From Cyclobacteriaceae bacterium (lineage in GTDB: Bacteria; Bacteroidota; Bacteroidia; Cytophagales; Cyclobacteriaceae): DNA of 64,000 nt. This document shows, piece by piece, positions 1 to 64,000 of this stretch; positions within the stretch are counted from its first letter, which is position 1, and each line of letters begins with the position of its first letter. The notes beneath the pieces are model-generated. The model was not told the origin of the DNA. It saw only the letters and a list, made by a program, of their open reading frames with translations, and ran no database searches. Location: positions 1,240,001 to 1,304,000 of the forward strand of contig JABFRS010000001.1 in NCBI GenBank assembly GCA_013141055.1. The letters run 5' to 3'. The position numbers and the translations under genes are program-made.

Positions 1-437
1 ACAATCTTCATATCCTCGACTATGAATACTATTTCAAAGTAGTTGATGGGCTGCTTGCTGAAAATCCAACAGTTCCTCTTCTCATTTTTGATGAGATCCT
101 GCGCAAAGGATTCGATGGACAGAATTTTATAGTGGGGCTAAGCGAACATCTTCGCAATCTTATGGTCTCCCAGGACGTCAGGACTGTTCAACTTATGGAA
201 GTACCTGACGTTACCAAGAAAAAATATATTGAGCAGTCAAAAGCTTCTCCTTATTCATTGCTGCTATCCTGGTTAAGCATCGCTAATCAATGCGACATCC
301 ATTACAAGGCCAGCAAAAATCAACGCCTCCTGGTAGAGTTGGCATTGATGAAAATGGCTCATTTCAAATCGACTTTTAACGGCCCTGCCCCCCTTCTCGA
401 ATCTGCGCAAGCAGGGTTAAAAAAAAAATTGAATTAA
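1..437 (+). CDS. dnaX: DNA polymerase III gamma (short DnaX form), 3' part
   Basis: Clamp-loader subunit that opens the sliding clamp at replication forks. The 5' end (AAA+ ATPase domain) lies outside the window; the frame is open from base 3. The visible part is the helical domain III, with the family-typical stretches LDYEYYFKVVDGLL, FDEILRKGFDGQNFIVGL and YKASKNQRLLVELALMKMAH. The frame ends at a TAA (435-437) only nine bases after an A10 run at 419-428. This would give a short gamma-like product. The tau-type extension continues in the -1 frame (428-1054), so this is not a simple gene end. The domain assignment is firm; whether the short product is made in the cell is inference. Confidence 0.9.
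   Translation, partial: NLHILDYEYYFKVVDGLLAENPTVPLLIFDEILRKGFDGQNFIVGLSEHLRNLMVSQDVRTVQLMEVPDVTKKKYIEQSKASPYSLLLSWLSIANQCDIHYKASKNQRLLVELALMKMAHFKSTFNGPAPLLESAQAGLKKKLN
419..428 (+). promoter_or_regulatory. A10 slippage site in dnaX
   Basis: Ten consecutive A residues read as the last base of TTA followed by AAA AAA AAA in the zero frame. A -1 slip of the ribosome, or RNA polymerase adding one A, moves reading into the frame that stays open to 1054. Homopolymeric A runs are known slippage sites in dnaX of E. coli (ribosomal) and Thermus (transcriptional). A sequencing error of one base in the homopolymer would look the same. Confidence 0.7.
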
Positions 438-1054
438 CGAAAGAACCGCAAGTTATTGCGGAAGTTCCACGACCTTCGGAAGAATCCACTTCGAAGTCTT
501 TAGAGAAACCTATTACTCAACCAAAGATTGCTGTTGAAGAGACCCAAAAACAGCAACCTCAGGAACCTGCTATTCCAAGAACTCCACTCAAAGGAACGAA
601 AGCAAAGACTTCATTCAATCTCAGCGGGCTCAACAAGAAAAATGATGGCCCTGCGATTGAGGAAAAGATTGAAGAAATTAAAGAAGCTATTATTAACCAC
701 AAAGTAGTTCTTGCAGAATTGCAGGAAGTATGGAATGAATATGCCGAATTGAGAAAAAATCAAGTGGGAGAATATCAACTTTTGAAACGTGAATTTGAAT
801 TCGATCATCCAACAATCTTTGTCATTCTTACCAATCCGGTTGAAGAATCTTTCATTGAAAATTTCAGACATGAATGCATCGCTTTCCTTCGGGATCGTCT
901 GAAAAATTCAGAGCTAACCATTACCACGCGTCTAAAACAAGCAGAAGGAAAAAGGATTATCTATACCTCAAAAGAAAAATTCGAACATCTCGCCGAAAAG
1001 AATCCATATCTCAATGAGTTGAAAGATAAACTAGGGCTGGATTGGGATTTTTAA
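428..1054 (+). CDS. dnaX: DnaX tau-specific C-terminal region (-1 frame)
   Basis: This frame is open without a start codon from the A10 run to the TAA at 1052-1054, about 208 residues. It begins IELTKEPQVIAEV, passes through a Pro/Gln/Lys-rich linker of about 60 residues (the usual gamma/tau linker composition) and a FNLSGL segment, then an alpha/beta domain ending GLDWDF. A linker plus C-terminal domain after domain III is the layout of tau, the form that binds the polymerase alpha subunit and helicase in well-studied bacteria. Coding appearance, length and direct continuity with the preceding frame show that both frames belong to one gene. Translation requires the slip at 419-428, or an unrecorded base. 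Confidence 0.8.
   Translation: MELTKEPQVIAEVPRPSEESTSKSLEKPITQPKIAVEETQKQQPQEPAIPRTPLKGTKAKTSFNLSGLNKKNDGPAIEEKIEEIKEAIINHKVVLAELQEVWNEYAELRKNQVGEYQLLKREFEFDHPTIFVILTNPVEESFIENFRHECIAFLRDRLKNSELTITTRLKQAEGKRIIYTSKEKFEHLAEKNPYLNELKDKLGLDWDF
446..461 (+). promoter_or_regulatory. Stem-loop downstream of the dnaX slippage site
   Basis: CCGCAA-GTTA-TTGCGG: a perfect 6-bp stem with a 4-base loop, starting 17 bases after the A run and 8 bases after the zero-frame stop. Outer GAA (443-445) and TTC (465-467) could add pairs past a bulge. The spacing is longer than in classical -1 sites, so a stimulatory role is a guess. Confidence 0.4.
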
Positions 1055-1125
1055 AGTAGCGTAACAGCAAAGCATTATGAACATGCAGGGCCAAGCGCCA
1101 AAAGTTAAAAGCCAATAGCATTTCA

Positions 1126-1133
1126 TATATTTG
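1126..1133 (+). promoter_or_regulatory. Likely -7 box of pheT
   Basis: TATATTTG fits the Bacteroidota -7 consensus TAnnTTTG and lies 16 bases before the pheT start. No good TTG -33 element is seen at 19-base spacing (GTTA is nearest). Confidence 0.45.
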
Positions 1134-1149
1134 GGGTTCATTTTTCAGC

Positions 1150-3564
1150 ATGACCATCTCATACCAGTGGCTTAGCCAATATATAGACTTACCGGAATCG
1201 CCGGAGGAAATCGGAAAAACACTTACAGACACGGGATTAGAGGTAGAAAGCATTCATTCCTTTGAGTCTGTAAAGGGAGGATTAAAGGGTTTGGTGATTG
1301 GTGAAGTCCTTACCTGCTCAAAGCACCCCAATGCTGACAAGCTTTCCATCACGACTGTTGACGTAGGTCAGCCCAAGCCACTGCAAATCGTTTGTGGAGC
1401 CTCTAATGTTGCCGCAGGGCAAAAGGTGGTAGTCGCTTTGACTGGCACAACAGTGAACCCAACAAAGGGCGATTCTTTCACAATCAAATCTGCAAAGATC
1501 CGCGGCGAGCAAAGTGAAGGAATGATCTGTGCTGAAGATGAAATTGGATTAGGCGAAAGCCATGCAGGAATTATCGTATTGAATACATCTGTTCCTAACG
1601 GAACACTGGCATCTGATTTCTATAAAGTAACATCTGATTCTATCATTGAAATTGGCTTGACTCCAAACAGAGCTGAAGCCGCTTCACATATTGGTGTGGC
1701 TCGTGATATCAAAGCTGCAAAAGGCAGGGATATTAAATGGCCATCGGTTGATGCTTTCAAAGTTGAATCAAAGAGCCTTATAATTGATGTCGCAGTTGAA
1801 AACACGATCGCATGTCCTCGTTTTTCGGGAGTGACCATTTCGGGAGTGACTATTAAGGAATCACCTGAATGGCTTAAAAGTCGTCTTCGTTCCATCGGAC
1901 TCACATCGATCAACAACATAGTAGATATTACAAATTTCGTTTTGCACGAACTCGGGCAGCCGCTTCACGCCTATGATGCCGATAAGGTAGCAGGAAATAA
2001 AATCATTGTTAAAACGCAGCCTGCAGGAACAAAATTTATAACACTTGATAATAAAGAACGCTCTTTGATTGCGAATGACCTTATGGTTTGCAATGCAGAG
2101 GAAGGAATGTGTATTGCGGGTGTCTTTGGAGGTGCGAAATCCGGTATTTCTGAAAAGACAAAGGCTATTTTTCTGGAAGCAGCATGCTTCTCAGCAGATT
2201 ATGTACGCAAGACCAGCAATCATCATCAACTAAAAACAGATGCCTCATTTCGTTTTTCACGAGGCACCGATCCATTGAACACCGTCTATGCCGTCAAACG
2301 TGCTGCTTTATTGATCAAAGAAATTGCAGGCGGAACAATCTCATCGGATATTATAGATATCTATCCGGTTAAGATTGAGAATAGGCAGATATCAGTAAAA
2401 GACAAAAATGTAAATCGCCTGATTGGCAAAGTTATACCACGTGAAGAAATATTCGCCATTTTAAAGGGTCTTGATATTGAATTGATCAATAAGACAGCCG
2501 ATAGTTATACTGTTTCTGTACCCCCTTATCGTGTAGATGTTATTCAGGAAGCTGATATAGTTGAGGAGATTCTTCGCATTTATGGATTCAATAAAATTGA
2601 GTTGGTTGAAGCTGCCGGAACAGATTTTCTGGCACATTTCCCAGATCAGAATATTAATAAGTTTAAGAGGAATATTGGCGAAATACTGGTTGGAAATGGA
2701 TTTTTTGAACTTTTAACCAACTCATTAACAAATATTGCTTATCAGCAAAAGCACTCTTTGCAGTTTCAAGGCGAGCCCGTAGAGGTGGTTAATAAACTCA
2801 GTGAAGAACAGGGTATACTAAGACAAACAATGTTGTTCACAGGTCTTGAAGCCGTTGCGTATAACTTTAATCGCAAGCAAAAGGAAGTCAAGTTCTATGA
2901 GTTTGGAAAGATTTATTACAAAGACAATAATCAATATATTGAACAAGAGCGCCTGGCAGTATACTTGGGTGGCAATATTGAATCAGAAAACTGGCAGTCC
3001 AAACCCAGACTGGTAACGTATCATGACCTTGCCCAGCAAGTGGTGCAAATACTGGAGAAATGCGCTGCTGGTGAAATTGTTCAGCTAAAGATCGAAGATC
3101 CATTGTATGATTATTGCATGAGTTTCTCACATAAACAAAAAGAAATTGGCCGGATAGGGAAAGTAAAATCCGCATTGGCAAAAGATTTTGGCATACGACA
3201 GGAAATTTTTTACGCGGACATGGATACCCATTTGCTTTTCCAATCCGCAAATCCTAAGTTCGATGTACAGGAAGTGCCGAAGTTTCCAGAAGTCAAACGC
3301 GACCTTTCTCTGGTACTTGATAAGAGTGTCAGCTTCGAAGAGATCAGAAAAATGGTGATCGCAACGGAGAAAAAATTGATGAAGGAAGTGACAGTATTTG
3401 ATGTTTACGAAGGAGAAAATATTCCAGCAGGAAAAAAGGCATACTCTGTAGGATTTACATTGCTGGATGAGACGAAAACCTTAACGGACGAGGAGATTGA
3501 CAAGACCATGACGAGATTAATGACCGAATTAGAAAAAAAGCTTGGAGCGATAATAAGGAAATAG
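1150..3564 (+). CDS. pheT: Phenylalanine--tRNA ligase beta subunit
   Basis: Large subunit of the (alpha-beta)2 enzyme that charges tRNA-Phe in the cytoplasm. At 804 residues it has the usual bacterial length. Domains in order: N-terminal SYQWLSQYIDLP segment, tRNA-binding OB fold (about 45-150, with HPNADKLSITTVDVG), B3/B4 editing domain (about 210-385), B5 DNA-binding-like domain (about 400-475), the catalytic-like core (to about 690), and the FDX-ACB anticodon-binding domain at the C-terminus (from about 710, PKFPEVKRDLSLVLD). The catalytic alpha subunit (pheS) is not in the window. The start at 1150 is the first ATG and matches the family's N-terminus. Confidence 0.97.
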   Translation: MTISYQWLSQYIDLPESPEEIGKTLTDTGLEVESIHSFESVKGGLKGLVIGEVLTCSKHPNADKLSITTVDVGQPKPLQIVCGASNVAAGQKVVVALTGTTVNPTKGDSFTIKSAKIRGEQSEGMICAEDEIGLGESHAGIIVLNTSVPNGTLASDFYKVTSDSIIEIGLTPNRAEAASHIGVARDIKAAKGRDIKWPSVDAFKVESKSLIIDVAVENTIACPRFSGVTISGVTIKESPEWLKSRLRSIGLTSINNIVDITNFVLHELGQPLHAYDADKVAGNKIIVKTQPAGTKFITLDNKERSLIANDLMVCNAEEGMCIAGVFGGAKSGISEKTKAIFLEAACFSADYVRKTSNHHQLKTDASFRFSRGTDPLNTVYAVKRAALLIKEIAGGTISSDIIDIYPVKIENRQISVKDKNVNRLIGKVIPREEIFAILKGLDIELINKTADSYTVSVPPYRVDVIQEADIVEEILRIYGFNKIELVEAAGTDFLAHFPDQNINKFKRNIGEILVGNGFFELLTNSLTNIAYQQKHSLQFQGEPVEVVNKLSEEQGILRQTMLFTGLEAVAYNFNRKQKEVKFYEFGKIYYKDNNQYIEQERLAVYLGGNIESENWQSKPRLVTYHDLAQQVVQILEKCAAGEIVQLKIEDPLYDYCMSFSHKQKEIGRIGKVKSALAKDFGIRQEIFYADMDTHLLFQSANPKFDVQEVPKFPEVKRDLSLVLDKSVSFEEIRKMVIATEKKLMKEVTVFDVYEGENIPAGKKAYSVGFTLLDETKTLTDEEIDKTMTRLMTELEKKLGAIIRK

Positions 3565-3609
3565 AACAAGCCGCATCACCCGCGGTCAAAAAACCCAATC
3601 ACTAACTAC

Positions 3610-3906
3610 ATGGAACAAGAAGCCCTCAAAACGAATCTTAATGGCCTGGAACGCAAGCTGGTCGTGTTATTGAGCGAACACAAAAACCTTAGACAAGAAG
3701 TCACAACGCTAAAATCTGAGAATTCAGAGCTAAAACAGCACCTTCGTCAGCGCGATGAACAGCTCGGAGGCTTTAAAAATCAGATTAAAATCACTAAGAT
3801 TGTAGATAATATTCACCCGGATAACGGAAGCGTTTCTGAGTTGAGGAAAACAGTGGATGACTACATCCGTGAGATAGATAAATGCATCGCTCACTTAAGC
3901 CGATAA
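3610..3906 (+). CDS. Small coiled-coil protein upstream of ZapA
   Basis: 98 residues, no signal peptide. Residues 5-60 form a heptad-rich coiled coil (LERKLVVLLSEHKNLRQEV, then LKSENSELKQHL), followed by a short C-terminal helix. It lies 45 bases after pheT and 7 bases before zapA, so it is almost certainly co-transcribed and probably translationally linked with zapA. A coiled-coil partner next to zapA recalls ZapB of enterobacteria or ZauP of Caulobacter, both of which act with ZapA at the Z-ring. Function as a divisome partner is inferred from context only. Confidence 0.75.
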   Translation: MEQEALKTNLNGLERKLVVLLSEHKNLRQEVTTLKSENSELKQHLRQRDEQLGGFKNQIKITKIVDNIHPDNGSVSELRKTVDDYIREIDKCIAHLSR

Positions 3907-3913
3907 GCAGTAG

Positions 3914-4201
3914 ATGGACGAACTTTCAATAAAGATCAAAATAGCAGACCGCGAATACCCCATGAAGGTAAAACGTCATGAGGAAGAGCGTGTAAGAGCT
4001 GCAGGAAAGCTGATCAACGAAAAGTTGAAATCATACCGCGAACAATTCGGAACGGACGATAAACAAGACCTATTGGCCATGACCGCTTTTGATTGCCTGG
4101 TTCAAAAACTGGCAGCAGACGAGAGCACACATGCCATTGATGAATCAGTAGTGGAGAAAGTTTCTCACCTGAATCAATTGGTCTCGCAGGCTATTTTATA
4201 G
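3914..4201 (+). CDS. zapA: Cell division protein ZapA
   Basis: 95 residues, the usual short ZapA length. The N-terminal beta strands (LSIKIKIADREYPMKV) and first helix (HEEERVRAAGKLINEKLKSY) are the ZapA globular head; the C-terminal half (QDLLAMTAFDCLVQKL) starts the coiled-coil tail. ZapA binds and bundles FtsZ at mid-cell. It follows a coiled-coil gene by 7 bases and precedes rny after an 86-base gap that contains a weak terminator-like hairpin. Confidence 0.9.
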   Translation: MDELSIKIKIADREYPMKVKRHEEERVRAAGKLINEKLKSYREQFGTDDKQDLLAMTAFDCLVQKLAADESTHAIDESVVEKVSHLNQLVSQAIL

Positions 4202-4246
4202 TCTATATCTGTAAATTCCTCCTCAAAGAAAGTCTTTTGTTAACGG

Positions 4247-4270
4247 TCCCGATACAACGGGATATTTTTT
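4247..4270 (+). terminator. Weak rho-independent terminator after zapA
   Basis: TCCCG-ATACAA-CGGGA stem (5 bp) followed by TATTTTTT. It lies between zapA and rny; the short stem suggests partial termination or attenuation. Confidence 0.5.
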
Positions 4271-4287
4271 AACGTTAACGACTAACT

Positions 4288-5853
4288 ATGGAACTCCTCC
4301 CTTATGCATTGGCCAGCCTGGCTCTAACCATTATTCTTAGTCTTCTCATCGGCAGTTTTCTCTACAAACGAAAAGTCAATAGGAATAAATCTGTCAATGA
4401 CGAAAAGGCTAAACTGATCATCAAAGAAGCCGAACTTCAATCTGAAAAGATCAAGCAAGACCGGATTCTGGAAGCAAAAGAAAAATTCCTGAAAATGAAA
4501 CAGGAGTTTGAAGAAGAATCCAATCGCAAGAAGAACCAGATCATCAGCAACGAACAGAAGATCAAGCAACGTGAAGCACAACTGTCCAAAGAGCTGGAGC
4601 AAACAAAACGCAAAGAGGCTGATCTGGATGAAGAACGTCAAAGCCTTGCCCGTCAGCACGAACTTGTAAAGAGCCGAAAGGAAGAACTTGACCGATTTAA
4701 CCTCCAGAAAGTTCAAGTCCTGGAAAGTATCTCAAAGCTTACAGCTGATCAGGCACGTGATCAATTGGTAGAGTCCATGAAAGAGGAAGCTCAATCAAAA
4801 GCTAATTCCTACATCAAAGACATCATGGAGCAGGCAAAACTTACAGCCACCAAAGACGCAAAGAAATTAGTTATTGAAACAATTCAGCGCACCGCTACCG
4901 AGCATGCTGTTGAAAATTCCGTTTCAATCTTTAACATAGAAAGTGACGATATCAAAGGAAAGATCATTGGTCGTGAAGGGCGAAACATTCGCGCATTGGA
5001 GGCAGCAACAGGTGTTGAATTCATTGTTGACGATACACCGGAAGCTATTATCATCTCAGGTTTTGACCCCGTCAGAAGAGAGATCGCCAGACTTTCTCTC
5101 CACAGACTTGTTCAGGATGGACGCATTCACCCTGCACGCATTGAAGAAGTAGTGGCCAAGACAACCAAAAATATTGATGATGAAGTAGTGGAAATCGGAG
5201 AGCGTACGGTAATCGATCTTGGCATTCATGGACTGGCTCCTGAATTAATCAAGATGGTAGGACGGATGCGGTTCCGTTCATCTTATGGACAAAATCTTCT
5301 ACAACATTCACGTGAAGTAGCTAACCTTTGCGCAATCATGGCCACTGAATTGGGGCTAAATGTCAAGCAGGCCAAGCGCGCTGGATTGCTTCATGATATC
5401 GGCAAGGTATGGCCGGAAGAACTGGAAAAACCCCATGCTATTGTCGGCATGGAGCTGGCGCAGAAATACAAAGAACATCCTATCGTATGCAACGCTATCG
5501 GCGCTCACCATGATGAAATTGAGATGACCAGCATCATCTCTCCTATTGTTCAGGCGTGCGATGCAATCAGTGGCGCACGTCCTGGCGCACGTCGTGAGGT
5601 GATTGAACAATATACTCGTCGTCTGAAAGAACTGGAGCAAGTTGGGCTAAGCTTTGATGGTGTCGAGAAGTGCTTTGCAATTCAGGCTGGTCGTGAACTA
5701 CGTGTAATTGTTGATGCTGAAAAAGCAACGGATGAACGTGCGGGGCAATTGAGCTTTGAGATTTCCCAGAAGATTGAGAAAGAGATGCAGTATCCAGGCC
5801 AGATCAAAGTAACTGTGATTAGAGAAATGAGGTCAGTAGCATACGCCAAGTAG
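4288..5853 (+). CDS. rny: Ribonuclease Y
   Basis: Membrane-anchored endoribonuclease that starts mRNA decay. 521 residues, standard length. A transmembrane helix at about 4-26 is followed by a long charged coiled coil (about 27-190), a KH RNA-binding domain (about 210-275, with [19 protein letters not shown]), and an HD domain (about 335-430) whose HSREVAN and LLHDIGKVW segments hold the metal-binding His and His-Asp. All catalytic residues appear intact. It follows the zapA pair and ends with its own terminator at 5890. Confidence 0.96.
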
Positions 5854-5889
5854 AATTGATAATTAAATAGAATTAAAAAAAATGAAAGG

Positions 5890-5909
5890 GCTCCAATCGG
5901 AGCTTTTTT
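5890..5909 (+). terminator. Rho-independent terminator after rny
   Basis: GCTCC-AATC-GGAGC stem directly followed by six T residues; preceded by an A-rich stretch. Confidence 0.8.
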
Positions 5910-5934
5910 CATAAATAATCCAATACAAAACGTT

Positions 5935-6309
5935 ATGGACTTTATTTACCCTTCTTCAACCTCACGACCAAAAGGTCATTATTCCCCGGCAGCGGTTCAC
6001 AATGGATTTGTGTTTGTCTCAGGACAAATCTCTACCGACGACAAAGGGCAGCCGATTCTTGATTCAATTGAAGAGCAAACAAAACGATGTCTTGAAAAGA
6101 TCAGGGTCATACTGGATGCATCGAACAGTTCATTGAACCGTATATTGAAAGTGAGCATTTTCATCAGCAACATGGATGACTGGGGGAAAGTAAATACAGT
6201 TTATTCTGAATTTTTTGGAGACCATCGCCCTGCAAGGATCATTGTACCCAGTGGGCCTCTTCATTACGGATGCGCTGTGGAAATTGATTGCATTGCCGCA
6301 GTGAATTGA
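5935..6309 (+). CDS. RidA family protein (Rid/YjgF/UK114)
   Basis: 124 residues, the length of RidA imine/enamine deaminases, cytosolic (no signal peptide). Recognisable parts: YSPAAVHNGFVFVSGQIS near the N-terminus, the central helix EEQTKRCLEKIRVIL, and the C-terminal PARIIVPSGPLHYGCAVEID, which keeps the Arg that binds the carboxylate of the 2-imino acid substrate. Such proteins hydrolyse reactive imines made by PLP enzymes. It stands alone between the rny terminator and an MFS gene. A second Rid protein in the window (42528-42992) is exported and lacks this Arg. Confidence 0.88.
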   Translation: MDFIYPSSTSRPKGHYSPAAVHNGFVFVSGQISTDDKGQPILDSIEEQTKRCLEKIRVILDASNSSLNRILKVSIFISNMDDWGKVNTVYSEFFGDHRPARIIVPSGPLHYGCAVEIDCIAAVN

Positions 6310-6416
6310 TTCCATTGTTAGCTAATTCCATAACGCAGCACTTTTCCTCAAACGATTGATGCGCCTATAATACCAGATAATGTTACATCTGGGCACTCAA
6401 CACCCTTTCATTTGTT

Positions 6417-6424
6417 TAATTTTG
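6417..6424 (+). promoter_or_regulatory. Possible -7 box of the MFS gene
   Basis: TAATTTTG, a match to TAnnTTTG, 21 bases before the GTG start at 6446. No TTG element at the proper distance. Confidence 0.35.
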
Positions 6425-6445
6425 TAATCTAATTAAATCAGAACT

Positions 6446-7579
6446 GTGCCGTCAGCCCGTCTTGCTGTAAATATCATTTTCTTCCTGAATGGATTCGTTC
6501 ACGCAAACTACTTTTCCCGTCTGCCGCGAATTCAGGACCAGTTTCACATCAATGACGGTATTGTTGGAATTGTATTACTCTCCTCCTCTATTGGTTCACT
6601 GATTGCAATGCCCTTCACAGGTTGGGCGATCATTCGCAATGGAAGCAGAAGGATCACGCTCTTTGCAGCCTTCTTTTACTGCATACTCATCCCGTTTATT
6701 CCGTGGCTACCAACTACAACCCTCATTCCCTTAATGATCACGTTTTTTCTTTTGGGTATCTCATCAGGCATGCTGGATGTCGCGATGAACTCACAAGCCG
6801 TGATGGTTGAGAAGCAATATGGCAAACCCATTATGACTTCATTTCATGCTCTCTTTAGCATAGGAATGATGATGGGAGCTCTTGGCGGATCTTTATTCTC
6901 AAAAATATCAACTGGCCTTTTTATCCATTTTATAACCGTAAGTGCGATCAGCGTAATCGTTGTGCTCATTGCACGATATTACCTCATTCACGATAGGCCT
7001 GAAAGCAAAGATTCCGATGGTCCTGCATTCCGCTTACCAAATGCAGCCATGGTAAGCATTGGTATTATAGCTTTTTGCAGTATGCTCGGTGAAGGAGCTA
7101 TGGCAGACTGGAGTACTAATTACATGGAGAATATTGCGAAAGCCGATCAGAGTCTGGCTCCTTTAGGCTTATCTGCATTTGCATTGGCTATGACAATTGG
7201 TCGGGTATTTGGTGATGGTGCACGTATACGTTTCGGAGACCGACCTCTTATGATCGCTTGCGGAATCATTGCATCCATAGGACTAATGATTGCGATCATT
7301 TTCATTGACCCTGTTACTGTGATTATTGGATTGTTTATTGTTGGAATCGGACTTTCGGCTATTGTTCCCATTGCTTATAGTATTGCAGGTCACACTAAAG
7401 ATCTTCCACCAGGAGTTGGGCTTGGAATGGTTACAACGGTAGGATATTCAGGGTTTCTCTTTGGCCCTCCCATAATTGGTTTGCTGGCAGAACAATTTAC
7501 CCTGAGATTGGCGTTGCTTCTGGCCGTCGGACTATTTGTGCTAATGACGGCACTAAGCTTGAATTACAAGCCTAAATAA
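6446..7579 (+). CDS. MFS transporter
   Basis: 377 residues with about 11-12 hydrophobic helices spread over the whole length, in the two-halves arrangement of the major facilitator superfamily. The loop after helix 2 (FTGWAIIRNGSRRITLF) is the motif-A-like segment; the second half has the matching FGDGARIRFGDRPLM loop. The pattern resembles the YbjJ-like group, whose substrates are mostly unknown. The gene starts with GTG; no in-frame ATG gives a complete first helix. It converges on the GH43 gene. Substrate cannot be named. Confidence 0.85.
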   Translation: MPSARLAVNIIFFLNGFVHANYFSRLPRIQDQFHINDGIVGIVLLSSSIGSLIAMPFTGWAIIRNGSRRITLFAAFFYCILIPFIPWLPTTTLIPLMITFFLLGISSGMLDVAMNSQAVMVEKQYGKPIMTSFHALFSIGMMMGALGGSLFSKISTGLFIHFITVSAISVIVVLIARYYLIHDRPESKDSDGPAFRLPNAAMVSIGIIAFCSMLGEGAMADWSTNYMENIAKADQSLAPLGLSAFALAMTIGRVFGDGARIRFGDRPLMIACGIIASIGLMIAIIFIDPVTVIIGLFIVGIGLSAIVPIAYSIAGHTKDLPPGVGLGMVTTVGYSGFLFGPPIIGLLAEQFTLRLALLLAVGLFVLMTALSLNYKPK

Positions 7580-7596
7580 TTCTTCTATATCAAGAT

Positions 7597-8562
7597 TTAT
7601 TTGATTCTGAATTCCTTCACGCCTTCGTTTGTAATGACAACAGGTTTAATAAGTCCTTTTTCATCAAACGAGAGTTCTTCAATGCAAATCACCCGCGCAT
7701 TTCGGTCCGTTTCTGTAAGAGGTCGTCGATGATATACAATGTACCATTGGTTACTATTGACTGGATGAAGAATAGAATGATGTCCTGCTCCTGTTGCAAT
7801 CTTAAGATCTTGCTGAAGTATTTTGCTCTCCCTTTTAAATGGGCCAAGCGGTGAGTCAGCGATAGCATAAGCCACGCTGTAGTCAGGACCCGTCCATCCT
7901 CCTTCTGACCACATAAAATAGTATTTTCCATTTCTCTTAAACATAAACGGACCCTCCACATAACTTTCAGGGGTAATTTCTTTAAAAGTAGCGTCGTCTG
8001 AAAAATTATTAAAGCCTGTAAAATCTTTGTTCAACTTTGCGATGTTGCAATGTTTCCATCCCCCATAGATCAGATAGTACTCTTCACCATCTTTAAATAC
8101 GAACTGATCAATTGGTTGAGCTCCATTATAGAATTTGTCCACTAATGGACGCCCAAGTAAATCAATAAATGGACCTTCCGGCCTATCAGCAACCGCTACC
8201 CCAATACCCCCATCCTCAGAATTGTTCTGAATGTCATTGGCACCAAAAAATAAATAGAATTTCTTATCCTTCTCCACTACCGATGGAGCCCACATTGCCC
8301 GCTTTGCCCACTTAACATTTGAGGTATCCAGAATACGAGAATGTTTCCTCCATACAATAAGATCAGATGATGAAAATGCATCCATATAAACCTGCTTCTC
8401 ATACTTGTCAGAGTAGGTGGGATATATCCAATATTGATTATTAAGGATCATTGCTTCCGGATCAGCATACCATCCCGGGAAAAGCGGATTGCCTGAAGTT
8501 TTCTGGGATAGAACAGTGTGAGCTGAGATTACTATCAGGATAAATAAGAAGAACTTTTTCAT
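7597..8562 (-). CDS. Secreted glycoside hydrolase family 43 enzyme
   Basis: 321 residues with a cleavable signal peptide (about 1-19, ending VLSQ). The rest is a five-bladed beta-propeller of GH43 type. The three acidic residues expected in the family are visible: Asp34 in YADPEAM (general base), Asp152 in QPIDQF (pKa modulator) and Glu203 in VEGPF (general acid). GH43 enzymes release arabinose or xylose from plant polysaccharides; the exact specificity cannot be read from the sequence. It sits near a GH3 enzyme, an esterase and a sugar-type Nudix regulator, which fits hemicellulose breakdown in the periplasm or at the surface. Confidence 0.9.
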   Translation of the reverse strand: MKKFFLFILIVISAHTVLSQKTSGNPLFPGWYADPEAMILNNQYWIYPTYSDKYEKQVYMDAFSSSDLIVWRKHSRILDTSNVKWAKRAMWAPSVVEKDKKFYLFFGANDIQNNSEDGGIGVAVADRPEGPFIDLLGRPLVDKFYNGAQPIDQFVFKDGEEYYLIYGGWKHCNIAKLNKDFTGFNNFSDDATFKEITPESYVEGPFMFKRNGKYYFMWSEGGWTGPDYSVAYAIADSPLGPFKRESKILQQDLKIATGAGHHSILHPVNSNQWYIVYHRRPLTETDRNARVICIEELSFDEKGLIKPVVITNEGVKEFRIK

Positions 8563-8656
8563 AGCAATATGTTACAACGTCAAAGATAGTTACCTTTTCA
8601 AGGTGGAACCAGTTTGATCTACAGGGTGTTAGGAATAATATTGCAAGACCAATTCT

Positions 8657-8935
8657 ATGGAAATCAAGTTAGAACAATCGGAAACACGTGGAGCTTTCTA
8701 TATCGAACAGGAAGGCAAGCGTGTTGCATTTATGGAATTCTCAAAAGCAGGCAATGATAGAATTATCATTAGTCATACTCAGGTAGATAACGTTTTGAGA
8801 GGAAAAAATGCAGGCAAACAACTAGTTGCAGCCGCAGTAGAGCATGCGAGGAAAAACAATATCAAGATTGTTCCCCTTTGCCCTTTCGCGAGATCTGTAT
8901 TTGACAAGGTGAAGGAATACTCAGACGTTCTTTAA
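8657..8935 (+). CDS. Small GNAT-fold N-acetyltransferase (YjdJ/NATD1 type)
   Basis: 92 residues, the short GNAT subtype. Beta strands FYIEQEGKRVAFMEF and IIISHTQV are followed by the acetyl-CoA loop VLRGKNAGKQLVAAAVEHAR, and the C-terminal IKIVPLCPFARSVFDK segment, a signature of the YjdJ/NATD1 group. It stops one base before the start of the YheT-type hydrolase, so the two genes are probably translationally coupled. The acyl acceptor is unknown. Confidence 0.88.
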   Translation: MEIKLEQSETRGAFYIEQEGKRVAFMEFSKAGNDRIIISHTQVDNVLRGKNAGKQLVAAAVEHARKNNIKIVPLCPFARSVFDKVKEYSDVL

Positions 8936-8936
8936 A

Positions 8937-9899
8937 ATGCCCATCATTCCATCATCGGATTATAAAGCACCATTTTATCTTTTTAATGGTCACCTTGAAA
9001 CAATCATTCCAAGTGCCTTCAGGAAAATAAAAGGTGTTCACTATGAACGCGAGCGATTAGAACTTAGCGATGGCGATTTCATCGATCTTGATTGGCTTCG
9101 AAAGGATTCTAAAAAACTAATGATTGTTTCTCATGGACTTGAGGGAAATAGTGAACGCCATTACTCAAAGGGAATGGCTAGTTATTTTTTCAATCGTGGA
9201 TGGGATGCATTAGCATGGAATTGCCGCAGTTGTAGCGGAGAGATCAACAGGCTGGAAAGATTCTATCATCATGGAGCGACGGAAGATCTGAATGAAGTTA
9301 TTCAACATGCGATTGAAAAAAATCAATATGATTCCATTGTATTGGTTGGCATCAGCATGGGCGGAAGTCTCACATTAAAGTATCTTGGAGAAAACGGTGA
9401 TCATTTACCTTCTGTTGTAAAAGGTGGGGCAGCTTTCTCAGTCCCTTGTCATCTGGGATCAAGTGCAAAAGAGCTTGATAAACCGAATAAGAGATTTTAT
9501 CTCAACCGATTCTTAAAGAAACTTGGTAAAAAGATTAAGCAGAAGTCAGAAAAATTTCCTGATCGGGTTTCTTACAAAGGATTTGACAAAATAAAATCAT
9601 TTGAAGAATTCGATACACGGTACACTTCACCGCTTCATGGATTCAAAAACGCTGCAGATTTTTATGAAAGAGCAGCCTCCCTGCCACACATTCCTCATAT
9701 AAAAACACCCACACTGATTGTAAATGCACTCAATGATCCTTTTCTACCAGAGGCATGCTATCCTTATGATATCGCAAAAGATCATCCGCACGTCTATTTA
9801 CAAACACCTGAAAGAGGAGGTCATACAGGATTTACCCTGGCAGGAAAAGACGAGAACTGGATGGAAGTGAGAGCCTTTGAATTTCTGGGAGGTCTTTAA
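8937..9899 (+). CDS. Alpha/beta hydrolase of the YheT family
   Basis: 320 residues. The YheT pattern is clear: N-terminal FNGHLETIIPSAFRK, the oxyanion strand IVSHGLEGNSERHY, WNCRSCSGEIN, and the nucleophile elbow GISMGGS (catalytic Ser about 139). The Asp (NALNDPFLP) and His (RGGHTGF) complete the triad. Members act as carboxylesterases on short lipophilic esters, with natural substrates mostly unknown. It has no signal peptide and follows the GNAT gene with a one-base gap. Confidence 0.9.
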   Translation: MPIIPSSDYKAPFYLFNGHLETIIPSAFRKIKGVHYERERLELSDGDFIDLDWLRKDSKKLMIVSHGLEGNSERHYSKGMASYFFNRGWDALAWNCRSCSGEINRLERFYHHGATEDLNEVIQHAIEKNQYDSIVLVGISMGGSLTLKYLGENGDHLPSVVKGGAAFSVPCHLGSSAKELDKPNKRFYLNRFLKKLGKKIKQKSEKFPDRVSYKGFDKIKSFEEFDTRYTSPLHGFKNAADFYERAASLPHIPHIKTPTLIVNALNDPFLPEACYPYDIAKDHPHVYLQTPERGGHTGFTLAGKDENWMEVRAFEFLGGL

Positions 9900-9906
9900 T
9901 CTGCTA

Positions 9907-10710
9907 TTAACGCCTTTGGTGAGAAAACATCCAGGAAAGAAAATCCGGTTCAGCGAAAGCATTGTCCCAGCTATTGTGTTGCACGCCCTGGTACTCAGTA
10001 TATTTTATGTCTGCTTTCAGTTTCTTCAGCTTGTCAACCATCTCACGGGAATTTTTTACATCCACCACCGGATCACTTGCACCATGAAAAATCCAGAACG
10101 GAGTTTTCAGAACACGTGAATCATAATTTGCCGCATCTCCTCCTCCGCAAATAGGCATCGCTGCTGCAAACATATTTGGATATAGATACACTGCTTCAAA
10201 GGTTCCCATCCCACCCATGGAAAGGCCAGCGATATAAATGCGTGAAGCATCTGCCCCTTCCTCAAGGATCAGTTTTTTTACCAGTTCAAAGGAAGAACTC
10301 AAGGGGACGTTAGGCGGATTATTGTTATTAAAAACCAAACCTACTGGCATCTTTGACCGATCTACACTCACCGTACTCCAGAAACTCTCAGCCGGACATT
10401 GGGGAAAAACAACAATAGCAGGAAATTTCTTTCTGTTCTCATCGCGCAGAAACAAACGCGCTCCGTGAGTCAATTGAGATTCGTTATCATCTCCACGTTC
10501 TCCTGCACCGTGCAGAAACAGAACGAGAGGATATTTCTTTTTCTTATCATAATTCTCCGGATACAAAATCCTGAAAGGAAGCATCTTTTCATCCTTATTC
10601 ACATAGGTCCGCTTTTGGAATAATGTTAAGTCAAGCAGCGAATCAGGAACCACCTGAGCTGACAATTGAAAAGAAATTGCCAGCACGAATAAAAGAGTCC
10701 ATTTTTTCAT
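9907..10710 (-). CDS. Secreted esterase/peptidase-like alpha/beta hydrolase
   Basis: 267 residues with a signal peptide (about 1-18, ending LSAQ). Alpha/beta hydrolase of the prolyl-oligopeptidase/feruloyl-esterase-like type: LVLFLHGAGERG oxyanion region, GLSMGGMGT nucleophile elbow, Asp in HGASDPVV and the catalytic His in VQHNSWD. It lies 33 bases downstream of the GH3 gene in the same direction, probably one transcript, so removal of acyl groups from hemicellulose is a plausible role. That role is inferred from the neighbours. Confidence 0.85.
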   Translation of the reverse strand: MKKWTLLFVLAISFQLSAQVVPDSLLDLTLFQKRTYVNKDEKMLPFRILYPENYDKKKKYPLVLFLHGAGERGDDNESQLTHGARLFLRDENRKKFPAIVVFPQCPAESFWSTVSVDRSKMPVGLVFNNNNPPNVPLSSSFELVKKLILEEGADASRIYIAGLSMGGMGTFEAVYLYPNMFAAAMPICGGGDAANYDSRVLKTPFWIFHGASDPVVDVKNSREMVDKLKKLKADIKYTEYQGVQHNSWDNAFAEPDFLSWMFSHQRR

Positions 10711-10743
10711 GATTTGTACGTTTGGTTAAAGAAATATACTGCT

Positions 10744-12612
10744 TCAATAACTCAATCCAAAGCCATATTTAAACAATGGATTCTTTGAATCATGTGGCAG
10801 ATCTTCCTTCTGATTACGCACAGCTTCCATGGAGGATGGCAATTCAAATGGCAACTTTCCTTCCGGCTTCGCCTTTCCAAAAACAACATCCAGTAAAGCG
10901 GCATCACTTGCTCCATAGTTGGCTAACAATCCTTTTGCATAATGACTGATTTCAGGTATGACTGCAGGGCGATCAATATAAATATCCACGATCGTAGGGA
11001 CAGTTTTCAGCAACTGAATGATGCTATCTTTTTTAGTGCCTTTGAAGTCAAGGTCACCATGATGAAAGCCTCTCGCCATTGGATTTTTTGTATCGAAGGG
11101 CACCCATGGAGTTCTCAAACGAATAATGGCAATGTCTGCACTCTTCGGATTTTCAACAACGGTTCCATACAACGCAGCAACTTTAGGATCAATGTCCTGT
11201 ATATAAATTTTCAGCGTACCCTCTTTCAAAGGCAAAGTATTGTTTTCATTCTTCAAGAGAGTCAGTGAACGTCTTTGCGTTTCTTCACCTAGCTTTTTCC
11301 ATTCAGGCTTTCCAACAATCTGAGTAGCTTTCTCAACGTTTACAAAAGGATTATCAAAAAGACCAAGTGTGAATTTCAACCGAAGAATTCTTCTTACAGA
11401 TTCGTCGATGCGCTGCTCCGTGATCCTTCCTTCCTTAACAAGCTTAACAACAAGCTCTGGACGACTTTCACCACCAAACTGATCGCAACCTGCATCAATC
11501 ACTTTCTTCACTCTGTCCTCTTCGCTTAGACCTTCAACGCCCCATGCGCGTGCAGGCCAAACCGTAAAGCCCATATCCGAATCGGTAATGAGTCCCCAGT
11601 CAGTACAAACAACTCCATCATACTCATATTTTTCGCGAAGGAGTTTTGTGATGATGTCTCTATTGAAACCAAACCCAACATTCTCACTGGTCTGATCCAC
11701 TGGCACGCCATAGTAAGGCATCATCGCGGCAGTGTGAGCAGCAAAGGCTCCCTCAAAAGGAAGAATGTGGTAATTAAAATTATTTCCCGGATAGATCTGT
11801 CCTTTATGAAATTCAAAATGAGAATCCAATCCTTCTTTTTGAGGACCACCACCAGAGAAGTGTTTTGTCATACAGGCAACACCGTTCGAATCAAGATGAT
11901 CTCCCTGAAATCCAAGAACGTACGCCTTAACCATTCTGCCAGCAAGATCTGCATCTTCACCAAAAGTACCACTCACGCGGGGCCAGCGAGGTTCAGTAGC
12001 CAGATCCGCCATGGGATGCAAAGCTTCTGTTATTCCTACGGCCTTATACTCTTGACGTGCTATATCTCCGAATTGGCGCATCAGTTTTTCATCACCAATC
12101 GCAGCAAAGCCAAGTTGTTCAGGCCATTGTGAAAATTCGTTGGCAGCCATTGCAAAAACATTGCTACTGAAATAATGTCGTGGATCTGAGGCAACGGTAA
12201 ATGGTATTCCTAATCGCGAATTCTCAGCTGCCTTCTGAATATTATTGTACCAGGTAGCCAGAGCTTTTGTATTAGGAGCTACCCAGAAATTAACGTTGTT
12301 GATATTCTTCTCCTCAAGGAGTTTATTGGCTTGTGGCATTTTTGCAAACATTCCTTTTCCCGGAATATCATCCAGAGAGCCATCTTCATTAATACGAACA
12401 CCAGAAATAAACATCACGCCGGCTTTCTCCTCAACATTCATCTGGCTCAAAAGATCACTCACACGATTTTCCACAGATTGGGTAATGTCTTCGTAGACAT
12501 CCTTTTTGCCATTCTTGTTGAGATCTCGATAGGGAGTCTCAGGTTTCGTTTTACAAGAATTCATAGCAAGGGTTACCACGATTAAAAAAATAAAGGCCAA
12601 TACCAGTTTCAT
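10744..12612 (-). CDS. Lipoprotein glycoside hydrolase family 3 (beta-glycosidase)
   Basis: 622 residues. The N-terminus is a lipoprotein signal with Cys20 after MNS. The GH3 N-terminal barrel follows (about 45-410), with TKHFSGGG at 249-256 and the nucleophile Asp338 in VVCTDWG; the C-terminal sandwich ends in a typical FKYGFGLSY. Family members remove beta-linked glucose, xylose or arabinose units from oligosaccharide ends. As an anchored lipoprotein it would work in the periplasm or outside the cell. The gene shares its upstream region with a divergent Nudix-type regulator, and a perfect palindrome sits directly before its start codon. Confidence 0.93.
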   Translation of the reverse strand: MKLVLAFIFLIVVTLAMNSCKTKPETPYRDLNKNGKKDVYEDITQSVENRVSDLLSQMNVEEKAGVMFISGVRINEDGSLDDIPGKGMFAKMPQANKLLEEKNINNVNFWVAPNTKALATWYNNIQKAAENSRLGIPFTVASDPRHYFSSNVFAMAANEFSQWPEQLGFAAIGDEKLMRQFGDIARQEYKAVGITEALHPMADLATEPRWPRVSGTFGEDADLAGRMVKAYVLGFQGDHLDSNGVACMTKHFSGGGPQKEGLDSHFEFHKGQIYPGNNFNYHILPFEGAFAAHTAAMMPYYGVPVDQTSENVGFGFNRDIITKLLREKYEYDGVVCTDWGLITDSDMGFTVWPARAWGVEGLSEEDRVKKVIDAGCDQFGGESRPELVVKLVKEGRITEQRIDESVRRILRLKFTLGLFDNPFVNVEKATQIVGKPEWKKLGEETQRRSLTLLKNENNTLPLKEGTLKIYIQDIDPKVAALYGTVVENPKSADIAIIRLRTPWVPFDTKNPMARGFHHGDLDFKGTKKDSIIQLLKTVPTIVDIYIDRPAVIPEISHYAKGLLANYGASDAALLDVVFGKAKPEGKLPFELPSSMEAVRNQKEDLPHDSKNPLFKYGFGLSY

Positions 12613-12613
12613 A

Positions 12614-12644
12614 TTATCATTGTGTTAATCTGACACAATGATAA
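12614..12644. promoter_or_regulatory. Perfect palindrome between GH3 and Nudix regulator genes
   Basis: Arms TTATCATTGTGT (12614-12625) and ACACAATGATAA (12633-12644) are exact reverse complements around the 7-base centre TAATCTG. It sits in the 84-base divergent intergenic region, one base from the GH3 start codon. The position and symmetry suggest an operator for the adjacent regulator. In the GH3 transcript it would also form a 12-bp hairpin next to the start codon. Confidence 0.7.
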
Positions 12645-12696
12645 ACATTTTCAATTAAAACGCCTTTCACCCATCCTATCTTTTTATATTAGCGAA

Positions 12697-13470
12697 ATGA
12701 AAAAGCCCCGAATTACACTGGATACGCAAACGTTCTATGATAAAGGGCACGAGTATTTGCTTTCTCATCTATCCATTGACTGCGTAATTTTTGGATTCCA
12801 CGATAGTCAGCTTAAGGTTCTTTTATTAGAATGGAAGGATACAAAACAATGGTGCTTACCGGGCGGCTTTATTTATAAAGACGAGCATATTGATGAAGCT
12901 GCTAATCGCATTCTAAATTCAAGAACGGGTTTAGATCACATTCACCTTCAGCAGTTCCATACTTTTGGTGATCCCGATCGCGAAAGAGGCAAGCATCAAA
13001 TCAAGAATCTTAGAAAAATAAAAGAGAACAGTTGGTTTCTGGAACGTTTTATCACTATTGGATATTGGGCTTTGGTTGAGTTTTCAAAGGTAGTGCCTTC
13101 ACCGGATGAGCTTTCAAGCAAATGCGAATGGCATAATATTGATAAGATTCCACAGCTGGTACTTGATCACAATGATATTCTAAAAAAAGCATTGAGCTCT
13201 CTTCAACAAAATCTCAATGAATTTCCGGTAGGAAAAGAACTACTGCCATCAAAATTCACCATGCCCGACTTGCAGAATCTTTATGAAACGATTCTGGATA
13301 AAAAACTTGACCGTCGTAATTTTCAGAAAAAAATTCTTGCATTAGGCATTCTTGAACGACTCTCTGAACAACGGCAAGGTGGCGCACATAAAGCACCATT
13401 CTTATATCGCTTCAATCCTAAGAAATATCAACATGCAATGAAGCATGGCTTGAGGTTCGGACTTTCTTAA
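12697..13470 (+). CDS. Nudix-domain transcriptional regulator (NrtR/AraR-like)
   Basis: 257 residues: an N-terminal Nudix domain (about 15-165) and a C-terminal winged helix-turn-helix (about 175-257), the layout of the NrtR group. The Nudix box has lost its catalytic glutamates: GFIYKDEHIDEAAN is followed by RILNSRTGL where active enzymes have REUxEExGU, so it should bind a ligand rather than cleave one. In Bacteroidota, members of this group regulate pentose or other sugar genes. The divergent GH3/esterase pair and the palindrome at 12614 are the obvious targets. The effector is unknown. Confidence 0.88.
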   Translation: MKKPRITLDTQTFYDKGHEYLLSHLSIDCVIFGFHDSQLKVLLLEWKDTKQWCLPGGFIYKDEHIDEAANRILNSRTGLDHIHLQQFHTFGDPDRERGKHQIKNLRKIKENSWFLERFITIGYWALVEFSKVVPSPDELSSKCEWHNIDKIPQLVLDHNDILKKALSSLQQNLNEFPVGKELLPSKFTMPDLQNLYETILDKKLDRRNFQKKILALGILERLSEQRQGGAHKAPFLYRFNPKKYQHAMKHGLRFGLS

Positions 13471-13482
13471 TCACTTGTTGAA

Positions 13483-15159
13483 CTACTTAGCATAACTAGG
13501 ACCCCGAACAATCATGCCGGGTTTTTCATTTGTATGTTGACCTTCTTTCAATACCTGTGTTCCATTCACAAAAACATGTTGAACACCCGTACTATATTGA
13601 TGGGGATTCTCAAAGGTAGCATGATCCTGAATTTTTGCAGGATCAAAAACAACTACATCCGCAAAATAACCGGGCTTCAACAATCCACGTTTCTTAATTT
13701 TCAAATTTCCAGCAGGCAGCGATGTGAGTTTCCGGATTGCCTCCTCCAGGGAGATGACTTTCTCATCCCTTACGTACTTGGCAAGTAACCTTGAAAAATT
13801 TCCATATGCCCTTGGGTGATCCTTATACTTCAGGAACATTCCTTCGGCCGTTGGGGATCCAGCATCCGATCCAAAACTCAGGTAAGGCAACGCAATCTGG
13901 CGCCTGATATTTTCCTCACTCATCAGAAAATAGGCAGTCTCTACACGTGTGCTGTCCGTGATCACGAGATCCATCGCTGTTTCTTCAGGACTTTTTCCAT
14001 ATGTCTTAGCTACCTCTGCCAGAGTTTTGCCGGTATAGCGCTTTAAAGAATCATTTGTGAATCCTAGTAGCAATACCCTCTCAGCACTGCCTGCATTTAG
14101 CAGTAGGTTTTCCCATTGATCAGTTGGTGTTCGCATTTCGAGAAGGACTTTCTTACGAATCGTTGGGTTTTTTAATCTTTTGATCCATTCATTAATACCA
14201 CCTTCCTGAACCCATGGTGGCATAGATGCGTCCAAACCTGTTGCCCCGGCAGTATAGTTATACATATCAGCGGTTATGCGAAGTCCGGACTTATTTGCTT
14301 TATCAATTTTTGCAATAACAGAATCAAGCTTTCCCCAGTTTGACTTCCCTCCCATTTTCAAATGATAAATCTCAGCCGGAATTTTTGCTTCCCTTGCTAT
14401 TCGAATAGTTTCATCCACCGCAGCAAGAATATTGTTGCCTTCACTTCGCATGTGGGAAATATACATACCACCATATGAAGCTGCTACCTTACTCAACTCA
14501 ATAAGTTCCTCTGTTGTAGCATAATTATCGGGAGCATAAATCAGAGCACAGGTAGCTCCCATTGCACCTTCTTTCATTGACTGTTTCACAAGCTCTTTCA
14601 TCTTTTCGAGCTCTTCAGGATTAGGAGCACGATTTTCGTAAGCAAGCTGATTAATACGGATTGTATTCAGTCCTACAAATGCAGCCACATTAGGTGTTAT
14701 GCCTCTTCGCTGAAGTGATTCCAGATATTCACCAAACGTTGTCCAGTCAATGTCAAACTTCCAGTCAGGATTTCTTTTCATCTGATCCATGTAATCTTTT
14801 TTCATTCTATCATTTAACGGCCCCATTGATCCTTCTCCCAGCACCTCAAGTGTTACACCCTGACGAATATCACTTTGAGAATTGCCATCGATCAATAGAG
14901 AAACTTCTGCATGGCTCATCATATTGATGAAACCAGGAGCGACGGCTAATCCTCTCGCATCCGTTTCTATCGTACCTATCGCGCCAGACAGATCACCAAT
15001 AAAAGCAACGGTGTCTGCATTAACACCTATATCTGAAACGACTCCTGGGTTTCCTGAACCGTCATAAACAGTCCCTCCTTTTATGATAAGGTCATACTTT
15101 TTCTTTTGACAGGAGCAGAACATCACAGTTAAGACAAGGAGCAAGAATAGAGGTTTCAT
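13483..15159 (-). CDS. D-aminoacylase-like amidohydrolase (paralogue 1), lipoprotein
   Basis: 558 residues, with a lipoprotein-type signal (Cys15 or Cys17 near MFCSCQ). It has the N-acyl-D-amino-acid deacylase fold: small beta sandwich (KYDLIIKGGTVYDGSG and the C-terminal FADVVVFDP) around a TIM barrel. His in YISHMRSEG and in EIYHLKMGG, and Asp in FGSDAG, match metal and catalytic positions of D-aminoacylases, as does HPRAYGNFSRLLAKYVR. The usual HxH pair, however, reads MMSH (Met81, His83) and the bridging Cys region reads LGEGS. Substrate is therefore uncertain. A paralogue lies at 18231-19868. It abuts the divergent gene at 15160. Confidence 0.85.
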   Translation of the reverse strand: MKPLFLLLVLTVMFCSCQKKKYDLIIKGGTVYDGSGNPGVVSDIGVNADTVAFIGDLSGAIGTIETDARGLAVAPGFINMMSHAEVSLLIDGNSQSDIRQGVTLEVLGEGSMGPLNDRMKKDYMDQMKRNPDWKFDIDWTTFGEYLESLQRRGITPNVAAFVGLNTIRINQLAYENRAPNPEELEKMKELVKQSMKEGAMGATCALIYAPDNYATTEELIELSKVAASYGGMYISHMRSEGNNILAAVDETIRIAREAKIPAEIYHLKMGGKSNWGKLDSVIAKIDKANKSGLRITADMYNYTAGATGLDASMPPWVQEGGINEWIKRLKNPTIRKKVLLEMRTPTDQWENLLLNAGSAERVLLLGFTNDSLKRYTGKTLAEVAKTYGKSPEETAMDLVITDSTRVETAYFLMSEENIRRQIALPYLSFGSDAGSPTAEGMFLKYKDHPRAYGNFSRLLAKYVRDEKVISLEEAIRKLTSLPAGNLKIKKRGLLKPGYFADVVVFDPAKIQDHATFENPHQYSTGVQHVFVNGTQVLKEGQHTNEKPGMIVRGPSYAK

Positions 15160-15219
15160 ATGGATTCATTTGAGGTGAATGAAGATAGTGAATATTATAA
15201 TGAATTTGAAGGTTCAGGA

Positions 15220-15250
15220 TTTGAAGATTCGCGAAGCTCATGTAATTTTA
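15220..15250 (+). promoter_or_regulatory. Promoter TTTG-N19-TAATTTTA
   Basis: TTTG at 15220-15223, 19 bases, then TAATTTTA at 15243-15250, close to the Bacteroidota consensus. It lies 5 bases before the ATG at 15256 and supports that start over the ATG at 15160. Confidence 0.45.
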
Positions 15251-15255
15251 GTGCT

Positions 15256-15762
15256 ATGCCATCTTCTGTCAAGTTCAAAACACGCATCAAGCCTCTTGAG
15301 CATTTAAAGATGTCTTACATAGAGGTGTCAAAAGCGATAGTCGAAAAACTTGGAGGTAATTTTAAACTTCGGCTAATCTGTACCGTGAATAAAACAGTAT
15401 CATGGCAATGTGGACTGGTTGCTCTCAAACAAGGAAGTGCATACATAAGTCTCAATAAAAAGATATTAAAAGAACTGAATGCCGAAGTTGGAACCGAGAT
15501 CAACGTTACACTGGTAAAAGATGAGAGTAAGTATGGCATGGAGATGTCAGCGGAATTGAAAAGTTTACTGAAACAGGATAAAGAAGGCAGCCGACGGTTT
15601 CATATGCTCCCAATGGGCAAGCAGAGATACATCATTTACTATGTATCTCAGGTCAAAGTCAGTCAGCTCCGTATTGACCGTGCTATTAGGCTTATTGAGA
15701 ATTTAAAGAAGACCTTAGAAGGCAAAGAGAGCTTCCGTGAGATTGTCGGAAAGAAAAATTAG
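15256..15762 (+). CDS. DUF1905/YdeI-OmpD-associated family protein
   Basis: 168 residues from the chosen start. The first part (VKFKTRIKPLEHL through INVTLVKDESKYG) is a DUF1905 small double-psi barrel; the second (SRRFHMLPMGKQRYIIYYVS, SQLRIDRAIRLIENL) is the YdeI/OmdA-type helical domain. Function in this family is unknown. The frame is open to 15160, where an ATG abuts the start codon of the divergent amidohydrolase; that would leave no room for a promoter, the extra 32 residues are acidic and unlike the family, and a promoter lies just before 15256. I therefore prefer the later start. Confidence 0.8.
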   Translation: MPSSVKFKTRIKPLEHLKMSYIEVSKAIVEKLGGNFKLRLICTVNKTVSWQCGLVALKQGSAYISLNKKILKELNAEVGTEINVTLVKDESKYGMEMSAELKSLLKQDKEGSRRFHMLPMGKQRYIIYYVSQVKVSQLRIDRAIRLIENLKKTLEGKESFREIVGKKN

Positions 15763-15834
15763 GCAATTAAATTCCCTGTTAAAATAAGAAGAGGACGCAT
15801 CGCAATTCCATCACATCAAAGGAGAAAAATTTTG

Positions 15835-15842
15835 TATTTTTG
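15835..15842 (+). promoter_or_regulatory. Likely -7 box of the ABC-F gene
   Basis: TATTTTTG, matching TAnnTTTG, 23 bases before the start codon. No clear -33 TTG. Confidence 0.45.
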
Positions 15843-15859
15843 CGCCCTAATTTCTTTAA

Positions 15860-17485
<1,626 letters not shown>

Positions 17486-17496
17486 ACCAATCTGAA

Positions 17497-18234
17497 TTAT
17501 TTTCTTATTCTGCCACATCGCATAAAAAGCGGGAATCTAATTTCCACTTTTTCAGATTTCCATAATGGCCTTATCTTTCTTATCAGATCCTCTACCGGAT
17601 CCATCTGATTGACCTGGACATATTTCTGAACCGATGACCAAGTTGACAAGTATCCCTGTAATTCAGAAATCGTCCATGAGAATTTAAATGAAAACTCTGG
17701 ACAACTGATCTCATCTTTTAAGAAGGGAATTGTTTTATAATGCTGATCCACCAGCTTTCTTTCTGAATCCCAATAAGGTCCAATGATATTCACATAAAAA
17801 TCCAGGACAAGTTCGTCAATGGGTTTGTCGATTTTCAATAGACTATATCCCCATACTGCCAATAATGCGTCTTGCTTTCCCACACGCTGAACTTCTTTAT
17901 AAAATTCATCAATATTAAACCAGTGAATAGCTTGCCCCACAGTAATAAGATCAAAAACCGAATCTTTAAATGGAGTTCTTTCAGCAGCTGACACTGAGTA
18001 ATCTATATCAGGACCTTTTAAAGCCTTCTCTATCTGTTTGACGCTACTGTCGGTGGCTTTTACATTTTTAAAGTATGGTGCCAGATCCCTTGCGACTTGT
18101 CCGTTGCCTGTTCCACAATCCCATGCGCATTCTTTCAGCTTTACATTGCTGAGAATAAAATCATAAAGTTCTTTTGGGTATGTCGGACGAAAAGCGGCAT
18201 AACAGCTGGCTTGCTTTGAGAATAGGTCTTTCAT
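17497..18234 (-). CDS. Class I SAM-dependent methyltransferase
   Basis: 245 residues with the Rossmann methyltransferase motifs: motif I as ECAWDCGTGNGQVARDL (about 38-54), acidic residue after strand 2 (VKATDSS), and FDLITVGQAIHWFN (about 110-123). The order resembles small-molecule (ubiquinone/trans-aconitate type) methyltransferases. It overlaps the upstream amidohydrolase by 4 bases (ATGA type), so it is the last gene of the four-gene operon starting at 22400. Substrate unknown. Confidence 0.86.
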   Translation of the reverse strand: MKDLFSKQASCYAAFRPTYPKELYDFILSNVKLKECAWDCGTGNGQVARDLAPYFKNVKATDSSVKQIEKALKGPDIDYSVSAAERTPFKDSVFDLITVGQAIHWFNIDEFYKEVQRVGKQDALLAVWGYSLLKIDKPIDELVLDFYVNIIGPYWDSERKLVDQHYKTIPFLKDEISCPEFSFKFSWTISELQGYLSTWSSVQKYVQVNQMDPVEDLIRKIRPLWKSEKVEIRFPLFMRCGRIRK

Positions 18235-19868
18235 TTTTTATTTTTCTTCCACCCAGGGCCTCTCACCGCACGACCTGGTTTTTCTCCAGTATGTTCGCCA
18301 TCTTTTAAAACCTGAATACCATTAACAAACACATGAATCATTCCTGTGGAATATTGATGCGGGTTTTCAAAAGTCGCGTGGTCCTGAATTTTTTCTGGAT
18401 TGAACACTACAACGTCTCCAAAGTTTCCAGGTTTCAATGCTCCCCTCTTTTTTATTTTTAAATGGACTGCAGGAAGAGTGGTCATTCTTCTGATTGCTTC
18501 CTGAAGAGTCAAAAGTTTCTCGTCACGAACATATTTTCCAAGCACTCGTGGAAAGGTCCCGTATGCCCTGGGATGAGTACCTTTGTCTGTGAAATTTGGT
18601 GTCAAAGCAATGGCGCCGGCATCTGTTCCGAAACTCACATAAGGCTGCTGCAGCATCCTGTTCATGTTTGATTCGGAGATAAGAAAATAAACCGCACCGA
18701 TGGATGATTGATCCGCCAGCAACAGATCAAGCACCGTTTCATCAGCATTCTTTCCATGAAGCATTGCCACCTGGTCAAGGCGCTTACCTTTGTAAAGAAT
18801 ATTAAGTGAGTCTTTCTTAAAATTCAATAACATAACATCCCTTGCGTCAGAATTTTTTGAGGGAATTCCATTTTCCATTTCATATAATATTCTTTTCCTC
18901 AGATCGGGCTTCCGAATTCTTGCACGGAGTTCAACAATTCCTCCCTCTTGTGCCCATATTGGAATTCTTTCCTTTAAACCAGTAGCACTTGCAGCGTATG
19001 GATAAATATTGGCCGTAATGTTCAATCCCCTTTTCTGAGCACTGTCTATTTTAAAAAGAACAGCATCGATCTTTGGCCAGTTACGCTGCTGATTGATCTT
19101 AAGATGATAAATTTCTGCGGGTAGTTTTGCATCCTTGGAAATTCTGATGACCTCATTGATGGCTTCAAGAACTTTATCACTCTCACTTCTCATGTGTGTG
19201 ATGTACATCCCATTATATTGAGAGGCGATCTTACATAATTCAATCAGCTCTTCTGTGGTCGCAAATGTAGCGGGAGCATAGATCAGTGAAGAGCCAATCC
19301 CCATCGCACCCTCTTCCATTGCCTGCTTCACGAGATTCTTCATCTGAATCATTTCGACAGCAGTCGGCTTTCTGTTCTGTTGACCAATAACGTAATCACG
19401 GATTGTGGTTGCTCCGACGAACGATGCAACGTTGGGACTAATCATTTCTTTTTCGAGATGTTCAAAGTACCCATTGAGGGTTGTCCAGAGTTTGCTTCCC
19501 GGCTTTCTCTTTCGTGGTCCTGGACTTAATCCTTCACCAAAAACTTCAAGAGTGATTCCTTGCTTAATGTCGCTGACACCTTTTCCATCCTCCAGCAAGG
19601 TTCCATCAGCCCAACTCAGCATATTAATGAATCCAGGAGCAACCGCTAGTCCGGTTGCATCAATTTCTTTTTTTGCTTTTTTTGAAGACAGATCACCAAT
19701 GGCGGCGATTGTATCAGCATTGATCGCTATGTCAGTTACAATTGGATTTCCACCGTAACCATCATAAACAGTTCCATGCCTGAGTATTAAATCGTATTCG
19801 ATTGTTTGCGCAAAGCAAGCTGCCCCACTGCAAAGATTTACTAAGAGGAAAAATAATCTTCGGGACAT
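18231..19868 (-). CDS. D-aminoacylase-like amidohydrolase (paralogue 2), secreted
   Basis: 545 residues with a signal peptide ending ACFAQ. It is clearly paralogous to the gene at 13483: the same beta-sandwich start (EYDLILRHGTVYDGYG), HMRSES, EIYHLKIN, FGTDAG and HPRAYGTFPRVLGKYVR. The HxH metal pair is completely replaced (NMLSWAD), and the bridging-Cys region reads FGEGLS. So the conserved His/His/Asp later in the barrel remain but the first metal site is missing. It lies between a ureohydrolase (14-base gap) and a methyltransferase (4-base overlap) in one operon. Confidence 0.83.
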   Translation of the reverse strand: MSRRLFFLLVNLCSGAACFAQTIEYDLILRHGTVYDGYGGNPIVTDIAINADTIAAIGDLSSKKAKKEIDATGLAVAPGFINMLSWADGTLLEDGKGVSDIKQGITLEVFGEGLSPGPRKRKPGSKLWTTLNGYFEHLEKEMISPNVASFVGATTIRDYVIGQQNRKPTAVEMIQMKNLVKQAMEEGAMGIGSSLIYAPATFATTEELIELCKIASQYNGMYITHMRSESDKVLEAINEVIRISKDAKLPAEIYHLKINQQRNWPKIDAVLFKIDSAQKRGLNITANIYPYAASATGLKERIPIWAQEGGIVELRARIRKPDLRKRILYEMENGIPSKNSDARDVMLLNFKKDSLNILYKGKRLDQVAMLHGKNADETVLDLLLADQSSIGAVYFLISESNMNRMLQQPYVSFGTDAGAIALTPNFTDKGTHPRAYGTFPRVLGKYVRDEKLLTLQEAIRRMTTLPAVHLKIKKRGALKPGNFGDVVVFNPEKIQDHATFENPHQYSTGMIHVFVNGIQVLKDGEHTGEKPGRAVRGPGWKKNKK

Positions 19869-19882
19869 AAAGGCAAAATACC

Positions 19883-20680
19883 CTATTGCTCTGAGCGCAG
19901 CAAAAGATCGAGTAATTCTTTATAAAGTTTTGCAGCAAGCATTGCGGTAATTCCGGATGGATCGCGTATTGGATTAAACTCAACAAGATCCGCTCCTATG
20001 ACGGTTGGTGAAAGATTCTGAAGTATGGAAATAACCTCTCTCGAGGAAAGTCCTCCTGGCTCATGATGAGAAACTCCTGGCGCAAAAGCAGGATCGATAG
20101 CGTCAATATCAAGGGAAACATATACCGGCCCTCTGAAGTTAAAGCGATGCTGTGGGTTAAAATTTTTCATATGAATAACTTCAACCCCATACTTCTCGGC
20201 CTGTTCCCGCTGGTGCTGACTCATGGTCCGAATTCCAACCTGAACCAATCTTGTAGCAAGTCCTTCCTCCATAATCCGGGCAAAAGGGCTTGCATGAGAA
20301 AATCTATTGCCTTCGAAATTCTCATAAAGATCGGGATGTGCATCAATATGAAGAATGGTTAAGTCTTTGTATTTGCTGGCAACTCCTCTTATAATAGGGT
20401 AAGTAATGGAGTGATCACCTCCAAGGGAGAGAATTTTGTCATAATTCGAAAGCACTTCCTTAACTGCACTGGTAATAACATCAGAGAAATGAGTATTCTC
20501 TGAAAAATTCAGAGGCCCGAGATCCTTTACGCCAGAATGACTCTTCAAGTCAATAAAATTCTCTGAGAAATAATTTGCTGAGTCAGAATGAAATGCTTCA
20601 CGAATTTTGGAAGGCGCAAGGGCAGGCCCCTTGAGAAAAGATGAATTTGAATCGAAAGGAATATCCAGCGTTGCAATCAT
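19883..20680 (-). CDS. Arginase/agmatinase family ureohydrolase
   Basis: 265 residues. All binuclear Mn-site motifs are present: GGDHS (His90), HIDAHPD (Asp113, His115, Asp117), and SLDIDAIDPAFAPG with the two last Asp ligands, followed by GGLSSRE and the Glu in ADLVEFNP. Enzymes of this family hydrolyse guanidino groups (agmatine, arginine, guanidinobutyrate, formimidoylglutamate); agmatinase-like is the best fit by length and DPAFAPG, but the substrate is not certain. It is the second gene of the operon, 7 bases after the dehydratase and 14 before the amidohydrolase. Confidence 0.87.
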   Translation of the reverse strand: MIATLDIPFDSNSSFLKGPALAPSKIREAFHSDSANYFSENFIDLKSHSGVKDLGPLNFSENTHFSDVITSAVKEVLSNYDKILSLGGDHSITYPIIRGVASKYKDLTILHIDAHPDLYENFEGNRFSHASPFARIMEEGLATRLVQVGIRTMSQHQREQAEKYGVEVIHMKNFNPQHRFNFRGPVYVSLDIDAIDPAFAPGVSHHEPGGLSSREVISILQNLSPTVIGADLVEFNPIRDPSGITAMLAAKLYKELLDLLLRSEQ

Positions 20681-20687
20681 AAGATAT

Positions 20688-22400
20688 TTAGTGAGAGTCT
20701 CTCGTTACTTTACTTCCTGATCCGCCCACCAAAAAATCAAGATCAGCACCTTTGTCTGCCTGCTGTACGTGATTGACATAAAGATTAACATAACCCCGCT
20801 CAACCACCTGTTCAGATTTTTTCCATAAGGATCTTCTTCTTGCCAGTTCCTCCTCCGAAACATCAAGTTGAATGAGTCTTTTCTTCACATCAAGCTCTAT
20901 CATATCTCCATTCTTAACGAGGGCAAGATCTCCACCAATGGCAGACTCCGGTGAGACGTGAAGAATAACGGTGCCAAATGCAGTGCCGCTCATTCTTCCA
21001 TCAGAAATTCTGACCATATCAGTAATTCCTTTATCAAGCAATTTTTTAGGCAATGCCATATTCCCAACTTCCGGCATTCCAGGATAGCCAACAGGGCCTA
21101 CTGATTTCAACACCATCACACATGTTTCATCAATGTCCAGATTGGGATCATTCACACGCGCATGGTAATCTTCGATATTTTCAAATACAACTGCACGTCC
21201 CCTATGCTGCATGAGCGCTGACGTTGCTGCGGATGGCTTCATAACAGCACCGTTGACAGCAAGATTTCCTTTAAGGACTATTATGCCCGCCTCCTTGATA
21301 AGAGGCTGATCATAGGAAGTAATAACTTCATGATTATAGCATTCACATCCTGCCTTAACATTTTCCGCATGTGACCTGCCGGTTACTGTAACGGCGTTCA
21401 TATGAAGTTGAGCCTTCAGTTCATTTATGATAACAGGTAATCCTCCAGCATAATAAAAATCTTCCATGAGAAACTTTCCGGAAGGCATAAGATTTAACAG
21501 CAAGGGAATGCGACTTCCAAGCTTATCAAAATCCTCAAGATCAAGCTTAACTCCAATTCGACCGGCAATAGCAGTAAGATGAATTATAAAATTTGACGAT
21601 CCTCCAACGGCTGCATTTACCTTAATAGCATTTTCAAACGCTTCACGTGTCAATATTTTTGAAATCCGGAGATCCTCTTTCACCATCTCTACAATTCTTC
21701 TTCCTGACAACTGGGCGAGAACTTTCTTTCTGGCATCCACAGCAGGAATTGCCGCAGCACCTGATAAGCTCATGCCCAATGCTTCCACCATGCACGCCAT
21801 TGTTGATGCGGTCCCCATCGTCATACAATGCCCGTGACTTCTGGACATACAGCTTTCAGCGTAAGCATAATCTTCATATGACATCTTACCCGTAGTAAGA
21901 TCATCTGTAAATTTCCATACGTCTGTGCCGGAGCCAATATCTTTACCACGATATTTCCCATTCAGCATCGGACCGCCAGGAACAACGATCGTTGGCAGGT
22001 CGACACTCGCCGCACCCATTAATGTAGAAGGAGTGGTTTTATCGCAACCCGTCAATAGTACAACGCCATCTATTGGATTTCCACGAATAGATTCTTCCGC
22101 ATCCATACTGGCGAGATTTCGAAACAGCATTGCCGTTGGTTTGAGAAGTGTTTCCCCCAATGACATAATTGGGAATTCAACAGGAAAGCCACCAGCTTCC
22201 AACACTCCACGCTTAACAGATTCCGCAAGGTCACGCAGGTGAGCATTGCAGGGTGTGAGCTCAGACCATGTATTACAAATTCCAATTACAGGTCGCCCAT
22301 CAAACATATCTTCCGGAAAACCCTGGTTCTTCATCCAGCTTCGATAGATGAATCCCATCTTATCCTTTTTCCCAAACCATTCGGAACTTCTGTATGGCAT
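20688..22400 (-). CDS. IlvD/Edd family dehydratase, sugar-acid type
   Basis: 570 residues. The N-terminus (PYRSSEWFGKKDKMGFIYRSW) and overall pattern match L-arabinonate/D-xylonate-type dehydratases more than biosynthetic IlvD. Three Fe-S cysteines are visible (NTWSELTPCNAH, LLTGCDKTTP, SRSHGHCMTMG), as is the catalytic Ser in ISDGRMSGTAFGT. Such enzymes convert aldonic acids to 2-keto-3-deoxy acids. It is the first gene of a four-gene operon with a ureohydrolase, an amidohydrolase and a methyltransferase; no matching keto-acid pathway genes are nearby. Some annotation systems would call it dihydroxy-acid dehydratase. Confidence 0.87.
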   Translation of the reverse strand: MPYRSSEWFGKKDKMGFIYRSWMKNQGFPEDMFDGRPVIGICNTWSELTPCNAHLRDLAESVKRGVLEAGGFPVEFPIMSLGETLLKPTAMLFRNLASMDAEESIRGNPIDGVVLLTGCDKTTPSTLMGAASVDLPTIVVPGGPMLNGKYRGKDIGSGTDVWKFTDDLTTGKMSYEDYAYAESCMSRSHGHCMTMGTASTMACMVEALGMSLSGAAAIPAVDARKKVLAQLSGRRIVEMVKEDLRISKILTREAFENAIKVNAAVGGSSNFIIHLTAIAGRIGVKLDLEDFDKLGSRIPLLLNLMPSGKFLMEDFYYAGGLPVIINELKAQLHMNAVTVTGRSHAENVKAGCECYNHEVITSYDQPLIKEAGIIVLKGNLAVNGAVMKPSAATSALMQHRGRAVVFENIEDYHARVNDPNLDIDETCVMVLKSVGPVGYPGMPEVGNMALPKKLLDKGITDMVRISDGRMSGTAFGTVILHVSPESAIGGDLALVKNGDMIELDVKKRLIQLDVSEEELARRRSLWKKSEQVVERGYVNLYVNHVQQADKGADLDFLVGGSGSKVTRDSH

Positions 22401-22518
22401 TTGTTAACGCTATCGATTATTCAATTCCAGCGTTGTTAAAAATACAAACAAAAAGAATACGATTTCCCTGGTGAAGAGAATTCACAATTCAGAAAGAAAC
22501 AAGGAGAACTTGCGTGTT

Positions 22519-22941
22519 TTAATTCAAAGGAGCTCTGGCAAATTCAACAGAAAACTGTTCGCACCAGATGTGCACAAAAGGGTATTGGTCAATTTCAGGA
22601 TTGCCGACCACTTCATAGGTTTGTCTTCCAGTAGTAGATTGAAGCTTACCCACTCTGATATAGTCAGATGCATTCTCGTCTTTACTAAGATAGACTTTTA
22701 GATCAGGACCAGCCTGAGATGAGTACGGATCAAAAACAATATACTTTTTACTATTCTTTTCATAAATAAGAACAGTGCCCGCTGCAGTATGTCCTCCAAT
22801 ACCTACAAACATTCCTGACTTCAGAGGAGTAAGACCTGTAAGATCCACATTGGATGCATCTGCAGGATTAACAGGTGTCGTGAGTTCAGGTTGACATGCA
22901 CTGAGCAAAGCGATGAGAATTATAATGCAGCTTGTCTTCAT
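22519..22941 (-). CDS. DM13 domain lipoprotein
   Basis: 140 residues. Lipoprotein signal with Cys16 (IALLSACQ). The remainder is one DM13 domain: LKSGMFVGIGGHTAAGTVLIYE near the start, PDLKVYLSKD in the middle, and the conserved Cys near the end in VHIWCEQFSVEFARAPL. DM13 is proposed to take part in electron transfer or redox chemistry; evidence is indirect. It follows the beta-barrel gene by 9 bases. Confidence 0.85.
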   Translation of the reverse strand: MKTSCIIILIALLSACQPELTTPVNPADASNVDLTGLTPLKSGMFVGIGGHTAAGTVLIYEKNSKKYIVFDPYSSQAGPDLKVYLSKDENASDYIRVGKLQSTTGRQTYEVVGNPEIDQYPFVHIWCEQFSVEFARAPLN

Positions 22942-22950
22942 AGTGTATTT

Positions 22951-23661
22951 TTAAAGCTTATAACTTACTCCCAATCCAAACATAAACGACTTAACTCTAA
23001 AGCGATCATTTTCTGAAGGGAATTGCTGAACCTTTGTATCTGTCGTATATTCTGTAAACAGGAACTGCAAACCCGCCTTTATACCCCACTTATCATTCAC
23101 CTTATATTTTGCAAAAATCTCAGAGTTAAGACTTCCACGATCATTGTCACTTATCAATAAAACATTAAATGCTGTGGGGCTTGCCTGGGTATTCTTTCCA
23201 GTATAGCCATTGATATAGTTTCCATTCCTGGATCCACCGAAAGAAAAACCAAGTGCATCAATATTAAATCCTGCTGACATCCTTGAAGAAACCTGATATT
23301 GCATATTTATACTGATGTTAATCATATTCACCTGCGGCGAGCTGATCAAAAGAGTGTCCATATTCTTCTCAATGTTGTCCTTGAAAAAGATAAGAGGACT
23401 TGTACTTTCAGATGTAAGTTCGGCTGGAGCTGTTACATAGTATTGATTGGCTCCAAGATAGGATGTAAACCGGGCCCCCACTCCCATTGAAAATTTCTGG
23501 GCCTTTCCCAGTTTCCACATATGAGAGTAATGGATGGCCACACTACCCTGAAATTTTGCAAATGCTATGGTAGCATCAAGACTATTTTCTGCTTTAGACT
23601 GTGAGAACGCTTGCGAACTCAAAATCACTGATAACACAATAAATATTATTCGGAGCGGCAT
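22951..23661 (-). CDS. Outer-membrane beta-barrel protein, function unknown
   Basis: 236 residues with a signal peptide (about 1-20, ending SQAFSQ). Alternating polar/hydrophobic strands and a final aromatic-rich strand (FRVKSFMFGLGVSYKL) are typical of small 8- to 12-strand outer-membrane barrels. No substrate motif recognised. It is followed after 9 bases by the DM13 lipoprotein gene, so the two are probably one transcript. Confidence 0.75.
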   Translation of the reverse strand: MPLRIIFIVLSVILSSQAFSQSKAENSLDATIAFAKFQGSVAIHYSHMWKLGKAQKFSMGVGARFTSYLGANQYYVTAPAELTSESTSPLIFFKDNIEKNMDTLLISSPQVNMINISINMQYQVSSRMSAGFNIDALGFSFGGSRNGNYINGYTGKNTQASPTAFNVLLISDNDRGSLNSEIFAKYKVNDKWGIKAGLQFLFTEYTTDTKVQQFPSENDRFRVKSFMFGLGVSYKL

Positions 23662-23705
23662 TTCGGAGGTTTACGTCAAAAATGAAAAATCAGAGCGTAT
23701 TTTAG

Positions 23706-23721
23706 TGTCACCCAAATGACA
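23706..23721. promoter_or_regulatory. TGTCA-N6-TGACA palindrome
   Basis: Perfect 5-bp half-sites with a 6-base spacer, in the region upstream of the beta-barrel/DM13 pair (start 23661). The geometry is that of Crp/Fnr-type operators. No bound factor can be assigned. Confidence 0.35.
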
Positions 23722-23766
23722 TACGATACTATTTGCTATGATGGTTGTGTAATGCCCAAAATTCTT

Positions 23767-24963
23767 TCAATTCCCTGAATTATGAATTTCCAGTGTATGC
23801 TCCAGATCTGTCAGGATATTCATATAATTAATATATGCATCGTATGGCGTGTTGTAGTGACTGAAGTACTTATGCACGTCACCATCATTCCAGTATTTTG
23901 TGCACATATAATAGAAATGATCTGAGGTAGTGAGTTTCGCCCAACGATCCATCAGGTCTCCGTCTTTTGTTGTGTGAATAGCCTCCTCAAGTTTATATAT
24001 CCTTTCCATGGCGTCGTGCTGCAAACCATTGCCCAACCAGGCTGAAAGATCCCGCTCCATGTCTGCCCAGGAACTTAGCTGATGAACATCATACTCTCCT
24101 CTTGCATCGTACATCTGAATAACTTCAGAAGGTGTCTTGAAATTAAAATCACCGTGCTGAATAATCTCTCTGGGAAGGTGAGCAAGAAAATCGAAGATGC
24201 CTGTCTCTGGCCATTGGTGCTCACCGAAAGTTTCGTAATCCATGAACAAGTTGATTACTTCTCCATTGCCCGCAACCTGATGAACCCACTTTGCAAATTT
24301 TGAAGTCGTCAAAGGCCACTCATCCCAGGCTTTATTTGAAAATCGGAAGGCAATGTCATCAGAGAGTTTATAATTCTTCAATAAGCATTTAATATTGGGA
24401 TTGCCCGGAGGATGGTAAAGAAAATTAGGACTTCGGTGACCGAGGTGATGATCAAGTCCTTCACAGATAATTCCTTTGTAACCCTGTTCTGAAATAAAAT
24501 TGGCAATCTCATTATTATAGATTAGCTCAGTATTTCTGAATACTGCCGGTTCTTGATTAAAATGATCCTTGATCTTGGCTCTGTGTCTCGCAATCTGACG
24601 AAGGAATTCTGCCTTTGAGTACAAGTAGCTTAATGAGTGGTAGTATGTTTCGGAAAGAAATTCAACACAGCCGGTTCTTGCCAATTCCTGAAAAGATTGC
24701 AGCACATCAGGACGGTACTTTTCGAATTGCTCGATCACAGCGCCACTTAATGAATATGAGATTTTGAAATCACCCTTATGCTGATCGATAAGTCGCAGCA
24801 TCGTCTCATTCGCAGGCAGGTAACATTTTCTTGCAACGCGATCCAGGATCTCAACATTTTTTGACTCGTCTTCATAGAAATGATTGTGTCCTATTTTAAA
24901 TACATCATAATCTGTGAGACGAAATGGTTGATGTACCTGGAAATAAAAACAAATCGAAGGCAT
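23767..24963 (-). CDS. Glycoside hydrolase family 57 (alpha-glucan enzyme)
   Basis: 398 residues, no signal peptide, so cytoplasmic. GH57 motifs in order: YFQVHQPFR at the N-terminus, FLSETYYHSLSYL, the nucleophile Glu146 in VFRNTELIYNN, and the acid Asp242 in FMDYETFGEHQ. GH57 holds alpha-amylases, glucanotransferases and branching enzymes acting on alpha-1,4-glucan. It follows the GT4 gene by 10 bases; a GH57/GT4 pair is a common glycogen-metabolism unit in Bacteroidota. Confidence 0.93.
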   Translation of the reverse strand: MPSICFYFQVHQPFRLTDYDVFKIGHNHFYEDESKNVEILDRVARKCYLPANETMLRLIDQHKGDFKISYSLSGAVIEQFEKYRPDVLQSFQELARTGCVEFLSETYYHSLSYLYSKAEFLRQIARHRAKIKDHFNQEPAVFRNTELIYNNEIANFISEQGYKGIICEGLDHHLGHRSPNFLYHPPGNPNIKCLLKNYKLSDDIAFRFSNKAWDEWPLTTSKFAKWVHQVAGNGEVINLFMDYETFGEHQWPETGIFDFLAHLPREIIQHGDFNFKTPSEVIQMYDARGEYDVHQLSSWADMERDLSAWLGNGLQHDAMERIYKLEEAIHTTKDGDLMDRWAKLTTSDHFYYMCTKYWNDGDVHKYFSHYNTPYDAYINYMNILTDLEHTLEIHNSGN

Positions 24964-24973
24964 ATAAAATGAA

Positions 24974-26263
24974 TTATGATTCCTGTAAAAGTGTATCGTA
25001 AACGTTTCTTAGTTTTTTGGCAGCATGATCCCAGGTGAGATCATTCAACTCAAGAGCTGCGCGGTCTGATAAAATTTTGCCCAAAGCAGGGTATTTAAGT
25101 ATTGCGTGAATATAGTTGGCATACTTATCCGTATCCCAGAAATCGGCCTGCAAGGATCCCTTCATTACTTCTGCTGCTCCTGATTGAGAAGATATTACAG
25201 CAGGAACTTTATGATGCGCAGCTTCCAGGGCAGTCAATCCAAAAGGTTCTGATACGGAAGGCATAAAGTATGCATCTGCCATGGAGAGTAATTCATTCAC
25301 TTTTGTCTTTGATAAAAATCCAGTGAAGATAAATTTACTCCCCAGCTTTCTATAAGCAGTTGATTCCAGTAAATGCCCAAACTGATCGCCCGTACCAGCC
25401 ACTACAAATTTCACTCTTGGATAGACACGAACAACTTTTTCAGCTGTCTCCAGTAAAAAATTAGGGCCCTTCTGAGAAGTAATCCTTCCCAGAAAAATCA
25501 CAAGCTTATCCTTTAGTTTATGAACGGATCGTTTTACTGGTATGGGTTCAATTCCATTATGAACGACAGAAATTTTTGACGGGTCTATTTCATAATGTTT
25601 AACGATCTGCTCTTTTGTGTATTCACTGACAGCGACGATGGAGTCTGCTTCAAGCAATCCATCGCGTTCCATCCAATAAATATCATTGCGAACGGTGTCT
25701 CCAACGCGATCTGTTTCGAGAGCATGGACATGAACTACCAATGGCTTACCACTTTGCTTTTTAATTCTGACTGCAGCAGGATATGTCACCCAGTCGTGCG
25801 CATGGATAATATCAAAGTCTCCATCCGAAGCGATTTCAGCTGAAAGCAATGCAAACAAATGAACCTTGTGCATGACGTTAAATCCATACATGTCACGTCC
25901 GGAGAATATTGACCTGATTACATCGATTTTCTGATCGCTTTCCGGATGGTCATTCGAACCAAAAAAACCACTGAATGACGCATTTGTGAAATGATAAGGA
26001 CTTATCTGAAGAGGGATTTTTTCAACACGGGTATTGTCAAATTCAATTTCGAATTGAATACTTTCTATATCAATTTCCTCTTTTGTAAGCTTGTTGAGAC
26101 CTATGATGTTAACATCTTCCAGATCAGAAGCATCGCCTGCTGTTGGTATGATCAGTCGAATCTGAGAATATTGATTCAGTGACTTCACGATGCCATACGT
26201 TGCCACCCCCAAGCCTCCGGTAAAAAGCGGGGGAAATTCCCAGCCAAGCATCAATATCTTCAT
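24974..26263 (-). CDS. GT4 family glycosyltransferase (glycogen synthase-like)
   Basis: 429 residues, GT-B fold. N-terminal domain begins ILMLGWEFPPLFTGGLGVA, the Gly-rich loop of glycogen/starch synthase-like enzymes; C-terminal domain carries FLGRITSQKGPNFLLE and the E-x7-E motif in EPFGLTALEAAHHK. The likely reaction is transfer of glucose from a nucleotide sugar to alpha-glucan in the cytoplasm, supported by the downstream GH57 gene. Acceptor and donor are inferred. Confidence 0.9.
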   Translation of the reverse strand: MKILMLGWEFPPLFTGGLGVATYGIVKSLNQYSQIRLIIPTAGDASDLEDVNIIGLNKLTKEEIDIESIQFEIEFDNTRVEKIPLQISPYHFTNASFSGFFGSNDHPESDQKIDVIRSIFSGRDMYGFNVMHKVHLFALLSAEIASDGDFDIIHAHDWVTYPAAVRIKKQSGKPLVVHVHALETDRVGDTVRNDIYWMERDGLLEADSIVAVSEYTKEQIVKHYEIDPSKISVVHNGIEPIPVKRSVHKLKDKLVIFLGRITSQKGPNFLLETAEKVVRVYPRVKFVVAGTGDQFGHLLESTAYRKLGSKFIFTGFLSKTKVNELLSMADAYFMPSVSEPFGLTALEAAHHKVPAVISSQSGAAEVMKGSLQADFWDTDKYANYIHAILKYPALGKILSDRAALELNDLTWDHAAKKLRNVYDTLLQES

Positions 26264-26395
26264 TACGCAGTTTAATGTGAAAACACGCGATCGGGGTATT
26301 AACCAACGTGGACAGACTGGTAAGTTAAATAGAAATCAGATGAGAAGTCTATTTTTTGAATGATTTATAAGCGGTGAATTTCCGATGTTCCGGCC

Positions 26396-26761
26396 TTATG
26401 GTGTAATCGTAAAATCCTCCTTGGAGGTGACTGTTTTGCCGTTCGTCGTAACCTCAATCTTCCCGCTAGATGCTCCATCAGGAACCGTTACAGTTAGTTG
26501 CGTTGCCGTAGCCGCTGTAACAACGCCAGGAAATTTATTGAAGGAAACAGTATTATTTTCTTTTGTCTCGTCAAAGCTTGCGCCTGAAATTGTTACAACA
26601 GTTCCAGTCGTTCCTGTTAATGGAAGAAAACTTGTAATAGTCAAGCCTGGTTCGGGATCTTCTTTTTTACTGCAGGAAGTAGCAAAAATAAAAACAGCTG
26701 TCATCGCGATCATTAAAATCAATGCGCGGAATAATGCTGGTAAAGGAATATTTGCTTTCAT
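26396..26761 (-). CDS. IPT/TIG-domain lipoprotein
   Basis: 121 residues. Lipoprotein signal with lipobox FATSC (Cys30) and a KKEDPEP linker, then a single IPT/TIG immunoglobulin-like domain (LTITSFLPLTGTTGTVVTISG to the C-terminus). In this phylum such domains usually sit at the N-terminus of longer surface lipoproteins; here nothing follows, and the frame ends cleanly. It may be a complete small surface protein or a shortened relative. Confidence 0.82.
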   Translation of the reverse strand: MKANIPLPALFRALILMIAMTAVFIFATSCSKKEDPEPGLTITSFLPLTGTTGTVVTISGASFDETKENNTVSFNKFPGVVTAATATQLTVTVPDGASSGKIEVTTNGKTVTSKEDFTITP

Positions 26762-26920
26762 AAAACGATTTTTTTACAATTCATATATAGATAACAGTGT
26801 TCCATGAGCTTTTAATCAAATTATTCCTTTTCCAATATTCCTGTAAGCGATACCGTGGACTTATTTCTACAACAAATAAGTAAACAACAGCGTTTTAAGT
26901 GGCATCCTGTTTGCGCAAAT

Positions 26921-28240
26921 ATGTTCATGGCAATTCAAAAATCGATTAACAGTAGTATCATTCTATCCATTGCAATTGTGCTGGGAAGCTGTAATGCTTT
27001 ACAAACGTTCACGTCAATGAACCCTTCTCCAAGAGAAAAATATGTCAACGCGCTGACTAAAACAGGTCTTCTCTCATCTTCCTTAGCTCAGACATGGATG
27101 AATGCCGGAGATGTGGCGCTTCACGATTCAATTATTGTGACGCTGCCTTTTAGGGAAACTGGTTACTTTGCTTCTTCCGAACCATCCGCAAGGTTTTATC
27201 GGTTTGATGTGAAAGACGGGCAGGTGCTTACTTTGACCTCTGCCATTAAGGCGAAAGAAAAATCAAAATTATTTATTGACGTCTTCTTACTTAAAGAAAA
27301 TAAATGGGAGACAGTCGCCTACAGTGATTCACTTTCCCTGACCTACGAACTTCCAAAAAGTGGAAGCTGCATCGTTCGTCTTCAGCCAGAACTATTGGTC
27401 AATATTTATTATTCCATCACGTTAAGTGTGACGCCTGTGCTGATGAATCCGGTAAAGGGTGCTTCCAATAAATCAATTGGAAGTTTCTATGGCGATCCAC
27501 GTGATGGAGGGAAAAGGAAGCATGAAGGTATTGACATCTTTGCTCCTAAAGGAACATTTGTGATTGCCCCCACCGATGGAGTTGTTACGAGAGTAAGCTC
27601 AAGTGTGCTTGGCGGGAAAACTGTTTGGATGAATGATACCAAACGAGGTCACTCATACTATTTTGCTCACCTTGATTCACAGATAGCAATTGCAGGAAGG
27701 AAAGTAAAACAGGGTGATGTTCTGGGAACTGTTGGCAACACCGGAAATGCAATCACCACACCATCGCATCTTCACTTCGGAGTTTTTCAGAATAAAAGCA
27801 TTAATCCAATTGCTTATATCAGGACGATGGAAAAACTTGTCAACGAACTTGCTCCTGATACCTCTTTTCAATCCATTGTATTCAGGACAAAGCAAAAAAT
27901 TACTTCCATTCATAGCGGACCTTCCACCAAACTTGCAGTCCGGGAAAGCTTATCAAAAGATTATTACGTGAGAGTGATTGGACAAAGTGGCGATTGGTAT
28001 CGGGTGAGCACAGCAAACAATCGGGAAGGGTTCATTGAAAAAAGCAAAGTGATCACCGCTGAAAAGGGGAACAAATTTGTAATAAGAAATCCAGCATCTC
28101 TGCTGACCGAAGCTGACAGCCAAGCCGTACCCATCGGCACTGTGACCGGAACAGCAGAAGGTCTCGCATCCTATAAGCAGTTCAGATATATAAAGACTTC
28201 GGATGGACTCAATGGATGGATTGACATCACATTGCTTTAG
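26921..28240 (+). CDS. M23 family metallopeptidase with SH3-like domain, lipoprotein
   Basis: About 439 residues from the chosen ATG. A lipobox (IVLGSC) marks a lipoprotein. The middle is an LytM/M23 domain with zinc ligands in KHEGIDIF and in SHLHFG, and Gly-rich strands KGTFVIAPTDGVVT. The C-terminal about 100 residues form one or two SH3-like domains (IHSGPSTKLAVRE, DWYRVSTANNREGFIEK). It probably cuts peptidoglycan cross-links in the periplasm. The frame extends upstream to a GTG at 26855, but the later start (26921 or 26927) gives a proper signal peptide. Confidence 0.88.
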   Translation: MFMAIQKSINSSIILSIAIVLGSCNALQTFTSMNPSPREKYVNALTKTGLLSSSLAQTWMNAGDVALHDSIIVTLPFRETGYFASSEPSARFYRFDVKDGQVLTLTSAIKAKEKSKLFIDVFLLKENKWETVAYSDSLSLTYELPKSGSCIVRLQPELLVNIYYSITLSVTPVLMNPVKGASNKSIGSFYGDPRDGGKRKHEGIDIFAPKGTFVIAPTDGVVTRVSSSVLGGKTVWMNDTKRGHSYYFAHLDSQIAIAGRKVKQGDVLGTVGNTGNAITTPSHLHFGVFQNKSINPIAYIRTMEKLVNELAPDTSFQSIVFRTKQKITSIHSGPSTKLAVRESLSKDYYVRVIGQSGDWYRVSTANNREGFIEKSKVITAEKGNKFVIRNPASLLTEADSQAVPIGTVTGTAEGLASYKQFRYIKTSDGLNGWIDITLL

Positions 28241-28362
28241 ATTCATCTGCTTCTCAACTGAATTTTTTGTGTAATTTTTTTGTTAACCCATCTTATACGA
28301 TCAGAGTGAATGGGTACAATTTCTTAACATTTAAACATACGTAAGAAAAGGTGCCAATAGCT

Positions 28363-28370
28363 TAAATTTG
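28363..28370 (+). promoter_or_regulatory. Likely -7 box of the desaturase gene
   Basis: TAAATTTG matches TAnnTTTG; transcription would leave an about 90-base leader before the ATG at 28467. No -33 TTG at 19 bases. Confidence 0.4.
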
Positions 28371-28466
28371 TGTCATGACAGAAATGCAATTTTGTTCCAT
28401 TATATTCGTTGTATATACACATCTGTTTTCTCCCTTTCTATCGTAATTCTCAAGAATCAATTAAGA

Positions 28467-29561
28467 ATGTCAGCTTTAAAGACCATATCCTTCGCCGGAA
28501 CGCAACGTGAATTCGCAGCAACGCTTAATAAGCGTGTTAACGAGTATTTCACCAGAAATAAGCTTGCAAAACATGCCAACGGGGAAATGATTGTAAAAAC
28601 GGTTTTTATGTTTTCGCTTTATTTTGTTCCATATGCTTTAATCGTTTCAGGTGTTGTAACTGGAACGCTGGCATTGATCTTATCTGTGGTCGTAATGGGT
28701 TTGGGGCTTTCAGGTATTGGCCTTTCCATTATGCATGATGCTAATCACAGCGCCTACTCAAAGAAGGATTGGGTAAATTCACTTTTAGGTTATTCCATGA
28801 ATCTGATTGGTGCCAACGCATTCAATTGGAAAATGCAACACAATGTTTTGCACCATACCTATACAAATGTTCATGAAGAAGATGAGGATATCAGTCCACG
28901 CGGCGTACTGCGATTGACACCTCACTCAGATTGGAAACGGATTCACAAATACCAGCACATTTATGCCTGGTTTCTGTATGGACTCATGACGATCGTATGG
29001 TTGTTCTTCAAAGATTTTGTTCGCATCTATAATTACCAGACGAACGGAATGGCCAAGAAGCATAAGATCAATATTGTAAGAGAGTGGATTATCTTAATCG
29101 GATCGAAGATTGGTTATATAAGCTACATTTTTATAATTCCTATTGTATTCACTTCCCTTGCCTGGTGGCAAATAATTTCAGGTGTAGTGATGATGCATTA
29201 CATCGCAGGCTTCATTCTTGCCATTATCTTTCAGCCCGCACACGTAATTGAGGGAACCGAATTTCCTCTACCAGATGAAAACAATTCCCTTGAAAATAAC
29301 TGGGCTATCCATCAGCTCCTGACAACCACCAATTTCGGAAACAGAAGCCGTTGGTTCTCATGGTATGTTGGAGGATTGAATTTCCAGATTGAACATCATT
29401 TGTTTCCACATATCTGCCACGTGCATTACAGAAAAATATCTTCCATTGTAAAAGAGACGGCTCTTGAATTTGGCTTGCCTTACAAGAGCGCCAGAACTTT
29501 CATGGGAGCATTGGCTGGACATGCGCGATTATTGAAGCAACTGGGTGCCAGACCAGTGTAA
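28467..29561 (+). CDS. Membrane fatty acid desaturase
   Basis: 364 residues. Integral membrane di-iron desaturase with the three His boxes HDANH (about 90-94), HNVLHHTYTN (about 125) and FQIEHHLFP (about 315), and four membrane-spanning helices. The third box with Gln-x-x-His-His is typical of front-end or acyl-lipid desaturases such as linoleoyl-CoA-desaturase-like proteins. It introduces a double bond in membrane fatty acyl chains; regiochemistry unknown. The frame is open from 28368 but the ATG at 28467 gives the family-like N-terminus and lies after the promoter. Confidence 0.92.
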   Translation: MSALKTISFAGTQREFAATLNKRVNEYFTRNKLAKHANGEMIVKTVFMFSLYFVPYALIVSGVVTGTLALILSVVVMGLGLSGIGLSIMHDANHSAYSKKDWVNSLLGYSMNLIGANAFNWKMQHNVLHHTYTNVHEEDEDISPRGVLRLTPHSDWKRIHKYQHIYAWFLYGLMTIVWLFFKDFVRIYNYQTNGMAKKHKINIVREWIILIGSKIGYISYIFIIPIVFTSLAWWQIISGVVMMHYIAGFILAIIFQPAHVIEGTEFPLPDENNSLENNWAIHQLLTTTNFGNRSRWFSWYVGGLNFQIEHHLFPHICHVHYRKISSIVKETALEFGLPYKSARTFMGALAGHARLLKQLGARPV

Positions 29562-29632
29562 GGCGATTTCAGCAGATTTGGGGAATCCCTTACGTCAGAA
29601 TTCTCACATATTTCCTCATTGAAATTATCCAA

Positions 29633-29662
29633 TTGGAATGACGGAAAGGTCATTTATCTTTG
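29633..29662 (+). promoter_or_regulatory. Promoter of tRNA-Arg: TTG-N19-TATCTTTG
   Basis: TTG at 29633-29635, exactly 19 bases, TATCTTTG at 29655-29662, 18 bases before the tRNA. This is an exact match to the Bacteroidota housekeeping consensus. Confidence 0.8.
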
Positions 29663-29680
29663 CCTTCGTAATTCTAATCC

Positions 29681-29752
29681 GGTTCCGTATTTCAATGGAT
29701 AGAATCTCAGATTCCGATTCTGAGGATGTAGGTTCGATTCCTACCGGGACCA
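29681..29752 (+). tRNA. tRNA-Arg(CCG)
   Basis: 72 bases fold as a full cloverleaf: acceptor GGTTCCG/CGGGACC with one U-G pair, D-arm with an 8-base AATGGATA loop and only three D-stem pairs (10-25 is U-U), anticodon stem TCAGA/TCTGA with loop TTCCGAT giving anticodon CCG (codon CGG), 4-base variable loop, and T-arm GTAGG-TTCGATT-CCTAC. Discriminator base A; CCA is not encoded. A20 in the D-loop fits arginine identity. Confidence 0.95.
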
Positions 29753-29986
29753 CTTAGTTGATCTAAAATTACCTCTGCCAATCATTATTTTCATCATCAG
29801 GAAATACTCTCTGAGTAAGATAAATTCCTTTATCTAGATAAATTAAAATCATCCTGCTTTCTCCAAATTCCAATATGGAGAAAAATTCCCTAACCTATTT
29901 TACGTCACAGCTCTATAAAATTTTAGAATAGGATTGTAACCTATTGCAGAGCGACCAGTAACACGGCCGATTCTAACCATCATGCT
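29753..29986. other. Intergenic region after tRNA-Arg
   Basis: AT-rich, no coding frame supported. It holds small inverted repeats, such as TTTCTCCA-N10-TGGAGAAA, and a 9-base direct repeat TAACCTATT before the S41 peptidase gene. No terminator with a T-run follows the tRNA. Confidence 0.5.
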
Positions 29987-30973
29987 ATGAAACTAAAAAT
30001 AGTACTGTTAATTTTCTTCATTCCTTTTATCGTTAATGCTCAATCACAAAAAATAAAAGCCTTCATCGATAAAACCATCGAGATCATGAAGGAGAATTCC
30101 GTTAATTCAAAAAATGTTGACTGGCCCGCACTTACAGAACAAGCATACAAGCTTGCTGAGAATGCCCGGAGCCCTGAAGATCTTGGAAACTCCATGAGAT
30201 TTCTCATGAAATCGCTTGGAGATTTTCATGGAAGAGTAAGACATAAGGACAGCCTGTTCCAGTGGGAGAAAGAAAAATTCGATTGGAATAAAATTCCGGG
30301 GCAGCTTGAATACAGAGCTGCCCTTAAAAGAAAAGACAATAGATTTTTTACAAAGCTTTTTGATAACATTGGCTACCTGCGAATTCCAACAACTGATCAG
30401 GAGATCGCCAAAGAAAGATCGAAAGCTCTTCGTGATAGCTTGTGCAAGGTTCTTTCAACAAATCCAAAAGGCATGATCATTGACCTTAGACTCAATGGCG
30501 GTGGTCACGTTTTCTCAATGCTCATGGGCATCAGCAATATTCTGGAATATGGATTGACTTCTTCCGATGAAGAGATCAGGGCGGACGGATTCTATCGAAA
30601 ATCAGAGAACATATTTCCCTTCAAAGAAACCTGCCCAAGGAACCATCTTAATATTCCCGTTGCCGTGATCACCGGGCCTTTGACAGGAAGTTCCGCAGAA
30701 GGCTTGGCCATCATCCTTAAAAATCGTCCTAACACAATCCTGATAGGCGAGCCTACAGCAGGATGGGTTTCTTCAGTAAATGGATTCAAGATTGATGGAA
30801 ACTCAGGAATCAACTTATCCGTAGATTACATGAAAGATGTTAAAGGCAATGTTTATAAAGACAAAATTCAACCGGATATTCTGGTAGAAGGTGGAGATAA
30901 ATTCGACAACCTCGTAGAGGACACCAAGATCATCAGAGCAATCGAATGGTTAAGGGAATACAAAGTCCGTTGA
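29987..30973 (+). CDS. S41 family peptidase, secreted
   Basis: 328 residues with a signal peptide (about 1-18, ending VNAQ). The catalytic domain of the tail-specific/C-terminal-processing protease fold starts near GYLRIPTT; IIDLRLNGGGHVF and the nucleophile Ser in GPLTGSSAEG are intact, followed by GEPTAGWVSSVNGFKI. A PDZ domain is not evident, so this is a short S41 member. Peptidase activity in the periplasm is likely; target unknown. Confidence 0.87.
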   Translation: MKLKIVLLIFFIPFIVNAQSQKIKAFIDKTIEIMKENSVNSKNVDWPALTEQAYKLAENARSPEDLGNSMRFLMKSLGDFHGRVRHKDSLFQWEKEKFDWNKIPGQLEYRAALKRKDNRFFTKLFDNIGYLRIPTTDQEIAKERSKALRDSLCKVLSTNPKGMIIDLRLNGGGHVFSMLMGISNILEYGLTSSDEEIRADGFYRKSENIFPFKETCPRNHLNIPVAVITGPLTGSSAEGLAIILKNRPNTILIGEPTAGWVSSVNGFKIDGNSGINLSVDYMKDVKGNVYKDKIQPDILVEGGDKFDNLVEDTKIIRAIEWLREYKVR

Positions 30974-31033
30974 TCGGAGTATAGTTAATGCTGATGAGGA
31001 CAAATCAATGATCTGCCCTCATCAGCATATGCC

Positions 31034-33475
31034 TTATCTTATTAACACTCTCTTTTTACCTTTAAGAGAATTACCTGAATAAAATAGCACATAAACACCT
31101 GGCGGAAGATGACTTACATATATTGAAGTCTGATCACCAGAATATACAGGATCCATCTCAATTGTTTTGCCAATGGAATTCACCATACTGATGGATCTTA
31201 TATCTCCATTAGCAATATGAATTACGTCACTTGCAGGATTGGGATAAACTGTCAGTGCGTACAATTCTTCTTCAAGACCTGTAACGATTGAGAAGTTAGC
31301 AGTATAAGTAACATCATTTTGTGGAGTAGCGATGGTTTGTGATGCTGATCCTCCCACCGACCACGAACTGAAAATATACGCATCATTTCCAATGATTGGA
31401 TTATCGACAACACCTATATCACGCAACAATCCCTCAACGCTGGTAAAACTTAAAGGCGTAGTCATTGGCTGACCATCAATCAATACCGTCAATCCAGAAG
31501 GTACAGTATTAAAAGTCAATGTTGATAAAGCCGGATACACATCTACTGAATCCTTTGATTCCTTTCCGCCACTATCCGTTACCGTAAGTATAAATCTGAA
31601 CCAAACATTTGAAGACGTCTCTCCCCGATTCGGCACATCGAAGTTTCCCGATCGTATTCCATGAAGAGGAGGCTGATCATGATTATGTGTATTATGATGA
31701 AAATGGATGTCCCACATGAACGCCGAAGCTGGTAGCGTTCCGTCTTCCGGGTCTGTACCAGTTCCCTCAAACGGTACTAATGCGCCTGCTCTATAAAAAT
31801 CAGTTGATATCGGTGTCACAATGTGTGCGGCTGGAGATTGATTAACAACATTCACCGTAAGACTGACAGTATTACTAAGGACATTTCCATTAGCATTCAT
31901 TACATCTACATGATAATTGCCTGCATCTCCTGCAGTTGTTGAAGCAATGTTCAATGTAGACTGAGTTCTTCCCCCCAAAGCAGAACCATTTCTATACCAC
32001 TGATATGTTAGTGCTCCTGCACCATTTGCTTCTACCGTGAAGGTTGCGGGCTGTCCAGCTGTAACTGTTCTTGGTACAGGCTGCAATGTAATGACGGGAA
32101 TTGCCGGTGGAGGGTTTACGGTCAATAAAGCCTCATTACTACTAACGCTGGTAACTGAATTAGTCACCACTGCCCGATACTGACCTGCATCACTTGCTTG
32201 CGCATTGTTAATCGTAAAAATCCGGGCTGTTGCTCCACTAATATTAACTCCGTTTTTCTGCCATTGATACGTGAACGGTACTGAGCCGCTCGCCAAAACG
32301 TTAAATGTCGCGGTCTGTCCCTGTATAATTGTCACGGGCTGAGGTTGAGATGTAATCGTTGGTGGAGTTGACGGCGGAGTATAAGCGATCCTGTACAATC
32401 GTGATGTCTGTCGACTCAAATAATAAAGATTTCCATCGGGACCAAGAGAGAGACTTAAGCCCTGACCACCCATGTTGGAACCAAATAATGTTGCCGTCGG
32501 ATTTACTTCCGTCGGATCAAAATAATATATCCAATTAGAACAATGATCCTGAATGAAGTACTTTTCAGAATAGATAGAAGGATAATTTGTAGTCGTTGAA
32601 CTTAGAAATGCACCACCAGTCAATGCGCAGCCGGTCATACCTGCTCCAACATGGCCATATGCAAAGATCGGAGATGTGAAGGCTGGATTTACGGTAACTC
32701 CTTCCGAACCAGGCCATCCATAATTTTTACCTCCAATTGTTGCATCATTAACTTCTTCCCATGTATCCTGTCCAACATCATTCACCAGCAATCTTCCTGA
32801 AATGGGATGGAACGTAAAAGTATAGGGATTCCTTAGACCGTACGCCCAGAAGCGTCTGCTTCTTTCTGTTCCTGTCGCAAAGAAAGGGTTGTCAGAAGGC
32901 GCAGATCCGTCCTTATTGATACGCAGCATCTTACCATGATAGGTGGTAAGATCCTGAGCATTGGCTCCACGTCCATTTTCACCGATGGCAACGTATAATT
33001 TTCCGTCGGGACCGAAGGCAAGTGCTCCTCCATTGTGATTCGTTGCAATACTTAAAGGATCTAATTCAAGAAGGATTTGTTCACTTCCTGCCAGAGCCAC
33101 ATCTCCATCAGCAGTAAAGCGACTGATGCGATTGTGTGTTCCGCCAATGTCCGTGGTATAATATAGGTAGATATAATTGTTGGTAGCAAAGTCAGGATCG
33201 AGAGCAATACCAATAAGACCTCTTTCTCCGCTCGAATTGACAGTGAGTGTTATGAATGGCGTTGTGAGCAATGCATCATTTTTAAAAACACGTAAGGCGC
33301 CAGCCTGTTGAGCAACAAAGATTCTGCCATCGGGAGCGAACGCCATTACAGTTGGAAAGGGCATCGTGGCAGGATTTCCACCAACAATGACGCGCTCAAA
33401 TCCTGATGGAAGAGTTTGGGCGATCGTGGAGAAATAAGATAAAACAATCACCACGAGCGTAAATAATTTTCGCAT
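31034..33475 (-). CDS. PQQ-type sugar dehydrogenase with Ig-like repeats and T9SS signal
   Basis: 813 residues. After a signal peptide (ending TIAQ) comes a six-bladed soluble aldose dehydrogenase domain (about 20-365; PDGRIFVAQQAGALRVF, NHNGGALAFGPDGKLYVA, FWAYGLRNPYTF). Two immunoglobulin-like repeats follow (about 370-455 and 460-545), each with YQWxxNG and DAGxYxxxV, then a PKD-like module with a His-rich loop (HFHHNTHNHDQPPLHG) and a PEGA-like stretch. The last about 70 residues (LTVYPNPASDVIHI ... KGKKRVLIR) are a type A T9SS sorting domain, so the protein is secreted through the type IX system. It oxidises sugars at the surface by inference. Confidence 0.9.
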   Translation of the reverse strand: MRKLFTLVVIVLSYFSTIAQTLPSGFERVIVGGNPATMPFPTVMAFAPDGRIFVAQQAGALRVFKNDALLTTPFITLTVNSSGERGLIGIALDPDFATNNYIYLYYTTDIGGTHNRISRFTADGDVALAGSEQILLELDPLSIATNHNGGALAFGPDGKLYVAIGENGRGANAQDLTTYHGKMLRINKDGSAPSDNPFFATGTERSRRFWAYGLRNPYTFTFHPISGRLLVNDVGQDTWEEVNDATIGGKNYGWPGSEGVTVNPAFTSPIFAYGHVGAGMTGCALTGGAFLSSTTTNYPSIYSEKYFIQDHCSNWIYYFDPTEVNPTATLFGSNMGGQGLSLSLGPDGNLYYLSRQTSRLYRIAYTPPSTPPTITSQPQPVTIIQGQTATFNVLASGSVPFTYQWQKNGVNISGATARIFTINNAQASDAGQYRAVVTNSVTSVSSNEALLTVNPPPAIPVITLQPVPRTVTAGQPATFTVEANGAGALTYQWYRNGSALGGRTQSTLNIASTTAGDAGNYHVDVMNANGNVLSNTVSLTVNVVNQSPAAHIVTPISTDFYRAGALVPFEGTGTDPEDGTLPASAFMWDIHFHHNTHNHDQPPLHGIRSGNFDVPNRGETSSNVWFRFILTVTDSGGKESKDSVDVYPALSTLTFNTVPSGLTVLIDGQPMTTPLSFTSVEGLLRDIGVVDNPIIGNDAYIFSSWSVGGSASQTIATPQNDVTYTANFSIVTGLEEELYALTVYPNPASDVIHIANGDIRSISMVNSIGKTIEMDPVYSGDQTSIYVSHLPPGVYVLFYSGNSLKGKKRVLIR

Positions 33476-33606
33476 AGGTAAGATGTTTAGGTTTAACTGG
33501 GGGTTCAGTTTCTATACCTGGCATGTATACACAAAAGATGTATTTGGTATCCCCATGAATATTAAACCACCCTTTTTACGTTACAGTAATAATGGTTAAG
33601 AATCCA

Positions 33607-33733
33607 CTCAATCAATTTGAGATTGAGGTTTTTGATGAAAAAATGAAAGTATTGAGATCAGTAATTTTTCTCCGATCTAAATAATTACTGAAGGGCATAT
33701 TCTCTTTTATGAAACGGATTTCATAAAAGAGAA
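33607..33733. repeat. Cluster of three perfect stem-loops
   Basis: Three inverted repeats in 127 bases: CTCAATC-N7-GATTGAG (33607-33627), CAGTAATT-N16-AATTACTG (33659-33690), and TTCTCTTTTATGAAA-CGGA-TTTCATAAAAGAGAA (33700-33733, 15-bp arms without mismatch). No T-run follows on either strand and no coding frame is supported. They lie between the sugar dehydrogenase gene and the permease remnant. Confidence 0.6.
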
Positions 33734-33816
33734 ATAGATGTTAATGATTGGAAAGTCTATGAGGTAACCGATCAATTGTTTCAGTGATTTGTCATTCAAT
33801 GATATTTGTCTCCTAC

Positions 33817-34050
33817 TCATTCTATTTTCAGGGACTTTGTTGGGTTTACTCTTGCAGCCTTCAATGTCTGAACACCTACTGTGATCCATACCAATGCCCC
33901 TGCTCCGGCACCAATAAAATTCCACCATGAAAGATCTGTGCGGAATGCAAATTCATTTAGCCACGAACCGGTAATAAAAAAACTGATCGGCAGCGCTGCC
34001 AGGATTGAGACCACTACAATCTTTGTGAAATCACGTGGTAACCCTATTTT
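33817..34050 (-). pseudogene. Remnant of an FtsX/MacB-type ABC transporter permease (C-terminus)
   Basis: The minus-strand frame reads KIGLPRDFTKIVVVSILAALPISFF ... SWWNFIGAGAGALVWITVGVQTLKAARVNPTKSLKIE (given here in parts). This is the last about 77 residues of FtsX-type permeases, with the last two membrane helices and the NPxxSL(R/K)xE ending seen in the intact permease at 55379. A TAA stop precedes it immediately and there is no start codon of its own or upstream domain, so it is a decayed leftover. Confidence 0.75.
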
Positions 34051-34090
34051 TTAATTTTAAAATTATATCACCCTTTCACTAACTTCACTT

Positions 34091-34903
34091 GTGGACTATA
34101 AAACTTTCGACCCCTCTGACGAATTAACAGCATTCATCAAATGTTTCTGGACATTGGAGGCTCCTCAGGAAGTTGAACCTGAGAAGCAACGAATCGTTCC
34201 TGATGGATGCATGGAAATGATCTTTCACTACGGAAATCTCTTCAGGCAGTACAACGGTTCTGAAAATTTTATACAACCACGATGCTTCGTTTTTGGGCAG
34301 ATCACAAGTCCTCTCGACATCGAACCTACTGGAGCAACTTCCATTTTTGCGGTTCGATTTTTTCCTGATGGGTTTACTCCGTTCGCAACTATGCCCTTAA
34401 TAAAAATGGAAAACCGGCCTGTAGCCTTGTCTGAGTTGTATGGTGAAGAAGGAGTTATTCTTGAGCAAGAAATGATGAGTCTATTGTCAAATGAGGAGAG
34501 AATACAAATCCTGGAAAATTTCTTTTTAAAGAAACTGGTGACACCTGATGCGATTGATCGGCTCGTCAAGTCCAGCATTGAAACGATCATAGATCTCAAT
34601 GGAAATCTTTCTGTGGGTGAACTATCGGATCAATTGAATATTAACCGTCGCCAGCTGGAGAGGAAATTTCACTCGGTCATTGGATTGAGTCCAAAGCAGC
34701 TTTCCAAGATTGTAAGGTTGCAATCAAGTCTTAAAATGCTGGCGAATAAAGACTCGGTTAATCTTGGTGAGGTAGCACTGGAAAGTAATTTCTACGATCA
34801 GTCACATTTTATCAAAGATTTTAAAGAGTTCACCGGAATGAATCCAGGTAATTTCTATGCAAATAATCTTAAAATGTCATCACTATTTTCCAGTGCAGAA
34901 TAG
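34091..34903 (+). CDS. AraC family transcriptional regulator (DUF6597 sensor)
   Basis: 270 residues. The N-terminal half is the DUF6597-type sensor (FIKCFWTLEAP, RIVPDGCMEMIFHYG, FVFGQI) seen in many Bacteroidota regulators; the C-terminal half is a double helix-turn-helix AraC domain (LSVGELSDQLNINRRQLERKF and LGEVALESNFYDQSHFIKDFK). GTG start at 34091. Nearby genes (DUF6265 lipoprotein 72 bases downstream) may be targets; effector unknown. Confidence 0.9.
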   Translation: MDYKTFDPSDELTAFIKCFWTLEAPQEVEPEKQRIVPDGCMEMIFHYGNLFRQYNGSENFIQPRCFVFGQITSPLDIEPTGATSIFAVRFFPDGFTPFATMPLIKMENRPVALSELYGEEGVILEQEMMSLLSNEERIQILENFFLKKLVTPDAIDRLVKSSIETIIDLNGNLSVGELSDQLNINRRQLERKFHSVIGLSPKQLSKIVRLQSSLKMLANKDSVNLGEVALESNFYDQSHFIKDFKEFTGMNPGNFYANNLKMSSLFSSAE

Positions 34904-34974
34904 TGTTGTCGCAATTTTACAATTTTCTTTCAGGTGACTTTCCCATCTTTGCTTCATCACGCAAAAACAATCAA

Positions 34975-35469
34975 ATGAAAACACTACTGTCCCTGGCTAT
35001 TATTATCCTTTGCTTCAATGCCTGTTCCAGGAAAGCAAACGAATCACAGGTTAAATCGTATGCAAATCTTGAAAAAGCAAACTGGCTGCTGGGAAAATGG
35101 GGTAACAATGCCGGGGGCGCAGTGATCACTGAAACATGGAAGACCCGGAATGATTCAACATTCTCAGGTGCGAGTTACGCCGTGGTGGGTAGCGATACAG
35201 TTTCTTCAGAAACAATAAGCCTTGCTCAAATCGGCTCTGACGTATTTTATATCCCTTTAGTAAAAGGTCAGAATGATGGAAAAGGAATAAAATTCAAGCT
35301 AACCTCTTCAGCGAATGATCAGCTCGTTTTCGAAAATCCAGAGCACGATTTTCCACAGAAAATATCTTACTCAAAAATTTCGGCCGATTCGCTGATGGCG
35401 GAGATATCAGGAATGATTAAAGGAGAAGCACGTTCTGAGAAATTCCCACTTGGGAGAGTAAGAAACTAG
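34975..35469 (+). CDS. DUF6265 lipoprotein
   Basis: 164 residues from the ATG at 34975, which starts a lipoprotein signal (LCFNACS, lipobox Cys16). The mature part has the DUF6265 pattern: WLLGKWGNN, TETWKTRNDSTFSGASY and FENPEHDFPQKISYS, a calycin-like small barrel. Function is unknown. It follows the AraC gene by 71 bases and could be co-transcribed; the frame starts at 34903 but only the later ATG gives a signal peptide. Confidence 0.82.
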   Translation: MKTLLSLAIIILCFNACSRKANESQVKSYANLEKANWLLGKWGNNAGGAVITETWKTRNDSTFSGASYAVVGSDTVSSETISLAQIGSDVFYIPLVKGQNDGKGIKFKLTSSANDQLVFENPEHDFPQKISYSKISADSLMAEISGMIKGEARSEKFPLGRVRN

Positions 35470-35582
35470 AAAAACGCATTCAGGGGATTCCCTAAGGAAA
35501 AGCAAAAATTTCAATGACCACTGGTCATAAGTCGTAAAGCATTGCAATCATAATTTTCTACATTCGTAGAGACCTGAAAATT

Positions 35583-37067
35583 ATGATAAAATACTTCGCG
35601 CCTGCTCTGTTGCTTATTTTGTCAAGCTCTGTTAGCATGCTTGCTCAAAAAGCAAAAACCTCAATTGATCCACCAGCATTGAGCGCAATTCTTGAAACCG
35701 ATCTCAAAAAAGATCTTTACGAAATGGCTGATCCACATTTCAAGGGACGTGCGGGTGGCACAATCGATGAAATTAAATCAGCAGTCTGGTTTGCAAAAAA
35801 AATGCAAGAAGCGGGGCTGGAGCCTGCAGGCGACGACGGCACCTATCTTCAGTTTTTTTCCCTTTGGCGAAATAAAATCTCATCCTCTTCAACCGTTAGC
35901 ATTGGTGATCATTCATTAAAGCTTTGGAAAGATGTACTTGTGGCCCAGACAGCTCCGGCGAATGTTACCGCGCCAGTGGTCTTTCTTGGAAAAGCAGGGC
36001 AACCTAATGCATCTATTGATGTAAAAGGCAAGGCGGTGGTGATCGAAGCCTCAAGAGATGGCATTGTGTTCAGATCACTACCGGAATGGCGATACAGTCG
36101 CGAAATGATGGTAAAGTATGGTAACGACTTATTTACCCGTGGTGCTGCAGCGGTGATTTTTATAGCTGATGAATTCGGTGAACACAGTTGGGAATACGCG
36201 ATGCATAATTTCAACAATGGTACATATGATCTTGAAGGAGGACCCAATGCCATCATTAAGTCCAAGCCTCCTGTATTCTGGTTGCATTCCAGCGCGCTTA
36301 CCTGGATCAAACAGGAAGGGCTGACATTAAAAACAAATATTATGCTGGATAGCTTCACATATCCTTCTGTGAATATTGTTGGAAAGACTATGGGTAAAGA
36401 TCCCGTTCTTTCTAAAGAATACGTTTTGCTGAGCGGACACCCTGACGCTCATGGTATACGGAATATCATTGGCAATGATTCTATTTATTACGGAGCGGAC
36501 GACAATGCAAGTGTGAATGTTGCCATGCTTGCGGTCATGCGTGCTTTGAAAAAAGTCCCTGGAAAACGTTCTGCATTGATTGTCATTCATGGCGCTGAAG
36601 AACGCGGCTTATTGGGATCAAGATGGTATTCAGCTCATCCTACAGTTCCAAAAGAATCGATCGTTGCAGTATTGAATGGAGATATGATCGGTCGGAACCA
36701 TCCTGACAGTGCTGCCGTAATGGGCGTTCAGTCACCACACAAAAATTCATCAGAGCTTGCAAAGATGGCACTGGATGCAAATCAGGAGGGGCCGAAATTC
36801 AAGCTCGACACGTTGTGGGACAAGCCTACACATCCTGAAGTCTGGTATTTCAGAAGTGATCACCTTCCCTATGCCAGATTGGGAATTCCTTCACTTATGT
36901 ACTCTACACTCCTTCATAAAGAATACCATACTCCTCAGGATAATGCTCAGAATATCAATTATTCAAAGTTGAAGAAGATGACAGACTGGATCTATCGTAC
37001 TGCCTGGAAGGTTTCAAACACAGATAAGCGTCCTGCTGCAGATCCGAATTTCAAGTTGGAGCGTTAA
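35583..37067 (+). CDS. M28 family metallopeptidase, secreted
   Basis: 494 residues with a signal peptide (about 1-21). A PA-like insert lies at about 100-240, then the di-zinc aminopeptidase domain: His286 in SGHPDAHG, bridging Asp in GADDNAS (306-307), Glu339/340 in HGAEERGLLGS, Asp367 in NGDMIG and His in EYHTPQD near 453. All ligands are intact. M28 peptidases of this build release N-terminal amino acids in the periplasm or outside. It stands alone. Confidence 0.93.
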   Translation: MIKYFAPALLLILSSSVSMLAQKAKTSIDPPALSAILETDLKKDLYEMADPHFKGRAGGTIDEIKSAVWFAKKMQEAGLEPAGDDGTYLQFFSLWRNKISSSSTVSIGDHSLKLWKDVLVAQTAPANVTAPVVFLGKAGQPNASIDVKGKAVVIEASRDGIVFRSLPEWRYSREMMVKYGNDLFTRGAAAVIFIADEFGEHSWEYAMHNFNNGTYDLEGGPNAIIKSKPPVFWLHSSALTWIKQEGLTLKTNIMLDSFTYPSVNIVGKTMGKDPVLSKEYVLLSGHPDAHGIRNIIGNDSIYYGADDNASVNVAMLAVMRALKKVPGKRSALIVIHGAEERGLLGSRWYSAHPTVPKESIVAVLNGDMIGRNHPDSAAVMGVQSPHKNSSELAKMALDANQEGPKFKLDTLWDKPTHPEVWYFRSDHLPYARLGIPSLMYSTLLHKEYHTPQDNAQNINYSKLKKMTDWIYRTAWKVSNTDKRPAADPNFKLER

Positions 37068-37195
37068 GAGCAACACTTCTATCTACACATTTTCGTAAAG
37101 CATCGACAAGAGGTTCGTGCTGGCAATTTTTTGCAAAAAGGTCGCGTTAAGGGCTTATATACTTGCAAAAGATTCCAGAACCAAATCGAACCAAA

Positions 37196-37291
37196 ATGAA
37201 AACCATTGTCAAAATCAAACGTCGCTTTCCTTTGTGGGGAACAGGCGCGCCTACAATCATTCTTCTGATACTTGTTTCAATGTGGTTATGA
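37196..37291 (+). CDS. Possible 31-residue membrane peptide
   Basis: ATG to TGA, 31 residues: a basic start (MKTIVKIKRR), a Gly/Pro turn and one hydrophobic helix (PTIILLILVSMWL). A TATACTTG box, close to the -7 consensus, lies about 35 bases before it. The build (basic head plus one helix, own start) is that of small membrane proteins; there is no conserved family I recognise. It may equally be chance. Confidence 0.35.
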   Translation: MKTIVKIKRRFPLWGTGAPTIILLILVSMWL

Positions 37292-37366
37292 AGGTGGAAC
37301 CATTGGACCTGGATGATTTAGTTAGTTTGGGTAGTTAGAGGTTGGGTTTGTGCAGTTGGTTGGATC

Positions 37367-37446
37367 GCGACAATGTGAGGGGGTGATTGCGTCAAGGGCG
37401 GGTATTGTGTAAATACTTTGTCGGAATCAGCACCATACATTGTCGC
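37367..37446. other. Long inverted repeat, possible structured RNA
   Basis: GCGACAATGT (37367-37376) and ACATTGTCGC (37437-37446) are exact complements over a 60-base interval that itself holds GGTG/CACC, ATT/AAT and GTATT/AATAC pairings. The left part is strongly G-rich on the plus strand (37315-37402 has about five times more G than C). No protein is encoded here. Confidence 0.4.
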
Positions 37447-37456
37447 TTTATTGTAT

Positions 37457-37485
37457 CAGGATATCCTGTGTTACAGGTAGATTTG
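37457..37485 (+). promoter_or_regulatory. Overlapping palindromes at the DoxX promoter
   Basis: TAGATTTG (37478-37485) fits the -7 consensus 40 bases before the DoxX start. Directly upstream are the perfect palindrome CAGGATATCCTG (37457-37468) and the inverted repeat CCTGT-GTT-ACAGG (37465-37477), where a repressor would block the promoter. Confidence 0.5.
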
Positions 37486-37525
37486 TATTGTTAATCAGAA
37501 AACAAACAATAACCAATACTAACCT

Positions 37526-37915
37526 ATGGAAAACTCATCTCAACCTATCTCTGGAAAGGCACTCTGGACAGGCCGCATCATCTGTGGATTACTTATTCTT
37601 TTTCTCCTGCTTGATTCTATCATGAAAATCATAATGCATCCTGAAGCTGTTAAAGGATCATTAAATCTTGGCTGGCCGGAGCAAGCCATTCAACCCATTG
37701 GAATCGTTTTATTAATCAGCACTATACTTTATGCAATTCCCAGAACAGCGATTATTGGAGCAATACTATTGACAGGGTACCTGGGTGGTGCAATCTCCAT
37801 CATGGTCAGAGTATCTGAGCCCTACTATTTTCCATTGATCTTCGGAATACTTACCTGGGTCGGACTAGGTCTTATTAATACGAAGCTTCGGGGAGTATTT
37901 TCTTCCAAAAGCTGA
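37526..37915 (+). CDS. DoxX-like membrane protein
   Basis: 129 residues with four hydrophobic helices (WTGRIICGLLILFLLLDSI, IQPIGIVLLISTILYAI, TAIIGAILLTGYLGGAIS, FPLIFGILTWVGLGLI), the DoxX/SURF4-like four-helix build. The short charged loop after helix 1 (KIIMHPEAVKGS) is typical of the DoxX-like subgroup. Function unknown; proteins of the wider family are linked with redox or quinone-related membrane functions. It has its own promoter and a strong terminator. Confidence 0.85.
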   Translation: MENSSQPISGKALWTGRIICGLLILFLLLDSIMKIIMHPEAVKGSLNLGWPEQAIQPIGIVLLISTILYAIPRTAIIGAILLTGYLGGAISIMVRVSEPYYFPLIFGILTWVGLGLINTKLRGVFSSKS

Positions 37916-37938
37916 TCGTGCAGGAACAGAAACTGAGA

Positions 37939-37964
37939 AGCCGGACTTACCTCCGGCTTTTTTT
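37939..37964 (+). terminator. Rho-independent terminator after DoxX
   Basis: AGCCGGA-CTTACC-TCCGGCT with a run of seven T starting at the last stem base. Strong GC stem. Confidence 0.88.
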
Positions 37965-37996
37965 ATATCTCATACATTAGTTTACTAAATTGTGAC

Positions 37997-38578
37997 ATGA
38001 CTGATCACTCCCTGATCCTAAAAAATATCCGTAAGCACATAGAGCTTGATAAAAAAGAGCTTGAATTTTTCACCTCTCTCCTCTCAGGAAGAGAAGTTCT
38101 CAAAAAGGAAATGATCCTCGAGGAAGGAAAGGATTGCAATTATCTTCACTATGTCCATAGCGGTGCATTTCGTGCATATGCTCTTGATCAAAATGCTAAT
38201 GAGAGGATAGTGATGTTTGCTCTCAATGACTGGTGGGTCACCGACATGCATGCCTTTGTTAATGAAAAGCCTTCAATGCTGAACATACAAGCCATGGAGG
38301 ATAGCACCATTCTTCAATTACGAAAGTCTGATCTGGAAAAATTATACAAGGGTGTTCCCAAGTTTGAAAGGTTTTTCAGAGTGCTTATGCAAAATTCCTA
38401 CATCCGCGAACAAATGCGGGTGATTCAAAACCTAACGATTCCGGCTGAAGAGAGATACATTAACTTTATTGCCAAATATCCTCAGGTGGTACAGCGCGCT
38501 CCCCTAAAACAGATCGCTTCGTACCTGGGAGTAACACCTCAGTTCCTGAGTGTGATACGGGCGCGCAAGAGGAAATAA
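37997..38578 (+). CDS. Crp/Fnr family transcriptional regulator
   Basis: 193 residues: N-terminal cyclic-nucleotide-binding-like jelly roll (about 15-125, with FRAYALDQNANERIVMFA and the dimer helix near FERFFRVLMQN) and a short C-terminal winged helix (RAPLKQIASYLGVTPQFLSVIRARKR). No Fe-S cysteine cluster, so not Fnr proper. The Bacteroidota subgroup of this shape is usually of unknown effector. Target genes unknown; a Crp-like palindrome occurs at 23706. Confidence 0.9.
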   Translation: MTDHSLILKNIRKHIELDKKELEFFTSLLSGREVLKKEMILEEGKDCNYLHYVHSGAFRAYALDQNANERIVMFALNDWWVTDMHAFVNEKPSMLNIQAMEDSTILQLRKSDLEKLYKGVPKFERFFRVLMQNSYIREQMRVIQNLTIPAEERYINFIAKYPQVVQRAPLKQIASYLGVTPQFLSVIRARKRK

Positions 38579-38623
38579 AATTGCATTTTACAAGCCGTAA
38601 GTTTTATTAATCTACATTAACTC

Positions 38624-38650
38624 TTGCCACCAGCGTCTCAATTACTTTTG
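38624..38650 (+). promoter_or_regulatory. Likely promoter of the DUF4406 gene
   Basis: TTG (38624-38626), 16 bases, TACTTTTG (38643-38650). The -7 box fits the consensus; the spacer is short. Confidence 0.4.
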
Positions 38651-38673
38651 TCATGTAAACAAACTCGCACATC

Positions 38674-39039
38674 ATGCTTATCCTTATTGCAGGGCCATAT
38701 CGAAGTGGAACAAATGATCAACCGGAATTAATGGAGAAAAATTTAAGGCAACTGGAAGAAGTTGCCCTGCCTCTATTTCGCGCGGGGCATATTCCAATGA
38801 TCGGTGAATGGGTTGCGTTACCACTCATGCGCGTTGGAGGAATGAAGAGAATCGGTGATGATGTTTATAATGAAGTTGCCTATCCAGTTGCTGAAAGATT
38901 ACTTACAAAGTGTGATGCCGTTCTCCGCCTTGAAGGTGAATCAAAGGGTGCTGATGAGGATGTCAGAATTGCAAAAGAGAGAGGCTTAAAAGTCTTTTAT
39001 AAGCTGGAGGATATCCTTAGAGAAAACAAATCTCTGTGA
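38674..39039 (+). CDS. DUF4406 protein (nucleoside 2-deoxyribosyltransferase-like fold)
   Basis: 121 residues. MLILIAGPYRSG starts with a Rossmann-like strand and nucleotide-binding turn; PLFRAGHIPMIGEWVALPL, VAERLLTKCDAVLRLEGESKGADEDVRIAKERG follow the DUF4406/nucleoside deoxyribosyltransferase-like pattern, with GADEDVRIA resembling the Glu-containing active-site helix of that superfamily. Enzymatic function is unproven. No partners nearby. Confidence 0.75.
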   Translation: MLILIAGPYRSGTNDQPELMEKNLRQLEEVALPLFRAGHIPMIGEWVALPLMRVGGMKRIGDDVYNEVAYPVAERLLTKCDAVLRLEGESKGADEDVRIAKERGLKVFYKLEDILRENKSL

Positions 39040-39137
39040 GGGCTTTGATCCAGTTCTGAGATAGATGCCTGATGTCATAAACCCACGGGTTACGATACTC
39101 AGTTCAGGGATACATTTGGGAGGGTTACCTAAGCAGT

Positions 39138-39236
39138 ACTATGTTCCGACTATGTTCTAACTATGTTCCAACTAGGTTCCGACTATGTTCTTACTAGGTT
39201 CTAACTATGTTCCGACTATGTTGAAACTAGGTTCAG
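39138..39236 (+). repeat. Nine tandem 11-bp repeats, consensus ACTA(T/G)GTTCnn
   Basis: Nine uninterrupted 11-base units, beginning ACTATGTTCCG, ACTATGTTCTA and ACTATGTTCCA. Position 5 alternates T/G; the last two positions vary most. Unit eight has GAA in place of Cnn. The frame is not coding for a known protein. The period is close to one DNA turn, so phased protein binding or bending is possible. Confidence 0.9.
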
Positions 39237-39617
39237 AAAGAGCTGATTTCTGGCAATTTCAATTCAGATCCACTTTCAAAACACTCAAATTACATTCCAA
39301 AACAAGCAAATTTCACAATCCCCTCTAATTTTTATAGAAAGCTATGAAGTTGGGAATAGAAAATATTCATGTTTAGTTAATCTTTGAGGAACACGGATTA
39401 GAGTCAACGGACCCATATCCCAATCAAATCGGCGCGGAAATTTTTCTACATTGTTTAATTGTGAATAAATTTTGTGGATAGAATTGCTAATTGCCTTGGT
39501 TCTAAGATCAAAACTGCACTCCCGGTTTTAGTTCTCATTTAATCCATTCTGATTAAAAACAGACCAAATGCTTTCAATGGCACAATTTTTCTGTCAATAA
39601 ATTAAAACAATCCCATT
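39237..39617. other. Intergenic region without recognised features
   Basis: About 380 bases of AT-rich DNA after the 11-bp repeats. No supported gene, terminator or RNA structure was seen. Confidence 0.6.
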
Positions 39618-39917
39618 ATGAAAAAGATCTTAATCGTTGCAATCTTCGGTCTTTTGATCAGCGCCTCCACTCTAAAAGCTCAAGACACAACTCGCATAAA
39701 GCAAAATGAGACACTTGCAGGGTGGACAAAAGTAAAATCTTCGGAAGTACCTGCAGCATTGCGTCAGGAGTTATCCAAGGCAGTATATAGTGGATGGGAA
39801 AATTCTACTCTTTACAGAAATGCATCCTCTGACAAATATTTTGTAAAGATCAAGAATGAAAATGGCCAGACATCCACCTATTACTTTGACGCCAGTGGAA
39901 AGCCAACAAAGCCTTAA
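39618..39917 (+). CDS. Small secreted protein, function unknown
   Basis: 99 residues with a clear signal peptide (about 1-21, LKAQ cleavage). The mature part has a W-x-K-V-x-S-S-E-V-P-A-A-L segment and ends YYFDASGKP, in the style of PepSY-like/beta-lactamase-inhibitor-like small domains from Bacteroidota, but no confident family. It is monocistronic and converges on the DUF1624 gene. Confidence 0.7.
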   Translation: MKKILIVAIFGLLISASTLKAQDTTRIKQNETLAGWTKVKSSEVPAALRQELSKAVYSGWENSTLYRNASSDKYFVKIKNENGQTSTYYFDASGKPTKP

Positions 39918-39921
39918 TTAC

Positions 39922-41073
39922 CTATAGATATTTGACCCACGTAACATCTTTATTCTTCGCCTTATACTCTCCATACCATTTGCATACAGGGTATAAGAAA
40001 ATAACAACACACATCCATATTAAGTAAATCATTCCCAGACCCACACCACTGGCGACATCTTTTGGTCGCCCGAAAGTAGATGCACTGAAATCAAAGTCTG
40101 TCCAGGCAAATCCCTGAATGAAAAGCACTCCTAATAAAATGATGTGAATCAAATAGAAATGCACGATGAAATAAAACAGTGGAACCTTTCCAAAAACTGT
40201 GACAGCTCGCGTCAATCCATTATTGACATCATCGGTAAAGGCAAAAAGCATGAACATGATGCCAAGCATCAGCAAGACAAATAACAGTGAAGGCGGATAC
40301 TTGGTAACATTGATAAACGAAAGAAACGTAAACCAGAAATCCTTCTGAGAAGTCCATGGATTATCTCCATAAACATTTATGATTCTAAGAATTATAAAAA
40401 CCATAAGGAAAGAGAGCCCAACTTTTAAGAACAATCCTCTCCTGATCAGGAAAGGTGAATCAAAAAAGTTTCCACACGAAAAACCTATCAGCATAATTCC
40501 CAGCCAGGGGATTGGCGGATAACCTATTATAAGGAGTGTTTGTTGTGTGATCGGGAAAGCCGCAGGTCCGAACAAGGGAGAAATAATATTTCTCAATGGA
40601 AAATCCGGAGCCAGCGATAAAAGATTGTGACCAAAGACAATGATCAATCCAATCGCGCCTACCATCCTGGGAGAAGCTTTTAATAACATTGCCAGAGCCA
40701 GAAGTCCGAAGCCAATTGCCCCAATTACCAGAAATGAAAAAATATGGAAACGAATATCAAACCATAATCCGAATGTTACGATCGTGAGCTCTACAATGAT
40801 AAGCCACACTCCTCTTTTAAGTAAAAATGAGCGGGTCTCTTCCAATCCACTTTTTTGCAGATACAGAAATACAGAAGCACCTGAAAGAAAAACAAAAGTT
40901 GGAGCGCATAGGTGGGTAATCCACCGCGTTAAAAACATAATGATGGAGGTACTGGATAGATCGGTTGGATTCTGGGTCAAGGAATCAACATGAATAAGAT
41001 CGCGGGTATGATCGAGTGCCATGATGATCATGACAAACCCCCGGACGAAATCGATGCTGCTGATCCTGTTCAT
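39922..41073 (-). CDS. DUF1624 / heparan-alpha-glucosaminide N-acetyltransferase-like membrane protein
   Basis: 383 residues with about ten membrane helices. The N-terminal SIDFVRGFVMIIMALDHTRDLIHV carries the motif of this group, with the His that is the acetyl-accepting residue in the lysosomal HGSNAT enzyme. Related proteins transfer acyl groups across a membrane; the substrate in bacteria is mostly unknown. Upstream lie two palindromes (41110 and 41131) that may control it. Confidence 0.85.
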   Translation of the reverse strand: MNRISSIDFVRGFVMIIMALDHTRDLIHVDSLTQNPTDLSSTSIIMFLTRWITHLCAPTFVFLSGASVFLYLQKSGLEETRSFLLKRGVWLIIVELTIVTFGLWFDIRFHIFSFLVIGAIGFGLLALAMLLKASPRMVGAIGLIIVFGHNLLSLAPDFPLRNIISPLFGPAAFPITQQTLLIIGYPPIPWLGIMLIGFSCGNFFDSPFLIRRGLFLKVGLSFLMVFIILRIINVYGDNPWTSQKDFWFTFLSFINVTKYPPSLLFVLLMLGIMFMLFAFTDDVNNGLTRAVTVFGKVPLFYFIVHFYLIHIILLGVLFIQGFAWTDFDFSASTFGRPKDVASGVGLGMIYLIWMCVVIFLYPVCKWYGEYKAKNKDVTWVKYL

Positions 41074-41109
41074 ATTTTATTCTTCAGGGCACATTCCTGT
41101 AAAATAAAA

Positions 41110-41125
41110 ATTAGTACGCACTAAT
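41110..41125. promoter_or_regulatory. Palindrome ATTAGT-ACGC-ACTAAT
   Basis: Perfect 6-bp arms with a 4-base centre, 37 bases upstream of the DUF1624 start. The shape matches TetR-family operators, but no TetR gene is in the window. Confidence 0.45.
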
Positions 41126-41130
41126 CAAGG

Positions 41131-41154
41131 CTAAATTCCGTCAGCGGAAATTAG
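41131..41154. promoter_or_regulatory. Imperfect hairpin upstream of DUF1624
   Basis: CTAAATTCCG-TCAG-CGGAAATTAG: 10-bp arms with a single A-A mismatch and a 4-base loop, just beyond the palindrome at 41110. Confidence 0.35.
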
Positions 41155-41247
41155 AATTTCTCCTGAAACCTATTCTACAGTCGTTCCGAGGTAAAAATTT
41201 ACAAGAAGCTTTTGATTTTTTTGCAGGGTTTACCTGCACTTCCTCTA

Positions 41248-41433
41248 CTAACTGGGACATGGATTTTTGTAGGTCTGGCATCTTAGCTTATAGGTACCAG
41301 GGTCAACAATAATCTGGTAATAACCCAAACCATTAGCATTTGCAGTATTACTGGAATTGTCTATCCACACCTCCGCATCTGGCACATACATATCCGGATC
41401 ATGATTATAATAGACACGGATTTTGATGATCAC
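41248..41433 (-). CDS. Small carboxypeptidase-regulatory-like ORF, uncertain
   Basis: 61 residues from a GTG (frame open to a TTG at 41472). The pattern VPDAEVWIDNSSNTANANGLGYYQIIVDPGTYKLRC resembles one CarboxypepD-regulatory-like beta-sandwich repeat (V-x-A-x-V-x-x-T-x-x-x-G-x-Y-x-x-x-V-x-x-G-x-Y-x-L). There is no signal peptide, so it may be a fragment of a larger gene or a small intracellular protein. It is divergent from the OMPLA-like gene. Confidence 0.4.
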   Translation of the reverse strand: MIIKIRVYYNHDPDMYVPDAEVWIDNSSNTANANGLGYYQIIVDPGTYKLRCQTYKNPCPS

Positions 41434-41519
41434 CGAATATATACAATTAACATCTATCACGATGAATCTCAAGATTAACTTTTCTTTAATGGTTGGGTCA
41501 AGTGTATCTTACAGCATTT

Positions 41520-42527
41520 ATGTCAGGACAGAAAGTTGTTTTTATTCTATTGCTTATTGCAGGAGGTGCCCGGGCACAAAATTCCGATTCCCTGACGCAC
41601 GGAAAATTTCTCACTATGGTCAATTTCAACAGAGATCAAAGCTATGTGAGTTTTGGCAGTGGGCTCGGTAATCAGCGCCCTTTAATCTTTGAAGGAAAGC
41701 TTTCTCCTTCTTATTTCGTATCAAGCCGACAGAAGAATTGGGCGATGGTGATGAATCCTCAAGTGCAGATCAGAATGCTTGATGAGAAGTCTGTTCCGAT
41801 CCAGGTACCCAGTTATCGGTTCTATCTCACTTACTACCATAGCATTAAATTCTGGAAGAATTCATTTTTATCCAAAATCTTATACGAGGACGCGATCTGG
41901 TTTGCTTCAATATCGCATCACTCAAACGGCCAAAGTGGAAGCTTTTACTCCAACGACACTACTAAAACTATTGACCTGATCTCTGGTAATTTTTCTGTCA
42001 ACTTTATCCAACTTGGAACTTCGACTTTCACACTTAATCCACTTAGTACAGATTATTTTTCTTTAAAGGAAGTTAAAGTCTATACTGAAATATACCCTTC
42101 GAGCTGGGCTGACACCAATCTCAATAAGAATTATGGGTTCTACAGACTGTTTGGGTCACTGGGATTTGCAGGACCATTTCGCAAAGAGAAGAAAGACTGG
42201 CTGAATCGCTGGCTTCAGAATTCAAGCATCGAGTTGAAGGGTGGTTGGATCTTTGGACAATACCGGGGATATGACCCTGTTGACATCGATAAAAGATTTA
42301 TTCTCGACGTTAGTTATAAATACTATCCACCATGGTTTGATGAAGTGGCCTTCTTTGTGAGATTTTATAAAGGCCAGGATTATTACAATATCTATTATGA
42401 AAAGCAATTGATGAATTGCACCATTGGCATCACTTCAAATACTATTAAGCTTTCTAATGCAATTAAATACCTGGGAAACAGGAAATTGAAGATTCAAAAA
42501 TTGAAAACGGGCAACGAAGGAGAATGA
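41520..42527 (+). CDS. Outer membrane phospholipase A-like protein
   Basis: 335 residues from the ATG at 41520, which starts a signal peptide (FILLLIAGGARAQ). The mature part is an outer-membrane beta-barrel. It contains SISHHSNGQSG, close to the HxSNG motif that carries the catalytic His and Ser of OMPLA (PldA), and a C-terminal strand region (YKGQDYYNIYYE) like that family's end. If active, it would hydrolyse phospholipids in the outer leaflet. The Asn of the OMPLA triad cannot be placed with certainty, so activity is uncertain. Confidence 0.6.
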   Translation: MSGQKVVFILLLIAGGARAQNSDSLTHGKFLTMVNFNRDQSYVSFGSGLGNQRPLIFEGKLSPSYFVSSRQKNWAMVMNPQVQIRMLDEKSVPIQVPSYRFYLTYYHSIKFWKNSFLSKILYEDAIWFASISHHSNGQSGSFYSNDTTKTIDLISGNFSVNFIQLGTSTFTLNPLSTDYFSLKEVKVYTEIYPSSWADTNLNKNYGFYRLFGSLGFAGPFRKEKKDWLNRWLQNSSIELKGGWIFGQYRGYDPVDIDKRFILDVSYKYYPPWFDEVAFFVRFYKGQDYYNIYYEKQLMNCTIGITSNTIKLSNAIKYLGNRKLKIQKLKTGNEGE

Positions 42528-42992
42528 TTATTTTAATCTCGCAATCATTTCTATTTCAACAAGAAAATCAGGATTTACAAGAGAATAAACTCCCACCAGA
42601 GTACTGGCGGGAGGATTACTATCAACATTAATATAATTCTTCCGGACCTCACGCAGGATCACTACATCTTCAGGCTTGCAGTTCACAACATAATAATTTG
42701 TCTTGATAACATCTTCAAATGTTAAGCCTGCTGAAGCAAGACAAGTTTTCAGATTTTCAAAAACCTGGATTAATTGTGTCCTTAAATCCCCTTTTCCAAT
42801 GACTTCACCTTTTGTATTCACTGATACCTGTCCCGAGATATAAACAGTGCCTCCTGAAACCACGACATGACTGAAGCCATTGGGCTTATTAACTCCTTCA
42901 GGATTGATAAACCTTTTCTCCTTTCCTTGTGAAAAAGCAGCAAACGAACAAAGTCCGATAACAATAAAAGCCCGAATGAATTTAGTCGACAT
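42528..42992 (-). CDS. Exported RidA-like protein lacking the catalytic Arg
   Basis: 154 residues. From the ATG at 42992 it has a signal peptide (FIVIGLCSFAAFSQ), unusual for this family. The rest is a Rid domain (YISGQVSVNTKGEV, QVFENLKTCLASAG, FLVEIEMIARL). At the place of the substrate-binding Arg it reads NPPASTLVGV, where deaminases have PAR; imine deaminase activity is therefore unlikely. It overlaps the end of the carbonic-anhydrase-like gene by 11 bases, so the two are translated together. Confidence 0.85.
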   Translation of the reverse strand: MSTKFIRAFIVIGLCSFAAFSQGKEKRFINPEGVNKPNGFSHVVVSGGTVYISGQVSVNTKGEVIGKGDLRTQLIQVFENLKTCLASAGLTFEDVIKTNYYVVNCKPEDVVILREVRKNYINVDSNPPASTLVGVYSLVNPDFLVEIEMIARLK

Positions 42993-44118
42993 CAACGTGG
43001 TTGACAGGAATAAGATTGACATTAAATTTCTTAACAATCATGTTCATAATGGGATCATTCTTGATCTTTAAGAGAATGCGGGACGTTTGCTGAGCATCAT
43101 ATCCCATAACCATCTGATCGGTAAGTCCCAGATGCTTCACCGCATAGAAAAATCCTGCAATCACATATGGACCGAATGGAGTGTATGGAATATCAAATGA
43201 ACTGCCGGTCATATTGAAAACAGTATTAGGCATATAATCTCCCTTATTATCAATTCCCTTCTTCTTTAAATAAAATTCAGCAGCAAGATTTCTTGAAGAT
43301 TGTCTTGGATCGGTCATGCACAATAATCCCGCCATCGGCTTTTGCTTTTGAGATTGATTGATCAGCAACTCTCTTTTGGTACGCTCGTTGAGTGAGTGAT
43401 TGCGGATATATAACTGGACTGAATCCCAGAACGGAACTGCCGGATCACCGTCATCAACCCTGATAAGAGAGTGGATAGAGTAATCCATGATACCACAGGT
43501 AATTTTTATGTCCAGTACTTTTAATTCAGAATCATTGTCGATTGCTTTTTCCAGCAATGTCCGCTGATGGCGTGGATGTGTCCTTAAAAGATCGATACTG
43601 AATATCCAGTCACCGGCAAGATATCCGTCATAGGCATAGTGCTCCTTTAGCAGCAGCTTGATCTTTGTGTCATTGTCGATGACAACATTTACACCCTCCA
43701 GTTCGATTTCCGGTTTCTCCTCCACAATCATTTTTTCGATTTCAATACCCACTGCAGAGGCCCCTAACATACCACAGTTAAGAGGCGATCCCTGAACCAC
43801 GTGAAGATCATGGACGTGACTAACGTAGTCATCATTAGAATCTTCCGTAAGGTGAGCATGGGTTTGAATGTGCACAAAATAATTTATGGGCATCTCACCG
43901 GATATAGTTCGCTGAGCCTGCTCAACCGTTCTCTTGATATCCATTACTACGTCTGGGGTAACAAAAGAACCAGCAGCACGAACAACATGATACTCTATAT
44001 CGATTCCTCTTCCTTCGAATTCGTTGGTAATGGTTTCGACAGCATCGAGCTGTACCTGACTCAGGTCACGGGCGTCAGCGCAGCCAATAAGGATATGAAC
44101 TTGCTTTTCAGTAAACAT
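42982..44118 (-). CDS. Protein with two beta-carbonic-anhydrase-like halves
   Basis: 378 residues from the ATG at 44118 (the frame extends to 44361 but the extra N-terminus is not protein-like). The first half has CADAR (Cys13, Asp15, Arg17), then YHVVRAAGSFVTP, matching CxDxR and VRNAG of beta-carbonic anhydrases; the HxxC zinc motif is changed to THAHL. The second half repeats the order in degenerate form: CMTDPR, then FNMTGSS, then FFYAVKHLGLTDQMVMGYD, where anhydrases have SLEYAV..L..VVMGHxxCG. This suggests a tandem duplication with partly lost metal ligands. Function unknown; the exported RidA gene follows with an 11-base overlap. Confidence 0.6.
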   Translation of the reverse strand: MFTEKQVHILIGCADARDLSQVQLDAVETITNEFEGRGIDIEYHVVRAAGSFVTPDVVMDIKRTVEQAQRTISGEMPINYFVHIQTHAHLTEDSNDDYVSHVHDLHVVQGSPLNCGMLGASAVGIEIEKMIVEEKPEIELEGVNVVIDNDTKIKLLLKEHYAYDGYLAGDWIFSIDLLRTHPRHQRTLLEKAIDNDSELKVLDIKITCGIMDYSIHSLIRVDDGDPAVPFWDSVQLYIRNHSLNERTKRELLINQSQKQKPMAGLLCMTDPRQSSRNLAAEFYLKKKGIDNKGDYMPNTVFNMTGSSFDIPYTPFGPYVIAGFFYAVKHLGLTDQMVMGYDAQQTSRILLKIKNDPIMNMIVKKFNVNLIPVNHVDVD

Positions 44119-44287
44119 GATGTGGGGTTTAAAGTAGGAGGCACAAAATAAATATTTGAAAACGAAAAGCGAAATGTTTTTTGTCCAAATGACCTCTTTT
44201 AATACCCCTGAAAATTCCTTACGCACTTTGAAATGGGTTTTGAGCATTCCTGGGAATGGATTCATAACTTTATTACAAATAGTCCTT

Positions 44288-45019
44288 ATGAAACAACACC
44301 TCCTCCATGATGAGATATTAAAACTGATCAGGAAAAATTCAGGTAAGCCGACACAACACACCTTTCTGGATAGCTATCTGGGCAACTCTCATCCACGTTA
44401 TCCTATCAATGCGCCGACATTAAGAAAAATATCAAAGGACTGGATGAAGGCTCATCGCGATCTGTCAACTGAAAATTTTCAAAAGCTTCTTCTGAGTCTT
44501 GTTAAGGGCAAATCATCGACAGAGAAAGTGATGGTAGGCGCATTGCTGGATGACTCAACGCTGGAGCAAAGAAGATTCAATCCGGAAGTGTTTGATCAAT
44601 TTTTAGATCACCTGGAAGGTTGGGCAGAAGTTGATTCAGTTTGCACTGGCGCTTATACGAAAACGGAAATCCCACGGGACTGGAAGCACTGGAAGAAACT
44701 TCTTACACAATTTTCTAAGAGCAAGAACATTCAGAAACGCAGAGCATCGCTTGTATTTCTATGCTCTCCTATCAGAATAGAAAAGAATGCCGAGCTTCTG
44801 CGGATAGCACTCAAAAATATTGACAAGCTTAAAGCTGAAAAAGAAATTCTGATCACAAAAGCCATTTCGTGGCTGTTGAGAAGTGCAGTGACCAAACATT
44901 CGGAGGAAATCAGAGAATATTTATTGTTTAATAAGGAGACCTTACCAAAGATTGCGGTTCGGGAAACAATAGCAAAGCTGGAGACAGGAAGGAAGACAAA
45001 GAAATTAAGAATGAGCTAA
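44288..45019 (+). CDS. DNA alkylation repair protein (AlkD-like)
   Basis: 243 residues from the ATG at 44288. All-helical HEAT-repeat protein of the AlkC/AlkD group: HEILKLIRKNS-type first helix, YPINAPTLRKISKDW, GWAEVDSVCTGAY, then RRASLVFLCSP and a C-terminal WLLRSAVTKHSEEI repeat. AlkD enzymes excise bulky or cationic alkylated bases. A TAACTTTA box lies about 20 bases before the start; the frame extends to 44156 but the early part is not family-like. Confidence 0.85.
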   Translation: MKQHLLHDEILKLIRKNSGKPTQHTFLDSYLGNSHPRYPINAPTLRKISKDWMKAHRDLSTENFQKLLLSLVKGKSSTEKVMVGALLDDSTLEQRRFNPEVFDQFLDHLEGWAEVDSVCTGAYTKTEIPRDWKHWKKLLTQFSKSKNIQKRRASLVFLCSPIRIEKNAELLRIALKNIDKLKAEKEILITKAISWLLRSAVTKHSEEIREYLLFNKETLPKIAVRETIAKLETGRKTKKLRMS

Positions 45020-45083
45020 GAGTTAAACATAAACTTTCACAAGCAATAATATCAGTATCTTTAAGAGAATAGATTTAAAAAAC

Positions 45084-45617
45084 ATGAAAAAATTAATTGT
45101 TCTATGTTGCATTGCCGGAGCAATGATTGGCTGCAATGGAAAAAAGCAAGAAGCAAAACGCATTGCCGATAGTATTCGGATGGATAGCCTTGCAAGAGCA
45201 ACGGAGCCAGCTATCTCCACACTGGCTTTTGGAACGTTGCCCGGCTATAGCGCAAAAAATACAGTTGCCTTAGCTGATTCTGTCAATTTCTTTTTATTGA
45301 TGAATCAGGAAGACGTTGACAGCAAGTTTACACTCGATCAGACGAATGCCAGCGAACTAGACAAGCCTGATTTCGTTATCAACTTCAATATTGGGGTTGT
45401 TTGTCAACCAACACAACTAGCCACAACCATTACAATTGACAAGGTAGAGGTGGCCGCCGATATCAATGTTTATATCAACATTGAACATGGAGAAAAGCTA
45501 CAATCAACAACGAAGCCTGCTTTTGTATTTGCTATCGAAAAACGTGACGGGTATCAGAATATTCAGTTTTTCGTAAATGGAAAACCCGATAAAGCATTCT
45601 TCCTGACGGGTCTTTAG
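45084..45617 (+). CDS. Lipoprotein of unknown function
   Basis: 177 residues with a lipobox (AGAMIGCNG, Cys17). The mature part has a charged linker (KKQEAKRIADSIRMDS) and a beta-rich domain (ITIDKVEVAADINVYINIEHG). No family recognised. A TATCTTTA -7 box is at 45056-45063, and a good terminator follows at 45643, so it is monocistronic. Confidence 0.8.
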   Translation: MKKLIVLCCIAGAMIGCNGKKQEAKRIADSIRMDSLARATEPAISTLAFGTLPGYSAKNTVALADSVNFFLLMNQEDVDSKFTLDQTNASELDKPDFVINFNIGVVCQPTQLATTITIDKVEVAADINVYINIEHGEKLQSTTKPAFVFAIEKRDGYQNIQFFVNGKPDKAFFLTGL

Positions 45618-45642
45618 GATTCAAATATTCAATAAAAAATAA

Positions 45643-45671
45643 GGGTGGCATCTTACGACGCCGCCCTTTTT
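45643..45671 (+). terminator. Rho-independent terminator after the 45084 lipoprotein gene
   Basis: GGGTGGC-N10-GCCGCCC with one G-U pair, followed by five T. It may serve both convergent genes here. Confidence 0.8.
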
Positions 45672-45696
45672 CTTTTGGCAACAGTATGCCAAAATA

Positions 45697-46266
45697 CTAT
45701 TTCATCTTATCTACGATTTCTTCTGTCTGCTTGGCCATTTCAAGATGATGCTCAATGATGGCAACTTTTCCTGTAGCCCAGGCTTTCAGGTCTGCATCCT
45801 TTCCATCAGCGGCTTCCTTCTTAAAAAGATCTAAAACATCTTTATGACCCTTTACCATCAAATCGGTATAAGCGTCATCAAAATCTTTACCCGTCTTCTT
45901 AGCAAGGGCATCATAATTACCCTGAGCATTATTGCTCAAGTAAGCTGGCAACGTAATATTCTTTGAAGCAGCTGCGTCCGTCAGCTCAGCATTAGCCTTT
46001 GAATGCTCTTCAATCATCATTTTAGCGAATGATTTTACTTCACTTGAATATCCATTGGTTTGAGCAAGTTCACCTGCTTTCACTTCGAACATTCCCGCAT
46101 CAGCAGCGCTTACCGCAAATTCTGTGTCTCCTTCAATTTTTGTATCGTCGAATTTCTTCTCATTCTGATCTTCTGCTGCTTCTTTGCTGTCGTCCTTCTT
46201 TGGACCGCAGGCAGCGAGACTTAGTATAAAGCCAAGTATTGCAAATTTTACTAATAAGGTTTTCAT
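45697..46266 (-). CDS. DUF4142 lipoprotein
   Basis: 189 residues. Lipoprotein signal with lipobox SLAACG (Cys20), an acidic/basic linker, then a DUF4142 four-helix ferritin-like domain (EFAVSAADAGMFEVKAGEL, VKSFAKMMIEEHSKANAEL, and the last helices with IIEHHLEMA). DUF4142 proteins are commonly multi-copy in this phylum, linked with stress. Function unknown. Confidence 0.9.
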   Translation of the reverse strand: MKTLLVKFAILGFILSLAACGPKKDDSKEAAEDQNEKKFDDTKIEGDTEFAVSAADAGMFEVKAGELAQTNGYSSEVKSFAKMMIEEHSKANAELTDAAASKNITLPAYLSNNAQGNYDALAKKTGKDFDDAYTDLMVKGHKDVLDLFKKEAADGKDADLKAWATGKVAIIEHHLEMAKQTEEIVDKMK

Positions 46267-46588
46267 GGTTTGTCTGGTTTATGATTTTTCAAAAGGATCA
46301 AAAAATTATACCGCTGTAGCCAGAGTCAAATCATAATTCGTATAACCTTGTTTTAAGTTTAAAATGAATGATTCCGTGGAGAAAATTCCCCGCAGAATCT
46401 ATAATAAAATATAATTATTAATGAAAGTATATATCTAAAGCAGATTTTTGTTTAGGAGATCCATCCACTCTATGACATTGTTAAGAGTATCATTAAACAC
46501 AAATAACTTTAAGGGGTCATTAACGAATTCCGAATTTACATGGCATATGATTGGCTATCCTGAATTAAAGATTTAAAATCTAAAGATT
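46267..46588. other. Intergenic region
   Basis: No gene supported. It carries a TAACTTTA element before the flavin-binding gene with a TTG 23 bases upstream, a poor promoter match. Confidence 0.45.
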
Positions 46589-47128
46589 ATGGATAGCATC
46601 AATAAAGAACAGGAAGAAGATAACTTCAAAGACCTTCATGGAAAAGAGGCCACAGAAAAAATTCAGGAATTAGTTAACAAAGCAGGCTCATGCCTTTTTT
46701 GTAGTAAAATCACTACGAAAAAATCATTTTCCACCCGGCCAATGTCGGTTCAGAAAATTGATGAGCATGCCAATTTATGGTTCCTGAGTGCAAAAGACAG
46801 TCATAAGAACGCTGAAATAAAAGAAGACCATACAGTACAGCTTCTCTTTCAGGGATCCTCTTATTCCGATTTCCTCTCTCTTTATGGAAAAGCTTCTATC
46901 AGTACAGATAAATCAAAGATCAAGGAATTATGGCAACCGATCCTGAAGACATGGTTTACAGAAGGCATCGATGATCCACGCATCACTGTGATCAAAGTAA
47001 AACCTATTGATGGCTATTATTGGGATACAAAGCACAACATGATTGTGGGGCTTGTTAAAAGAATGGCCGGAGCAATCATTGGAAAAACTCTTGACGATTC
47101 TATTGAAGGAAATATTAGCATGAAATAA
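46589..47128 (+). CDS. Pyridoxamine 5'-phosphate oxidase-like (general stress protein 26 type)
   Basis: 179 residues. Split-barrel FMN-binding fold: STRPMSVQKIDEHANLWFLSAKDSHK in the first half, VQLLFQGSSYSDFLSLYGKASI, and YYWDTKHNMIVGLVKRMAGAI in the second, the pattern of general stress protein 26 of the pyridoxamine-phosphate oxidase-like group. It binds flavin or a related cofactor; enzymatic role unknown. Alone between convergent and divergent neighbours. Confidence 0.88.
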   Translation: MDSINKEQEEDNFKDLHGKEATEKIQELVNKAGSCLFCSKITTKKSFSTRPMSVQKIDEHANLWFLSAKDSHKNAEIKEDHTVQLLFQGSSYSDFLSLYGKASISTDKSKIKELWQPILKTWFTEGIDDPRITVIKVKPIDGYYWDTKHNMIVGLVKRMAGAIIGKTLDDSIEGNISMK

Positions 47129-47188
47129 TTGCTGTTAAAAACCGCTTATTTCATTATGATTCCGGTTATAGAACATCGTGCAACATAG

Positions 47189-47218
47189 TTGCATAAATCA
47201 TGACCCTCCTTATCTTTG
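47189..47218 (+). promoter_or_regulatory. Promoter TTG-N19-TATCTTTG
   Basis: TTG at 47189-47191, exactly 19 bases, TATCTTTG at 47211-47218, 10 bases before the start codon at 47229. An exact consensus match. Confidence 0.8.
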
Positions 47219-47228
47219 TACATAAGCC

Positions 47229-47549
47229 ATGAAAAACCCGCTTTACTATATAATTTTCCATGTTGTCCTGGCGGGACTTCTATTATTCAATCAGGTTGGC
47301 TTAAATTTTATTCACGATCGTCACGACGCTCATGAAAATCAGATTAAGCAAAGTGCTTCAGCTGAACTTCACAAGCACAACAATCATTGTAAGGTTTGCT
47401 CCTTAGAAACTCTTTTTAATTTATCGTTACCACCTGCTGAAGAATTCCATTTTTCAAACTTTCAGCAAACCCTTCTCGCAAATACTTCTTGCGAAGAGAT
47501 TACACTAACACTCTCACATAGCAGAGACCGGGCACCTCCCGTCATCTAA
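47229..47549 (+). CDS. Small His/Cys-rich membrane-anchored protein (DUF2946-like)
   Basis: 106 residues with one N-terminal hydrophobic helix (YYIIFHVVLAGLLLFNQVGL). The following part is His-rich (HDRHDAHENQ, ELHKHNNHCKVC) with a CxxC, and the end is SRDRAPPVI. This layout resembles DUF2946-type proteins that precede TonB receptors for metal uptake. It is the first gene of a promoter-driven unit with the TonB receptor and a lipoprotein. Metal binding is inferred from the residue pattern. Confidence 0.65.
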   Translation: MKNPLYYIIFHVVLAGLLLFNQVGLNFIHDRHDAHENQIKQSASAELHKHNNHCKVCSLETLFNLSLPPAEEFHFSNFQQTLLANTSCEEITLTLSHSRDRAPPVI

Positions 47550-47633
47550 CACCGATTTTTTCGGACCTGATCCAGATCAATATGCACTTGCCTTTCGGCA
47601 AACCTGCATCCTTTACATTTTGTAAGCTTTGTG

Positions 47634-49955
47634 ATGAACTCTTTTATAAGAATACTTTCATTGTTCATGATTGTTTCATTCGGTCTGAATGCACAATCGA
47701 ACTGCAATTTAAAATTCAGCGGCCAGGTTCTGGATGGCGAAAGCAAGCAGCCCCTACCATTTGCCAATATTCTTATTAAGGAGATTTCCAGAGGATCCGT
47801 TGCATCCGATCTGGGAAAATTCACAATTGAGTCCCTTTGTACAGGCACCTACACTGTCGAATGTTCTTTCATTGGATATGAAACCGTTACATACCGTGTT
47901 GATCTGAGTATCAACACAGATCACAATTTTATACTGTCAGCAGAAACAAAAACGATGAATGCGATTGTAGTGAAAGGTGAAAAGGATGATAACAAACCCT
48001 TGATCTCACAGCCAAAGTCAGAAATAAAAGGCGAAGATCTCGTAAAAGTAAGAGGAGAATCATTGGGTGAAGCACTCAAAAGTGTAACAGGTGTGTACGC
48101 GTTGCAATCAGGTCCGACCATTTTCAAACCTGTAATCCACGGAATGCACAGTAATCGCATTCTCATTTTTAATAATGGCGTGCGACAAGAGGGTCAGCAA
48201 TGGGGATCTGAGCATGCTCCTGAAATAGATCCATTTGTAGCAACAAAGCTATCTGTTATCAAAGGTGCCGCAAGCATACGCTATGGTTCTGATGCAATCG
48301 GCGGAGTGATTCTGGTAGAACCATCAGAACTTCCTGACAGCCCGGGCATCAGTGGCGAAGTCAATGTTGTTGGGTCAACGAATAATGGAATGGGTGTTGT
48401 ATCGGGAATTGTTCAGGGCGCATTTGATAAAAAACTGAGTGGACTTAGCTGGAGACTCCAGGGAACCTATCGCAGGGCAGGAAATTCAAAAACTCCCGGA
48501 TACTACATTGAGAACTCAGGTTTTGAAGAGGCGAATTTTTCATCTGCACTTGCTTATAGAAAAAGCAATTATGGAGGAGAGATTTACTATAGCCAATTCA
48601 ATACCCGGCTGGGTATCTTTTCAGGGACACATGCTGAGTCGATTTCTGATTTGAAGGCTGCCATCGAACGACCACAGCCCCTTACTCCATCCTATTTCAG
48701 TTATCAGATTGATCGACCCTATCAGCAAGTTCAGCACGATTTGTTTAAGGGAAGCATCTTCAGAATATTCAAAAATGAAAGCAGGATTGATGCAGTATTT
48801 GCGCGGCAGGAGGATGTGCGATCAGAATATGATTACGTTCCGTTGACCGGAAGGTTGAATCCTGAACTCTATCTGAAATTAGTTTCCCATACCCTGGATC
48901 TTATTTACAAGCACAAAGCTTTTAACAGATATTCAGGAACAGTAGGATTTAATGGACTGACACAGGGAAATGTACGTCAGTATGAAATGCTGATTCCCAA
49001 CTTCCGTAACTACGGTGGTGGGCTATTCTACATTGGCAAGTGGACCTCCGATCGATTGACACTGGAGGCAGGAGCCCGATATGATTACCGATGGCTGCGA
49101 GCTTACACCATAGACAATAACACCGCACAAGTAGTTACACCGACATGGGAATTTCACAATGTTACAGGAACAATCGGGTCTCAATACTATATCCGACCCA
49201 ATCTTTCCTGGACTGCAAATGTCGGAACGGCATGGCGGGCGCCTACGATCAATGAATTGATGTCAAGGGGCGTGCATCAAAGTGCGATCTCTTATGAGAT
49301 TGGAAATGCCAACCTTCGTTCTGAAAGGGCGTATAATTTATCTACCTCCCTACATTACGAAAGTGCCCGGTGGCATGCAGAGCTCGGAGTTTATAACAAC
49401 ATCATTGATGGTTATATTTATTTAAAGCCAAATCTGCAATTCATTCATACCGTGAGGGGATCCTATCCTACTTTCAACTATACTCAGGTAGACGCAAGGT
49501 TCAGTGGTATTGATCTCTCTGCAACATATCATCTGACGGACTCATTGAGCATTACGTCAAAAGCTTCATTACTATACGCATGGAACCGTACGATCAACGA
49601 TTATTTGCAATTGATTCCGGCCAACCGTTTTGAAAACACCTTGCGATATGGTTTTGGGAATCATGGAAGCTTCAGGCAACTGTATGCAAGCGTTACTAAT
49701 GTCTATGTCATGCGGCAGGAAAGAGTGCCGGCCAATAGTGATTATCTGTTGCCACCACCGGATTACATGCTGATAAATGCAAATGCAGGGTTTTCAATTC
49801 CTGTTGGCAGACAATTGATGAGCGTAAGCTTTTCGGTAAACAATCTACTTAATCTCGCCTATCGGGATTACATGGATAGATTCCGGTATTTTACAAATGA
49901 GCCGGGATCAAACTATACAATCAAAGTTCGTATCCCTTTTGGAAAAACTATTTAA
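47634..49955 (+). CDS. TonB-dependent outer-membrane receptor
   Basis: 773 residues. After a signal peptide (FMIVSFGLNAQ) comes a CarboxypepD-regulatory-like domain (about 25-110; GQVLDGESKQPLPFANI), then the plug (about 115-230; PVIHGMHSNRILIFNNGVRQEG and QWGSEHAPEIDPF, SIRYGSDAIGGVILV) and a 22-strand barrel ending FGKTI. The plug loop with several His residues recalls receptors for metals, but the cargo cannot be stated. It lies between the His/Cys-rich protein and a lipoprotein in one operon. The ATG at 47634 gives the signal peptide; a GTG precedes it. Confidence 0.93.
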   Translation: MNSFIRILSLFMIVSFGLNAQSNCNLKFSGQVLDGESKQPLPFANILIKEISRGSVASDLGKFTIESLCTGTYTVECSFIGYETVTYRVDLSINTDHNFILSAETKTMNAIVVKGEKDDNKPLISQPKSEIKGEDLVKVRGESLGEALKSVTGVYALQSGPTIFKPVIHGMHSNRILIFNNGVRQEGQQWGSEHAPEIDPFVATKLSVIKGAASIRYGSDAIGGVILVEPSELPDSPGISGEVNVVGSTNNGMGVVSGIVQGAFDKKLSGLSWRLQGTYRRAGNSKTPGYYIENSGFEEANFSSALAYRKSNYGGEIYYSQFNTRLGIFSGTHAESISDLKAAIERPQPLTPSYFSYQIDRPYQQVQHDLFKGSIFRIFKNESRIDAVFARQEDVRSEYDYVPLTGRLNPELYLKLVSHTLDLIYKHKAFNRYSGTVGFNGLTQGNVRQYEMLIPNFRNYGGGLFYIGKWTSDRLTLEAGARYDYRWLRAYTIDNNTAQVVTPTWEFHNVTGTIGSQYYIRPNLSWTANVGTAWRAPTINELMSRGVHQSAISYEIGNANLRSERAYNLSTSLHYESARWHAELGVYNNIIDGYIYLKPNLQFIHTVRGSYPTFNYTQVDARFSGIDLSATYHLTDSLSITSKASLLYAWNRTINDYLQLIPANRFENTLRYGFGNHGSFRQLYASVTNVYVMRQERVPANSDYLLPPPDYMLINANAGFSIPVGRQLMSVSFSVNNLLNLAYRDYMDRFRYFTNEPGSNYTIKVRIPFGKTI

Positions 49956-49975
49956 CGAAAAAAAAAGAAACTAAT

Positions 49976-50632
49976 ATGAGCAATTTTAAAAATAAATATT
50001 TCATCATTATCCTGATCATAATAACATTTTCATGTAATCATGATGAGCAGAATGTCGTTCCTGTAATTGACAATGAGGCACTCACAACTGTTATCGTGGA
50101 ACTTGTAAATGTTAACGACGCAAGTGATAAGCCGACCGCACAATGGGAACAGTTATTTGATAACAATGGAAACCCGCAACCTGTCGACATAAGTCAGGCG
50201 AATATTATTCTCAAGCCTAATTCAACTTACAATGCAACATTGACATTACTTGACAAGACGCAAAGCCCTGCATTTATCGTATCTGACGAAGTAAAGGAAA
50301 GAGAGAATTATCATCTTGTTTTTTATCAACCCTTAAGAACAAGTCAGTCGTTGATAATTCCTAATGATCCAAATGACCCGGATGATATTTATCCTGAGCC
50401 TATTCCAACACCAATACCAGCTGGGAATAATCTCAATCTTTCGATAACAATAACGGATCATGACACCAATGTGCCACAACTACCTTTGGGGCTTGATTCA
50501 AAATTTGTAACAGGCACGGCCAGTACAGGATGGTTACGGATTGTCCTTCGCCACCAACCTAATGGAAAAGACGGATCCTATGCTCCCGGAGAAACAGATC
50601 TGGATGTAGGTTTCACTGTTACAATACAATAA
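49976..50632 (+). CDS. Lipoprotein partner of the TonB receptor
   Basis: 218 residues with lipobox ITFSCNH (Cys19). The mature part is beta-rich (TVIVELVNVNDASDK, IILKPNSTYNATLTLLD) and ends KDGSYAPGETDLDVGFTVTIQ. Lipoproteins of this shape regularly follow such TonB receptors in Bacteroidota. It is 20 bases after the receptor gene, so surface binding or receptor assistance is likely. No enzymatic motif. Confidence 0.75.
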   Translation: MSNFKNKYFIIILIIITFSCNHDEQNVVPVIDNEALTTVIVELVNVNDASDKPTAQWEQLFDNNGNPQPVDISQANIILKPNSTYNATLTLLDKTQSPAFIVSDEVKERENYHLVFYQPLRTSQSLIIPNDPNDPDDIYPEPIPTPIPAGNNLNLSITITDHDTNVPQLPLGLDSKFVTGTASTGWLRIVLRHQPNGKDGSYAPGETDLDVGFTVTIQ

Positions 50633-50637
50633 AAAAA

Positions 50638-50670
50638 TAGAATAGCCTTGATCTATTCAGGGCTATTCTA
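50638..50670. terminator. Perfect 10-bp stem-loop after the lipoprotein gene
   Basis: TAGAATAGCC (50638-50647) and GGCTATTCTA (50661-50670). On the plus strand no T-run follows; a run of A precedes it, so on the minus strand it looks like a terminator (hairpin then ATTTTTTT). Confidence 0.5.
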
Positions 50671-50766
50671 CACGTTCATCATTGGACTTTTGGCTCACTC
50701 CACAATCTTGAAGGAAAGGCAGATTCACCGAAAATAAATTATTAACTTCATGCCTTGCCTCTTCAA

Positions 50767-51792
50767 ATGCGTCGAAAAATCTTCACACCTCTCTTTATTC
50801 TGGCTCTTTTTATCTCCTCTTGTGGAAAAAAGAACGAAACCATAACACGCTCTTTTTATTATTGGAAAAGTGGATTTTCCCTTGGTACAGATGGTAACCG
50901 CCTGCTCAATGAACTCGGAGTAAAGAAGCTTTATGTCAAGTTTTTTGACGTCGACATCTATGAGGAGGATGCTTATCCCAGATCAACACTGCATGTTTTG
51001 GATACTATCCCAGCAGGAATAGAGATCGTTCCGGTAGTGTTCCTTACGAATGCAACATTGAAAGGAACAAGTGACTATGCCCTGAAGGATCTTGCTGTGA
51101 AGATCGTAAGGAAGATCAAAGGAATTCAGAATTGCTTTACATCTATCACTCCGATTAAAGAGATCCAATTCGATTGTGATTGGTCAGAGGAAACAAAGGA
51201 CAATTATTTTTCCCTTTTGAATAAAATCCAGGGCGAATTCACTGAACCGATTATGGTCACCGCCACCATCCGTCTGCATCAGGTAAAATACTTTCATGCT
51301 ACCGGAGTTCCTCCTGTAAAAAGAGGAACACTCATGTTCTATAATATGGGAGACATTGACGATATGAACGGTGAAAGTTCAATTTTTAATGTGAAAGATG
51401 CGTCGCGCTATCTTGTCAATTTTGATCAGTATCCTTTACCCCTGGACATTGCATTACCCGTATTTTCCTGGGCCATCGTTTACCGGGAAGGAAAAATTCT
51501 TGGAATTATAAATGACTTTGGAGACGATCTCACTAACAACGGAGCACTGACGATGGTGAAAGAGAATCTTTATAAGGTCGATAAAACTATCCGCTATCAC
51601 GACATGACGCTTATCAATGGCGATCATGTAAAGGTCGAAAGGTCTGGTACCGAAGAAGCATTATCTGCCGCTGGACTTATCAAACCTTACCTTGCCAAGG
51701 ACTCCATCACCGTAACACTGTTTGACTTCGATTATAAAAATCTTTCCAAATATGAAACTCAGTCGATTGAAAAGATCTTTACTCGTTTTTAG
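50767..51792 (+). CDS. Lipoprotein of unknown function, possible TIM-barrel-like fold
   Basis: 341 residues from the ATG at 50767 (lipobox FISSCG, Cys17). Mature part has alternating strands and helices: YYWKSGFSL, KLYVKFFDVDIYEED, IEIVPVVFLTN, IKEIQFDCDWSEE, ITLFDFDY; an acidic pair in a strand end (QFDCDW) is barrel-enzyme-like. I recognise no named family. The next gene starts inside its last 41 bases, so the two are translationally linked. Confidence 0.75.
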   Translation: MRRKIFTPLFILALFISSCGKKNETITRSFYYWKSGFSLGTDGNRLLNELGVKKLYVKFFDVDIYEEDAYPRSTLHVLDTIPAGIEIVPVVFLTNATLKGTSDYALKDLAVKIVRKIKGIQNCFTSITPIKEIQFDCDWSEETKDNYFSLLNKIQGEFTEPIMVTATIRLHQVKYFHATGVPPVKRGTLMFYNMGDIDDMNGESSIFNVKDASRYLVNFDQYPLPLDIALPVFSWAIVYREGKILGIINDFGDDLTNNGALTMVKENLYKVDKTIRYHDMTLINGDHVKVERSGTEEALSAAGLIKPYLAKDSITVTLFDFDYKNLSKYETQSIEKIFTRF

Positions 51793-54049
51793 CAGCCTCG
51801 CACTGGCACTCCTGCCACCTCAGATTTCTGACGCGTGCTGGGGTGGTGACGAAGAAACCGAACCGTACACCATCGTCTTTGGAAGAAATTTCTTTGCGCC
51901 CAAGCAACCCAAAAAGTTTGAACTCTTCAGTGACGTTCTTTTCAACTTCGATGAAAATGCAAAGGACGATCATCAGAAGAATGTAATAGAATGGCAGAGT
52001 TTCCTTCCCGGAGTTTCTGAAGAGACTGCCAGAAGACTTGTTTACGATGCCAGTTCCCAGGAATTAGCAGCACTTCATAAAAATTTATCAGATAAGAATT
52101 ATCCTGATGAGATAACCAAAGCATTGTCAACGGTAGACTGGCAGAACGTTCTCTCCTATCTGATCTTTGTTCGCAAGTGTCAGCCTTATGTAAACGAATT
52201 TGACGACTGGGCTGGATGCTTTGAGAAGGGTGACGTATTCAACACTCTTTTTCAGGAAGGTGAAGCCATTGCCGAGCACGCAACCACTGATTTCATGAAA
52301 GTGAGGATTGGTTATCAGCTTTGTCGCCTGGCTCATTACATGAATGAGTTCGGTCGCTGTTCAGGGTATTATAATAAATATGTCTCACCTCTAACACCCC
52401 AAAGTATCATTTACTACTGGGCAATGGCTCACTATGCAGCAGCATTGAAAGCGGAAGGTCGTTTTCCTGAGTCTCAATTTCATTACGCACAAGTGTACAG
52501 GCATTGCTCAAGCAAGCGGATCAGTACTTTCCACAGTTTGTATTATGATGACATAGACTCAGCATTGACTTTATGCAAAGATCCAGCTGACAAAATATCT
52601 CTCTATGCTCTGAATAACCTTGAGAATGGCTCCAACAGTATTCAAAATCTCCAATCAATCTATGAGCTTGATCCACGTTCACCCGAACTTGAAGTCTTGT
52701 TATACAGAGAAATTTATAAAGAAGAAATGGGCGACCATTGGTCTGAGACCAGTGATTCGTCAAATAATATCAAATGGCTTTTGACCTTTACAGAAAAAGC
52801 AATTGCCAATGATCAGATGTATCGTCCCTACATATGGCATCTCTCAGCAGGATACCTCGCTTTTCTGAACAAATCATTTGACAAAGCCCGTGAGCATTAC
52901 TCTCTGGTAAAGGCAACACCCGGCACGAATGTTACCTTTCTCAAACAGTACGTCACCTTGCTGGAGGTTTTATTAAAAGCTGCTGAAGTCAAAAGTATCA
53001 ACGAACCTTTTGAAGAATCCCTTCATCGATATCTGGCTGCTATGGCAGCAGTTCAGGAAGGAAGTGAACTTTATGAAACATCATCACGGATTTCTCAGTA
53101 CACCTACCAACTGCTCTATTCTGCTTATATGAAACAAGGAGATGTTGTGAAGGCTGAATTGGTAGCCCCTCATTTCTTTGATCCATACAGTTCAGTACCG
53201 AAGAGTATATTTCTTCATCCAGATACCGCTTCGGTAATGGGATTGATCCGATTCATTGATCGCCCTGATCTCAGCAATTTTGAAAAGTTTCTGTTAGCCA
53301 AATTGCCTTACAAGAAGCCTGATCTTCTGGAATTGCAAGGCAAACTTCTTTTCAGAATGGGAAATCTTAAAGAAGCAATTTCATTCTTTGATCAGAGTGG
53401 TCTCGCACATGGAGCCAGTGGCGATCCTTTTGGAACACACATCAATGATTGCGTCACCTGCGAAGAAGATCATGAGTATGTCACATCAAAGGATCTTGCA
53501 ATGAAAATGCTTGATTATGAGAAACGGGCTACCAATGAACCTGGCAAAGCCACCGATTACTATTTTCTATTAGGCAATGCCTGGTATAACTGCACACTAT
53601 ATGGACCAACATGGCAGCATCTGGCCTACACCCGACCCATCGGAGCATTTGGTTCGACAGAAGATTTTTTTGAAGGCTTCTGGAAAGATGGCAAATTGGA
53701 CACAGCAGGAATTGCTATTGCTATCATGGATAATCAGACATACACCTATAACGATACACCAGAAAAATTACCAGGATATTTTTATGACTGTACTAAAGCG
53801 TCAGAATATTATAGGAAAGCAATGAAAGCCTCAAAAGACATCGAGTTTAAAGCGAAGTGCACATTCATGCTTGCCAAATGTGAAGAGAACGAACGCTATT
53901 TAAAAAGAGCACTTCCCGGAACTGCACTTGGAAGCCATACCTATTATGGAAAACTTTACAGCGAATACGGTAAGACAAAATTCTATGCAGAGGTTATTCA
54001 GGAGTGTTCCTATGTAAGGAATTACAAGGAACTGAGAGAAGTGAATTGA
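51752..54049 (+). CDS. Secreted helical-repeat protein with CxxC, function unknown
   Basis: 765 residues. From the ATG at 51752 it has a signal peptide (LLVFSSLALALLPPQISDA). The body is helical and TPR-like ([23 protein letters not shown] helices, KAREHYSLVKAT, YYRKAMKAS). A CVTCEEDHE motif and the NCTLYGPTWQHLAYTRP loop occur in the C-terminal third. The overlap of 41 bases with the upstream lipoprotein gene marks a functional pair. No family name assigned. Confidence 0.78.
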   Translation: MKLSRLKRSLLVFSSLALALLPPQISDACWGGDEETEPYTIVFGRNFFAPKQPKKFELFSDVLFNFDENAKDDHQKNVIEWQSFLPGVSEETARRLVYDASSQELAALHKNLSDKNYPDEITKALSTVDWQNVLSYLIFVRKCQPYVNEFDDWAGCFEKGDVFNTLFQEGEAIAEHATTDFMKVRIGYQLCRLAHYMNEFGRCSGYYNKYVSPLTPQSIIYYWAMAHYAAALKAEGRFPESQFHYAQVYRHCSSKRISTFHSLYYDDIDSALTLCKDPADKISLYALNNLENGSNSIQNLQSIYELDPRSPELEVLLYREIYKEEMGDHWSETSDSSNNIKWLLTFTEKAIANDQMYRPYIWHLSAGYLAFLNKSFDKAREHYSLVKATPGTNVTFLKQYVTLLEVLLKAAEVKSINEPFEESLHRYLAAMAAVQEGSELYETSSRISQYTYQLLYSAYMKQGDVVKAELVAPHFFDPYSSVPKSIFLHPDTASVMGLIRFIDRPDLSNFEKFLLAKLPYKKPDLLELQGKLLFRMGNLKEAISFFDQSGLAHGASGDPFGTHINDCVTCEEDHEYVTSKDLAMKMLDYEKRATNEPGKATDYYFLLGNAWYNCTLYGPTWQHLAYTRPIGAFGSTEDFFEGFWKDGKLDTAGIAIAIMDNQTYTYNDTPEKLPGYFYDCTKASEYYRKAMKASKDIEFKAKCTFMLAKCEENERYLKRALPGTALGSHTYYGKLYSEYGKTKFYAEVIQECSYVRNYKELREVN

Positions 54050-54130
54050 TCAGATATCTGCCAAGGAACCCTGATTGCTATTTAATATGCTATTGTTCTG
54101 AAAAATTCAGGAATTACTTTTGGCATTCCT

Positions 54131-55336
54131 ATGAGAAAAAGCCTGCTCCCGTTTTTAAGCATCATCATTTTTCAATGCTCTCCTATTCAAAATAAAGAAG
54201 TCTCTGTTCATTCAATGGAAATACTCAACTCACCGACTGAGGTGGGAAGCGCTGAACCATCGCTGGTGACAGGCAAAAACGGAGAAGTATTTCTTTCCTG
54301 GACGCATCAAAAGAATGATACTGCGTATTTGAAGTTTTCCTCTCTCTCAGGAGATCAGTGGAGCAGTCCTCAGATAATAGGCTCGGGCACCAACTGGTTT
54401 GTTAATTGGGCAGACTATCCAACAATAGCAGTCAATGATCAAAATTTCGCTGCGAATTTTCTGGTGCGGAACGGCCAAAGCGCTTATGCTTATGATGCTG
54501 TCGTCTCTACTTCCGTTGATAAAGGGGAACATTGGACTGTCTCCACTCCAATTAATGACGACAGGAAAGAGGCCGAACACGGATTTGTATCCATCATTCC
54601 TTACAAAGAGAACTTCTTCGTTACCTGGCTTGATGGCAGGAACACGGTCATGGAGGGAATGGAAAACATGGAAGGTCACGAAGGCCACCATGGATCAATG
54701 AGTATTCGCGCTGCAATCATTGATAAGAATAACAAAAAAGTAAGTGAATGGGAGCTTGATAACAAAACGTGCGACTGTTGTCAGACGAGTAGTGCGATGA
54801 CAAATGCCGGGCCCATCGTCGTCTACCGCGACCGATCCCATCAGGAAATTCGTGACATCTCTATCGTCAGACTTATTGATGGCAAATGGACTGTTCCAAA
54901 ACCTGTCTCACAGGACAACTGGAAGATCAATGGATGTCCTGTAAATGGACCTCGCGTGGTTGCTTCAGGAGATGATGTAGTGGTAGCGTGGTACACCGGC
55001 GCTCAGGATTCCACTCAAGTGAAAATATCCTTTTCTGCCGACGGTGGCGCAACCTTCGGAAAGGCAATTTTAATAAATGAGAAGCAAGCCATCGGGCGCG
55101 TTGATATTGAAATGCTCAGTAAAGAGTTAATAATGATCTGCTGGATGGAGGACGAAAAGATTAAGGCGGCAAAAGTTCATGCTGATGGAACCAAAGAAGC
55201 AACGATTATCATTGCATCCTCATCTTCTGCACGGTCCAGTGGATTCCCTCAAATGACAAAATCAGGAGATCATCTGATTTTTGCCTGGACAGACGAAGCA
55301 TCAAATAATATCAAACTAATGCGGATAAAAATATAG
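54131..55336 (+). CDS. Secreted BNR/sialidase-like propeller protein with Met/His-rich insert
   Basis: 401 residues, lipoprotein-like N-terminus (LSIIIFQCS). Repeated Asp-box-like turns (SVDKGEHWT, SADGGATF) and strand pattern of a sialidase-type beta-propeller. An insert (about 172-190) reads MEGMENMEGHEGHH, followed by TCDCCQT with three cysteines close together; both are typical soft-metal-binding compositions. No catalytic sialidase residues could be set with confidence. It lies downstream of the 50767/51752 pair by 81 bases. Confidence 0.75.
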   Translation: MRKSLLPFLSIIIFQCSPIQNKEVSVHSMEILNSPTEVGSAEPSLVTGKNGEVFLSWTHQKNDTAYLKFSSLSGDQWSSPQIIGSGTNWFVNWADYPTIAVNDQNFAANFLVRNGQSAYAYDAVVSTSVDKGEHWTVSTPINDDRKEAEHGFVSIIPYKENFFVTWLDGRNTVMEGMENMEGHEGHHGSMSIRAAIIDKNNKKVSEWELDNKTCDCCQTSSAMTNAGPIVVYRDRSHQEIRDISIVRLIDGKWTVPKPVSQDNWKINGCPVNGPRVVASGDDVVVAWYTGAQDSTQVKISFSADGGATFGKAILINEKQAIGRVDIEMLSKELIMICWMEDEKIKAAKVHADGTKEATIIIASSSSARSSGFPQMTKSGDHLIFAWTDEASNNIKLMRIKI

Positions 55337-55342
55337 TCACAT

Positions 55343-55370
55343 ATGAAGCCTTTGTGGTTCTAAGCTTCAT
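55343..55370. terminator. Possible bidirectional hairpin between convergent genes
   Basis: ATGAAGC-N14-GCTTCAT between the ends of the BNR protein and the permease. No T-run; weak. Confidence 0.25.
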
Positions 55371-55378
55371 TAAATTGA

Positions 55379-57766
55379 CTATTCATCCCGAAGGCTATCC
55401 ACCGGATTCATAGTAGCAATACTGAATACTTTATAGCCTATTGTAGCAAATGATACTGCAAACATGAGGATGACCGACACAACGAATGTCATGGTGTTCA
55501 CACTCTGATAATATTTCCAGATAGTACTCATAATAGCATTGCACCATGCATAGCCTGCCCATGCTCCCAGTAATGATGCAACAGCAAGGATGATAACAAA
55601 CTCTTTGTTTATAGTTGTCATGATACTTGAGACTGAAGCTCCGACAATTTTACGAATTCCAATTTCCTTCATCCGGCGAATCATATTGAGAGACACTAAA
55701 GTATAGAGTCCTGTTGCAGATAATAACATCGCAATAACTCCTAGAAAAGTATATCCATAAACGATGCTCATGTTCAGTGTGTTTGCCTGCTGTGTTACAG
55801 AAGACAATAAGTATCCATTGTATAACCTATTTGGGAATATTTTATTCCATTGATCATTCATGAAAATATTCATAGAGGATAGCTTATCCTCATCGGCGCT
55901 GACAACCAACTGTGTGTACTGATCTGGTAACACATAGCGGATCATCATCGGTTCCATTTCATACCAGAGCCCTCTTGTATAAACATCCTTAACCACTCCT
56001 ACTACATATAACTTTACTGAATCCTTCCAGATAATTTCCTTTCCAAGAGGCTTATCCCAACCAAAGAGTTCCACCATATTCTGAGTTACAATGATCGATT
56101 CATTGCGATCCGTCTCAGAGTTCTTGGTAAAATCACGACCCTCAACAAGTTTGAGATCCATGGTGTTTAAATAATTATCTCCCACCTGAATAATGTCAAC
56201 TTCCGATTGTGAGGATTGGTACTTTACTGGCTCGTGCGAACGATTAGAGAAGATGCCACTTCTTGCCCCGGCTATTGAGGTAATCACAGGATTTTGCTGC
56301 AATGCATTTCTATAGGCATTAAATTCAGTTTCACCATTGACATAGGTGACAACAGAGCCACGCACATCGAAACCAAGATCATACTGTTGCTGGTAGTGGG
56401 CGTTATGCAGGAATCCAAAAGCACTTACAATTGCTATCAGTGAAATTGTGAATTGCAATCCAAGAAGTGATCGTGTAAAATAATTGGTTCCTCCCAACTG
56501 CAGCTTGCCTTTGAGAATGCTTACCGGTTTAAACTTGCTGATATAAAAAGCAGGATAGCTTCCGGCCACAATTCCTGTAAACAGCAAGACAAGTATCAAA
56601 AATATTATGAACCGCGGAGCATCGAGATAATGAGGAGTGATCTGAATGTTATTCGCGGTCATCAGATTCCATCCCTCTGCCAGCAAATCGGCCATGCCCA
56701 ATCCCAGTATTAATGCCAGGAAACAGATGGTTGTGGTCTCGCTTAAAAACTGAACGATCAACTGGATGCGTTGTGAACCCATCACTTTGCGAATGCCTAT
56801 TTCCTTTATTCTTCTTGAAGAAATGGCAATGGCAGTATTGGTCAGGTTAAAGCATGATATTAATAATACCAGCACACTCATTATAATGGATCCGATAATG
56901 GCAGACAAAGGAGGTGCATCGGCTGTAACTGATTTAACACTTTCATCCCGGTCACGATGTGCCATGGTGGTCAATGGGTCCAGTGTAAACTCTTTTACCT
57001 GAAAATCCTCACGCACTTTATTGTTATTAACGATATACTGCTGGAGTTGCTTGTGAACTACTCCGACACGCGTTGCATCATTGATCTGAACAAATAAAGA
57101 AACATCCCTCCTCCAATCTTCTTCCCTTATCCCAGCATATTCTTCCTTATAATTATCAAACTGCATAAACGATGATCCATCTCTCTTTCGAAAGCTTGAA
57201 TTCATTGGTTGTTCCTCAAATACACCTGCAATCCTTACTTCCTTTAACTCTTTTCCGTAAACCTGTGTAATTGTTTTTCCCAAGGCTTCCTTTGGTGAAT
57301 TGAACAAGCGAACTGCCATGGTCTCGCTCAGAAATACGCTGCTCTTGTCATTCAAATCATTTGGATTACCAACGATAAACTTAAAAGTGAACATCTTAAA
57401 GAATGCCTGATCAACATAGGAGAGATTGGAAGCAAAAAGATCCTCCTTGAGCTTAAAGTTTGATCCTGAAGAGACATATCGGGTTGAATTTTCAACATCA
57501 GGGAAATTCTTCGCGATTACTTCACGTAATGGCAATGGAGCGTAACCAAATCGCGTCAAAGACTTGTCAAATTCCCTAACGGAACTAACCCTGTAAAGCT
57601 CTTTGCTATTTTGGTGTGAAGCGTCAAAAGTTGCATCATACTCGTAGGCAAAATAACCAATGATACAACAGGCGATAGCAACGCCCATACCCAACACATT
57701 GATGATGATGAACACCTTGTTCTTCATCATGCTGCGGAAGGTTATCAGGAAGTAGTTTCGGATCAT
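55379..57766 (-). CDS. ABC transporter permease (MacB/FtsX type)
   Basis: 795 residues. N-terminal helix (FIIINVLGMGVAIACCIIGYFAY), a long periplasmic MacB-type domain (about 45-275), then three helices, a second helix and periplasmic domain from about 425, and a C-terminal FtsX domain (about 675-795) with RRMKEIGIRKIVGA and NPVDSLRDE end. No ATPase subunit in the neighbourhood, as is usual for such Bacteroidota proteins. It is probably involved in export or cell-envelope remodelling. It follows AsmA after a 117-base gap. Confidence 0.92.
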   Translation of the reverse strand: MIRNYFLITFRSMMKNKVFIIINVLGMGVAIACCIIGYFAYEYDATFDASHQNSKELYRVSSVREFDKSLTRFGYAPLPLREVIAKNFPDVENSTRYVSSGSNFKLKEDLFASNLSYVDQAFFKMFTFKFIVGNPNDLNDKSSVFLSETMAVRLFNSPKEALGKTITQVYGKELKEVRIAGVFEEQPMNSSFRKRDGSSFMQFDNYKEEYAGIREEDWRRDVSLFVQINDATRVGVVHKQLQQYIVNNNKVREDFQVKEFTLDPLTTMAHRDRDESVKSVTADAPPLSAIIGSIIMSVLVLLISCFNLTNTAIAISSRRIKEIGIRKVMGSQRIQLIVQFLSETTTICFLALILGLGMADLLAEGWNLMTANNIQITPHYLDAPRFIIFLILVLLFTGIVAGSYPAFYISKFKPVSILKGKLQLGGTNYFTRSLLGLQFTISLIAIVSAFGFLHNAHYQQQYDLGFDVRGSVVTYVNGETEFNAYRNALQQNPVITSIAGARSGIFSNRSHEPVKYQSSQSEVDIIQVGDNYLNTMDLKLVEGRDFTKNSETDRNESIIVTQNMVELFGWDKPLGKEIIWKDSVKLYVVGVVKDVYTRGLWYEMEPMMIRYVLPDQYTQLVVSADEDKLSSMNIFMNDQWNKIFPNRLYNGYLLSSVTQQANTLNMSIVYGYTFLGVIAMLLSATGLYTLVSLNMIRRMKEIGIRKIVGASVSSIMTTINKEFVIILAVASLLGAWAGYAWCNAIMSTIWKYYQSVNTMTFVVSVILMFAVSFATIGYKVFSIATMNPVDSLRDE

Positions 57767-57883
57767 GAACCTGTATTGGCCAAATATGTGCCAGAGGTAA
57801 TACCATCGAAATTAGCCTACATTAGAGAGATTCTCGTTCAGGAACGGTCGATGGTGACCGGAACCGACCAATTTGAGATTCAC

Positions 57884-60800
57884 CTACTTCTTGTTCTTTG
57901 CAAGCACCACCTTAAAGTTCTCCGGCTTTCCCGATACTTTAAGATTCATAAAACTGATCTTCTTCTCCTTGTCAATATGTTCGATCTCATCAATCTGATT
58001 CACATCCACTTCTTCAGATTTGCCGCCGAACAAAGCATTCATTCCTACTTTCGTAACAAGCTTCAACGGAACACGGATGTAATACTCCATGCTAAGATCC
58101 AGCGATTGCTTACCCGACATCTCAATATACCCCAATGATGAATTGATGTTCATGGATGGAATGCTCAAAGTCTCATTAGAGAATGAAAGCTTATTCTGAA
58201 GCGTGTCAAATCTGATATTGCGAAGATTCTTGTCCTTGAAATAGTTCGACATAGCCTGCATCGGCGCGAAATCAACAAGGCTTCCCTGGTAAATGCGTAT
58301 ATCCAATTCAGCTTTTGCTTTGCTTATAATCGGAACAAAGTTCGGATGAACCTGGAAATAACTTTTAATTTGTCCACTTAGAATTCCTTTGATGTTTTTG
58401 TTGATAGTGAGATCCTGACCATAGTGATCCAGCTTCACCATCATCTTTTCAAGATCTATATTGTCCATTTTGATAGTGCTTCTGAAATATATTTTCGCAG
58501 TATCCGTACCATTCAGCTGTCCATTCATTCTTAGACCGCCTCCCGCTACCTGCATGGAAAGAGTGTCAATGTAGATCTGATGATCCTCCTGCATTCGCGA
58601 GCGCATGGAAACATCTTTAAGCCACAGCTTATTAAACTTTAGCTTTTCGACATTCACCTCAACATTAAGATCAGCAAAGGGTATAGCAAAAATATTGAAG
58701 GCCTTGGCATGAACAGATGAATCCTTCTTTACCACCGGCTTCAACTTTGCTAAGGAATCTGCTTTTCTTTGTGGTAATCGTGTAGCAGATGCTGTATACT
58801 CATTCAATTCATCCACATCAAGGAACTTAGAGGCCAATCTGAAATAGTTGTCCCGCCTCTTGAATTTTTTATCTGCTCCTGTGAAAAAATAAAGATTGAC
58901 ATCGAAATCGCTCTTACCGATCGTGCCCACCAGCGTATCAATGATCACAACCCTGTTTCCATACTTTATGTTACCATGAATATCCTTGAGCTTGAAGTTG
59001 TGATTCTTTAAATCCCCCGTGATATTCGCAATATGTGTTTTAGAGAATTTAAAAACAGTATCATAACGAAGTTCAGATTTGGCACGGAGCCATACATTGT
59101 TCGCTTCTTCCCTGCGATATCCTTTCGGAATATACTTGCGACTAACGGGGCCCAGCACATCTGCCAATGAAAATCGATTTGACTTGAAATCAAAAGCGAT
59201 CTCGGTCTTGCCTTTTTTTATCTTCTGAAACCATAGCTGATAATTTCTGATGCGTCCGCTGAATTTAAAGTCAGACTGGTCGATCATACCGGTAAAATTT
59301 CTTAGTCGTAATGTATCCTCGTTGATAGTAAGGGTTGCCCCCAGATCCTTGAAGACGTGCGGATATGTTTTAAAGGAAGCCCGCAGATCTTTTATTTCCA
59401 GCTTTCCCTTGGGTAGCGGAGCAGGATGCAACAACTGCTCAACCGATGTTTCCATGGAAAGTCTGACATTAAAATTCCTGATCTCTTCATCTGCCTTCCG
59501 GGCAAGTGCGGTATCACTCGCCAGCAACTCCTTAAACATGATCTTTTTGCTGCTCACATTCACCGTAACCGTTACTGCCTTCTTTGTATTTTTTACGAAG
59601 GCCTGTATATCACTAAGTGTTCCACTCAGGCGCAGATCCGATTCACCGATACGAAGGGTTGCAGAATCCAACGTTACTTTTCCATCTTTCATTTCTGCAT
59701 GAACATTCATGTTGCGGACCGGAAGTGGATAACCCGGTATTCGAAAAGAAAGATTCTCCACTACAAGCTTACTCTGAATACCTTCTTTAAGCTTATTAAG
59801 AGATTGTTCCGGCAACTGGATGTTGGAGAGATCCTTGAAGTCCATATCGAGCTTGATCTTTCCTGTAGTCTGCTTCAGATCAGGAATCCCCAGGAACTCA
59901 CCCAAAAACTTTAGCTCAAGCTCTGATCTTATCTGAACCAACGTTTTGGGATCAGTAAAATCATGCATGATGAAATTCCCTTCAAAGATTCCCTTCTCAG
60001 GACGTGCGCTCACATTCGTAAGATGCAGTTCGGAAGTACGAAGTGAGTGCTCAGCGCCGTTGGTATAGTATCCCTTGAAGCCAAGCTTGTCTACTTTCCG
60101 ATCTGCCGATGTATTAATAAACCACGCATCCTCACAACCAAAAGATACTTCTATCAATGGAAGTTTGCCATTTGATAATTCACCGGATACAATCCCATTG
60201 AAATAAATCCGGCCGTCGTAACGAAACGGTTTAAGGATCTTCTTTGCATCACCCGGAAGAAAGGCTGCAAGAAGATTCATATCAGGCTTATCACCATTGA
60301 CAAGGAAGTCGATGCTTGCGGGTTGGCCCAGTTGTGCAGAGCCTTGTACGATGAATGATGCATCCTGAAGCTTAAAATTACCCTTGGATATGATGATCTT
60401 CTGTTCATCCATTTTATAACCGGCATTCATATCCAGTGTGATCTTCTTATGTCTGAAAAACGTTGTGTCGCCCGGACTTTTGAAATCCACTTCCATCTCA
60501 CTTTGCAATTCGGTGGCAAGGTGCTTTCCTTCCAAAGCAAAAGAAGCAGTGAGTTCTGTAATATGTGAACGCGTCGATGTTCCGTTTGTATGATCGAGCA
60601 GTGCCACTCTGAAATCATTGAACACTGCTTTGTCGAGGTTTAGTCGGAACTGCGTTGTATCCGCGTCTGTTGCCTGCAGGCTATCATGTTGAGTTTCAAT
60701 TGCCGAAAGGATGTTGAATTTTCCATTAACATCCAGCACCATATTCAGATCACCGCCATGAATTGAAAAACTCCTGATGTGATAATTCTTTTTTAGAATA

Positions 60801-61108
60801 TCGGATATGCTGAACCCCAGATACAGGCGGTCAATACCAACGATCGGAGTTCCCTTTGATTTATCCTGAAATAGTTTTGTCTGCTCCAGGACTATGGAGA
60901 CGTATGGAAAGTGCTTAAAAAGAGAGAAGTCACTTTCCTGGATTGTAATCTCTCCTTTGATCTTCTGATTTACTTTACTGACAGCATAGTTTACCAGACG
61001 CTGATGCTCGGCGTTGATAAGGATGTATCCAACCCCTGCCAGCACAATAATTGAAGTGATTAAAATGAGAAGTGGCTTCAAAACCCACTTTTTCAGACCT
61101 GCTCGCAT
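57884..61108 (-). CDS. AsmA family protein
   Basis: 1074 residues. One N-terminal membrane helix (LLILITSIIVLAGVGYIL) is followed by a long periplasmic beta-rich body of the AsmA/YicH bridge-like type: IQESDFSLFKHFPYVSIVLEQ and HGGDLNMVLDVNGKFNIL at the front, ending with VSGKPENFKVVLAKNKK. Family members are thought to move phospholipids between the inner and outer membrane. Same strand as the permease downstream (gap 117 bases). Confidence 0.9.
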   Translation of the reverse strand: MRAGLKKWVLKPLLILITSIIVLAGVGYILINAEHQRLVNYAVSKVNQKIKGEITIQESDFSLFKHFPYVSIVLEQTKLFQDKSKGTPIVGIDRLYLGFSISDILKKNYHIRSFSIHGGDLNMVLDVNGKFNILSAIETQHDSLQATDADTTQFRLNLDKAVFNDFRVALLDHTNGTSTRSHITELTASFALEGKHLATELQSEMEVDFKSPGDTTFFRHKKITLDMNAGYKMDEQKIIISKGNFKLQDASFIVQGSAQLGQPASIDFLVNGDKPDMNLLAAFLPGDAKKILKPFRYDGRIYFNGIVSGELSNGKLPLIEVSFGCEDAWFINTSADRKVDKLGFKGYYTNGAEHSLRTSELHLTNVSARPEKGIFEGNFIMHDFTDPKTLVQIRSELELKFLGEFLGIPDLKQTTGKIKLDMDFKDLSNIQLPEQSLNKLKEGIQSKLVVENLSFRIPGYPLPVRNMNVHAEMKDGKVTLDSATLRIGESDLRLSGTLSDIQAFVKNTKKAVTVTVNVSSKKIMFKELLASDTALARKADEEIRNFNVRLSMETSVEQLLHPAPLPKGKLEIKDLRASFKTYPHVFKDLGATLTINEDTLRLRNFTGMIDQSDFKFSGRIRNYQLWFQKIKKGKTEIAFDFKSNRFSLADVLGPVSRKYIPKGYRREEANNVWLRAKSELRYDTVFKFSKTHIANITGDLKNHNFKLKDIHGNIKYGNRVVIIDTLVGTIGKSDFDVNLYFFTGADKKFKRRDNYFRLASKFLDVDELNEYTASATRLPQRKADSLAKLKPVVKKDSSVHAKAFNIFAIPFADLNVEVNVEKLKFNKLWLKDVSMRSRMQEDHQIYIDTLSMQVAGGGLRMNGQLNGTDTAKIYFRSTIKMDNIDLEKMMVKLDHYGQDLTINKNIKGILSGQIKSYFQVHPNFVPIISKAKAELDIRIYQGSLVDFAPMQAMSNYFKDKNLRNIRFDTLQNKLSFSNETLSIPSMNINSSLGYIEMSGKQSLDLSMEYYIRVPLKLVTKVGMNALFGGKSEEVDVNQIDEIEHIDKEKKISFMNLKVSGKPENFKVVLAKNKK

Positions 61109-61281
61109 TTATTAATAATAGGGGTATAGAATACTGAAATCACAATTATTCTGCCACAAATCTAATTTTTAAACCTGATTTTCCCCCGCATGGGTTATGG
61201 GTGTTGAGAAAAATTTCCTGTCTCCAATGCAACCCTCTTGAAAATAGAATGTCATTTTATACATTTAGGAAACTTGCTGTT

Positions 61282-61620
61282 ATGAAAGGAACGTATCTGG
61301 GAGAATTTGAAGAAGTAGTGCTTCTCTCCATCGCTATACTGGGCAATGATGCTTATGGCATTTCCATTAAGGATGAAATAAAGAAAAGATTGAAACGCGA
61401 ACCGAGCATCGGGGCACTTCACTCTGCATTCAGCAGGCTTGAGGAAAAAGGATTTATCGATTCCAGAGAAGGTGAAACAGCACCCGAACGCGGCGGAAGA
61501 AGAAAATTATACTACTGTATCACTAAGTCTGGGGTGCGGGCGCTGGAAAAATCAAGGGAACTAAGAAATAGCATGTGGAATGCCATTCCTTCTCTCATTA
61601 TCGACTGGAAAAAATCATGA
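61282..61620 (+). CDS. PadR family transcriptional regulator
   Basis: 112 residues from the ATG at 61282 (the frame reaches 61201, but MKGTYLGEFEEVVLLSIAIL is the family-like start). Winged helix-turn-helix with AYGISIKDEIKKRL, SIGALHSAFSRLEEKGFID and GGRRKLYYCITKSG. It ends by overlap ATGA with the permease gene, so it forms one unit with it. The PadR/permease pairing is recurrent; the regulator probably controls the permease. Confidence 0.93.
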   Translation: MKGTYLGEFEEVVLLSIAILGNDAYGISIKDEIKKRLKREPSIGALHSAFSRLEEKGFIDSREGETAPERGGRRKLYYCITKSGVRALEKSRELRNSMWNAIPSLIIDWKKS

Positions 61621-64000
61621 AAGCTAACCGCAATGATCCCCCCGCATTTGGAACCTGGCTCATGGAGTTGTTCGGTAATTCCAAAGAGGCCTCCAATCTC
61701 CTCGGCGACCTGCATGAACTTTATTCAAGACGACTGCAAGAGAATGGCTTTGCAAAAGCAAGACTATACTATTGGGTAGACTTCATTTCTATCCTTATTC
61801 ACCAACCTCTCCGGAAAAAGAAAACTTTTCACACATCAAGCAATAACATGGGACTTCTATTCAATTACTTTAAAGTTGCGAGTCGCAATCTGATGCGTCA
61901 AAAGCTTCACACCGGAATTAACATTGTCGGCCTGTCAATCGGCTTCACATTCAGCTTGCTGATCTTTCTCTATGTTGCCCATGAACTGAGTTATGATAGT
62001 TTTCACAAGAACGGCAAGAACATTTACTTGCTGCCCATGACCTGGCACTTCAATGAAACGGTCATGCCGACTGGTGCCAACTGCAGCGTTGGTGGCCCCT
62101 TCATGGAAGATGCTTTCCCGGAAGTAGTTAAAAGTGTCAGAATCTCTATGTCAGCACTTTCGTTCTCCAAAAATGGAGAAGGCATCAATGAAAAGGATGT
62201 ATTCTTTGCGGACTCTACCTTCTTCTCAATTTTCACCTTCCCATTTCTGCAAGGAGATTCTTCCTCTGCACTTACAAAACCAAACTCAATCGTTATTACC
62301 AGAAAGTCAGCGGAAAAATACTTCGGTGCCGACTGGGCTAATCAAAACACTCTTGGAAAACAGATCGTAGGCACCAATGGAAAAGCATATGCTATCACAG
62401 GCATCATAGAAAATGTTCCATCCAATTCCGAGCTGCAATTCAATTTTGTTGTATCCTTTTCATCATTGAAGATTTCAAGAGCTACACCAACCTGGGACAA
62501 TAGTGAATTCTACACCTATGTTTTGCTGAGCGATCATGCCGATGTAGATGATATTAAAAGCAAGATCCCCGTGAGAATGGAAGAGAAGTTCGGCAAAGAT
62601 GGAAGATCGACCATTGATCTTGATCTTATCCCGCTTCGTGAAGTTTATCTCCAAAGCTCCGGCTATAATGTGCCTAACACCAGCAACATCATCTACATCC
62701 GGATCTTTTCCTTTGTGGCAACACTGATTATTCTCATTGCAACGATCAACTATATCAATATGGCTACAGCTCGTTCCATGGAACGCGCACTCGAAGTAGG
62801 TGTCAGAAAGGTAATGGGTGCTGAAAGATCTCAACTATTCAATCAATTCCTCAGCGAATCTCTCATCGTAACGATCTTTTCCTTACTAATGGCCATTATG
62901 CTTGCATCATTACTTCTTCCAGCGTTTAACATTCTAACGGGCAAAAGCTTAAGTCTCGAGCCGTTAGGTACTCCTTTGAACATCCTTTTATTCATCGGAG
63001 GAGGTCTGTTAATCAGCTTGCTTTCCGGCATTTACCCGGCAGTATTCGTTTCAGGTTATTCTCCTTCCAAGGTTCTGAAAGGAAAACTTAAAGACTCAAG
63101 TCAGGGGATTCGCCTCAGAGAATCGTTAGTCCTTGGCCAATTCTTCATTTCCATTTTACTGATCATCTCAACCTTGATGGTGTCTGACCAGATCCGATTT
63201 ATTCAGAATAAAAGCCTTGGATTTGAAAGGAAGAAGCTTGTAGGTCTTTCATTGGATAGCCTCTCCCGCACAAGAATAAATGTTCTTAAGAATTCACTTG
63301 CGGAAGAATCCATTATCACCCACACCACTGCTACTTACCAGTTCCCAACCCGGATCAGTCATCAGACTGCCATGAGTCTTAAGAACGAGACTGAGAACGA
63401 CCGCAAACTTCTGACCGCCGTGTGTGTGGATTCTGATTTTGTAAAGACAGTCGGGCTTGAAGTTGCAGCCGGAAGAGATCTCACACATAATGTTGATGAG
63501 ACATCGCCTACCTGGGAAATCCTTATCAACCAATCAGCCGCAGATTTTTTTGGCTGGTCAGAGGAAGAGGCCATCGGGAAAGAATTAAAGGTCTGGCAAA
63601 CTGACGGAGTAATAAAAGGTGTGTTGAAAGATTTTCACTTCTCCTCTCTTCACGATCCCATCAGCCCGCTGGTTGTGTTTTCCGGAAACCAGGCACAACG
63701 CTATAGCTACCTGATTGTAAATATCTCTGGATCACCAACAGAAATAAAGAACATACTCGAAACTCATTGGAAGAAAGTCAACAGTGAATCTCCTTTCGAA
63801 CTCAGATTTCTGGACGAGCAATATGAATCGATGTATAAAAAAGAGACGCAACTACGAAACATCATAAACGCATTCTCTGTATTGGCGATACTTATTTCAA
63901 TACTGGGCTTATTCGGACTTGCCTCCTACTCTATTCTTCAGAGGACAAAAGAACTGGGAATCCGAAAAGTTCTTGGTGCATCGATCACAGGATTGATCGG
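61617..64000 (+). CDS. PadR-linked FtsX-type ABC permease with N-terminal prefix domain, 3'-truncated by the window
   Basis: At least 794 residues; the frame is open to the window end. The first about 75 residues (FGTWLMELFGNSKEASNLLGDLHELY and the following segments) are the permease prefix domain found in PadR-associated permeases. From about 80 on the protein is a MacB-like permease: YFKVASRNLMRQKLHTGIN, then a helix, a large periplasmic domain, three helices near 365-470 with RALEVGVRKVMGA, a second periplasmic domain, and the start of the last FtsX domain (KELGIRKVLGA) at the end. Start ATG at 61617 overlaps the PadR stop. Confidence 0.92.
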   Translation, partial: MKANRNDPPAFGTWLMELFGNSKEASNLLGDLHELYSRRLQENGFAKARLYYWVDFISILIHQPLRKKKTFHTSSNNMGLLFNYFKVASRNLMRQKLHTGINIVGLSIGFTFSLLIFLYVAHELSYDSFHKNGKNIYLLPMTWHFNETVMPTGANCSVGGPFMEDAFPEVVKSVRISMSALSFSKNGEGINEKDVFFADSTFFSIFTFPFLQGDSSSALTKPNSIVITRKSAEKYFGADWANQNTLGKQIVGTNGKAYAITGIIENVPSNSELQFNFVVSFSSLKISRATPTWDNSEFYTYVLLSDHADVDDIKSKIPVRMEEKFGKDGRSTIDLDLIPLREVYLQSSGYNVPNTSNIIYIRIFSFVATLIILIATINYINMATARSMERALEVGVRKVMGAERSQLFNQFLSESLIVTIFSLLMAIMLASLLLPAFNILTGKSLSLEPLGTPLNILLFIGGGLLISLLSGIYPAVFVSGYSPSKVLKGKLKDSSQGIRLRESLVLGQFFISILLIISTLMVSDQIRFIQNKSLGFERKKLVGLSLDSLSRTRINVLKNSLAEESIITHTTATYQFPTRISHQTAMSLKNETENDRKLLTAVCVDSDFVKTVGLEVAAGRDLTHNVDETSPTWEILINQSAADFFGWSEEEAIGKELKVWQTDGVIKGVLKDFHFSSLHDPISPLVVFSGNQAQRYSYLIVNISGSPTEIKNILETHWKKVNSESPFELRFLDEQYESMYKKETQLRNIINAFSVLAILISILGLFGLASYSILQRTKELGIRKVLGASITGLI

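Follow-up and report, generated by a model that had tools for sequence, protein, structure and literature searches.

Reversed dnaX on a run of ten adenines in a Cyclobacteriaceae genome and its Bacteroidota relatives, with tau probably obtained through RNA polymerase slippage

Introduction

How does a bacterium obtain tau, the longer product of dnaX, from a gene whose zero frame encodes only the shorter product, gamma? The question is raised by a dnaX gene at the start of a 64,000-nucleotide stretch of Cyclobacteriaceae DNA (the window, meaning the whole of that stretch), in which a run of ten adenines (A10) is closely followed by the stop codon of gamma and the tau-specific part lies in the -1 frame. 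The coupling role of tau is established for E. coli, and transcriptional slippage in dnaX of Thermus thermophilus was reportedly described by Larsen in 2000. An earlier note, made from the sequence alone, had read the locus as a dnaX in reversed arrangement, with the short form as default product and tau dependent on slippage, and had named a homopolymer sequencing error as the main alternative. Here we compare the locus with dnaX genes across the Bacteroidota and weigh RNA polymerase slippage against ribosomal frameshifting, sequencing error and loss of tau.

Results

Layout of dnaX in the window

The zero frame of dnaX starts upstream of the window, at G000:C1:1239322, and its product is gamma, of 371 aa. 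The features that lie within the window are as follows.

1..437, + strand: 3' part of the dnaX zero frame (gamma); NF011531, 1.9e-51; Pfam PF12169, 20.4 bits, under its cut-off
419..428, + strand: A10 slippery run, from the window sequence; a run of at least nine As is found in 253 of 277 non-redundant loci
428..1054, + strand: -1 frame with linker and tau-specific C-part, stop at 1052-1054; NF011531, 1.6e-22 for 437-1051; this part under purifying selection in 7 close pairs of relatives
430..432, + strand: TGA, stop of the +1 frame, 1 nt past the run, from the sequence
435..437, + strand: TAA, zero-frame stop ending gamma, from the sequence
596..1051, + strand: conserved tau C-terminal domain, consensus end ..EKNPxLxxLKxxLGLDxD, from an alignment of 53 sequences

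In the frame of 3..437 the region of the run reads TTA AAA AAA AAA TTG AAT TAA, the stop at 435-437 beginning 6 nt and ending 9 nt past A10. The -1 frame (codon starts at positions equal to 2 modulo 3) is open across A10 and ends at 1054, with 224 open codons in total; among the three frames leaving A10, that of tau is open and the other two are closed within nine bases. Both halves of the gene are matched by the NCBIfam DnaX model NF011531/PRK14971 (1.9e-51 before the run, 1.6e-22 after it) and in succession, profile positions 242-365 falling before the run and 415-612 after it. Searched genome-wide, the tau C-part returned a single match and the gamma part three, the window's own at 3.6e-246 and the sole other one listed at 3.6e-10, and the whole of gamma matched PDB chains named DNA polymerase III subunit gamma/tau with a best value of 7.1e-58. 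The elements that the earlier note had described, namely the A10, a zero-frame stop nine bases on and a long tau-like -1 frame, are thus borne out by the sequence and by the PRK14971 matches. Judged by sequence, the dnaX of the window has a real and conserved two-ORF, or reversed, layout, the function of which we infer.

Survey of dnaX in Bacteroidota

Homologs of dnaX were sought in 58 near genomes, 292 genomes of the order, 148 of the class and 148 of the phylum (these draws overlap), and also in named contigs, for which the best 80 matches were used. DNA was taken from part of the genomes with dnaX, giving 298 loci, from which ten without a tau frame or gamma end (L319 among them) were dropped; removal of 11 near-duplicates from the 288 with a gamma end and a recognisable tau part left 277 non-redundant loci, window included. 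The tau frame lies at -1 in 181 of these, at 0 in 88 and at +1 in 8, and since the loci were partly picked for a short or long frame, and families holding both were sought out, the off-frame share is not a frequency. The class draw was chosen without regard to frame: its 148 genomes gave 147 rows, 45 of them with no more than 470 codons in the open frame and 102 with more. Less five pieces or contig ends, removed by eye from the 45 short rows (G345, G377, G337 and two rows of G466), a short zero frame is found in 40 of 142 complete genes, or 35 of 137 outside the window's family.

A linker run of at least nine As is present in 253 of the 277 loci and has exactly ten As in 221 of those 253. Length ten occurs in all three frame states and, across the 235 loci examined for phase, in all three codon phases. 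Off-frame loci carry A9 to A12 in 187 of 189 cases, the two outside this count being L234 (counted as A6, its A9 having been cut by the search interval) and L045 (A7 followed by G). Runs of at least A9 are accordingly more frequent in off-frame than in in-frame loci (187/189 vs 66/88; Fisher 2e-10, uncorrected for kinship); once kinship is taken into account, off-frame state and run are no longer significantly linked (median p 0.125 over 17 pairs and 0.5 over 15), because the run seldom differs between paired loci, and this weighs against the slippage reading. All 11 loci in which no run reaches six As are in frame; nine of them come from the class and phylum draws, and the others are L203 and L204 of family f21. 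In this last pair, from genomes of about 1 Mb, run and near stops are both absent and tau is plainly in frame.

Closure of the two non-tau frames is a further common property. Both stop within 30 nt of the run in 244 of the 253 loci with a run, compared with 25% at random tau codons (the 25% null, like the codon-phase, Shine-Dalgarno (SD) and folding counts below, comes from an earlier set of 258 loci, and the 244/253 from the set of 277). In the earlier set, double closure was seen in 167 of 170 loci with tau at -1, 54 of 58 with tau at 0 and 7 of 7 with tau at +1. The layout by itself accounts for the zero-frame stop of off-frame loci but not for closure of the third frame. Double closure is what would be required if messages in every frame were mixed. 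Near stops in both non-tau frames, as described for Thermus, are found in the window at 430-432 and 435-437.

Frame flips between relatives

In the window's own genus (g1; 31 non-redundant loci) tau lies at -1 in 28 loci, at +1 in one and at 0 in two. When these relatives were checked for an uninterrupted frame lacking an A-run, 29 of the 31 proved to be off-frame with A9 to A11, and the two in-frame exceptions have A9 in one case and A8 beside an N in the other. The change of state is illustrated by L023, where A10 is followed by TTGAACCC and tau is at -1, and L035 of the same genus, where A9 is followed by TGAACCC and tau is at 0. In genus g77 three species combine A10 with tau at 0, and a fourth combines A11 with tau at +1, although this lone A11 could be an error. 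More than one frame state also occurs within genera g145, g187 and g225 and within 17 coded families; in family f45, one of mixed states, there is an in-frame locus without a run.

Two trees built from gamma bodies yielded 17 and 15 independent supported-branch pairs that differ in frame, and in about 13 of the frame-differing pairs, on average, presence of the run is the same in both members. Changes between in-frame and off-frame states numbered 40 on the tree of 258 rows and 34 on that of 124 rows (one row per frame state per coded genus, where shuffled states gave a mean of 41.2 and a minimum of 34 in 100), both counts being inflated by weak branches. Across these comparisons it seems to be the length of the run, not the frame, that is kept between relatives.

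RNA polymerase slippage and ribosomal frameshifting

From these patterns we consider it probable that the window carries a reversed dnaX in which slippage of RNA polymerase on A10 yields mRNAs of every frame, tau being read from one of these. Slippage on A10 would produce mRNAs with A10, A11, A9, A12 and so on. The templated A10 message would be translated into gamma, ending at 435-437; one extra A would bring the tau C-part into frame and give a tau of about 577 aa (by arithmetic from the coordinates); and third-frame messages would end at the TGA of 430-432, giving a gamma of almost equal length. The clamp loader would be built from the two products, tau contributing the part that couples polymerase and helicase. 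That the polymerase is the slipping agent, as well as the direction and efficiency of the slip, is what we infer; slippage by the polymerase is favoured because run length is kept in every codon phase, both other frames are closed and all three template frames occur.

The nearest competitor holds that ribosomes change frame on an A10 mRNA, either by programmed -1 frameshifting or by sliding on the consecutive AAA codons, and so reach tau. We consider this unlikely, though a number of observations speak for it. Ribosomes themselves slide on AAA codons, and a ribosomal -1 shift is used by dnaX of E. coli; the available part of Atkins 2016 (PMC5009743) speaks of ribosomal frameshifting for reversed genes too. 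The 15 nt ahead of the run contain an SD-like string in 98 of 235 loci, vs 400 of 4700 gene-body control windows, an enrichment that, as a guess, the Glu and Gly of the linker explain in part. The E. coli heptamer, A_AAA_AAG, occurs in one relative of reversed layout, L045, as A7G in that phase. The +1 state is rare among loci with a run (8/253), as -1 shifting would predict; the same rarity equally fits slippage that mostly adds a single A.

Against ribosomal shifting, length ten is also found in codon phase 1, where the run offers only two full AAA codons (43 of 235 loci), and the frame at +1 of tau is closed near the run as well. Loci in the +1 state do exist: there are eight non-redundant ones, among which L163 and L318 represent congeneric species that share their layout, and since a -1 ribosomal shift does not serve them they were counted for polymerase slippage. 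A general 3' structure did not emerge either: folding of the sequence past the run showed no consistent pattern across 170 reversed loci (mean z -0.35, 17/170 below -2; control stretch 200 nt on, -0.10 and 7/170). Counting the other way, in each class folding past the run slightly exceeds that of the control, the in-frame loci giving a mean z of -0.82 vs -0.40, with 10 vs 6 of 58 below -2, and in the window a 6-bp hairpin lies about 17 nt past the run (z -2.1). Finally, two tRNA-Lys species, with UUU and with CUU anticodons, are both present in the genome (30 of 33 tRNA matches inspected), which also counts against a ribosomal shift; according to the available part of Atkins 2016 (PMC5009743), Thermus, a user of slippage, likewise has two tRNA-Lys, a situation linked there to slippage. 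An E. coli-type shift site in the window was tried as a candidate and rejected, the run having no AAG and no general hairpin being evident past the run among relatives.

Individual loci depart from the common pattern. L045 (4090-4120) is a reversed dnaX with A7G replacing A10, known from one metagenome assembly, and its tau would need a -1 ribosomal shift. Four loci of Pontibacter type, L114, L117 (named Pontibacter), L173 and L174 (alike), have only A7, with tau in frame 0. Structure past the run is strong in L114 (z -3.5) and L117 (z -2.8), compared with -0.3 in L173 and 0.2 in L174, and the combination of A7 and strong structure in L114 and L117 looks like ribosomal shifting in the style of E. 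coli. Among codons in the five positions before the run, GAG makes up 106 of 201 Glu codons, vs 1898 of 5065 in the gene body.

Chance or sequencing error

That the true run is A11, with tau in frame and one A lost in sequencing or assembly, was a reasonable concern given that homopolymers are error-prone and that single loci are one A off their near kin (L012 with A9, L183 with A11). We now regard it as very improbable. The -1 state with exactly A10 is found in 165 non-redundant loci, window included, from many assemblies, and an error would leave unexplained the stops in both other frames past the run in 244 of 253 loci. The same off-frame A10 occurs in independent assemblies that include the named isolates Pseudochryseolinea, Parachryseolinea, Fulvivirga, Algoriphagus and Belliella, and a homopolymer error is therefore excluded in practice. 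The sequencing error that the earlier note had put forward as main alternative thus falls away for the group as a whole, and the reversed reading it proposed, with the short form as the zero-frame product, gains support from the same off-frame A10 in relatives.

Runs of this length are scarce elsewhere. Both strands of the 4.65 Mb genome together hold eight A10; in the gamma bodies of 258 loci (270,846 nt) A10 is absent and the longest run is A9, seen twice, whereas in the 120,234 nt of tau domains there are two A10 and one A12. One other A10 of the genome, at G000:C1:123824-123833 (L002), joins a 348-aa ORF ending soon past the run to a frame of about 465 codons continuing beyond it. The frames around it gave no Pfam family at cut-off and no PADLOC family, and L002 is a candidate second slippage gene or a recent frameshift. 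The A10 runs at G000:C1:100066, G000:C1:2120039, G000:C1:2545774 and G000:C2:694759 each fall within one open frame (432-692 codons between stops), and truncated slippage products are possible there.

Constraint on the tau part

In seven close pairs of off-frame relatives, of which the window is not a member, dN/dS is 0.09-0.26 for the tau-only part and 0.007-0.052 for the gamma body; in off-frame relatives the tau part evolves faster than gamma, yet is constrained. Synonymous differences of the window's tau part from that of 12 relatives have reached saturation or come close to it. A profile of the tau C-domain was built from the window and 52 of 56 selected relatives (the 56 chosen from 167 usable). 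Against solved structures it gave no convincing match (best E 0.14), so that no resemblance to the polymerase-binding domain of the tau of E. coli emerged. A Pfam scan of the window's tau part returned no family at E 0.001; PF28557 is borne by 89 of the 90 database proteins found with the tau part.

The short zero frame in the DNA would also fit a real frameshift mutation that cost the gene its tau and left the 3' part as a relic, a reading that can hardly be right, given that the post-run part keeps its frame and its conserved domain in off-frame and in-frame relatives alike, that dN/dS is 0.09-0.26 in the same 7 pairs (the window in none of them), and that at near-saturated synonymous change in the window's tau part a relic would have decayed; decay of tau was rejected on the dN/dS of the relatives.

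Discussion

The reversed arrangement of dnaX is, going by the available parts of the two papers, already published (Antonov 2013, PMC3711429; Atkins 2016, PMC5009743). As far as the available part of Antonov 2013 (PMC3711429) goes, it lists 17 two-ORF dnaX genes whose tau depends on recoding, with poly-A in 12 and ten As in nine of these, Chlorobium and Chloroherpeton being among those named. The window shares with them a gamma ORF ending directly past the shift site, a tau C-part at -1 and A10, and nothing essential differs; the frame mosaic, the +1 state and double closure are not described in that part of the paper. A search of the open-licence literature by titles and abstracts found the reversed layout described only in Antonov 2013 and Atkins 2016, and neither its frequency nor its repeated reversal in Bacteroidota described. 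What is added here, from sequence comparison, is the repeated flipping of the frame among relatives on a constant A10.

Comparison with other systems, drawn from the available parts of the cited papers, places the window among known users of slippage and recoding. Thermus thermophilus dnaX (PMC1088944, PMC5009743, PMC4320859) likewise has an A-run, of nine As, with near stops in both non-tau frames, and makes tau and gamma from one gene; there, however, the zero frame is tau and slippage makes gamma, whereas in the window gamma is the zero-frame product. E. coli dnaX (PMC5009743, PMC3711429) has the same product pair and a gamma stop right past the shift site. Its site is A_AAA_AAG, with an upstream SD and a hairpin, its tau is in frame zero and a single tRNA-Lys reads both AAA and AAG; the window has A10 without a G in the site, tau at -1 and two tRNA-Lys, and no general hairpin is evident among its relatives. 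In Blochmannia vafer and B. floridanus (PMC3017870) dnaX also has a poly-A frameshift, and full-length tau is thought to need transcriptional slippage, but there the tract falls within the tau-specific region, 3' of the E. coli-type slippage site, and it is presented as a frameshift rather than as something programmed. Shigella mxiE (PMC1088944), a different gene, also has two ORFs joined by slippage, the longer product needing it, with one nucleotide added on a run of Us.

These comparisons bear on the switch of default that the earlier note had proposed. The layout it described stands, but the novelty does not, since two-ORF dnaX genes needing recoding for tau appear in the available part of Antonov 2013 (PMC3711429). 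Moreover, to speak of a 'default' may be misleading: efficient slippage of RNA polymerase on A10 would yield both products irrespective of the frame in the DNA, and relatives flip between layouts. A broader proposal, which we regard as evenly poised, is that the ten-A length, which roughly equals that of the RNA-DNA hybrid inside RNA polymerase, and the closure of both non-tau frames, rather than the frame itself, are what is conserved in Bacteroidota dnaX. Efficient slippage would then make the frame in the DNA nearly neutral, lineages would drift between tau-by-default and gamma-by-default, and the prevalence of tau at 0 and -1 over the rare +1 would reflect a polymerase that mostly adds a single A.

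The arrangement also has consequences for annotation, as databases hold mostly the short form of DnaX. Among the best 120 gamma relatives listed, 117 have 363-414 aa, one has 454 (named partial) and two have 560 and 568, and of 90 separate tau-part proteins 19 are named, ten as 'hypothetical protein' and nine as 'gamma/tau'.

Together, these analyses suggest that the window's organism and its relatives rely on an 'error' of gene expression to make an essential replication protein. The natural frame flips at constant A10 offer ready-made tests of how much the frame in the DNA matters once the polymerase slips, and of what sets the length at ten.
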